A stretch of 32,684 nt of DNA from a virus. The notes under the pieces were generated by a model. That model saw only the letters and a program-made list of their open reading frames with translations, was not told the origin of the DNA and did no database searches. Positions 1 through 32,684 of the stretch are shown here, piece by piece (the stretch's first letter is position 1; the number at the start of each line of letters is the position of its first letter). The DNA is taken from the IMG/VR virus record IMGVR_UViG_3300049856_000276, positions 1-32,684 of that record; one strand, written 5' to 3'. The position numbers and the translations under genes are program-made.

Positions 1-289
1 GTCTCGCATATTCTGTCGCCTGTGGTGTGTCTCCGTCGAGCGCGAACAGTATTGGCCAGAAAAGAATGAGGCCGACACCCATCTGGATGCTGTCATTGCT
101 GGCTGTTTTATCCACCTGACCGCCAAGCTGGGAAACCCGCGAAGAAAGCGAGGTCATCTCCATTTCGATTTGCTTGCATGTATAGCTGTTATATTGCATG
201 GGCGATGTATATTGCGGCGATATTTCGCTGGTGGATTTGGCACAGGCGGTCAACGAGATTGCAGCGGCAGTCAGATAAATGTATTTCAT
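1..289 (-). CDS. Small lipoprotein, C-terminus cut by window edge
   Basis: About 96 codons are visible, running off the left edge with no stop. The product begins MKYIYLTAAAISLTAC, a signal peptide with a lipobox (L-T-A-C, Cys16), so it should be an envelope lipoprotein. A region with a heptad feel (IEMEMTSLSSRVSQLGGQV) and then a hydrophobic stretch (MGVGLILFWPILFAL) follow, so it may be anchored both by lipid and by a membrane segment. The ribosome-binding site AAAGGA starts in the stop codon of the repressor gene, 10 nt upstream, so the two genes look co-transcribed and this lipoprotein may be made in the lysogen. I recall similar small lipoproteins in proteobacterial prophages, function unknown. 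Confidence 0.75.
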   Translation of the reverse strand, partial: MKYIYLTAAAISLTACAKSTSEISPQYTSPMQYNSYTCKQIEMEMTSLSSRVSQLGGQVDKTASNDSIQMGVGLILFWPILFALDGDTPQATEYAR

Positions 290-299
290 GTGTTTTCCT

Positions 300-956
300 T
301 TATGATGGTCTAATGTCTAAAATCTTTGAAGCCCACTCTAGTTTTACGTCAAAAGCAGACTCTCCGTTATAAGCGATCAGGTGGAAGTGTCCGGGCTTCG
401 AGCCTTTCCTGACATCGCGCACCATCATGCCATTGCCAGCGAGGCACACGACACACAAGCTATTTATGCACTCATTCGGCACGCCATCGCTGGTTTTGCT
501 ATAAAACAAAAGCCAGCCGTTACGCATGGCCGGAAGCATGGAATCACCATCCACCATAACAGCGACCATTTCTTTGCTGCCAAACCCTGACGGGCGCGGA
601 ACTTCATCGAACCCGCCGCCCTGGGCGTGGTCATCGAACGCATAAACAATGCCAGCGCCGACCTTGCCGACAACGGGGGTAAGTCCCATGGCAACTTCAC
701 CGTATATCTCGGTTGCAGTCCACCCAAATTTCTCAGTGAGTTTTCGCGCACGCTCTTGCGTTACGCGCACCAATCCATTTACGCGCTGGTGGGCGTCCCC
801 ATCCTCAACACCCCATGCCCTTGCGATATCTGCTTGTTTTACCCCATCGCGCCTCATAAGAAGGCGGAGGCTGTTAGGGTGCGGCACACTCTTTTGCTTT
901 TGCATAGGCGGCATACTTGCAGATAGCGAAAGATCGTGTAATTTCATTGTATGCAA
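300..956 (-). CDS. CI/LexA-like repressor (HTH plus S24 peptidase fold)
   Basis: A 218-aa protein with an N-terminal helix-turn-helix (about residues 28-75, with VKQADIARAWGV) and a C-terminal S24 peptidase-like domain. The serine motif MVDGDSM places the nucleophile at Ser139, and GKVGAG (97-102) matches the usual Ala-Gly cleavage site. The position that normally holds the catalytic Lys reads MMVRDV, with Arg180 instead of Lys, so self-cleavage may be impaired. The start at 956 is favoured by AAGGA 9 nt upstream; an ATG three codons later is possible. It is divergent from a Cro-like gene across a palindromic operator, which fits a lysogeny repressor acting on its own promoter and the early promoter. 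Confidence 0.88.
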   Translation of the reverse strand: MHTMKLHDLSLSASMPPMQKQKSVPHPNSLRLLMRRDGVKQADIARAWGVEDGDAHQRVNGLVRVTQERARKLTEKFGWTATEIYGEVAMGLTPVVGKVGAGIVYAFDDHAQGGGFDEVPRPSGFGSKEMVAVMVDGDSMLPAMRNGWLLFYSKTSDGVPNECINSLCVVCLAGNGMMVRDVRKGSKPGHFHLIAYNGESAFDVKLEWASKILDIRPS

Positions 957-964
957 CTTTGTCC

Positions 965-993
965 TTGACGATACTTACACTATATGTAAGTAT
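965..993 (+). promoter_or_regulatory. Early (cro-side) promoter with palindromic operator
   Basis: The sequence shows TTGACG (965-970), a 17-bp spacer and AAGTAT (988-993) preceded by an extended -10 TG. A perfect inverted repeat, ATACTTACA (971-979) and TGTAAGTAT (985-993) around a 5-bp centre, fills the spacer and the -10 box. Binding of repressor or Cro here would block polymerase directly. Transcription would begin near 1000, which is the first base of the Cro start codon. Only this one full operator copy is seen, unlike the three-site operators of lambda. Confidence 0.7.
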
Positions 994-999
994 TCGGGC

Positions 1000-1239
1000 A
1001 TGGAAAAACATTGGCTCGTAGAAAAAGGCATAAAAAGTCAGAAAGCGCTTGCTGAAATTCTTGGCAACGGTGACCTGTGCCCGCGCCTGACAGTCAGGGC
1101 GCATCGTATCTGGCACGGTGCTATTCCGAACGATAACGACATCAAAGTTATTTACTCTGCTACCAAAGGCGCTGTCAGCGCCAATGATTTTTACGGCCTG
1201 AACCCCAAACCCACCAAGAAACGTAATAACCCGACCTAG
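1000..1239 (+). CDS. Cro-like helix-turn-helix regulator
   Basis: A 79-aa protein beginning MEKHWLVEKGIKSQKALAEI, with a helix-turn-helix in residues 8-50 and a C-terminal segment (IYSATKGAVSANDFY) that resembles the last helix of Cro/CI-type regulators, usually written ATGGAVTPADF. The basic tail (KPTKKR) may contact DNA. It is the first gene rightward of the operator and divergent from the repressor, the position of Cro. No Shine-Dalgarno sequence precedes the ATG; the predicted transcription start falls on it, so the mRNA is probably leaderless. The open frame extends upstream to 649, but that part lies antisense to the repressor and is a shadow. Confidence 0.75.
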   Translation: MEKHWLVEKGIKSQKALAEILGNGDLCPRLTVRAHRIWHGAIPNDNDIKVIYSATKGAVSANDFYGLNPKPTKKRNNPT

Positions 1240-1342
1240 CTCTTTTTGCCTGAAAAGGCAAGCGTATCGTAAAAACTTGTTAACATAGTCTACTAATAGA
1301 TTTTAATATTAATTTGTTGCTAAATGTTGATCGGAAGGCGCT

Positions 1343-1873
1343 ATGACCGAGCAAAATCACCTCAAGAACGATGCGGTTTCAGACGCGGCGATGAAGTCAG
1401 TATTTGACGCTATCGAGGCGCACCGCCCTTCAAAATGTCAATGCGCTACTGACTCTATCACGATAGAGGTCGCCGGTATGAATGAGTTTTTGCCTTTGCT
1501 GAAAGAGATAGAATCATTCATCGGAAGCCTCTCGGATCGTCCGGTTGATCTGCGCGATTCCGTCATCAAATTTTTTGAGGCTATCATTAACCGATCCGTC
1601 GCCAGCCTCTTTACTTTGGATGACAATCTTTTTCCCGCATCCGTGGCAAATAAGCTCTCTATCGGTATTAAGCCCTCCCAGTTTTTGAGTGATCTTCTGG
1701 CCGCAATTAAGGCAGGGGATAGCGATGTCGGCGTTTTTAAGAATATCGCTGAAGCTCATGGAGTTTCTCCTTTGGTTGTTGATGTTAGCGCTCACACCGT
1801 AGGGGAAAACGGGGCGGATGTCATTACGGCGTCAGCCCTAAATTTAATCGGAAAACAACCAGAAAGGACTTAA
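1343..1873 (+). CDS. Hypothetical 176-aa ORF, antisense to a zinc-ribbon gene
   Basis: An open frame of 176 codons with a good ribosome-binding site (GGAAGG) before ATG 1343, ending 3 bp before the next gene, so it fits the early operon well. I recognise no domain in the product. However, 1514-1759 is covered on the opposite strand, codon aligned with codon, by a gene encoding a convincing zinc ribbon. In that antisense phase one coding strand tends to keep the other open, so the middle of this ORF may be a shadow. The first 56 and last 26 codons are not covered by the minus gene. Both may be genuine; this one is less certain. Confidence 0.4.
   Translation: MTEQNHLKNDAVSDAAMKSVFDAIEAHRPSKCQCATDSITIEVAGMNEFLPLLKEIESFIGSLSDRPVDLRDSVIKFFEAIINRSVASLFTLDDNLFPASVANKLSIGIKPSQFLSDLLAAIKAGDSDVGVFKNIAEAHGVSPLVVDVSAHTVGENGADVITASALNLIGKQPERT
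1514..1759 (-). CDS. Small zinc-ribbon protein
   Basis: An 81-aa product starting MSFSDILKN with two CxxC knuckles (CLNC and CHGC) separated by 17 residues, a standard zinc-ribbon layout, followed by a charged, probably helical tail. The start is set by a strong AAAGGAG 8 nt upstream of ATG 1759; the longer frame from 1795 has no such site. I recall similar short proteins with IPCxNCGxK and LxCxGCG motifs in proteobacteria and their phages, without known function; binding nucleic acid is a reasonable guess. It runs against the surrounding early genes and overlaps a plus-strand ORF completely, so it would need its own promoter; I could not identify one. Confidence 0.62.
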   Translation of the reverse strand: MSFSDILKNADIAIPCLNCGQKITQKLGGLNTDRELICHGCGKKIVIQSKEAGDGSVNDSLKKFDDGIAQINRTIREASDE

Positions 1874-1876
1874 CCA

Positions 1877-2188
1877 ATGAAACGCATCAAATCCGTAAAA
1901 GAACTCCATGAAGTAGCCGTAGGGGGGAGTAACTCCGACGAGCTGATTAAAAAATATGTCCAGAACGTCGCCCGCTGGAAAAATGAAATCTCCGAAATTA
2001 GTGGAAAAATTAAAGATGAACTCAACAGCGCCAAGCAAGACGGTTTCTTAAAAACCTCAATCCACAACGCGGTCAAAAATCTACGCATGAGCGAAGATCA
2101 ACGGCAGGCACGCGATGAAATAGACAGCGAAACGCAGCGCATCACCGAGCTTTGCGCCGATCTACCGCTGTTTTCGATGGCTGCATAA
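1877..2188 (+). CDS. GapR-like (DUF2312) DNA-binding protein
   Basis: A 103-aa, helix-rich protein. The core from about residue 35 (NEISEISGKIKDELNSAKQD, then GF, then AVKNLRM and a second coiled helix) follows the pattern of GapR/DUF2312: a long helix with K-D-x-x-x-x-A-K-x-x-G-F, followed by an R-K-M-like turn and a second helix. In alphaproteobacteria GapR binds overtwisted DNA ahead of replication forks and is essential in Caulobacter. A phage copy in the early region could act on phage DNA replication. AAAGGACTT supplies the ribosome-binding site. The match is by pattern, and the N-terminal 30 residues are not part of it. Confidence 0.6.
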   Translation: MKRIKSVKELHEVAVGGSNSDELIKKYVQNVARWKNEISEISGKIKDELNSAKQDGFLKTSIHNAVKNLRMSEDQRQARDEIDSETQRITELCADLPLFSMAA

Positions 2189-2231
2189 GGGCGACACATC
2201 CCAGCCGGAGGTGGATAACACCGGCACTGCA

Positions 2232-2290
2232 CGCGCCCTTGCCTATAGAGGGCGTGAGTGTGGCGAGAAGCCCCCTGCGATAGTGGGGGC
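2232..2290 (+). other. Two adjacent hairpins in the leader of the next gene
   Basis: Two stem-loops lie in the 126-bp gap before the next start codon. The first pairs CGCGCCCT (2232-2239) with AGGGCGTG (2249-2256), one G-U pair included, around a 9-nt loop. The second pairs GCCCCC (2270-2275) with GGGGGC (2285-2290), also with a 9-nt loop. There is no T-run after either, so they are not simple terminators. They could be a structured 5' leader, an mRNA processing site or protein-binding RNA. Nothing in the sequence decides between these. Confidence 0.4.
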
Positions 2291-2314
2291 AAACAAATTA
2301 TGGGGGAGGGGACA

Positions 2315-2584
2315 ATGAACGATTCAAAAACACACGATCACTTACACAAAAAGGTCATCTACAGCGGCCACCCGTGCCGCATAATAGCCGTTACCCACAG
2401 CGCCCGCGAATGCATGGGCGGGCTTTCTTATACGCTCATGCCGGAGGGTGAGCGCTGCCTTAGCAAATCCATCCAATATGTCACATCATCTCTTTTTGAG
2501 TTCGTCCCCGAAGTAAATGAGGTGCTGCAATCCGTGGCAGCGCACCGGAGATTACGGCTTGCGGGAGGCATTGACGCACCATGA
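2315..2584 (+). CDS. Hypothetical early phage protein (89 aa)
   Basis: An 89-aa product beginning MNDSKTHDHLHKKVIYSGHP. The start at 2315 is chosen because GGGGAGGGG lies just upstream; in-frame ATGs at 2258 and 2300 lack spacing to it. The N-terminal half reads like a compact beta fold (VIYSGHPCRIIAVTHS, then LSYTLMPEGE) and the C-terminal half is helical. I do not recognise a family. It ends in an ATGA overlap with the RusA-like gene, so the two are translationally coupled, which suggests a role around recombination or replication. Confidence 0.65.
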   Translation: MNDSKTHDHLHKKVIYSGHPCRIIAVTHSARECMGGLSYTLMPEGERCLSKSIQYVTSSLFEFVPEVNEVLQSVAAHRRLRLAGGIDAP

Positions 2585-3099
2585 CAGTGGCCACACTATT
2601 CGACGCCCTTCCGTTGATGCCACGGCCTGCGCGGTACGATGAAAAATCGGAAGAAAATACGCGCGATTTACTATACCGAATCACTGTAGACGGCGTACCC
2701 GTCCCAAAGGGCAGGGCGCGCGCGCGCATAGTCCAGCCGTTCAGGAAAAAGCCCTTTGTTCAATTTTATCAGGAAAAAGAAACAGAGGCATACGAATTTA
2801 AAATCAAGCAGGAATCCCGCCGCATTATTGGAAGCCGCCAGCCGCTTGATGAGATAGCTATCTGCGTGGCTCTGCGCGTATTCCTGCCCATCCCCGCGAG
2901 CTGGTCAGGCAAGAAGCAGGCGGCGGCATTGCGCGGCGAAATACTGCCCTTGAGCAAACCGGATTCCGATAATTTTTTGAAGGTCGCCTGTGACGGCATG
3001 AACAGCATCATATTCCGCGACGATTCTCTGGTGACGGATATGCGCGTGGAGAAGCGATACAGCGATAATCCACGCATGGAAATCGAGGTTTTTGCATGA
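2581..3099 (+). CDS. rusA: RusA-family Holliday junction resolvase
   Basis: A 172-aa protein with the RusA signature: VPKGRARAR near residue 42, then KPDSDNFLKVACDGMN with acidic residues Asp128 and Asp130, and the DD pair at 147-148. These aspartates bind Mg2+ and cut Holliday junctions symmetrically in RusA of lambdoid phages. The N-terminal 30 residues (up to TRDLLYRITVDG) are extra compared with the roughly 120-aa E. coli protein. It sits in the early operon, overlapping its upstream neighbour (ATGA) and its downstream neighbour (GCATGA), so it probably serves phage replication and recombination. Confidence 0.9.
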   Translation: MTVATLFDALPLMPRPARYDEKSEENTRDLLYRITVDGVPVPKGRARARIVQPFRKKPFVQFYQEKETEAYEFKIKQESRRIIGSRQPLDEIAICVALRVFLPIPASWSGKKQAAALRGEILPLSKPDSDNFLKVACDGMNSIIFRDDSLVTDMRVEKRYSDNPRMEIEVFA

Positions 3100-3209
3100 A
3101 AGCCCTATTTTTCTGGCCGCTGCTCTACGTTGATTTCTGCCTCGCGCTGATCGGCTCGAAGCATAGCGCGCAGATACTAAAATTCAGCGCGCGTGAGGGT
3201 AAAAAATAA
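3096..3209 (+). CDS. 37-aa hydrophobic mini-protein
   Basis: A short frame starting in an ATGA overlap with the RusA stop and ending in TAATG with the next gene. The product MKALFFWPLLYVDFCLALIG is one membrane-spanning segment, followed by a short basic tail (SKHSAQILKFSAREGKK). It has no independent Shine-Dalgarno sequence, so translation would be coupled. Continuous 1-4 nt overlaps on both sides are the main evidence that it is a gene. Function unknown. Confidence 0.5.
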   Translation: MKALFFWPLLYVDFCLALIGSKHSAQILKFSAREGKK

Positions 3210-3385
3210 TGATGACGATCTATCAGGACATTGTGGATAACCCGAAATTCCCTCCCGCATTTTCCGTGCGATTCAAAGACTTCATGCGGGCGCGGGAAGA
3301 GGGCGCAAGGCAGCGAAAAAGGCAAAAGCAACAAGAAAAAATTAGTGGTGAGCAATATGCGGAAAGTTGGAGGTTGAGGGTATGA
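3209..3385 (+). CDS. 58-aa basic early protein
   Basis: The product starts MMTIYQDIVDNPKFPPAFS and continues with a strongly basic helix (ARQRKRQKQQEK). ATG 3209 overlaps the upstream stop (TAATG) and its own TGA overlaps the replication gene start (ATGA). The basic helix could bind nucleic acid. It lies directly before the replication initiator-like gene, so a role in replication is possible but not shown. I do not recognise a family. Confidence 0.6.
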   Translation: MMTIYQDIVDNPKFPPAFSVRFKDFMRAREEGARQRKRQKQQEKISGEQYAESWRLRV

Positions 3386-4137
3386 GTAACCAGTGGTTCA
3401 GATGGTATCACGGATCGTGCGAAGATGGTAAATTTCGCATGGTTGCGCGTCACGCTAATGTCACGCTATGTCACGTTATAGCCGTTTGGGCACTTATACT
3501 AGAAGGGGCATCTCAGTCAGAAAATAGGGGTGAATTGAAATTTGAGGAGGATTATATCGCATCTTGCCTCGGTCTTTCTGATGACGAAATCGACAAAATA
3601 TTCCAAGCAATGGTTTCGGCCAAGATAATTGAAGTAGGACATAAAGGAGGTTACGTAACCAATTGGAATAAAAGGCAGGAATACAAAACCGATAATAATT
3701 CAACGGAGAGGAAAAGAAGGCAAAGAAAGCGTGAAGCGCTAGACGCAGTAACACCATGTCACGCCGATGTCACGCCGATGTCACGCCCTATAGATACAGA
3801 TACAGATACAGATACAGAAAGTAAGAAGAAAGAAAGAGTAGTGGCCACGCGCTTCGCGCTCGCCCATCCACCGATCGAGTGGATTGAATTTTGCAAAACC
3901 CAAAGGCCAGAGCTTAACGCCGGAATTGTGTTCGACGGGTTCAGGGATTACTGGATCGCCAAGGCCGGAAAGGACGGGTTGAAGCTCGACTGGACGGCGA
4001 CATGGCGAAATTGGGTGCGGAATCAAAAAACAGCAAACGGAGCGCAAAATGCAAACACACGAAAATCAACGGCAGACACCCTGCGAGAGCAAATCTCCAT
4101 TGCCCGCGCTCAGCGAGAGCAAGCAGGCTCAGGATAG
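3382..4137 (+). CDS. O-like phage replication protein
   Basis: A 251-aa protein. The N-terminal 100 residues (from NQWFRWYHG to GGYVTNWNKRQ) form a winged-helix type domain found in phage replication initiators, where helix and wing bind origin DNA. A basic linker (RKRRQRKRE), a repetitive stretch with DTDTDTDTE, and a C-terminal domain with WTATWRNWVRNQ follow; that last motif is typical of phage replication proteins that recruit the host helicase loader or helicase. Start 3382 follows GGAGG and overlaps the upstream stop; the ORF's earlier ATG (3367) does not. Two GTCACG box clusters inside the gene could be the origin, as in lambda O. Confidence 0.75.
   Translation: MSNQWFRWYHGSCEDGKFRMVARHANVTLCHVIAVWALILEGASQSENRGELKFEEDYIASCLGLSDDEIDKIFQAMVSAKIIEVGHKGGYVTNWNKRQEYKTDNNSTERKRRQRKREALDAVTPCHADVTPMSRPIDTDTDTDTESKKKERVVATRFALAHPPIEWIEFCKTQRPELNAGIVFDGFRDYWIAKAGKDGLKLDWTATWRNWVRNQKTANGAQNANTRKSTADTLREQISIARAQREQAGSG
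3449..3477 (+). repeat. Three phased GTCACG boxes (cluster 1)
   Basis: GTCACGCT, GTCACGCT and GTCACGTT begin at 3449, 3460 and 3470, spaced 11 and 10 bp, one helical turn. They are read in different codon phases of the replication gene, so the repetition is not imposed by a repeated peptide. See the second cluster at 3756-3788. A candidate initiator-binding (iteron) array, by analogy with the origin inside lambda O. Confidence 0.45.
3756..3788 (+). repeat. Three tandem 11-bp GTCACG repeats (cluster 2)
   Basis: ATGTCACGCCG occurs at 3756 and 3767, and a third copy differing in the last base at 3778. The period of 11 bp is not divisible by three, so the copies encode different residues (CH-A, DVTP, MSRP). 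Together with cluster 1 this gives six GTCACG boxes in one gene, all on one face of the helix within each cluster. Candidate iterons. Confidence 0.5.
3793..3816 (+). repeat. (GATACA)x4 coding hexamer repeat
   Basis: Four perfect tandem GATACA units encode the alternating Asp-Thr run of the replication protein. Gain or loss of one unit changes two residues without shifting the frame, so it can vary the linker length but not switch the gene off. Similar Asp-Thr linkers are common in this type of phage replication protein. Confidence 0.85.
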
Positions 4138-4747
4138 GCTCGACTCCCTGCTGGCCGGATGTTTCATGCTGCAAAATATTTACGGCAAGAACCCCGAGAA
4201 TTTCAGCGAGATCAACCGGCTTTTCCACACGCTGCTTGGAAAATATCCTGCCGAAAAAACAATCCGTGCGCTGGAAAAATGGCTTGAAGATTCGCAGGAA
4301 TTCCCAACTCCAGCCGACATCGTTGGCATCATCAAGCGCAATGGCCTGCCGCCGCTGTCAAAGGAAGTCTACATCGCCCTGAGCAAGAAAGACTATGGCA
4401 GCCGCACCCCGGAAGATCATCGCTACATGGGGCGCTACGAGGAAGAACAGCGCGGGGAGCAATGGGCGGAGGAAGCCACGGAAACGAAGCAACTCGCCAC
4501 CACGCAGGAAAACATCGCCCTGCGCCAACACCTGAGAAACGCCAAAAATGAAATTCTCCGCCTTGGCGAACTACTCCACGACGCCCGCATGTCGAAGGGG
4601 CTGGAGCAACCCAAGCCATCGCTTGAAAACAAAATAACGGCAACGGTGGACGCTATGCGGGCAGGGGGAGCGCCGGAAGCTGACGTTGATGAGTTCCTTG
4701 CGTCGTATGGCGTAGCGACAGCACAGATCGAAAGGCGCACCGCATGA
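4049..4747 (+). CDS. Possible helicase-loader-like replication protein
   Basis: A 232-aa protein starting inside the end of the replication gene (89-nt overlap) with GGAG 7-10 nt before ATG 4049. Residues about 35-110 contain an all-helical domain with WLEDSQEFPTPADIVGIIK, a pattern I associate with small phage replication accessory proteins that follow an O-like gene. The middle is highly charged, rich in Glu and Gln, and probably coiled coil. Position argues for a P/DnaT/DnaI-like partner that brings the host helicase to the origin; there is no P-loop, so a DnaC-type ATPase is excluded. Moderate confidence in the gene, low in the function. Confidence 0.6.
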   Translation: MQTHENQRQTPCESKSPLPALSESKQAQDRLDSLLAGCFMLQNIYGKNPENFSEINRLFHTLLGKYPAEKTIRALEKWLEDSQEFPTPADIVGIIKRNGLPPLSKEVYIALSKKDYGSRTPEDHRYMGRYEEEQRGEQWAEEATETKQLATTQENIALRQHLRNAKNEILRLGELLHDARMSKGLEQPKPSLENKITATVDAMRAGGAPEADVDEFLASYGVATAQIERRTA

Positions 4748-5361
4748 GCGAATCCCGCAAGCAGCCTGAAGACAGCGAGGCAATTGACGCCTCTCAGTTT
4801 TTGCCGCGCGGGACTCCGATCATCACCCCGGAGCGGGAGGCCAAGGGCGACATACAAACCGTGCGTAGCATCGACCAGGAAACCGGTGTTACCGGAGATA
4901 TTCTCTCCGCCCAAGTCCAAGTCAGGAACATCCTCAATTTTTTGTGGAACGCCGAAATCATCACTGACGACCAAGCCCATGCCGGTCAAATATTTCAAAT
5001 CTGGCGCGACATCCACAACGCGGCCATGGGCTTCAAAAAATCCACAGGAAGCGGAGCGAAGGGAAGCCGCAGTGATACTCGCATGGAGGAGCACGGCTAC
5101 ATCCTGCTTGTGCAGCGATTAAGCCGTAACGATCTCTCCCTCATCGGTAGCGCTATCGACACTTATGAGACGGAGTTCACACGATACATGGCCATTAATC
5201 GCAAGGAAATGTATCGCGGAGCGCTTGAGAGGCTATCGCTGGCACTTCTCCATATTCGGGATCGTTTGAAGGCTCTGGAGGACATGCCAGAGGATGAGAG
5301 AATTGCGCATACCGAGGAGAATTTAAAATTATTCGTTGCGAGGTTTAAAGAATCATGTTAA
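4744..5361 (+). CDS. Hypothetical early protein (205 aa)
   Basis: A 205-aa acidic, mostly helical protein that starts in an ATGA overlap with the upstream gene. The N-terminal 50 residues look disordered (SESRKQPEDSEAIDASQ), and the rest is helical with DIHNAAMGFKK and a long C-terminal helix pair (ALLHIRDRLKALEDMPEDER). I recognise no catalytic motif. Position at the end of the replication block, before terminase, suggests a late-early function such as regulation or packaging accessory, but the sequence does not settle it. Confidence 0.65.
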   Translation: MSESRKQPEDSEAIDASQFLPRGTPIITPEREAKGDIQTVRSIDQETGVTGDILSAQVQVRNILNFLWNAEIITDDQAHAGQIFQIWRDIHNAAMGFKKSTGSGAKGSRSDTRMEEHGYILLVQRLSRNDLSLIGSAIDTYETEFTRYMAINRKEMYRGALERLSLALLHIRDRLKALEDMPEDERIAHTEENLKLFVARFKESC

Positions 5362-5438
5362 TATTCAATCACCCTGTCGCTATAGCTGCGACTAAATTTC
5401 ACCCGCCACGGGAAATTTTAGATGTAGGCTTTTTATGA
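5355..5438 (+). CDS. Possible 27-aa leader peptide
   Basis: A short frame (MLIFNHPVAIAATKFHPPRE...) from ATG 5355, overlapping the upstream stop by 7 nt and ending in an ATGA overlap with the next gene. No ribosome-binding site is seen. It may simply couple translation across the otherwise empty 73-bp gap; equally it may be chance. Included because both junctions are the kind used throughout this operon. Confidence 0.3.
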   Translation: MLIFNHPVAIAATKFHPPREILDVGFL

Positions 5439-5680
5439 CAAAAGCCTTGGAAAGCATAATTTATCACGCTGACCGAGTAGCAAAAGAAGCTATTGTTATT
5501 TCCGATCTTATAGAATTTTGGAAAAAGCCGCATCCTGTTGATGACAAAACTTTGCCGCTCACGGACTTTGAGCTGGCGACAACTAAAAGATACTTGGCCA
5601 AAGGCGGGGATGTCCCATGGGACTCGGCTTATGTAGCTCGCCTGGTTAAAACAATAGATAATTTGACGAATAGCAAATGA
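5435..5680 (+). CDS. Hypothetical small early protein (81 aa)
   Basis: An 81-aa product (MTKALESIIYHADRVAKEAI...) with an N-terminal helix, a Pro-rich turn (FWKKPHPVDDKTLPL) and a C-terminal helix. No family recognised. The Shine-Dalgarno sequence is weak, so translation may depend on the short ORF that overlaps its start. An antisense frame of 100 codons covers the same region but has no start signal, and I treat that as the shadow. Confidence 0.5.
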   Translation: MTKALESIIYHADRVAKEAIVISDLIEFWKKPHPVDDKTLPLTDFELATTKRYLAKGGDVPWDSAYVARLVKTIDNLTNSK

Positions 5681-5750
5681 GTATTCTGCGGGCTTCTCCA
5701 TTTAATCATTCACCATGGTTCGTAAAAGATGACGATATTTAAGTATTAGC

Positions 5751-6239
5751 ATGGCCAGGCCAACACTATATAGCGAACCAATAATAGACGAGATAGTAGA
5801 GCGCCTATCTGGTGGAGAGCCATTGGCACAAATATGCCGTGATGAACATATGCCGTGTAAGGCTACGGTGAATAAATGGCAGTTGAGCGATGATGGGATT
5901 AATAGCCGTATCACACACGCGCGCGACGAGGGATTTGACGCTCTAGCAGAGCAATGCCTAGAAATTTCGGACGATGAACGACACGATTGGAAAATGACAA
6001 AGAAGGGCATCGTTACGGATGAGGTTGCTATTGGCCGCGCCCGCTTGCAAGTGGATACAAGGCTCAAGCTATTATCCAAATGGAATCCAAAGAAGTATGG
6101 AGACAAAATAGACATGACCACAGGTGGAGAACCGCTAACCGATGCAAAAACCGTTGATGCTAAACTCGCTTTCCTACTCGGAAAAGCAGGAGTTGATTGC
6201 ATTGCTGGAAGCGAAAGAGCGGATAAAGAGCCAGAATAG
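5751..6239 (+). CDS. terS: Terminase small subunit
   Basis: A 162-aa protein with an N-terminal helix-turn-helix (residues about 8-45, ARPTLYSEPIIDEIVERLS, then CRDEHMPCKATVNKW), a central helical region and the C-terminal WNPKKYGDK motif with MTTGGEPL. This layout matches phage small terminase subunits that recognise the packaging site and hand DNA to the large subunit. The gene directly before it ends 70 bp upstream and the large subunit gene begins 98 nt inside its 3' end. The ribosome-binding site is poor. Well supported by motif and position. Confidence 0.85.
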   Translation: MARPTLYSEPIIDEIVERLSGGEPLAQICRDEHMPCKATVNKWQLSDDGINSRITHARDEGFDALAEQCLEISDDERHDWKMTKKGIVTDEVAIGRARLQVDTRLKLLSKWNPKKYGDKIDMTTGGEPLTDAKTVDAKLAFLLGKAGVDCIAGSERADKEPE

Positions 6240-7566
6240 GCTGCTCGACTACAGGCCATATAAGAAACAATTAGAATTCCATGAAGCTGGCAAGACCTTC
6301 CGTGAGCGTATGCTTATGGCTGGCAACCAGCTCGGCAAGACGTTTTCGGCAGCGGCAGAAGTCGCATACCACATGACGGGGGGCTATCCTGATTGGTGGG
6401 TTGGGTACAGGTTCGACAGGCCGAACAATTGGCTTGCGGGATCGGAATCCGGCGAGCTGACAAAGAAGGGCGTGCAGCGTCTATTATTCGGGCGTGATAT
6501 TAAAAACGCTCTCGGCACTGGCATGATACCAGCCGATTGCATAGAGGGGTATTCACCCGCAAGAGGTGTGCCTGAACTTATTGACTCGGCGCGAATTAAG
6601 CATGTATCCGGCGGCATTAGCACCATTGCACTGAAGTCCTACGAGCAGGGACGCGGCAAGTGGCAGGCTGATACGGTTGATGGCGTGTGGTTCGATGAAG
6701 AACCCCCGCTTGATATTTACACCGAGGGATTGACGCGTACCAACGTAGTAATGGGGTTAATTATTCTCACAGAAACTCCGCTGCTTGGAATGAGCGACAC
6801 GGTAATGCGCTTCATAGGCGATACAAAAGCGCCCAACACGCATGTCACCGTCATGACTATTGATGACGCGGAGCATTACACGTCAGAACAGCGTGAAGCA
6901 ATTATAGCCAGCTACCCAGCGCATGAGCGTGAAGCCCGTACCAAGGGCATCCCAATGCTAGGCTCTGGTCGTATATTCCCATTCACTGAGGAAGCGTTGT
7001 CTATTGCGCCATTCGAGATACCGAAGCATTGGGCGCAGATCGGCGGCCTAGACTTTGGGTATGACCATCCATTTGCAGGTGTGAAGCTGGCATGGGATAG
7101 GGATTCGGATACAGTTTACGTTACCAAGACCTATCGGATACGGGAAGCAAGCCCGACCATTCACGCTGCGGCATTAAAACCGTGGGGTGATTGGATACCG
7201 TGGTCATGGCCTCACGATGGACTGCAACACGATAAGGGCGGCTCATGTGAGCAGCTTATGGCACAGTACAAGGCGCAGGGGCTTAACATGCTCCCTGACC
7301 GCGCCACGTTCCCTGATGGGACGAATGGTGTAGAGGCTGGCATCATGGATATGTATGCCCGGATGGAAACAAAGCGACTTCGCGTGTTTTCTACGGAAAC
7401 AGAATGGTTTGAAGAATTTAGAATGTACCACCGCAAGGATGGCAAGATTGTCAAAGAGCGTGACGACTTACTATCAGCGACCCGTTACGGGATTATGATG
7501 CTGCGCTTTGCAGACGTAAAGCGTTCAGCGCAACCAATTAAATATAAAAGTTTGGGAACTGTCTAG
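6142..7566 (+). CDS. terL: Terminase large subunit
   Basis: A 474-aa packaging motor. The ATPase half has Walker A AGNQLGKT (residues 60-67), Walker B VWFDEE (182-187) and the coupling motif LTETP (about 209). The nuclease half has GGLDFGYDHP (Asp304) and a late DDLLSATRYG, the acidic residues of an RNase H-like fold that cuts DNA at the end of packaging. The opening LLDYRPYKKQLEFHEAG with RERMLMAGNQ resembles large terminases of short-tailed phages. The first ATG overlaps the small-subunit gene by 98 nt and has only a weak site; the ATG at 6157 is an alternative start. Confidence 0.95.
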   Translation: MQKPLMLNSLSYSEKQELIALLEAKERIKSQNRLLDYRPYKKQLEFHEAGKTFRERMLMAGNQLGKTFSAAAEVAYHMTGGYPDWWVGYRFDRPNNWLAGSESGELTKKGVQRLLFGRDIKNALGTGMIPADCIEGYSPARGVPELIDSARIKHVSGGISTIALKSYEQGRGKWQADTVDGVWFDEEPPLDIYTEGLTRTNVVMGLIILTETPLLGMSDTVMRFIGDTKAPNTHVTVMTIDDAEHYTSEQREAIIASYPAHEREARTKGIPMLGSGRIFPFTEEALSIAPFEIPKHWAQIGGLDFGYDHPFAGVKLAWDRDSDTVYVTKTYRIREASPTIHAAALKPWGDWIPWSWPHDGLQHDKGGSCEQLMAQYKAQGLNMLPDRATFPDGTNGVEAGIMDMYARMETKRLRVFSTETEWFEEFRMYHRKDGKIVKERDDLLSATRYGIMMLRFADVKRSAQPIKYKSLGTV

Positions 7567-7569
7567 CAC

Positions 7570-9912
7570 GTGATGGCAAAAAAGAAAACGCCCACACCAG
7601 AAACAGAGGGTGTGAAGGAAGAAACACGCCCAAAAACACGCAAGCGAGATAAAATAGACGATAACACGCTGATGGCTATTGTTGACGCGGAGCTTGCCGA
7701 TGCAATGGGCAAATCAGGATCAAGGCTATCGAAAGACCGTGAAAAGGCGCTGAGATATTACAACGGCGAAGCGGTCAACGAACTGTCGCCACCGGAAGCA
7801 GAAGGCCGCAGCCGTGTCGTGTCGCTGGACGTATCGGATACTGTTGAATGGATATTGCCGAGCCTGCTTAAAATATTCACCTCAAGCGACGAAGCCGTGG
7901 TGTTTGAGCCCGCCTCAATAGAGGACGAAGAGGCAGCGGAGCAACAGACCGATTACGCCAATTATGTATTTTATCGCCAAAATAACGGCTTTGTTATTTT
8001 GCATAATTTCATCAAAGACGCACTTTTGCAGCGCACTGGCATTTTAAAGGTTTGGTTTGAAAAAAAGAAAGACGAAACCCGCGAGGAATACGAGGGCTTA
8101 ACGGACATGGAGTTGGCGAAGCTCCTGCAAGACCCTGAAGTTGAACCGATTGAGCATAGCCAGATTGACGAGCCTGTATCTTTACCGGATGGCACGCAGG
8201 TAACGCAGGCGCTCCACAGCGTTACGCTAAAGCGCACAAAGGACAATTCAAAAATTTGCATTGATAACATCCCAAACGAGGAATTCTTATTTAGTCGTAA
8301 GGCGCGTTCAGCCGATAGGTTGTTTTCCTGTCATCACAGGGTACTCAAAACCATCTCTGAGCTAAGGGCGATGGGTTACGACAATGTTGACCAGATCAGC
8401 CATGATGAATCCACGGCAGAATTCAACCAAGAGCGCCTTGAACGCGCTCGCCGCAATGATGAGTTTGCCTATAACGCCTCGGGGACTGGCGTCACGATGG
8501 ATGAGTCCATGCGTCAGGTATGGATTACAGAAAGCTATATCCAGGTTGATTACGACAATGACGGGATTGCGGAATGGCGCAAGGTAGTCAAAGCAAACAA
8601 GACGCTTCTTGAGAATGAAGAGGTAGACGATCACCCGTTTGTTATTGGCACGCCTATCCTGATGCCGCATGAATTGGTAGGCAAATCCGTTGCCGATCAG
8701 GTAATGGACATACAGCAGATAAAAACCGTTCTCACACGCCAGATGCTTGATAACATGTATCTGACGAACAACCCTCGCACGATTATCGACGAATCCAAGG
8801 GCGTGAATATAGATGATCTGCTCGACACGCGCATCGGTGGCATCATTCGCACAAAAGATATTGGCGCAGTTCAGCCTTTCGCCGTGCAGCAATTAAACCC
8901 TATCAGCTTCAGCGTGTTGGAATATATCGAAACGGTGAAAGAAAACCGCACAGGTGTCACTAAATACAATCAAGGGCTAGATGCCAACAGCCTGAATAAA
9001 ACCGCGACAGGCATCAACGCAATTATGGGGGCGGCACAGCAGCGCATTGAATTGATTGCCCGTGTAATAGCAGAAACGGGTGTGAAGGCGCTATTCCAGA
9101 AAATTATCAAGCTATCCCTGACGCACCAGAAGGTAGCGCAGACGATCCGCTTGCGGAATAAATGGAAAGACATTGACCCACGCAATTGGGAAACGCTTTA
9201 CGACCTGACGATTAACGTAGGGCTTGGCACTGGCAACAAAGACCAGATGGCGCAGCATTTGATGGGCATTCTTAATGTTCAAAAAGAAGCCATGGCAAGT
9301 GGCCTGCCTATCGTAGACGCGAAACACATTTACAACACGGCTTCCAAACTCGCTACCAACATGGGCTTTAAGGATGGGGATATGTTCTTCATTGATCCTG
9401 AGAGCGATGAAGCCAAACAGAAGATGCAGCAACAGCCTCCGAAGCAAGACCCCGAAGCAATCAAGGCGCAGGGTGAAGCCCAAGTGAAGATGACAAAAGC
9501 GCAGTCTGACGCAGCGATGGCACAGAACCAGCAGGCGGCCAAGATTCAAGAATTGCAACATCAACAGATGATTGATGCACAAGAGTCGATGGCGAAGATT
9601 GAAGCTGACAAACAGGTGGCGATTACACGATCAAATAACGATGCCGCGCTTGAACAGCAGAAGATGGAAAAAGAATACGCGCTCAAGCGTGAAATCGAGA
9701 TGATGAAAATTGCCAGTGCTTGTTATGTGAAAACCATAACGGCGAGTAAGGACGCGCAGCCCATCGAAGATGATATGTCTGTTAATCCCATGATGGAAAC
9801 GCTCAATAATCTTGTCGGTATGTTTGCTCACTCGATGAACGCACCCAAAAGCATAACCATGCAACGCCCTGATGGCACTGTTCTACAGGGAACCGTTCAA
9901 ACGGGCGGCTGA
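7570..9912 (+). CDS. Portal protein (podovirus type)
   Basis: A 780-aa protein of the head-to-tail portal family of short-tailed phages. Features include a Lys-rich start (AKKKTPTPE), SKDREKALRYYNG near residue 60, SLDVSDTVEWILPSL, and FIKDALLQRTGILKVWFE, followed in the second half by DIQQIKTVLTRQMLDNMYL and a glutamine-rich long helix (about 620-720) that would form the crown or barrel. Twelve copies form the ring through which DNA is packaged and ejected. The track start is GTG 7570, with ATG at the next codon; neither has a clear Shine-Dalgarno sequence. It lies just after terminase, and its stop overlaps the next start (TGATGG). Confidence 0.92.
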   Translation: MMAKKKTPTPETEGVKEETRPKTRKRDKIDDNTLMAIVDAELADAMGKSGSRLSKDREKALRYYNGEAVNELSPPEAEGRSRVVSLDVSDTVEWILPSLLKIFTSSDEAVVFEPASIEDEEAAEQQTDYANYVFYRQNNGFVILHNFIKDALLQRTGILKVWFEKKKDETREEYEGLTDMELAKLLQDPEVEPIEHSQIDEPVSLPDGTQVTQALHSVTLKRTKDNSKICIDNIPNEEFLFSRKARSADRLFSCHHRVLKTISELRAMGYDNVDQISHDESTAEFNQERLERARRNDEFAYNASGTGVTMDESMRQVWITESYIQVDYDNDGIAEWRKVVKANKTLLENEEVDDHPFVIGTPILMPHELVGKSVADQVMDIQQIKTVLTRQMLDNMYLTNNPRTIIDESKGVNIDDLLDTRIGGIIRTKDIGAVQPFAVQQLNPISFSVLEYIETVKENRTGVTKYNQGLDANSLNKTATGINAIMGAAQQRIELIARVIAETGVKALFQKIIKLSLTHQKVAQTIRLRNKWKDIDPRNWETLYDLTINVGLGTGNKDQMAQHLMGILNVQKEAMASGLPIVDAKHIYNTASKLATNMGFKDGDMFFIDPESDEAKQKMQQQPPKQDPEAIKAQGEAQVKMTKAQSDAAMAQNQQAAKIQELQHQQMIDAQESMAKIEADKQVAITRSNNDAALEQQKMEKEYALKREIEMMKIASACYVKTITASKDAQPIEDDMSVNPMMETLNNLVGMFAHSMNAPKSITMQRPDGTVLQGTVQTGG

Positions 9913-12131
9913 TGGTTGCTATATCGAATCTTGTAAAGCAGTTGGCCACGAGTAACGGCAACGGGAACTTTACGCTTACCAATGCCGCTGGAGGATTCCA
10001 GACCTTTGCAACGGCATTTGGTACGGGCGCGACCCCGGACATATTTTATTACTTCATAAGCCACACCACCAATTCCGAGTGGGAAGTTGGCACAGGGCAT
10101 ATGAGTAACACGAATACACTCGTGCGCGATACGGTAATTGCATCGAGTAATGCCAACTCCAAGGTAGTATTCACAAGCGGCACAAAAATCGTAGTGAATG
10201 ATTTGCCCGCCAGCATTCAGGCAAGCGGTGGCGTTCCATCCACCATCACCGTCGCCAACGAAGCCACCGATACCACTTGTTACCTAGGTTTTTTTACCGC
10301 AGCTACAGGGGATTTGCAGCCTAAAACCCATCCCGCGATGCGATGGGACGCGGCGGCGGGTTCGCTCACTATCAATGGCACAGTAACAAATCCAGCAGCC
10401 CATGCGGAAGTCGTCGCGGCGGTTATTACCTATGGCCCATATTCACCGGTTGAGTTCTACGACGCCTATGAGAATTTTGACCCGTACAGCTACACCACAG
10501 GCGATACGATTCAATATCGGATATATTCGCGATACCTCGTAGGTGGAAACTATTTCTATTCTGCCACTTATTATGAGCCTCCGCTTGTTACCATCACAGC
10601 GGGTGCGTCCTCTGTTTATGTTCAATGGGATCCAGATTTAAACCCTGATGGCTTGACTCTGGACTACCTTGTTCTGCGGGATTTCAATAGCAGCGGATTC
10701 ATCTGGTGGCAGATAAAAACCAGTGGCGCGGGTGGCCTGATTGACGGCAATGGTGGCGGAGGGGATTTCGCATGGTCGAACGTGGGTGTACCAACTCCTT
10801 CCCCCACAACGGGCGATTTAGCTCGCTCGGTGAAGTTCTGCTACACAGATGGCGGCACGGAATACGGTGTCCATACTGACCTCCCGGCGCACTTTGATGA
10901 GACAGTTACCACGACTGCACAGATCGGCATACACCAAACCGTGCCAACTGCATGGATAGATATTAACGCTATCGCTGGCGGCGGTGGTATTGGATTAAAG
11001 ATTCGCACCACTGAACATTCATCTGCGGGTAGCAACGACTTCACCATTGTCGATTCCGGTGGGAATGAGGTGTTCGGCGCAGCGGCATGGAACGGTGGCG
11101 GCGGAACGGGAGGATATGGCGCGAACGTACTGTCTTCCTATTGCACGGGTTCAGGGCAGCGCATGGGCGAGATGGGTGGTAAGAATAGCTTTAACGGGTA
11201 TCGGCTTGTGGATTGGGTATTTGAAACCGGTTCAGCAAGTGACAATGGCCGGGCTATTTTGCTCGTCGGCACTGGCGGCGGCTCGTTCGGGTATGCCATG
11301 TATGCTGACCACCTGACGAATGTCGGTTTATCTGGAATTTCAGCACCTACAGACCGTGTGCATATTGGCGCTGGTAGCACTTCCTACGCACCGCTGCGGC
11401 TCACGTCAGCATCCCTCCCCACAGGCGGCAATATTCGCGCGGGGCAAGTGTGTTTCTTGACAGATAAATATTACGCCACCATCACCACCGGCACGGCGCA
11501 GAAAGAATTTACCCTTAATGATATTGCGCTAACTGCTGGTCGCGTGCCATTCGTTGTCAATGGCCGTTTGACTGACGATGCAGACATGGCGTTCGCTACG
11601 GACACCCTTACCGTCACCAAAGTTTCAGTGAAAAATGGTGCTTCGTCCGGTGTGGCAAAAGTCGGCGGCGTTATCTTCGATCACTATGCCGACACCGGTA
11701 ACGTAGGGACTGGTGAAGATGATCTTTATTCTGACACGCTTCCCGCCAGCACATTTGGTGCGAACGGCGATAAGGTGGAGGCGCGGTACATCATCGCGCT
11801 GGTGAGTAGCGCCACAGCCACACGGCAGGTTCGTGCATATATTGGCGGCACAAAGGTGCTGGACTCTACTGCGCTAACGCTGGCATCCGGCGGAACGGCT
11901 GAGGTGAAAATCACTGCTATACGCGAATCGTCCACGGCCTTGCGCGTGATGGCTGAATTTATTGTGAACGGCATCACCTCGCAGCCGGTAATTACCTACA
12001 CCAACGTCACCGGCCTGACGCTCACCAATACGCAGATATTAAAAATCACAGGTGAGGCGGCTGGCGCAGGAGCGGCCACGAACGACCTTGTGGCCAAACT
12101 CAGCACAACAATATTTTATCCAGCAGCATAG
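9912..12131 (+). CDS. Fibre-like virion protein (739 aa)
   Basis: The N-terminal 100 residues (with FATAFGTG, WEVGTGHM, LVRDTVIASSNA) form a repeat-type domain seen at the head of many phage tail or fibre proteins. The middle (about 170-300) looks like fibronectin-like beta sandwich (QYRIYSRYLVGGNYFYSATY, YVQWDPDLNPDG) followed by Gly-rich beta repeats. The C-terminal 160 residues (FDHYADTGNVGTGEDDLYSD onward) form a distinct beta domain that I have seen on phage structural proteins. Unexpectedly the gene lies between portal and scaffold rather than near the tail genes. It starts at an ATG overlapping the portal stop. Host binding or head decoration are the likely roles. Confidence 0.7.
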   Translation: MVAISNLVKQLATSNGNGNFTLTNAAGGFQTFATAFGTGATPDIFYYFISHTTNSEWEVGTGHMSNTNTLVRDTVIASSNANSKVVFTSGTKIVVNDLPASIQASGGVPSTITVANEATDTTCYLGFFTAATGDLQPKTHPAMRWDAAAGSLTINGTVTNPAAHAEVVAAVITYGPYSPVEFYDAYENFDPYSYTTGDTIQYRIYSRYLVGGNYFYSATYYEPPLVTITAGASSVYVQWDPDLNPDGLTLDYLVLRDFNSSGFIWWQIKTSGAGGLIDGNGGGGDFAWSNVGVPTPSPTTGDLARSVKFCYTDGGTEYGVHTDLPAHFDETVTTTAQIGIHQTVPTAWIDINAIAGGGGIGLKIRTTEHSSAGSNDFTIVDSGGNEVFGAAAWNGGGGTGGYGANVLSSYCTGSGQRMGEMGGKNSFNGYRLVDWVFETGSASDNGRAILLVGTGGGSFGYAMYADHLTNVGLSGISAPTDRVHIGAGSTSYAPLRLTSASLPTGGNIRAGQVCFLTDKYYATITTGTAQKEFTLNDIALTAGRVPFVVNGRLTDDADMAFATDTLTVTKVSVKNGASSGVAKVGGVIFDHYADTGNVGTGEDDLYSDTLPASTFGANGDKVEARYIIALVSSATATRQVRAYIGGTKVLDSTALTLASGGTAEVKITAIRESSTALRVMAEFIVNGITSQPVITYTNVTGLTLTNTQILKITGEAAGAGAATNDLVAKLSTTIFYPAA

Positions 12132-12143
12132 AAGGGCAAAACC

Positions 12144-12515
12144 ATGGCAACAGTTACACCACTTAAAGACATTCCTGATTTCGACAAGAATCAGCTTCAA
12201 CAGATATTGCTTGAGCGAGATGAATCGCAGGAACGGATGGTTCAGATTGTTGCGCTCAAGCAGGAAAAGGCAGAGCTTTTAGAGCAGTTAAAAAATGATA
12301 CCGCTGCGTTCCATGCGACGATTGCCGCGTTATCGGACGATAAAGCCGCACTGAAAGCAGTGATCGCAGCCGTTTATGCTTCGCTTGAGAGCGTAGTTGA
12401 AACGCCAAAAATGAAGGAAATAAAGCTGGCGGAAGCGACAGAAGCCAAGGAACGGGCTGAGAAGGAAGCGACTAAGCAGCAAGCTATAATCGAGGAAATG
12501 AGCTTGGTTGCCTAA
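12144..12515 (+). CDS. Coiled-coil structural or accessory protein (123 aa)
   Basis: A 123-aa protein with AGAAGGG before ATG 12144. Residues about 18-55 (QILLERDESQERMVQIVALK onward) and 85-115 are strong coiled-coil heptads; the middle holds a short Ala-rich segment (TIAALSDDKAALKAVIAAVY). No signal peptide and no known domain. Position after the fibre-like gene suggests a chaperone or a small virion protein. Confidence 0.6.
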   Translation: MATVTPLKDIPDFDKNQLQQILLERDESQERMVQIVALKQEKAELLEQLKNDTAAFHATIAALSDDKAALKAVIAAVYASLESVVETPKMKEIKLAEATEAKERAEKEATKQQAIIEEMSLVA

Positions 12516-12528
12516 AGGGATATAATTT

Positions 12529-12951
12529 ATGATCGGCGGCTCGATTGGAGAATTATCAATCGGCGGATGGGTGCTTCCTGACGATGGCGCTAAAGTCTAC
12601 CCGCATAAAAAGAAGAACCTGCAAAAGCTACGCAGGGAAGCCGACCAGTTAGCGGCAAAGTACAACGCTGCGGTCATCACGGCAAAGAACAACAAGCAGG
12701 CAGAAGAAGCGATTATATCCGCAACCGATGCCTATATATCGCCCCTGACCAGCGAAGAAACAGAACGCAGGGCAAGGGCGTTTTTCGTATTTGAAGAACC
12801 CGCACCAGCACAGCGCATTGATTTTGATGCCATGCTTGCAAATCAGTACGCGCTCGATGCGTTACGCAACGCGCTGATATTGGCAGAGCAAAGAATAACC
12901 GACCAGATAGACGATGAACTTCTTTTTATAGCCATGCTTGCGAGCATGTAG
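12529..12951 (+). CDS. Hypothetical late protein (140 aa)
   Basis: Begins MIGGSIGELSIGGWVLP, a glycine-rich opening reminiscent of repeat-start sequences such as IGExAIGE in phage virion proteins. The rest is helical, with an Ala/Glu/Lys-rich segment and an acidic C-terminus (ITDQIDDELLFIAMLASM). AAGGGA lies 9 nt before the ATG. A virion or assembly role is likely from position only. Confidence 0.6.
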   Translation: MIGGSIGELSIGGWVLPDDGAKVYPHKKKNLQKLRREADQLAAKYNAAVITAKNNKQAEEAIISATDAYISPLTSEETERRARAFFVFEEPAPAQRIDFDAMLANQYALDALRNALILAEQRITDQIDDELLFIAMLASM

Positions 12952-12959
12952 GGGAAACG

Positions 12960-13232
12960 ATGGATTTAATCAAAGATATTCAGGACGCACAGAAGGCGAG
13001 GGAGCTTTCTGAAAACCCAATTTTTATTGAAGTATTTGAAGCGATTGAAAGGGAGGCATTTAGCAAATGGAAGACAATGTTAAACGAAAAAGACAGAGAA
13101 ACACTTTGGAGCTTAAACCTGGGGATGCAAGTCCTGAAGGGGAAGCTAACCGAGATGACCAACGGGGGCAAGATAGCGCAGAAAGAACTGGATCGTCAGA
13201 ACAAGGCGAGCGAACAGGATTCTGCGGAATAG
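12960..13232 (+). CDS. Hypothetical helical protein (90 aa)
   Basis: A 90-aa acidic helical protein (MDLIKDIQDAQKARELSENP...). Its WSLNLGMQVLKGKL segment looks amphipathic. GGGGAAACG precedes the ATG. The last 55 codons overlap the next ORF in a different frame. Similar short proteins precede scaffold genes in related phages as far as I remember, but I cannot name a family. Confidence 0.6.
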   Translation: MDLIKDIQDAQKARELSENPIFIEVFEAIEREAFSKWKTMLNEKDRETLWSLNLGMQVLKGKLTEMTNGGKIAQKELDRQNKASEQDSAE

Positions 13233-13462
13233 CTTTAAAAAAGCCTGCGGCCTCCGATTGGGGCGCACACATTTCCAGCGTATCCGATTTTGAGGCGAAG
13301 CTGCTTGAGGGCGAAAACCGCCATTTAAGGATTGTGCGGGTAGAGATGCCCGGGGATGGATTCCCAGAGGTTTATCACGGCTTGGCTTCTGGATACCGAA
13401 TCGTTACGGGCGACACCTTTAAGGTGCAACTCTCTAACGGTGTTTTTGTAACCGTCGAATAG
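13067..13462 (+). CDS. Hypothetical protein (131 aa) with 166-nt frame overlap
   Basis: The frame opens at ATG 13067 behind GGGAGG (10-nt spacing). The first half is very polar (KRKRQRNTLELKPGDASPEG...) and overlaps the upstream gene by 166 nt; that portion may be a shadow. The second half, from about residue 53 (GIALKKPAASDWGAHISS), is a compact beta-rich domain with VYHGLASGYRIVTGDTFKV. The non-overlapping part has no better ATG start, so either the overlap is truly coding or translation begins at an unusual codon. Function unknown. Confidence 0.55.
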   Translation: MEDNVKRKRQRNTLELKPGDASPEGEANRDDQRGQDSAERTGSSEQGERTGFCGIALKKPAASDWGAHISSVSDFEAKLLEGENRHLRIVRVEMPGDGFPEVYHGLASGYRIVTGDTFKVQLSNGVFVTVE

Positions 13463-13469
13463 GAATTTT

Positions 13470-14378
13470 ATGGAACTTGATATGAATCAGGCCACCGATA
13501 AAATCGGTGCGCTAATGGACACTGCTGACCAAACGGACAGCAGCACGGAAGTTGAAGAAGCGGTAACGCCTGAGATTGAAGAAGTTGAAGCGCCGGAAGT
13601 ATCTGGTGAAGATGGTGAGCCGGACGATGGCGATGAAAAGCCGGAACTCAAGGCAGAAAAAGCGAAATTCAAAGTCAAGGTTCAAGGCGAAGAATTAGAC
13701 GTCGAGCTTGATGAGCTGGTCAACGGGTATCAGAGACAGGCCGACTACACGCGCAAGACGCAGGAGCTTGCAGCCAAACAAAAAGAAATAGAATCCTCAC
13801 CCGTACCGGAACAATTTAAACAACGCCTAGCAACATATGAAAGGCTGCTGGGAAATGCGGTTGCACAAGACCAAAACAAAGATTGGGTGCAACTCGCAAA
13901 AGATGACCCCGCCACTTATGTAATGGAAATGGCCGAGGCACAAGCACGCGCCCAAGAGTTTCAGAGAATATCTGAAAATCAAAAGCTCGAACAGAAGCAA
14001 AACCTTGAAAAAGTCCAGAAAGTGCAGATGGAGGAACTTTTAACGAAGCTCCCTGCGTGGAAAGACCAAAAGGTTTTCGCTGATGAATCAGTAAAGGTGA
14101 CAAACTACCTCCAATCGTTAGGCGCAAGCCCCGAAGAGGTCAGCCAGCTCATCGACCACCGGATTATTGTTCTGGCCGATAAAGCCCGCCGTTATGACGA
14201 GCTTATGGCTGCGAAGCCGGAGGTAACAAAAAAAATTGAAAAGCTGCCGCCCAAAGTAGAGCGACCCGGAACTAAATCAGGCAATAACGGAGGCAAGTTT
14301 AACGACACCTTTGCCAAACTGAAAAAATCGGGAAGCCTTGAGGATGCGTTTGCAGCGCTTGACCAACTCACATCTTAA
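13470..14378 (+). CDS. Scaffolding protein
   Basis: A 302-aa protein with a highly acidic N-terminus (about residues 25-60: EVEEAVTPEIEEVEAPEVSG), a short VELDELVNGYQRQADYTRKT motif that is typical of phage scaffold proteins of this type, then a long coiled coil (about 105-200) and a basic C-terminus (KSGNNGGKFNDTFAKLKKSG). It is placed immediately before the major capsid gene, as scaffolds are. AGGA precedes ATG 13470. Scaffolds guide capsid protein into the procapsid through their C-terminal helix and then leave. Confidence 0.85.
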   Translation: MELDMNQATDKIGALMDTADQTDSSTEVEEAVTPEIEEVEAPEVSGEDGEPDDGDEKPELKAEKAKFKVKVQGEELDVELDELVNGYQRQADYTRKTQELAAKQKEIESSPVPEQFKQRLATYERLLGNAVAQDQNKDWVQLAKDDPATYVMEMAEAQARAQEFQRISENQKLEQKQNLEKVQKVQMEELLTKLPAWKDQKVFADESVKVTNYLQSLGASPEEVSQLIDHRIIVLADKARRYDELMAAKPEVTKKIEKLPPKVERPGTKSGNNGGKFNDTFAKLKKSGSLEDAFAALDQLTS

Positions 14379-14389
14379 AGGATTAACCA

Positions 14390-15337
14390 ATGACTATTTT
14401 TACCAACACGTTCCTGACCTTTTCTCAGAAAGGCATCAAGGAACAGCTCGCAGATATTATTTATAATATCTCTCCTACCGACACGCCTTTCATGTCGTCT
14501 ATCGGCAAGGGCAAAGCAACCAACACGTTTTTTGAATGGCAGACCGATTCACTTGCTTCTGCTGCCGCTAACGCACAGCTCGAAGGTGATGACATTACGT
14601 CCATTTCTGCCGTGACGGCCTCAACCCGCATCGGTAACTACGCACAGATTTCGTACAAAACTGGCGTAATCTCCGGCACGGCGCAGGCTGTTAATCTGGC
14701 AGGTCGTGCAAACGAACTGAAGTACCAGATTGCTAAACGTGGCGCGGAATTGAAGCGCGACCAGGAATTTGCAATCTGCCAGAACACCACCTATGTTGCG
14801 GGTAACTCCACCACGGCAAGGCAGACTCGCGGCCTTGAAGGCTGGTGCGCTACCAATAACAGCTTGGGTGCTTCGGGTGTTGCCCCCGTAGCTGGCGCCA
14901 CCAACACAGCGCCAACTGACGGAACGCAGCGCGATATTACTGAATCCATGTTAAAAGACTTGGCGCAGAAATGCTTTACCGCTGGCGGTAATCCAAACAT
15001 GCTGATGTGCGGCCCCGTAAACAAGCAGAAGATTTCTGCCTTTACTGGTAATGCCACGAGCACGATTGACCGCGCAGACGGTGAACTTCAGGCGGCTATT
15101 GACATTTACTACAGCGACTTTGGCAAACTGAAGATCGTACCTAACCGCTTCCAGCGTGAACGTACTGCTTTCGTAATTCAGACCGATATGTGGAAATTGA
15201 ACGTACTCCGTTCTTACGAGCCTAAAGAACTCGCAAAGACGGGCGATGCTGACAAGTTCCTCCTCACGGTTGAATACGGATTGCAGAGCAATCAGGAAGC
15301 AGCAAGCGGAGCTATCCGCGATCTTACCACGACCTAG
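14390..15337 (+). CDS. Major capsid protein, SU10/DUF5309 type
   Basis: A 315-aa protein with the SU10-like capsid start (GIKEQLADIIYNISPTDTPF, then MSSIGKGKA), TFFEWQTDSLA, an isoleucine/serine-rich stretch ending RIGNYAQIS, the KRGAELKRDQEFAI helix, and near the C-terminus KIVPNRFQRERTAFVIQ with MWKLNVLRSYEP. These match the DUF5309 (HK97-fold) capsid family found in short-tailed phages such as SU10. AAAGGA lies before the ATG. It follows scaffold directly and is followed by a strong terminator, which would raise the level of capsid mRNA relative to later genes. Confidence 0.93.
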   Translation: MTIFTNTFLTFSQKGIKEQLADIIYNISPTDTPFMSSIGKGKATNTFFEWQTDSLASAAANAQLEGDDITSISAVTASTRIGNYAQISYKTGVISGTAQAVNLAGRANELKYQIAKRGAELKRDQEFAICQNTTYVAGNSTTARQTRGLEGWCATNNSLGASGVAPVAGATNTAPTDGTQRDITESMLKDLAQKCFTAGGNPNMLMCGPVNKQKISAFTGNATSTIDRADGELQAAIDIYYSDFGKLKIVPNRFQRERTAFVIQTDMWKLNVLRSYEPKELAKTGDADKFLLTVEYGLQSNQEAASGAIRDLTTT

Positions 15338-15363
15338 AAACTAATTGGCTAGGTTGAACTTAT

Positions 15364-15395
15364 AGGGGCTATCTTCGGGTAGCCCCTTCTTTTTT
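15364..15395 (+). terminator. Rho-independent terminator after capsid gene
   Basis: An 8-bp stem AGGGGCTA (15364-15371) pairs with TAGCCCCT (15380-15387) around an 8-nt loop containing TTCG, followed by TCTTTTTT. It is the clearest intrinsic terminator in the window. It lies inside the late operon, so it probably acts partially, giving more scaffold and capsid transcript than tail transcript. Confidence 0.88.
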
Positions 15396-15406
15396 AGGAG
15401 AATCAA

Positions 15407-16183
15407 ATGGGTATTGAACTACAACAAAATGGGGATGGCACGCTTCGTCTGATTGACGATCTTACATCCAAAGAGGTTTATCGTTGGGGGGCGTATGGCG
15501 CGAACTTCCACGATTTAAACATCAAATCAACACAGTATGACGACTTCAACGGCAAGGCCATTACGGGATTGTGGGACGTTCAAAAGGGTTCGGACGGTTC
15601 AACGGCTAACTTCGCTGTAAACGCGGCTGCAAGCGGCACTGTTCGTGCTACTACGGGCGCGGGTGCAGGCGGCACGATGGCCGTAAACGGTGTGCAGCTT
15701 TGCTCTGCTTTGAACTGGAAGGCCGCTAACGGCTCTTTAGTATTCGAAGCCAAGGTGAAGCTTTCTGCCATTACAGCCGTAAGCTGCTTTGTCGGTCTGA
15801 CCGATCAGGTGGCGGCTCTTGAGGCTCCGGCAACTCTAACCACGACAACCTTCACGACCAACGCAACGGATGCAATCGGCTTCCTGTTCGATACCAACGC
15901 AACCACGGTGACGATTCGCTGTGTGGGTGTTGCAAACGATGTGGACGCTACGCACACGGACACTGGCCTTGCTTACGTTGCCGCGACTTACAGAACCTTC
16001 CGGATCGAAGTGGATACGTCGGGCGTTGCAAAGTTCTTCATTGACGGTGTGGTGGTTAATTCCGGCCTCACGGGTGCAGTGACCGCTTCGGTTGCACTGA
16101 CTCCCGTTGTGTCCGGCTTCGCTACTGCTGCCGCGTCACGCACCGTGGATGTTGATTACATCTACGTTCAGCAAACTCGCTAG
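15407..16183 (+). CDS. Lectin-like head decoration or virion protein
   Basis: A 258-aa beta-rich protein. After a short N-terminal hook (MGIELQQNGDGTLRLIDD) the region about 45-250 reads like a concanavalin/LamG-type sandwich: NGSLVFEAKVKLSA, TFRIEVDTSGVAKFFIDGV and a closing VDVDYIYVQ strand. Such domains are used by phages to decorate capsids or bind glycans. TAGGAG sits before the start, directly after the terminator. Position right after the capsid gene supports a decoration role. Confidence 0.65.
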   Translation: MGIELQQNGDGTLRLIDDLTSKEVYRWGAYGANFHDLNIKSTQYDDFNGKAITGLWDVQKGSDGSTANFAVNAAASGTVRATTGAGAGGTMAVNGVQLCSALNWKAANGSLVFEAKVKLSAITAVSCFVGLTDQVAALEAPATLTTTTFTTNATDAIGFLFDTNATTVTIRCVGVANDVDATHTDTGLAYVAATYRTFRIEVDTSGVAKFFIDGVVVNSGLTGAVTASVALTPVVSGFATAAASRTVDVDYIYVQQTR

Positions 16184-16192
16184 GAGTGAACC

Positions 16193-16516
16193 ATGCCCGA
16201 TGATGCTTTAAGAATTGGTACGGTAGGGGTAGCGGTTTCAGCCCCTAACGGATCGTCCTCGGCCTCAACGGCCATGCCTACTACGGCGGGGGGATTAGCG
16301 GCGAAGTATGTTCGCGTGGCTTGCACTGTAGGTTCTGTCTATTTTAGATGGGATTGGGGCAAAACGGGGACATGTCCTGCGGCTACGACTGCGGATTTGC
16401 TTATCAACGTAAGTGATTCACAAATTGTCTGTGTGAATAACTCCGCGTTCTTTACGGTGTACGGCGTGGGCGCGGCGACCCCCGTTGTCGTCACAGCGTT
16501 GGAAGATTCCCGCTAA
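16193..16516 (+). CDS. Small beta-rich virion protein (107 aa)
   Basis: A 107-aa product, nearly all short beta strands and loops (VRVACTVGSVYFRWDWG, then FFTVYGVG). It resembles small head-decoration or fibre-knob proteins. Starts 9 bp after the previous gene with GGAG, and its stop overlaps the next start (TAATG). No exact family recognised. Confidence 0.65.
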   Translation: MPDDALRIGTVGVAVSAPNGSSSASTAMPTTAGGLAAKYVRVACTVGSVYFRWDWGKTGTCPAATTADLLINVSDSQIVCVNNSAFFTVYGVGAATPVVVTALEDSR

Positions 16517-16836
16517 TGGGCGTTCTTATTGAAGATTCCCCCGGTGCGAAGACGATCATGCATGAAGATGCTACATCGGGGGGGATCACCTTTGAACGGG
16601 TGATTAATTCACAGCCTATTCTGGATGACGCCGCACGCATACGCGGCATCACCGACGGCAAAAGTAAGTCGGGGGAATTTTACCATGTGGCGCGTTTAGA
16701 CCCTATCGTTTTAGAGGGCTACTGTATCGAGAAGGGCATCACTTGGCATGAGTTCATGACCGATGATGTCCATATTACGCGGATACTAAACGACCCTGAT
16801 TATGCACGTTTTAGAATTTGGGGTGGAAGAGTATGA
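16516..16836 (+). CDS. Conserved-looking head or connector protein (106 aa)
   Basis: A 106-aa protein with the motif set SQPILDDAARIRG, FYHVARLDPIV and a terminal ILNDPDYARFRIWGGRV. I associate this arrangement with a small protein encoded between capsid and adaptor genes in SU10-like and related short-tailed phages; its function is not known to me. It is coupled to both neighbours by 1-4 nt overlaps, so it is surely translated. Confidence 0.7.
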   Translation: MGVLIEDSPGAKTIMHEDATSGGITFERVINSQPILDDAARIRGITDGKSKSGEFYHVARLDPIVLEGYCIEKGITWHEFMTDDVHITRILNDPDYARFRIWGGRV

Positions 16837-17453
16837 GCATAACTACTTACGCAGAATTGCAAACCGCTGTAGGCAATTGGCTTAATCGCTCCGACCTGAC
16901 GAGCTACATCCCTGACTTTATTAAGCTGGCGGAATCGAATATCGAATCGGACATAATGGGTTTTGAACCTCCGCCAAGATTTTTAGAAACCACAGCTTCC
17001 GGCACGACTTCTGGCAACACGTTGGCCATCCCCTCTGATTATGCATCAATGATTTCATTCATTGTGACAATCGGTGGGCAATCCACAAGTTTGCAATATA
17101 TATCCCCCACGCAAGCCGCGAATTTTACCAACACCTCATATCCGCGTTATTACACGCCTATAGGCGATAATTTCCAGTTTTCCCCTCCGCTGGACGGAAG
17201 CTACGCTTATACCCTGAATTATTACAAAGGACTCACAGCCCTTTCTTCAGGCGTGAACTGGATTTTGACGAACGCACCAGATATTTATTTATATGCCTCG
17301 CTGCTACAGGCCGACATATTTTTAAAAAATGACCCCCGGCTTTCTACATGGATGCCGCTGTATCAAAATTCATTAGATAACCTGCGCGAAGCAACTATTC
17401 GTGACAGAAAATCAGGCTCTACGCTCCGCATGAGGGCAGAGGTGTCCGCGTAA
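16833..17453 (+). CDS. Head-tail adaptor (gp4/SU10-adaptor-like)
   Basis: A 206-aa protein starting MSITTYAELQTAVGNWLNRS, followed by FIKLAESNIESDI. This helical start is the hallmark of adaptors that dock under the portal in P22-like and SU10-like phages. The middle holds beta strands (QYISPTQAANF, YAYTLNYYKGL) and the end an amphipathic helix (PLYQNSLDNLREATIRD). The start at 16833 is preferred because it overlaps the upstream stop (ATGA) behind GGTGGAAG; an ATG at 16818 lacks a site. It would connect portal to nozzle. Confidence 0.78.
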   Translation: MSITTYAELQTAVGNWLNRSDLTSYIPDFIKLAESNIESDIMGFEPPPRFLETTASGTTSGNTLAIPSDYASMISFIVTIGGQSTSLQYISPTQAANFTNTSYPRYYTPIGDNFQFSPPLDGSYAYTLNYYKGLTALSSGVNWILTNAPDIYLYASLLQADIFLKNDPRLSTWMPLYQNSLDNLREATIRDRKSGSTLRMRAEVSA

Positions 17454-18886
17454 TGTTCGAGCCATTCATGCAAGACTTCACTCCAGACGCGCCATATCTG
17501 GAGGGCGGGGTAGGTGGTGGGGCGTTGAGTGGAGCGCCGCTTAATGTAATAAACGCTGGCAGGGGGTTCGCGCCATTCAAAGCCTACACGGCGCTCACTA
17601 CGACTTCCGGGCTTAGTGATATACCGTATGGTTCATTTTCATTCCGCGCCTCAAATGGGACTTATTATACATTTGCCGGGGAAAATACCGTGCTTAAGCG
17701 CGTGAGCGGCACTACTTGGGATGATGTTAGCCGGACGGTCGGCGGAAGCTACACTGGCAGCGGCGACCGCTGGAGTTTCGCGGCCTTTGGCGACCGCGTA
17801 ATCGCGGTGAATTATGTAGACGCAACGCAAAGCTACCTTGCTGGAACGGATACGGATTTCTCTGCCTTGGCAGGAAGCCCGCCGAAAGCGAAATACATAG
17901 ATGTTGCTGGAGACTTTGTTGTTTTAGGCTATGTCAACGACGGCACGGCGAGGCCTTTCCGCGTGCAGTGGTCAGCGCAGGGTGATCCCACGGCGTCATG
18001 GGCATCATCGGCCACCACGCAAGCCGATTATCAGGACATGAACAGCAACTACGGCGTGGTCACCGGCATATCAGGCTTTGAGGATGGTTTTTTCGTCTAT
18101 CAGGAAAGGGCAATCACCCCGTTCTATTACGAGGGGAGTCCGCTCATTTTTCGGCGCGGTGCAACCATCCCCGATATAGGTTGCATTGTGCCTAGTGCGC
18201 TTGTTAAAGCTGGCGGTGATGATTTTTTCCTGTCGCAAAAGGGATTCAAGCGTCGTTCCAGCAATTCCGTTATTCCTATTGGTTTAGGGCGCGTTGACGC
18301 AAGTTTTTGGGATTATTGGACGCAATACGCGATCAACGATAGCAATTTGATGACGGCTTTCGCTGTCCCTGATTATCCAGCGATTTGCTTCGCGGTGACG
18401 TTTGCCGCAGAGCAAGTCTCCCTTATCTGCTATAATTATCTGGCTGACAAATTCACATTCATTAATTTAAGCAGCTCATGTCAGGGAATGTGCGTAACGT
18501 ACAGCGCCACTTATCCGCGTGGGGTTATCTCGGGGTTCAAGGCCACTGACAACAAGCTCGGGACATTCACCGGCACGGCGTATAATGCGACATTCTACAC
18601 CCGCAATTTTACGGCTACTGAAAAGGGCGGCAGAGGCAGCATAGGGCGCATCAAGGTTTTATGCGAGGAAACCCTGCCTACATCAGTCAATCTTGGTTAT
18701 TACACCGGAGAGTTCCCATCTGGGGGCGGGTCAACCGTAGCGATGACTGCTGTAGGGAATAATGCCCAATACACGGAAAGACAAAGCAGCGTAGCATTTT
18801 TTGTCGGCGTTACTGTGAACCAATGGGCTTTGAAGTATCGGATGCATGGCGTTGACGTTCTGGAGGGTACGGAGGATAGTCGATGA
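17453..18886 (+). CDS. Tail hub/nozzle protein (P22 gp10-like)
   Basis: A 477-aa beta-rich protein beginning FEPFMQDFTPDAPYLEGG, then LNVINAGRGFAPFKAY, the opening usual for nozzle proteins. Repeated blades follow (WSFAAFGDRVIAVNYVD, KYIDVAGDFVVLGYVND, ITPFYYEGSPLIFRRGATIP, GGDDFFLSQKGFKRRS), giving a beta-propeller-like middle, and a C-terminal sandwich (GSIGRIKVLCEETLPTSVN). It is expected to form a hexameric tube closing the tail. Its start shares the adaptor's stop region, and its end overlaps the next ORF. Confidence 0.82.
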   Translation: MFEPFMQDFTPDAPYLEGGVGGGALSGAPLNVINAGRGFAPFKAYTALTTTSGLSDIPYGSFSFRASNGTYYTFAGENTVLKRVSGTTWDDVSRTVGGSYTGSGDRWSFAAFGDRVIAVNYVDATQSYLAGTDTDFSALAGSPPKAKYIDVAGDFVVLGYVNDGTARPFRVQWSAQGDPTASWASSATTQADYQDMNSNYGVVTGISGFEDGFFVYQERAITPFYYEGSPLIFRRGATIPDIGCIVPSALVKAGGDDFFLSQKGFKRRSSNSVIPIGLGRVDASFWDYWTQYAINDSNLMTAFAVPDYPAICFAVTFAAEQVSLICYNYLADKFTFINLSSSCQGMCVTYSATYPRGVISGFKATDNKLGTFTGTAYNATFYTRNFTATEKGGRGSIGRIKVLCEETLPTSVNLGYYTGEFPSGGGSTVAMTAVGNNAQYTERQSSVAFFVGVTVNQWALKYRMHGVDVLEGTEDSR

Positions 18887-19230
18887 GTTTCCCCGGCGCA
18901 CCACTGACCAAAATAGGTGATACGGATAATTGGGTGCAGCGCATTGCGATGGTTGTGAACTCGATCATGCAGGGGCGCACGAATAATTACGGCACTGTCA
19001 CGCTAACCGCGAATGCGGCAAGCACTACGGTAAATCTTGCCGCCGGGAGACTATCAACGGCGAGCGTCATATTGCTTGAGCCTCGCACGGCCAATGCCTC
19101 GGCGGAAATCGGCGCGGGAACGATTTATATTACAGCGGCGAATCACGATGTCGCAAACAACCGCTTTGTCATCACGCACGCTAATAACGCGCAGGTAGAT
19201 CGAGAATATGGATTATGTATTATTGGTTAA
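18883..19230 (+). CDS. Small tail-associated protein (115 aa)
   Basis: A 115-aa product with a helical start (NWVQRIAMVVNSIMQGRTNN) and a beta-rich rest (NYGTVTLTANAASTTVNL, TIYITAANHDVANNRFVITH). It resembles short proteins carried near tail-hub genes that may attach fibres or needles. ATGA overlap with the hub gene. Its last 11 bases overlap the end of the convergent HNH-type gene. Confidence 0.65.
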   Translation: MSFPGAPLTKIGDTDNWVQRIAMVVNSIMQGRTNNYGTVTLTANAASTTVNLAAGRLSTASVILLEPRTANASAEIGAGTIYITAANHDVANNRFVITHANNAQVDREYGLCIIG

Positions 19231-19960
19231 AATTCAATGCCTTATCAGCAGGCCACCCGCGCTTTATGCGATAGTATAATGTTAAAAATGGGATGTCTCG
19301 AATTTTTGCCCATTCTCGCATTGTACGAGTCTCGCTGCGATAGGTAAGAAGTATGTTTTTCTTAGCTAACGATTTAGGTTGAAGCACGCGATATGTATCT
19401 AACCCACGATTTAGTCGAGATATGAGCGTGCCATAATTAATTTCTAATTCTTCTGCCCATTGCGCTACTGTCCGTGTTTTGCCCGCATAGGTAATTAATC
19501 TGTTGTTTGTCACATTGTTTGCCTGCTCTTTGGCGGCAGCCCATTTGCAATTATCCGGCTCATAGTTGCCATTTGTATCAATACGCTCGATTGAATGGCT
19601 GCTCGATGGTTTTCGCCCCATATCTGCAAAGAAATTTTTGAATTTTCTCCATCTTTCGCAAACAGATATGCCGCGTTTGCCATAACAATAATATCGAGAA
19701 TTTTTAGGATTATCGCAACGATTACGCATTTCTGACCATGCTTTCCATTCTGGAGAATTGGACATGCCATGCTTTAAATTGTTACCAATATATTTCGGAG
19801 CGCATGGACATTCTCTACATGTTCCACGTCTTAGGTTAAGTGCATTGAACTCATCTTCTTTGCCGCATTCGCAGCGACAAAGAATCTTGCCTTGGGGCAA
19901 GCGATTGACGGCGGTCATTTTGCCGAAAGTTTTTCCTAACGTAATATCTTTCATATGCAA
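19220..19960 (-). CDS. HNH-type homing endonuclease-like protein
   Basis: A 246-aa protein. Residues about 28-55 hold a Cys-rich zinc ribbon (CRCECG, CRECPC). The core (about 70-145) has WKAWSEMRNRC, YGKRGISVCERW, FKNFFADMG and SIERIDTNGNYEPDNCKWA, the pattern of phage-encoded HNH/NUMOD-associated endonucleases. Two C-terminal HTH repeats (RTVAQWAEELEINYGTL and RTMREWAKIRDIPFLTL) should give DNA specificity. It lies antisense between two late genes, the typical state of a free-standing homing element. Possible own promoter TTGAAT-16 bp-TATCAT (minus strand, 19988 to 19961) abuts the start, so the mRNA may be leaderless, starting at the third codon ATG (19954). Confidence 0.75.
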   Translation of the reverse strand: MHMKDITLGKTFGKMTAVNRLPQGKILCRCECGKEDEFNALNLRRGTCRECPCAPKYIGNNLKHGMSNSPEWKAWSEMRNRCDNPKNSRYYCYGKRGISVCERWRKFKNFFADMGRKPSSSHSIERIDTNGNYEPDNCKWAAAKEQANNVTNNRLITYAGKTRTVAQWAEELEINYGTLISRLNRGLDTYRVLQPKSLAKKNILLTYRSETRTMREWAKIRDIPFLTLYYRIKRGWPADKALNFNQ

Positions 19961-19988
19961 ATGATACCAAGATTAAGAGGTAATTCAA
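19961..19988 (-). promoter_or_regulatory. Candidate promoter of the HNH-type gene
   Basis: On the minus strand TTGAAT (19988-19983) and TATCAT (19966-19961) are 16 bp apart. The -10 box touches the annotated start codon, putting transcription start near 19954 at a second in-frame ATG. An independent promoter makes sense for a mobile gene that opposes the late operon. Confidence 0.4.
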
Positions 19989-19995
19989 ATATAAA

Positions 19996-20391
19996 ATGAT
20001 TTACAAATGCCACGCTTCAGAGATCGTCCTTGCGTGGCCGATTGTCGAAGGCTGGCTTGAAAAATCCATAGCCGTCGCCCCGCCGTGGTGGAGCATTGAA
20101 TACCTCAGGCTTCTTTGCGAGCGCGGCGATTATATCTTGTGGCTGGCTATGACCGATAAGCCGGTCGGATGTGCGCTTACCGTTATTGAGCAGTACCCGA
20201 AAGCAAAAGTTTGCTCCGTATCGTGGATCGGCGGGAAGGGGCTTAAAGCGTGGCTTCCTGAGCTTCAAGCGACAATTGAATTGTGGGCGAAAGATGCTGG
20301 TGCGGCATACCTGACAGGCGCGGGCAGGCGCGGCTGGGCGCGTACTTCCAATATGAAAGAATTAGGAACAATACTTTGTAAGGAGCTATAA
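19996..20391 (+). CDS. GNAT-like phage protein (gp13-like position)
   Basis: A 131-aa protein with YILWLAMTDKPVGCALT, then CSVSWIGGKGLKAWLP and WAKDAGAAYLTGAGRRGWAR. This order (W-x-G-G-x-x-x-x-x-W-L, then a helix with a W-A-x-x-x-G and a final G-R-x-G-W) is seen in a family of small phage proteins with an acetyltransferase-like fold, usually located just before internal virion genes. Whether it has enzyme activity is unclear, as the acetyl-CoA loop is weak. The Shine-Dalgarno sequence is distant (AGAGG 16 nt upstream). Confidence 0.6.
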   Translation: MIYKCHASEIVLAWPIVEGWLEKSIAVAPPWWSIEYLRLLCERGDYILWLAMTDKPVGCALTVIEQYPKAKVCSVSWIGGKGLKAWLPELQATIELWAKDAGAAYLTGAGRRGWARTSNMKELGTILCKEL

Positions 20392-20393
20392 AA

Positions 20394-21872
20394 ATGGGCG
20401 GAAAATCTGGCGGCGGAAATTCTACCGTTACGCAAAATGCAGACCCGTGGAGTGGCGTAGTCCCGTACTTAAAACAAATCCTAGGTGACTCGCAGGGGCT
20501 ATATCAGAACAAAACTCCGCAGTACGACCAATCTGCTTATGATGCCGCCCTGAAAGATTGGGAGGGCAAGGGCGGCGCGACGAATGCAACGCCGGATACA
20601 GCGGGCTATCAATCCGCGCTGGATAAGTGGAAGGCGTCGGCAGGCGGGAGTCAATCGCCGCTGGATCGTAATGCATGGCTGGTGCAAGAATCTGCGGCGG
20701 GGAAATCGTATCAGAATAGATCATCCGATCCAATGCAAACGGTGTCCGGTGCTTATGATGCGTATACCAAGGGATTTAAGCCCACAGCCCCGCAAGGCGC
20801 AGCGCCGACGCAAGACCAGTTTATGTCTTATGGCGCGGCTGGTGCAAAGCCTACGCTTGAACAGTTCACCGTTCCCGGCACTCAGGGCGCAAGTGCGCTT
20901 GCTCCGGCTTATTATCAGGGGCAAACTATTGCCGACCAATCCCCCGAAACACTGGCGGCAAACGCGCTCACCACAAGCAGGGCTTTAAACGGCTCGTCCG
21001 TGATGAACAATGCCAAGGATTACACCACAGGATTGCTTGGCGGGAGTTTCCTAAGCCCTGAAAGCAACCCATATCTCAAAGACACGTTCAATCGTGGCGC
21101 GGATCAGGTGCAGCAGCGCGTCAATAGTGCGTTTGGCAATGGCGGGAGGTTTGGCAGCGGCGTGAATCAAGAAGTGCTTGGTAAGGGCATGAACGACCTC
21201 GCAAGCCAAGTGTATGGGGGTGCGTATGATTCTGAGCGTAACCGTATGCAGCAGGGATTGCTATTCGCCCCTCAACTGGCAGCAAATGATTATCAGGACT
21301 TGTCGGCGCTCAGTAGCGTAGGCGCGAACAAAGACAGCAGATCGCAGGATGTCATCAATCAGAATATTCAGAAATACAATTACAATTCTAACCTCCCGTT
21401 CAACGCCATCACGAATTACAAGAACCTCGTAAACGGGAACTATGGCGGCGGCAGCTCGACGCAGACAACGCCGTATTCAAGTAATGGGGCGGCTACAGGC
21501 TTGGGCTTGCTTGGCGCGATGGGCGGCGTGGGTGGCCTTGGCAGCTTGCTTGGTGGCGGGACAGCAGCGGCAACCGGATTGCCATGGTTGGCGAGTGCTG
21601 GAACTGGTAGCCAGCTTGGTGCTTTAGGCAAGGCCGCAATGTCGGCATTTTCCGATGTGCGCCTCAAAGAAAACATCAAGCACATCGGCCACGAAAATGG
21701 CTTCCCCGTCTACGCGTTCAGCTACAAATCCGATCCCGATAAAATCAAGTATCGCGGCGTCATGGCGCAAGACTTACTCGAAATGGGCAGGGGCGATGCC
21801 GTGTCATGGCATGGTGAGTATATGGCCGTTGATTACAGCAAGATCGGCGTGGAGTTCGGAAGGATTCACTAG
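20394..21872 (+). CDS. Internal virion-like protein with S74 autocleaving chaperone
   Basis: A 492-aa protein. Residues 1-150 are Gln/Ala/Gly-rich and low complexity; about 165-350 is helical (LKDTFNRGADQVQQRVNSAF). Residues about 365-400 form a Gly-rich hydrophobic stretch (GLGLLGAMGGVGGLGSLLGG) that could span a membrane. The last 75 residues are a peptidase S74 intramolecular chaperone beginning SDVRLKENI, with the Ser-Lys pair five residues apart that drives self-cleavage, and ending with the MAQDLLE and VDYSKIGVEF motifs. S74 domains normally fold fibres; here the context (before ejection genes) suggests an internal or needle protein. Confidence 0.72.
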   Translation: MGGKSGGGNSTVTQNADPWSGVVPYLKQILGDSQGLYQNKTPQYDQSAYDAALKDWEGKGGATNATPDTAGYQSALDKWKASAGGSQSPLDRNAWLVQESAAGKSYQNRSSDPMQTVSGAYDAYTKGFKPTAPQGAAPTQDQFMSYGAAGAKPTLEQFTVPGTQGASALAPAYYQGQTIADQSPETLAANALTTSRALNGSSVMNNAKDYTTGLLGGSFLSPESNPYLKDTFNRGADQVQQRVNSAFGNGGRFGSGVNQEVLGKGMNDLASQVYGGAYDSERNRMQQGLLFAPQLAANDYQDLSALSSVGANKDSRSQDVINQNIQKYNYNSNLPFNAITNYKNLVNGNYGGGSSTQTTPYSSNGAATGLGLLGAMGGVGGLGSLLGGGTAAATGLPWLASAGTGSQLGALGKAAMSAFSDVRLKENIKHIGHENGFPVYAFSYKSDPDKIKYRGVMAQDLLEMGRGDAVSWHGEYMAVDYSKIGVEFGRIH

Positions 21873-22141
21873 CGATTAAACGGCTGCGGCTTGTTCTGGT
21901 AATCAAGCGGCGTCAAAGTCGTGGGGCGCACAGGTTGCGGGACAACTATCGGAGCAGGTGCTGGATGATATGGATTTGTATTGCCGGGGGCGCTGTAATT
22001 ATCGCCCTGATAGCCGTTAGGTGACGTTCTGTAATGAGGCTGTACGATTCTACCGTTACTGGTGACGTACCCGTTGACATATTCATCAGCAAAAGCCGAT
22101 GAGGAAATTACAAGCAAAAGCAAAAAAGACCATGAGCGCAT
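21869..22141 (-). CDS. Small secreted protein (DEYVNGYV type), moron
   Basis: A 90-aa product with a clear signal peptide (RSWSFLLLLVISSSAFA, cleavage before DEYVNG). The mature part starts DEYVNGYVTSNGRIVQPHYR and contains SPNGYQGDNYSAPGNTNPY, a pattern I recall from a common proteobacterial periplasmic protein family of unknown function; a Pro-rich tail follows. The start at 22141 uses GGAGG 7 nt upstream, and the in-frame ATG 12 nt earlier is not favoured. It is antisense to the late operon, overlapping the S74 gene's last bases by 4 nt, as expected for a lysogeny-expressed moron. An inverted repeat covers its start (22134-22168). Confidence 0.72.
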   Translation of the reverse strand: MRSWSFLLLLVISSSAFADEYVNGYVTSNGRIVQPHYRTSPNGYQGDNYSAPGNTNPYHPAPAPIVVPQPVRPTTLTPLDYQNKPQPFNR

Positions 22142-22168
22142 AACAGCCTCCAAATTGGTTATGCGCTC
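22134..22168 (-). promoter_or_regulatory. Perfect inverted repeat enclosing RBS and start
   Basis: GAGCGCATAAC (22134-22144) and GTTATGCGCTC (22158-22168) are exact complements 13 bp apart. In the minus-strand mRNA the loop exposes GGAGG, while the ATG lies in the 3' arm of the stem. Either an RNA switch controls translation of the secreted protein, or the site is a DNA operator over its start. The 11-bp perfect stem is unlikely by chance at just this place. Confidence 0.6.
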
Positions 22169-22217
22169 TTATACGCCTAAATATAATCAAGATCAATAGT
22201 TAAGGAGTTAATAAATT

Positions 22218-23162
22218 ATGGCCGGTTTGCTCGATATATTAGGTGGACTGCTTGGAGGGAATCAAGCCGGTATGCAGAATATGCAAGGCGGCGATATGTC
22301 TGCCATGTCTCCCGGCGACATACAGGGTTTATTGGCGCAGCGCAGGCAGCAGGGGCTTATTCAGGGGCTTTTGCAGGCGGGTCAGCCGTCCCCCTACAAA
22401 AAGAACTTCGGGCAGGTGCTTGGCGAAGGGCTTATGGGAGCGCAGAACGCTACCCGTGGCCTTGAGGATTCCGTACTGGCTGCGAGAATCAAAAACATGA
22501 CCCCCGATTGGGGCGAAACAAAAGATGCATTTGGGAATCCGATTGCTTTTAATAAGAATGACCCATCAAAAACCATGCCCATCGGCGGCACTCAGGTCAA
22601 TGCAAAGCCCGTAAGCGAATTCCAGCAGTACGCAATGGATACGGCAAAACAGAATAAGCTGGATTCACAGACCGAGCGTTACAGCAAAACCCTTGAAAGC
22701 ACGGGGTTATCAGATCTTACGGCAGCGGCAGAAAGAGCCAATCAGGCTGTGGCGGGCGATGGGGATATCGCGGGTTATGGCGAAATGGTGGGGGCATTGC
22801 CAGATTGGATGGTGTCTGGGAAGGGCGTGGATACTAGGCAGGAAATCGCGAATCTCCAAAACGCCATTCTTAAGGCGCGTTCTGGTGGCGCAGTAACCCC
22901 ATCAGAAGCCAATAGATTCATGTCTGAATTAGGCGCTGGCTTTGGAAGGGGCGATAGCAATCTTCGCAAAGGTATTGCAAATATCACCGCATCATTGCAG
23001 GAAAAAATCAATAATTCCCGCGCAGGATTTTCACCCGAAGCAGTCAATCAATACGAGGATAGGGGCGGCAACGTTACCAAGGATAGGCTCTCTAAGTTCC
23101 TGCCAACTGCAAACGGACAGATGCAAACCAAATCAGGGATTAAATATAAGGTGGTGCAATAA
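22218..23162 (+). CDS. Ejection/internal virion protein (314 aa)
   Basis: A 314-aa protein with a hydrophobic, Gly-rich start (MAGLLDILGGLLGGNQAG) and Met/Gln-rich segments, then a helical domain (QQGLIQGLLQAGQ; VGALPDWMVSGKGVDTRQE; ASLQEKINNSRAGFSPEAVN) and a short C-terminal SGIKYKVVQ. Size, composition and position between the S74 gene and the large ejection gene match internal proteins that short-tailed phages eject to form the periplasmic channel. AAGGAG precedes ATG 22218. Its stop overlaps the next start (TAATG). Confidence 0.7.
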   Translation: MAGLLDILGGLLGGNQAGMQNMQGGDMSAMSPGDIQGLLAQRRQQGLIQGLLQAGQPSPYKKNFGQVLGEGLMGAQNATRGLEDSVLAARIKNMTPDWGETKDAFGNPIAFNKNDPSKTMPIGGTQVNAKPVSEFQQYAMDTAKQNKLDSQTERYSKTLESTGLSDLTAAAERANQAVAGDGDIAGYGEMVGALPDWMVSGKGVDTRQEIANLQNAILKARSGGAVTPSEANRFMSELGAGFGRGDSNLRKGIANITASLQEKINNSRAGFSPEAVNQYEDRGGNVTKDRLSKFLPTANGQMQTKSGIKYKVVQ

Positions 23163-24691
23163 TGCGGATAGAGCTTGAAACAGGCCAAAAGCTAGAGCTT
23201 CCAGACGGCTCTACTCCAGACCAGATTGACGAGGTGGTCAGTCACTTCCAATCGTCTATGCCGCAGCAGGACGCACCGCAACCGAAACGCCCGGACGTTG
23301 ATTTATTCGATACGGTAGGCGACAAATTCCTGCAAGGGGCTACTTTTGGCATAGGAAACAGGGCGCAGGCAGGGCTTGCGGCTCTTGCCTTGAGTGCTAT
23401 AAATGACAAGCCGATAGCGGAAAACTACAAAGACGCACGGGAATTGGGAACAGCACGCCTTGCCGCCGAGCAAGAGCAGAATCCAAAAACGTCAATCGGC
23501 GCGAACATTGTGGGGGCGGTAGGGACAGGTGGGCTTGCAGCAGGAACAAAACTCGGAGCGGCTACTGGCAATTTACTTCGCGGTGGCAACCTCGCGGCGC
23601 GTGTGGGTAAGGGCGCGGTGGCTGGTGCGGCTTCCGGCGCTGCGTATGGCGCGGGAACGGCTGAATACGACAAAAGCCTTGAGCGTGCGGGCGAGGGTGC
23701 TGTTTCTGGCGCTTTGGTTGGCGGGGCTATTCCCGTTGCTGGTGCGGTAGCCAGCGATCTGCTTAAAACCGGCAAGAATGCCGTAATTGGAGCTTTTGCT
23801 AAATCACCTGAGGCCGTACAAGACGCGGCCAAGTCACTCCTGAAGATTGGTGGAAATACTTACGAACAAATGCGCCAAGTAGGCGCTACATTTAAGCCAA
23901 GCGCGGTGCAGGGCTTTTTGCTTAAAGACGTTGACACGGCTATTGCAAAAAACAATTTCATTCCTGCGCTCAACCCAAAAACCACAGCGATCATTGATGA
24001 TCTAAAACAAAAAGCGGCAAGTGGCGGCCTTGGCTTAGACCAGCTTGACCAATATCGTAGGATGTTAGGCCGTATCGGTGGCAGCGAAGATGGCGTGTCG
24101 GCAGGCGCGGCAAGGAAGGCTATAGATGACTTTGTAAATAGCGCGAATTCTACGCATTTGGTGAGCGGCGATATAAAAGCCGTTTCTCTATTAAATAAAG
24201 GCCGTGCTCAATACGCACAGGCATCAAAATATGATGATATTGCTGATATTCTGGCAAAAGCAGACGGCGACCCTAATAAAATCAAAGCTGGATTAACCCG
24301 CTTTTGGAAAAACACAGACAACACCCGTGGCTGGACGCAATCAGAAATTGCGACATTAAAAGATGCGGCAAGTGGAAGTGGTGTTGAAAAGTTACTTAAA
24401 ATGGGTGGTAAGTTTGGCGTTGATCTTGGTTCTTCCCTGAATGTTGGGAATACGGTCGCGCCGTTGGTTGGCTATGGCGTAGGCGGCGGCGTTGCTCCTA
24501 TAGCTGGGACGGCAGCCCGTGTGGGGCAAAAACTAGCGGCCAGAGGTAAAGCGCAAAATCTCCTGAATGTACTTGAAGGTGGAGGGAATCCTATGGGGCA
24601 AGGTGGTAATGCAATATCCCCACTCCTGTCTGCTCCTGGCGGTGCAACCGCAGGCGCAATTAGCATTAATCGCTCCCGCAGGCGCAATTAG
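23162..24691 (+). CDS. Large ejection protein, C-terminus cut by frameshift
   Basis: A 509-aa product. Residues 1-60 include a short beta start (RIELETGQKLELPDGSTPDQ), then FLQGATFGIGNRAQAGLAAL. Residues about 105-205 are Gly/Ala-rich and hydrophobic (AGAASGAAYGAG, GAIPVAGAVASDL), suited to membrane insertion. A helical second half ends with VGQKLAARGKAQNLLNVL. The last residues RSRRRN are read through the second copy of a 28-bp tandem duplication and meet TAG at 24689. Without the extra copy the frame would run on into the transglycosylase at 24705-25160, giving a 656-aa ejection protein with a C-terminal muralytic domain. Confidence 0.78.
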   Translation: MRIELETGQKLELPDGSTPDQIDEVVSHFQSSMPQQDAPQPKRPDVDLFDTVGDKFLQGATFGIGNRAQAGLAALALSAINDKPIAENYKDARELGTARLAAEQEQNPKTSIGANIVGAVGTGGLAAGTKLGAATGNLLRGGNLAARVGKGAVAGAASGAAYGAGTAEYDKSLERAGEGAVSGALVGGAIPVAGAVASDLLKTGKNAVIGAFAKSPEAVQDAAKSLLKIGGNTYEQMRQVGATFKPSAVQGFLLKDVDTAIAKNNFIPALNPKTTAIIDDLKQKAASGGLGLDQLDQYRRMLGRIGGSEDGVSAGAARKAIDDFVNSANSTHLVSGDIKAVSLLNKGRAQYAQASKYDDIADILAKADGDPNKIKAGLTRFWKNTDNTRGWTQSEIATLKDAASGSGVEKLLKMGGKFGVDLGSSLNVGNTVAPLVGYGVGGGVAPIAGTAARVGQKLAARGKAQNLLNVLEGGGNPMGQGGNAISPLLSAPGGATAGAISINRSRRRN

Positions 24692-24704
24692 CATTAATCG
24701 CTCC
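24649..24704 (+). repeat. Perfect 28-bp tandem duplication (frameshifting)
   Basis: Copies at 24649-24676 and 24677-24704 are identical over 28 bp. As 28 is not a multiple of three, the second copy shifts the downstream frame by +1, ending the ejection protein early and placing the transglycosylase in another frame. Both copies encode AGAISINRS in turn, in the two frames. Deleting one copy restores a single ORF exactly. Confidence 0.97.
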
Positions 24705-25160
24705 ATGCCACAGGCATTACCACAAGGCTATGGTCAGGAAGTTACGCTTCAACCTATGAGCAAGCAAAGCGTTGAAACTATAGGCGACCAATCTAACTCT
24801 GCACCCGATGACCTTTTCCAGCGCGTTATTCAAGCCGAAAGCGGCGGGAATCAGTCGGCTGTATCAAACAAAGGCGCAATCGGCGTGGCGCAAATCATGC
24901 CTAAAACCGCCCCGGACGCAGCAAAGGCCGCTGGCCTCCCTTATGATCCCAAACGGCTTAAAACCGATCCTGAATACAACGCCGCGCTCGGCAAGGCATA
25001 CCTCGACAAAATGCTTGATAAGTACCAAGGCAACGAAGCCCATGCGCTTATGGCTTACAATTGGGGGCAGGGGAACGTTGATATGTGGCTAAAATCCGGT
25101 GGTGATCCAAGAAGGATACCGAAAGAGACGAAGGATTATCTAACTAAAATTTTGGGGTAG
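24705..25160 (+). CDS. Lytic transglycosylase (SLT) domain, detached
   Basis: The 151 codons after the duplication encode a soluble lytic transglycosylase fold: LFQRVIQAESGGNQSAVS with the catalytic Glu, GAIGVAQIMP, and HALMAYNWGQGNVD. Such enzymes cut peptidoglycan between MurNAc and GlcNAc and, on ejection proteins (as in T7 gp16), open the wall for DNA entry. In this sequence it is out of frame with its likely parent. The frame is open from 24567, with ATGs at 24567, 24612 (near AAGGTGG) and 24705, but none has a convincing ribosome-binding site. It may be expressed by reinitiation, or be silent until the duplication collapses. Confidence 0.78.
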   Translation: MPQALPQGYGQEVTLQPMSKQSVETIGDQSNSAPDDLFQRVIQAESGGNQSAVSNKGAIGVAQIMPKTAPDAAKAAGLPYDPKRLKTDPEYNAALGKAYLDKMLDKYQGNEAHALMAYNWGQGNVDMWLKSGGDPRRIPKETKDYLTKILG

Positions 25161-25163
25161 CCG

Positions 25164-25421
25164 ATGATCGAAAAGCTCTGGAAAAAATACACCTTCTACT
25201 TCCACCTGACCGGATGGCTTATCGCTATGGGGTTCACAGCCGGGATCGTTCTTGCCCGCGTGGATGGTTACGACTCCCGCATTATTAAAAACACGCTGGA
25301 TATAGCTATCATCGCAGGTAAGCAGGAAGGCCAGCAAAAGACCTTAGAGCGCATGGATTACAATGTGCAGATCATCGCGCAGAAAATTGGAGTTGTGCCG
25401 CTCAGGAAGCCGGAAGAATGA
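25164..25421 (+). CDS. Small membrane protein in lysis cassette (85 aa)
   Basis: An 85-aa protein with one membrane segment (about residues 14-34, HLTGWLIAMGFTAGIVLARV) after a basic N-terminus, and a C-terminal region with a helical character (IIAGKQEGQQKTLERMDYNV). The layout (short cytoplasmic N-terminus, TM, soluble helix) fits an inner-membrane spanin or an anti-holin. Begins 4 bp after the transglycosylase stop, behind GGGG, and its stop overlaps the endolysin start (ATGA). Confidence 0.6.
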   Translation: MIEKLWKKYTFYFHLTGWLIAMGFTAGIVLARVDGYDSRIIKNTLDIAIIAGKQEGQQKTLERMDYNVQIIAQKIGVVPLRKPEE

Positions 25422-25795
25422 ACCACTTTCCCGACATCGAGCAAGCGTGCCTATGTTGCAATGTCATCCATCTTGCGCCGGGCTTTCTCGACGCGCTGAA
25501 TGAGCTGCGTGAGGCGTTTGCTCAGCCTATGCCCGTCAATAGCATGTGCCGTTGCAAGGAGCGTAATTGGGCAGTAGGCGGCAAGCCGGGGAGTTACCAC
25601 CTGATAGACCACCCATGGGGATGCTGTGCGGTGGATATAAGCACGAACGGCTGGTCGGGCGCGAAGAAGTGGCAGTTTATCGAACTTGCCATGAAGCGTG
25701 GGTTCTCTATCGGGTTCGCCAAGACATTCCTGCATATTGACCGTCGGCACGTTCACGATAAGGACTGGCCTAAACCCGTGTTTTTTACCTATTGA
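25418..25795 (+). CDS. M15-family peptidase endolysin
   Basis: A 125-aa protein of the phage peptidase M15A type. The core SYHLIDHPWGCCAVDIS supplies zinc ligands (His61 or His65 and Asp73) and FLHIDRRH supplies His106; the N-terminus holds VNSMCRCKERN typical of the family. These enzymes cleave peptide cross-links in peptidoglycan and act as endolysins. There is no signal peptide, so it depends on a holin to reach the wall; holin-like genes follow. It also has five cysteines, more than usual (LCCN, CRC, CC). Confidence 0.82.
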   Translation: MNHFPDIEQACLCCNVIHLAPGFLDALNELREAFAQPMPVNSMCRCKERNWAVGGKPGSYHLIDHPWGCCAVDISTNGWSGAKKWQFIELAMKRGFSIGFAKTFLHIDRRHVHDKDWPKPVFFTY

Positions 25796-25801
25796 GGGAT
25801 T

Positions 25802-26038
25802 ATGAAATTAGTCAAAGATACTAAGGTTGTCCGGCTGCGCGAAAAGAAGCATACCGTGCAGAATGTCTTGAAGGATGCACTCATCGAAAACCACCGCTGG
25901 AAAAACGTGGTGATTATGGCCGAGGACAAGGACGGGTATTATCATACGTCATACAGCCATACGCTGGCCTCTGAGCGCATCGCGCTTGCGGAGGTCGTGA
26001 AGGCTCAGGCAATGAAGCAGATCATGGGGGATTCTTGA
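25802..26038 (+). CDS. Hypothetical small protein in lysis region (78 aa)
   Basis: A 78-aa product (MKLVKDTKVVRLREKKHTVQ, then LKDALIENHRWKNVVIMAED and GYYHTSYSHTLASERIALAE). Its alpha-beta layout resembles short phage proteins of unknown function that are frequent near lysis or accessory genes. GAGGGA lies before the start. Its stop overlaps the next ATG (TGATG). Confidence 0.65.
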   Translation: MKLVKDTKVVRLREKKHTVQNVLKDALIENHRWKNVVIMAEDKDGYYHTSYSHTLASERIALAEVVKAQAMKQIMGDS

Positions 26039-26229
26039 TGCTCACCCAAAAAATACACAGTCCGTGTGGCTTCGACATCTGGATTGTCCCTATGGCAGAT
26101 GACACCGTGCGTTTCCGGGTAATGTTCGAGGGTAAGAACGTCGGGCTGGCGTTTATCAATGACCGCTTAAGCGAGGACGGGTTTTTAATGCTGTGTGAAA
26201 AGGGAAAGGAAATGTATGGCGCTAAATGA
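26038..26229 (+). CDS. Hypothetical small protein (63 aa)
   Basis: A 63-aa product (MLTQKIHSPCGFDIWIVPMA, then FRVMFEGKNVGLAFINDRL). The start is ATG 26038, coupled by overlap; a TTG one codon upstream is also in frame. It reads as a small beta-alpha fold with no catalytic motif. The last 14 nt overlap the next gene. Function unknown. Confidence 0.6.
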   Translation: MLTQKIHSPCGFDIWIVPMADDTVRFRVMFEGKNVGLAFINDRLSEDGFLMLCEKGKEMYGAK

Positions 26230-26500
26230 AGAAAACACGATTAACCAGCTACAATCCACCACGGTACGCACGGCGATGATTGCGATCGTCGTCAACGTGC
26301 TTGCGCTGGTAACGGCGTTCAGCGGGGTCGCCTTCGACATCGACCTGATAAAAACCGTCATGGAGTTCGGGCTGACCGGGGTTTCCAGCGTGGCGACGAT
26401 TTACCTCTGCTGGCGCTCTATCAAGGCGCGTATCTCTGCGACAGAAAAGATTGAGCCTCTCCCGTGGTTGGAAGCGGCCAAAAACATGAAGAAGGAGTAG
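26216..26500 (+). CDS. Holin-like protein, two membrane segments
   Basis: A 94-aa protein beginning MALNEENTINQLQSTTVRTA, with two hydrophobic segments (about 20-42 AMIAIVVNVLALVTAFSG, and 51-68 FGLTGVSSVATIYLCW) and a charged C-terminus. This is the topology of many phage holins that open the inner membrane for the endolysin. The start at 26216 follows GGAAAGGAAA; the longer frame from 26195 has no such site. Location just after the endolysin supports the role. Confidence 0.68.
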   Translation: MALNEENTINQLQSTTVRTAMIAIVVNVLALVTAFSGVAFDIDLIKTVMEFGLTGVSSVATIYLCWRSIKARISATEKIEPLPWLEAAKNMKKE

Positions 26501-26503
26501 TTT

Positions 26504-26785
26504 ATGTGGAAAAAGTTTTTGCGCTCGTTCAGGGTAAAGCGCGACACGTTTTTAGACGATGTTGCCCCTGTGCTTGAGAAGGTAGCCGAACAGGGCGGGG
26601 AGTTGCTGTACGCCATCGCTATTGATGCCGTGAGGATTGCGGAGAGGGCAGGAGTGTCGGGAGAGGACAAGTTTGCCGAGGCTAAAAAAATGGTGCAGAA
26701 TCAGCTTAGAAAGCAGGGCAAGATCATTGCGTTAAGCAATATTAACCTAGTGATCGAGCTGGCGGTTGTGGCAATTAAAAAATGA
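26504..26785 (+). CDS. LLH-holin-like soluble protein (93 aa)
   Basis: A 93-aa helical protein. The second half (RIAERAGVSGEDKFAEAKKM and VIELAVVAIKK) matches the C-terminal pattern of phage holins of the LLH family, where an A-E-x-x-G-x-x-K-x-x-x-A helix is followed by I-E-x-A-V. It lacks a clear membrane segment, so it may be the cytoplasmic partner of the preceding holin-like gene. AGGAGT precedes ATG 26504. Confidence 0.5.
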   Translation: MWKKFLRSFRVKRDTFLDDVAPVLEKVAEQGGELLYAIAIDAVRIAERAGVSGEDKFAEAKKMVQNQLRKQGKIIALSNINLVIELAVVAIKK

Positions 26786-26862
26786 AGCCGTTTTATATCC
26801 GCATCAAAATCCCGATGGAGAAGTTTACGGCGTGGTGGCGGATGGTGTGGCGGGAGCGATGA
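26782..26862 (+). CDS. 26-aa basic mini-protein ending the plus operon
   Basis: A 26-aa frame (MKPFYIRIKIPMEKFTAWWR...) starting in an ATGA overlap with the upstream gene. It has several Trp and Arg residues, typical of a membrane-surface peptide. It overlaps a convergent small ORF on the minus strand, and no terminator is visible between the two. Plausible but short. Confidence 0.45.
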   Translation: MKPFYIRIKIPMEKFTAWWRMVWRER

Positions 26863-26905
26863 GCAGTTTATCGGTATCTCGATTATTGATTCCTTGATCT
26901 GTCAT
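26825..26905 (-). CDS. 26-aa mini-ORF, last of the minus operon
   Basis: A 26-aa frame (MTDQGINNRDTDKLLIAPAT...) with GGAGG 8 nt before its ATG and an ATGA overlap with the upstream mini zinc-ribbon gene. The composition is unremarkable. It overlaps the end of the plus-strand lysis operon, so only one of the two tiny genes may be real. Confidence 0.35.
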   Translation of the reverse strand: MTDQGINNRDTDKLLIAPATPSATTP

Positions 26906-27027
26906 GATTGCGATCCTCCGCAGAATTGGCATTTATCTATACCGCGATTACGCTCAGTGGCATGGCCGCACCATACACACCTGAAAAAGCTGCACACTGA
27001 TTTGCAAAATGAGTTTGGTTCGGTCAT
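26902..27027 (-). CDS. 41-aa mini zinc-ribbon protein
   Basis: A 41-aa product (MTEPNSFCKSVCSFFRCVWC, then GHATERNRGIDKCQFCGG). CVWC and CQFC form a minimal zinc-ribbon pair; two further cysteines precede them. Start and stop both overlap neighbours by 4 nt (ATGA). It is too short for many gene callers. The pattern is well defined, so I think it is real, of unknown function. Confidence 0.55.
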   Translation of the reverse strand: MTEPNSFCKSVCSFFRCVWCGHATERNRGIDKCQFCGGSQS

Positions 27028-27179
27028 GGCTCGACATCCAGTTTACGGTCATAAAGTTCAACAATAGCGTCCCATATTTTAGCCTGCTTCATGCAATTAC
27101 GTGCTTCCATCGCAGCGGCTAAGGCCAATATCGCCAGTACATCAAATAATGTCATCGCTACACTTTCTTCATCTCTCAT
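27024..27179 (-). CDS. 51-aa helical mini-protein directly after the tRNA-like RNA
   Basis: A 51-aa frame (MRDEESVAMTLFDVLAILAL...) with a hydrophobic middle and an amphipathic C-terminal helix. ATG 27179 is only 2 nt after the CCA end of the tRNA-like element, leaving no room for a ribosome-binding site outside that structure. The in-frame ATG 24 nt later (27155) is an alternative start. Its stop overlaps the next mini-gene. Confidence 0.5.
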   Translation of the reverse strand: MRDEESVAMTLFDVLAILALAAAMEARNCMKQAKIWDAIVELYDRKLDVEP

Positions 27180-27181
27180 TT

Positions 27182-27282
27182 TGGCGACAACGGTAACAGA
27201 TTCGAACTGTTGAGCATCGGCTTACCCTTGGGAGCCTAGCTTCGGTGCTACCTACGTTTAAACCACTCACGCAACCGTTGTC
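27182..27282 (-). tRNA. tRNA-Ser-like element with atypical anticodon arm
   Basis: On the minus strand a 101-nt segment folds as a type II tRNA: acceptor GACAACGGT pairs with ACCGTTGTC over 9 bp, then G and an encoded CCA. TG follows (positions 8-9), then a D arm CGT/ACG with loop GAGTGGTTTAA of serine-tRNA type, a variable arm GGCT/AGCC, and a perfect T arm AACAG-TTCGAAT-CTGTT. The anticodon arm is irregular: TAGC/GCTA around a 6-nt loop, ACCGAA, which has CGA (serine) where an anticodon could lie but no U33. If the acceptor is read as 7 bp (CAACGGT/ACCGTTG) the tRNA would span 27187-27280 with U as discriminator. It could be an unusual tRNA, a degenerate one, or a tRNA mimic. Confidence 0.45.
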
Positions 27283-27297
27283 ATATCAATAAATACA

Positions 27298-27543
27298 TCA
27301 TTTTAGTCCAGACTGTTTTAGTTTAAAACGCTTTGGTCTGTATCCCTTACCTCGGTAATAAGTTGTAATCTCGTCTTCACACCGTTTTTTGGTGGCGAAA
27401 CACGCTATACTGACACCATTCCCATAATACCCGGATTCCAGAACATAGGATTTCGTAGGCACATGATACAAAGCGTAAACGTATTCAAGCACAAGATTAC
27501 CCAAGGTCATTATTGTTATAGCTAATCGCACTCGGTTTGCCAT
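27298..27543 (-). CDS. Hypothetical small protein (81 aa)
   Basis: An 81-aa frame from ATG 27543, or 70 aa from ATG 27510. The C-terminal part (YHVPTKSYVLESGYYGNGVS, then ATKKRCEDEITTYYRGKGY) is a small alpha-beta domain, while the N-terminus is moderately hydrophobic. The start is uncertain, since it overlaps the upstream gene by 47 nt in one case and 14 nt in the other. Ends 15 nt before the tRNA-like element. No family recognised. Confidence 0.6.
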   Translation of the reverse strand: MANRVRLAITIMTLGNLVLEYVYALYHVPTKSYVLESGYYGNGVSIACFATKKRCEDEITTYYRGKGYRPKRFKLKQSGLK

Positions 27544-27682
27544 TCGCCAAGTCCATATAAGATTCCTTCAACATTTCATGCTCGACAACGATTGCTATAG
27601 CCTCGATCAAGGCACTGTACGCTTCATTAGGAGCACGATTCCTTAAGTCCTCAAGTTTCTCAATCAGCGAGTCGGTATTCAT
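27497..27682 (-). CDS. Hypothetical small helical protein (61 aa)
   Basis: A 61-aa acidic helical product (MNTDSLIEKLEDLRNRAPNE...AIAIVVEHEMLKESYMDLAN). AGGA lies 4-5 nt before the ATG, and the start overlaps the upstream stop (ATGA). Similar short helical proteins are common in phage accessory operons. No function assigned. Confidence 0.6.
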   Translation of the reverse strand: MNTDSLIEKLEDLRNRAPNEAYSALIEAIAIVVEHEMLKESYMDLANGKPSAISYNNNDLG

Positions 27683-27879
27683 ATTCCTGCCCCATCTTCA
27701 TTGTGTTGTGCGTAGTACGCTAAGTTATTTTTATGCACCATGCGTTCAATTCCTGCGCGTCTGAATAGCTCAATGAAATTTTGCTCTTGCTGATATTGTG
27801 ATGAGGGTTTCCTAGTCGCAATGCGATGTAGATACAAAGCCACATCTCCGCTGATGTTCGTGTATGGTGCTTCGGTCAT
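27679..27879 (-). CDS. Hypothetical small protein (66 aa)
   Basis: A 66-aa product (MTEAPYTNISGDVALYLHRI, then QYQQEQNFIELFRRAGIERM). A helical hairpin fold is likely. Both ends overlap neighbours by 4 nt, which indicates coupled translation in the minus operon. No family recognised. Confidence 0.6.
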   Translation of the reverse strand: MTEAPYTNISGDVALYLHRIATRKPSSQYQQEQNFIELFRRAGIERMVHKNNLAYYAQHNEDGAGI

Positions 27880-28451
27880 GCCGCTTTCCTTTTCTCATTG
27901 CCTTCTGGAGAAATCAGAGTGCCAGTTTCGAGCGCAATCATTTCTTCTGGGTAATGGTAGGTTCCCATGTAGTAGCAACGCTGTTTAAAGCGCAGCACTT
28001 CATGCAGCTTATCAATAGTTACCTTCGCATCTTGCGCTACCCATGCCAAATCGTATGGGTAGCCAGCCTCCATGTCCCAAAGATGCCCATAATCGCAGCC
28101 AACCTTGATATAGCGATATTTCTCATCAGGGCATTGATGCTTTGAATAGTGCGTGATACCGCCATGGAAATCGCCATGACTCAGGATGGAATTGTAATAG
28201 TCATGGCACGGCTGTTTTCTGCCGCTAGAGCGCTCAAACCATCTTTTAACGCGAAGCCACACCTTCTTAAATTCTTCCGGCGTAAGCTGCTCTTGATTGA
28301 TTAAAATATAGTAATTCCACATCCCATCGCCTTCATTGATTCCTTGCTCGTCTTTGGATTTGCCCCAATGAACCACCTCAAAATTGAGGCCACGATGCTC
28401 GCCTTTCCAGCAATCCTTGTGGCTTAACCCATCTATCAGGCTAGTTGACAT
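27876..28451 (-). CDS. Hypothetical protein, largest of the minus operon (191 aa)
   Basis: A 191-aa soluble protein with many Trp, Tyr and His residues (CWKGEHRGLNFEVVHWGKSK; MWNYYILINQEQLTPEEFKK; SHGDFHGGITHYSKH; CDYGHLWDMEAGYPYDLAWV). The layout of conserved-looking aromatic and Gly-His pairs suggests a globular beta-alpha domain, possibly metal-binding (several His and Cys), but I recognise no family. GGAG lies before ATG 28451 and the start overlaps the upstream 49-aa ORF by 11 nt. Of the operon it is the gene most likely to be enzymatic. Confidence 0.68.
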   Translation of the reverse strand: MSTSLIDGLSHKDCWKGEHRGLNFEVVHWGKSKDEQGINEGDGMWNYYILINQEQLTPEEFKKVWLRVKRWFERSSGRKQPCHDYYNSILSHGDFHGGITHYSKHQCPDEKYRYIKVGCDYGHLWDMEAGYPYDLAWVAQDAKVTIDKLHEVLRFKQRCYYMGTYHYPEEMIALETGTLISPEGNEKRKAA

Positions 28452-28590
28452 AATGAACTCCGATAAAAGTTGCTATGATTGCAATAATCAACCCGAACCA
28501 CTGCACAAACCCCTCTAAATCCTCTTTTTTGTGGGTGAACGACATGTGAAGTCCTACCACAAAAATCCACGCAGCGCAAATAATCGTCAT
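28441..28590 (-). CDS. 49-aa membrane mini-protein
   Basis: A 49-aa product with two hydrophobic segments (MTIICAAWIFVVGLHMSF and QWFGLIIAIIATFIGVHY) joined by a charged loop (THKKEDLEG), i.e. a hairpin membrane protein. AAGGG precedes ATG 28590. An 82-aa frame on the same strand overlaps it but has no start signal. It overlaps its downstream neighbour by 11 nt. The two-segment shape is reminiscent of small holins or superinfection-exclusion proteins. Confidence 0.55.
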   Translation of the reverse strand: MTIICAAWIFVVGLHMSFTHKKEDLEGFVQWFGLIIAIIATFIGVHYVN

Positions 28591-28608
28591 CACTCAACCC
28601 TTTGCCGA

Positions 28609-28722
28609 TTAACCTTTGATAATAAGAAGAACTGCCATAACAGCAGCTAATCCGTAGAAAATCGTTTCTCCAAATTTTAGCCATGCAAGCTGGCGTTCTA
28701 ATTTTCGTAATAAATTATTCAT
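28609..28722 (-). CDS. 37-aa membrane mini-protein
   Basis: The frame from ATG 28722 (MNNLLRKLERQLAWLKFGET, then IFYGLAAVMAVLLIIKG) has a basic amphipathic start and one membrane segment. AGGG lies before it; the longer frame from 28803 is antisense-free but lacks a site. It overlaps the upstream stop by 8 nt. Function unknown. Confidence 0.5.
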   Translation of the reverse strand: MNNLLRKLERQLAWLKFGETIFYGLAAVMAVLLIIKG

Positions 28723-28909
28723 CGGTTGCCCTATCCCTCGCTGTTTGCTCGTCCTTCTCATGTTTTTCCATCTCTTTATCTGTCCTAAATGTTCCGCAAG
28801 CAAGAAGCAGAAGGAGTAGATACCATGGGCTATTGAACCAGAAACAGACGTACCCTACGAATCCTAAGAAGGCGATAAGCCCAATAGTTTGTGCGGTATT
28901 ATGAGTCAT
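28715..28909 (-). CDS. 64-aa membrane mini-protein
   Basis: A 64-aa protein with two hydrophobic segments (IGLIAFLGFVGYVCFWF and WYLLLLLLACGTF) and a charged tail (TDKEMEKHEKDEQTARDRAT). AGGG precedes ATG 28909. Together with the next two genes it forms a block of three small membrane proteins in a row. A 59-bp gap separates it from the gene upstream. Confidence 0.6.
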   Translation of the reverse strand: MTHNTAQTIGLIAFLGFVGYVCFWFNSPWYLLLLLLACGTFRTDKEMEKHEKDEQTARDRATDE

Positions 28910-28968
28910 TAGATTGCCCTACATTTACTTGTTATAATTCTCTCTGCTTCTTAAAAAACGCACTCACA

Positions 28969-29280
28969 CTATTGCCCAAGCAACGACCGGACACGCGGCG
29001 GGATGTTATCCGGCTGAACTCCTGCTGTGCGGTGACGAAGCGTATCAAGAATTACAGCCTTTTCGTCTTCGCTCTTGGCCTGAACATAAGCCAAATAAAG
29101 ATTGTCAAAATCGCGGATAGACCCCTGCTGGTAGGATTGAGTGTTCTCGAACACCTCCCTCCGTGCGGCTTCGTATTTCGGTGTAAAGAACTGGTAATTT
29201 GCCAGACCGAAGAAATTTAGACCTACAACAACCAATAAAATGGCAGCCATTATTCCAATTACCGCTAAAAACTCTCTCAT
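28969..29280 (-). CDS. Membrane-anchored small protein (103 aa)
   Basis: A 103-aa protein with an N-terminal anchor (FLAVIGIMAAILLVVVGLNF) and a soluble helical part (NYQFFTPKYEAARREVFENT, then SYQQGSIRDFDNLYLAYVQA and ILDTLRHRTAG). I recall small prophage and plasmid proteins with the same F-F-x-P-x-Y-E-x-x-R-R and L-R-H-R-x-A-G motifs, of unknown function. The start at 29280 follows AGGAG and overlaps the upstream stop (TAATG); the longer frame from 29289 does not. Confidence 0.7.
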   Translation of the reverse strand: MREFLAVIGIMAAILLVVVGLNFFGLANYQFFTPKYEAARREVFENTQSYQQGSIRDFDNLYLAYVQAKSEDEKAVILDTLRHRTAGVQPDNIPPRVRSLLGQ

Positions 29281-29771
29281 TATTTGCACTCCTGTTTGGT
29301 TAAGCGGAATGGTGATACCAGCGTCTCTGGCTCGATATAAACGACCTCGGCTTTTTTAGTATCTGGATTTAACATATTTACCCATGTCCCCTGCGCTGAA
29401 CTTGGCATGAACAAACCGTTTGGCTCTGCTTGAGGTGAGTTTCCCGAAGAGTACTGCGTGTTGACCGTATCGGGCGCACTGTACTGAGCGGCATAAGGGA
29501 TGCCATAGCCAATGGATTGGCCTAGATACACCAAGCACCCCTGCATGTGGTTTACTATGTAGGTATGCGTTGCAAGTGTCTGGTCGCGCAGCTCGTACAC
29601 CTGCTTCAACATACGCTTTTCTTGAAAATTCGTAATTGCTGGCATACCAACTTGCGAAAAAGCCTCTGCAAGTGATTTTTCCTGAGCTATTTTGGCTTTC
29701 TTATCTGCATTACTGTCCTCTGGACATGCAGTAAGTAGAAATAGGCATGGTAACACTAATAGTTTTTTCAT
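29280..29771 (-). CDS. Prophage-type lipoprotein (163 aa)
   Basis: A 163-aa lipoprotein: MKKLLVLPCLFLLTAC gives a signal peptide and lipobox with Cys16. The mature part has QVGMPAITNFQEKRMLKQVY, then ELRDQTLATHTYIVNHMQG and SIGYGIPYAAQYSAP, a set I recall from small lipoproteins carried by many prophages and mobile elements, usually next to the membrane protein found here downstream. Function unknown; an envelope role such as superinfection exclusion is possible. GAGGG precedes the ATG, which overlaps the upstream stop. Confidence 0.72.
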   Translation of the reverse strand: MKKLLVLPCLFLLTACPEDSNADKKAKIAQEKSLAEAFSQVGMPAITNFQEKRMLKQVYELRDQTLATHTYIVNHMQGCLVYLGQSIGYGIPYAAQYSAPDTVNTQYSSGNSPQAEPNGLFMPSSAQGTWVNMLNPDTKKAEVVYIEPETLVSPFRLTKQECK

Positions 29772-29932
29772 TTTATCCCTCTTTCGTTGTTGTTATTTTT
29801 AAAAAACATACTCACCCCAAAAAACGTCGTAGCCACCACCGCACCCAACATCACCGTCATTACCGTCATCGCGCCCTTGCGTGGCGGCTGTTTCTGGAGG
29901 CTGGCGACGAAGGGGAACTCAGGTTGGTTCAT
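29768..29932 (-). CDS. 54-aa membrane mini-protein
   Basis: A 54-aa frame (MNQPEFPFVASLQKQPPRKG, then AMTVMTVMLGAVVATTFFGV and SMFFKNNNNERGIK) with one membrane segment after a Pro-rich start. Start and stop overlap neighbours (ATGA both times). Absent from usual gene-length cut-offs but supported by the coupling on both sides and by composition. Confidence 0.58.
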   Translation of the reverse strand: MNQPEFPFVASLQKQPPRKGAMTVMTVMLGAVVATTFFGVSMFFKNNNNERGIK

Positions 29933-30114
29933 GGTTTTTCGTTCCTCGTCATACGCTGAATCGAGTCAAACCGCGCTATCTCCCCGAAAAGATGGTCAAT
30001 CTGCGCTTGATGGTTTAGATATTCATGCGGGTATCGCTTGCAGATTGCGCGTAAATCCCTTACGGATTCCTGCGCTTCGCACAGAGCCATGCTGACTTGC
30101 AATGTTGGGGACAT
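29929..30114 (-). CDS. Hypothetical small helical protein (61 aa)
   Basis: A 61-aa helical product (MSPTLQVSMALCEAQESVRD, then RYPHEYLNHQAQIDHLFGEI). ATG 30114 is preferred; a GTG at 30120 is in frame and overlaps the upstream stop. GGTGGGG lies just upstream. No family recognised. It opens the coupled series after the first small gene of the operon. Confidence 0.58.
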   Translation of the reverse strand: MSPTLQVSMALCEAQESVRDLRAICKRYPHEYLNHQAQIDHLFGEIARFDSIQRMTRNEKP

Positions 30115-30116
30115 AT

Positions 30117-30245
30117 TCACACCCCACCCACGCGAATATTACGACTAAATTGCGACTTAAATTCTGCAACTATATAGCTTGGATAATTAAACCCAGTCCC
30201 TCCACCCGCACCACAATATACTTCCCCACTATTCCCCATATTCAC
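30117..30245 (-). CDS. First mini-gene of the minus operon (42 aa)
   Basis: A 42-aa frame from GTG 30245 with AAGGAAGG 5 nt before it, or 40 aa from ATG 30239. The product (MGNSGEVYCGAGGGTGFNYP onwards, ending FSRNIRVGGV) is Gly-rich at first, then basic. It is the 3' part of a long minus frame that continues as a shadow through the integrase gene; the strong ribosome-binding site argues that this end is translated. Its stop overlaps the next start codon region. Two RCGAC boxes lie within it. Confidence 0.5.
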   Translation of the reverse strand: MNMGNSGEVYCGAGGGTGFNYPSYIVAEFKSQFSRNIRVGGV

Positions 30246-30353
30246 TTTATCCTTCCTTTTTATTGAGCTTAAGATTAGACGTATATCCGGCTCGTTCCCC
30301 CGTTTTCCCCAAGAACGACAAAATTTACGACAAAATTGCGACCGGATTACGAC
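30139..30353. promoter_or_regulatory. RCGAC direct repeats, candidate att or integrase-regulator region
   Basis: TTACGACWAAATTGCGAC (one mismatch) occurs at 30139-30156 and again at 30325-30342. Around the second copy are further boxes, so RCGAC motifs start at 30141 and 30152, then 30315, 30327, 30338 and 30349, spaced 11-12 bp within clusters. The last box ends 3 bp before the integrase start. Two clusters of arm-type repeats flanking about 170 bp resemble the arms of a phage attP site; alternatively they are operators of the int and minus-operon promoters. The core between them shows no obvious inverted repeat. Confidence 0.5.
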
Positions 30354-30356
30354 CGT

Positions 30357-31322
30357 ATGGCGAGCATCAGAAAGAAGGGCAATAAGTTTCTCGCGGAGGT
30401 CAGAATAAAGACCTTCTACGCGGCTAAAACCTTTGTCAGCAAACTTGATGCCCAGCAATGGGCACTCGATCAGGAAAAGCAGCGCGGCAAGCATTCCGGC
30501 ATACAGGTTGCAAAGACGCTCTCTCAGGCTTTTGATAGGTATGCTAAAGAAATTTCCCCCACGCATAAGGGCTGCCGGTGGGAGGAGATAAGGTTTGAAA
30601 AACTCAAGCGCGACCCCGTGGCCGACATTGTTATATCCGACCTTTCCACGCAGGATTTGCAGGACTGGGTAGATAGGCAGACTATCAGCGGCTCTTCCAT
30701 CAGGCGCGAATTCAACCTGATTAGCGCAACCCTGACCGCTGCACGCAAAAAATGGAAGTGGATAACTCACGAACCGCAGCGGGACGTATCCTTGCCCCGC
30801 GCCAACCCCTCCCGCGACAGACTTCTGCATGGAGATGAGCTTGAAAGGCTGCTTCAGGCGCTTGAATATACTGGCGAGGTAATTACCATCAGGCAGAAAA
30901 TCGCCTGCGCGGCTCTGCTCGCCCTTGAAACGGCTATGCGCCAAGGGGAGATATGGGGCTTGGAATGGGACAGGGTGTTTCTCAGCCAGCAATATGTCGC
31001 GCTGCCGGATACCAAAAACGGCACGAAGCGAAATGTTCCGCTTTCCAAAAAGGCTGTTGAGCTTCTCAAAGCTATGCCGACCACCGAGGGTAGGGTGTTT
31101 ACCGTCCCGCAAGCATCGGCTGGTGTTATCTTCAAACGAGCCTGCGATCTGGCAAAGGTTCATAATTTCCATTTCCACGATCTCCGACATGAGGCGATCA
31201 CGCGCCTTGCAAAGCGCCTTACCGTTTTGGAGCTGGCTAGAATGGTTGGGCATAAAGACTTGCGAAGTTTGAGTATTTATTACAATGCCACCGCCACAGA
31301 ATTGGCGGCAAAGTTGGATTAA
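30357..31322 (+). CDS. int: Tyrosine-type site-specific integrase
   Basis: A 321-aa integrase starting MASIRKKGNKFLAEVRIK, an arm-binding start common to phage integrases. The core-binding domain occupies about 45-140 (DRYAKEISPTHKGCRWEEIR), then the catalytic domain: first Arg in ETAMRQGEIWGLEWD, HDLRHEA (His and second Arg), GHKDLRSLSIYYN with the nucleophilic Tyr308 or 309. It inserts and excises the phage genome at an attachment site. ATG 30357 is preferred to 30336, whose seven extra residues lie across a repeat box. The ribosome-binding site is weak. It converges on the HTH gene at 31319. Confidence 0.93.
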   Translation: MASIRKKGNKFLAEVRIKTFYAAKTFVSKLDAQQWALDQEKQRGKHSGIQVAKTLSQAFDRYAKEISPTHKGCRWEEIRFEKLKRDPVADIVISDLSTQDLQDWVDRQTISGSSIRREFNLISATLTAARKKWKWITHEPQRDVSLPRANPSRDRLLHGDELERLLQALEYTGEVITIRQKIACAALLALETAMRQGEIWGLEWDRVFLSQQYVALPDTKNGTKRNVPLSKKAVELLKAMPTTEGRVFTVPQASAGVIFKRACDLAKVHNFHFHDLRHEAITRLAKRLTVLELARMVGHKDLRSLSIYYNATATELAAKLD

Positions 31323-31510
31323 TGCCTCGTCGCCCAAGCGATGACCTCCTTAGGAATCCACCGTTTTGCCGGGCGTTTATTCCCGGTGAATTCCAGCAAG
31401 CGGGGCGCAGGAAAGGTATGATTGGTTAGAACCTTATTCTGCACCGTTTTTTTTGCCAGCTTCAAATAATGGGCGATTTCTTCTGCCCGCCACAGTTCGT
31501 CGTTATTCAT
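31319..31510 (-). CDS. Excisionase/AlpA-like HTH protein
   Basis: A 63-aa winged-helix protein: WRAEEIAHYLKLAKKTVQNK is a helix-turn-helix and RLLEFTGNKRPAKRWIPKEV the wing, as in excisionases and AlpA/helix-turn-helix-17 proteins. Next to the integrase such a protein normally bends att DNA to favour excision, or regulates int. It is transcribed toward the integrase, with stops overlapping by 4 bp, and its start overlaps the exonuclease stop (ATGA), so it is made from the exonuclease operon. Confidence 0.72.
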   Translation of the reverse strand: MNNDELWRAEEIAHYLKLAKKTVQNKVLTNHTFPAPRLLEFTGNKRPAKRWIPKEVIAWATRH

Positions 31511-32016
31511 GATTCCCTCGCTTCCAACGCTGCTGGCTCATTCTGCGCGGCGAGGATTGCGAAGAAAATAGCAGCAGTCGCTTTTACGTCATTCATGGCA
31601 TCGTGTGCGCCGTCCATGCTCTTTCCGAAAAAATGCTGATACGCTTCTTCCAGTTTCGGCGGTTTAAAATCCTTGCGCCCGGTCGCCATCATCTTGTCCG
31701 TCGGCGGCAGCTTGCAGATCGGCTTTGCCATACGCATGACGCAATGGGATTCCAGCCCATCCGAATCGTGCTCGATGCCGCAAATATGCGCCTCACGCGC
31801 CAATAAACGCTTATCGAAGTCGATATTGAACGCCACCCGCGCTGAGCACTGGCCTTTCAGGCTGTTGAAGCGGGTGAGGATGTCGCGCATGGGGATTCCA
31901 TGGCCAATCAACAGCGCAGCCAATTGCACGATGCGCGGTTGCGATTCGTCCATCAAATCAAGCTTGAAGTCGATCAGGCCGGTGGATTCAGTGTCGAAAA
32001 ATAAATAGGTTTTCAT
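31507..32016 (-). CDS. DnaQ-like 3'-5' exonuclease, shortened
   Basis: A 169-aa DEDDh exonuclease-like protein. FFDTESTGL is motif Exo I, VAFNIDFDKRLL is Exo II and GAHDAMNDVKAT is Exo III, with PKLEEAYQHFFGKS between. The usual 35-40 residues between the first strands and the Exo II helix are short (LAALLIGHGIPMRDILTRFN), so part of the fold seems deleted, and Exo II has Phe in place of His (VAFN rather than VAHN). The start is ATG 32016 behind GGAGG; the earlier frame is a shadow of the repeat-protein gene. It probably trims phage DNA ends or single strands, but may be weakened. Confidence 0.7.
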   Translation of the reverse strand: MKTYLFFDTESTGLIDFKLDLMDESQPRIVQLAALLIGHGIPMRDILTRFNSLKGQCSARVAFNIDFDKRLLAREAHICGIEHDSDGLESHCVMRMAKPICKLPPTDKMMATGRKDFKPPKLEEAYQHFFGKSMDGAHDAMNDVKATAAIFFAILAAQNEPAALEARES

Positions 32017-32684
32017 GCGGATGCCTCCAGTTCTGCCAGACGCTTCATATCGGCCATGGCAGCATCGTTGTTGTCGTAGAAACGCGGCATGGACACGGGA
32101 AGCGGCGAGCTGGCGTGGTAGATCAGTGATGCGGCCAGCGCCGTATCGTGGAACGCCTCCAGCTTCTTGCCTTCCTCTCCGGCGAGCGTAACCACCCAAC
32201 CGGCGCGGCAATGTGTTGTCTCGCAGGTGTGCCATGCACCCATGTTAAAAGCATTGGGCTTTGAAACCGCCTCGTACACTTTTTGGTGGATGTTCTCGAT
32301 CTTCGGTACGTCGATGCGCTCGACTTTTATGGGCTTGTTGTCAGTCAGGCCCGAGCAGCCCGAGCAGTCCGAGCAGCCCGAGCAGTCCGAGCAGCGCGAG
32401 CAGCCCGAGCAGCCCGAGCAGCGCGAGCAGCGCGAGCAGCGCGAGCAGTCCGAGCAGCCCGAGCAGCCCGAGCAGCGCGAGCAGTCCGAGCAGTCCGAGC
32501 AGCCCGAGCAGCGCGAGCAGCGCGAGCAGTCCGAGCAGCGCGAGCAGTCCGAGCAGCCCGAGCAGCGCGAGCAGTCCGAGCAGCCCGAGCAGCGCGAGCA
32601 GCGCGAGCAGTCCGAGCAGCCCGAGCAGCCCGAGCAGCCCGAGCAGCCCGAGCAGCGCGAGCAGTCCGAGCAGTCCGAGCAGCC
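32013..32684 (-). CDS. (G/D/R)-C-S repeat protein, N-terminus off the window
   Basis: The frame is open from the stop (32013) to the right edge, 223 residues visible. The first 112 residues seen are pure tripeptides X-C-S with X being Gly, Asp or Arg. A 30-residue linker with KVERIDVPKIENIHQKVYEA follows, then MGAWHTCETTHCRAGWVV and a helical end (DNNDAAMADMKRLAELEA). I recall phage proteins ending in the same W-H-T-C-x-T-T-H-C-R-A-G-W domain, with D-L-S or G-C-S type triplets before it, but no function. It is translationally coupled to the exonuclease (ATGA). The Cys-rich solenoid could bind metal or form a fibre. Confidence 0.65.
   Translation of the reverse strand, partial: GCSDCSDCSRCSGCSGCSGCSGCSDCSRCSRCSGCSDCSRCSGCSDCSRCSDCSRCSRCSGCSDCSDCSRCSGCSGCSDCSRCSRCSRCSGCSGCSRCSDCSGCSDCSGCSGLTDNKPIKVERIDVPKIENIHQKVYEAVSKPNAFNMGAWHTCETTHCRAGWVVTLAGEEGKKLEAFHDTALAASLIYHASSPLPVSMPRFYDNNDAAMADMKRLAELEASA
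32350..32684 (-). repeat. Perfect 9-bp tandem repeat, at least 37 units
   Basis: On the plus strand the unit is CGAGCAG preceded by one of just three dinucleotides: CC (14 times), TC (11) or CG (12). The 7-bp constant part is identical in all 37 units, with no synonymous change. On the coding minus strand the dinucleotide sets the first residue of each triplet (Gly, Asp, Arg). The window ends inside the array, so the true length is unknown. Confidence 0.97.

Follow-up and report, generated by a model that had tools for sequence, protein, structure and literature searches.

The window, by which we mean the whole stretch of DNA analysed here, comprises all 32,684 bp of an IMG/VR virus record from a short-tailed, uncultured phage. 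This phage carries a P22-like terminase together with LUZ24/PaP3-like portal and capsid genes. A string check found zero N in the 32,684-bp record, and a nucleotide search of its first 25 kb against phage records returned no match. TRF also identified a 9-bp array (GCCCGAGCA, ~37 copies, 89% match) at 32349-32684 that reaches the record end, and the assembly probably stopped inside it. The features at the locus are listed below, with reference to the closest relative found, IMGVR_UViG_3300045391_000123 (L030).

20394 to 21872, plus strand: gene with an S74 chaperone domain, an upstream virion/ejection gene (phrog_4287, 'DNA ejection protein') with an L030 homologue in the matching place
22218 to 23162, plus strand: 314-aa gene adjoining ORF-A on its upstream side, in an order that matches L030
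23162 to 24691, plus strand: ORF-A, the putative ejection/internal virion protein part, 509 aa, truncated (phrog_5880; L030 identity; strong SD)
24567 to 25160, plus strand: ORF-B, an open frame with an SLT lytic transglycosylase domain (PF01464, E=1.1e-23)
24648 to 24675, plus strand: copy 1 of a 28-bp unit, read as AGAISINRS in the ORF-A frame
24676 to 24703, plus strand: copy 2 of the 28-bp unit, read as AGAISINRS in the SLT frame and containing the TAG of ORF-A (24689-24691)

ORF-A matched phrog_5880, a family of unknown function, at E=2.8e-17, and tblastn gave weak similarities to EBPR podovirus 2 gp29 (1e-4) and to a phiGT1 'putative internal virion protein/injection protein' (9e-3). Its ejection label is putative and draws on its position, the phrog_5880 match, and this weak similarity to annotated injection proteins. 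The SLT-domain part of ORF-B, which comprises the C-terminal 151 aa counted from 24705, is a plain PF01464 family member that scored 83 bits against a cut-off of 21, and its catalytic Glu motif set (QAESGG...GVAQIMP...AYNWG) is intact. The original prediction had placed the beginning of the transglycosylase frame at 24705; the frame is in fact open back to 24567, and so overlaps ORF-A by 125 nt.

At the tandem repeat, TRF reported a period of 28 with 2.0 copies and 100% match at 24648-24704, and a direct string check found the unit, CCGCAGGCGCAATTAGCATTAATCGCTC, present twice, so the two methods agree with the earlier claim that identical 28-bp copies sit where the ejection frame is lost. The base 3' of copy 2 is the same as the first base of the unit, and the intervals 24649-24704 and 24648-24703 therefore describe one repeat whose phase is ambiguous by 1 bp. 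Microhomology at the duplication ends amounts to 1 bp and is uninformative. None of the 12-mers of the unit occurred elsewhere in the record on either strand, and by simple base counting (our own estimate) a sequence of 32.7 kb has a negligible probability, on the order of 10^-12, of containing an exact 28-bp tandem repeat by chance. In a comparison set of 19 records that were related or carried an SLT (558 kb in total with the window), just one further exact tandem repeat had a period of at least 20 that was not a multiple of 3 (127 bp, in record L017).

As predicted, ORF-A ends at 24691, inside copy 2. With the flanking residue included, copy 1 reads TAGAISINRS in the ORF-A frame and copy 2 reads PAGAISINRS in the SLT frame; the identical peptide appears in two frames, the outcome that a 28-bp duplication within one continuous frame must yield. 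The 656-aa length previously given for a one-copy product is arithmetically correct, being (1999-28)/3 - 1.

Potential start sites were scored as SD duplex energies with the anti-SD (kcal/mol), including three in-frame ATGs of the SLT frame. The three genes upstream scored -8.4, -8.7, and -9.1 kcal/mol, with ORF-A at -9.1. Among the SLT ATGs, 24705 gave +1.3 kcal/mol (i.e., no SD) and 24567 gave -0.1, while 24609 had an SD-like stretch (AAGGTGGT, within 24600-24611) at -8.3 kcal/mol with a spacing of ~1 nt.

L030 encodes a single uninterrupted 649-aa ORF with no stop. ORF-A aligned to its residues 5-506 with 63-64% identity, and the C-terminal end of the 649-aa ORF matched the SLT part at 76% identity. 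The surroundings are shared, since in both records a gp10-like gene is followed by small genes, the S74 gene, a ~311-aa gene, and then the gene in question, whereas the L030 linker differs, lacks the 28-bp repeat, and leaves the ORF unbroken; in this sole relative checked, no tandem repeat was found in the linker. The arrangement is also interrupted upstream in the window, where an HNH endonuclease gene (19220-19960, minus strand; phrog_3377, E=3.2e-61) occupies a ~766-bp insertion that separates 115-aa and 131-aa genes, a pair that abuts in L030. In L030, one arm of a 61-nt inverted repeat (9247-9307 / 9599-9659, 97% complementary) falls in the beginning of the 311-aa gene (LLQAGQPSPYKKNFFQALGEA), and its partner falls in an ORF on the minus strand whose start resembles that of a lipoprotein. 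Because the arms lie inside two opposed ORFs, the same peptide is encoded by both strands, and the repeat may be either a genuine inverted duplication or a fault of the assembly.

A search of related phages for the fused ORF, as the original prediction had proposed, thus found it in L030, the only close relative. A protein search of viral_contigs with ORF-A alone gave no match, and pair-alignment scans of viral_contigs together with two degenerate DNA patterns led back to L030, all other contigs found being distant or unrelated. That L030 alone was close after these scans indicates a thinly sampled lineage. The only genome_contigs matches were two Devosia proteins (L014 and L015, 674-688 aa), which resemble host Slt enzymes and were not taken as fusion evidence; homology of the L014 protein to the window was confined to the SLT domain. 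An AlphaFold model of the fused L030 protein had a mean pLDDT of 41, too poor for use.

The fused ORF of L030, the peptides of the two copies, and the lack of an SD at 24705 together indicate that the two ORFs are better taken as the halves of a single gene than as two genes, in keeping with the original proposal that the duplication splits one protein. From these comparisons, it is strongly supported that the ancestor of the window encoded a single ejection protein of ~650 aa with a C-terminal SLT domain, and the ancestral fusion would be drawn from a single outgroup (one close relative) plus the internal frame evidence.

The break itself carries signs of youth. Between the window and L030, differences in the SLT domain at codon positions 1/2/3 were 0.15/0.13/0.56, and no further stop or frameshift was found in the SLT domain of the window relative to L030. 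Judged from these codon positions, the domain is one that has been under strong past purifying selection. The 100% identity of the copies argues that the duplication is young, and the codon-position constraint with the intact catalytic motif argues that the break is recent; on this sequence comparison, it is recent relative to the split between the window and L030. Most simply, replication slippage would have produced the exact 28-bp tandem duplication, which shifts the frame by +1 in the linker that joins the ejection and SLT parts. The two-copy allele therefore encodes a 509-aa ejection protein ending just past copy 1, and the SLT domain is left in a frame without a good start at 24705. Reversion to one copy would be expected in principle. 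A recent frameshifting duplication in a single ancestral ejection-SLT gene is the best explanation of the locus, and we consider it probable.

An assembly or consensus artefact is possible, although clearly less probable. In that case the real phage would have one copy and an unbroken gene, and either a 28-bp overlap join or the choice of a rare read variant would have introduced the second copy. The source is an IMG/VR contig and the fused form is the state of L030, both of which fit such an origin, and a comparable frame-breaking exact repeat, that of 127 bp, sits in a circular-marked record. This repeat, in L017 (Achromobacter phage CF418P1), spans 18298-18551 at the 3' end of the terminase gene. 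A length of 127 is a common assembler k-mer length, which points to an assembler overlap left untrimmed in the circularised L017 record; from this length and the circular record, join artefacts probably occur in such records. The 28-bp repeat is less easily obtained in this way. Its 57 nt fit one short read and an assembler normally needs junction reads, so the presence of both copies within one short read argues against pure assembly error. Also counting against an artefact are the absence of the unit's words from the rest of the record, the lack of N runs, and the length of 28, which to our knowledge is not a usual final k-mer size.

It is improbable that the gene is functionally split, with SLT made separately via ATG 24609 or by coupling to ORF-A termination and still contributing to virion function or lysis. 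In favour of such a split, the SLT domain is intact, and initiation in the SLT frame at 24609, with its SD of -8.3 kcal/mol, would produce a protein of 183 aa. However, the spacing of ~1 nt is too short, and the SD-like stretch doubles as ORF-A coding sequence (MGQGGN); this poor spacing and coding overlap are what make a separate product unlikely. Initiation at ATG 24705 would proceed without an SD, no standalone SLT ORFs were seen among the relatives examined, and a separate SLT would presumably be without a packaging partner. Programmed +1 frameshifting was rejected as well, as inspection by eye of the overlap at 24567-24691 found no CCC-TGA-like or other canonical slippery site.

Less credible still is the reversible switch that had been suggested, in which slippage between one and two copies toggles the fused ejection-transglycosylase and is selected across host states. 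A unit length not divisible by 3, exact copies, and a location in a linker would all suit a switch, and there is bacterial precedent. According to the work of Waite (2001, 2003), as cited in PMC4022640, spontaneous tandem duplications in pneumococcal capsule genes lead to phase variation. As described there, those duplications resemble the one in the window in being spontaneous, exact, tandem, frame-breaking, and revertible, but they were shown by experiment in bacteria, whereas the window is a single phage record. The repeat is also unconserved, being missing from the L030 linker (the only relative to compare), and a single duplication is indistinguishable from a one-off mutation. An exact 28-mer search of viral_contigs, a set that may leave out records very near the window, gave no match, and hence no one-copy sibling allele was found. 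A limited literature search for published phage slippage switching gave no direct match. We therefore think it highly unlikely that populations hold one-copy (fused, wall-cutting) and two-copy (off) alleles that shift with host growth state. If both alleles were real, they would place a phage virion enzyme under slippage control.

The suggestion of a decaying prophage found no support, as no integrase match was found among the window ORFs scanned and the genes for terminase, portal, capsid, tail, and lysis functions have their full length.

On balance, the locus has the appearance of an ordinary frameshift of recent date, or perhaps of a minor-variant or assembly artefact, and not of a shown switch. 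A virion with the two-copy allele would carry the ejection protein minus its wall-cutting domain. Loss of the SLT domain may be tolerated, because the virion wall-degrading domains of T7 and TM4 are required only in certain states of the host and because a more distant homologue in ctXG6705 is without a C-terminal SLT. In TM4, the Tmp motif is dispensable for viability but helps the phage to infect stationary cells (PMC1796659). Automated annotation of this locus would report two separate products, an ejection protein and a small lytic transglycosylase, where the lineage has one fused protein. The main value of the finding is this caution for annotation; otherwise it represents a recent frameshift in one uncultured phage.

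With respect to known systems, the originally suggested fit to the T7 gp16 class could not be upheld. The two are alike in outline, in that an SLT-family domain is joined to an ejected internal protein. In T7 gp16, the transglycosylase is at the N-terminus of a protein of 1318 aa (PMC8954989), whereas in the lineage of the window it is C-terminal in a protein of about half that size (~650 aa; residues 524-649 of 649 in L030). Homology is confined to the SLT domain: the match to phrog_342 ('internal virion protein with endolysin domain') covered SLT only, at profile positions 23-140 of 1235, and ORF-A had no phrog_342 match in the profile search. The protein is closest to the ejection proteins of LUZ24/P22-like podoviruses. 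Like the LUZ24/PaP3-like and P22-like ejection proteins, it is encoded where the virion gene block ends, and its ejection part is weakly similar to theirs; a 455-aa ORF of ctXG6705 (L025) matched this part at 5e-16. Unlike the lineage of the window, phiGT1_19, EBPR podovirus 2 gp29, and the ctXG6705 ORF are without a C-terminal SLT, and in EBPR podovirus 2 and phiGT1 it is the next gene upstream that is annotated as a peptidoglycan hydrolase. Among the relatives compared, only the lineage of the window has a C-terminal SLT on such an ejection protein. This C-terminal transglycosylase reverses the domain order of T7 and fits the mosaic exchange of this domain that is known among ejection proteins.
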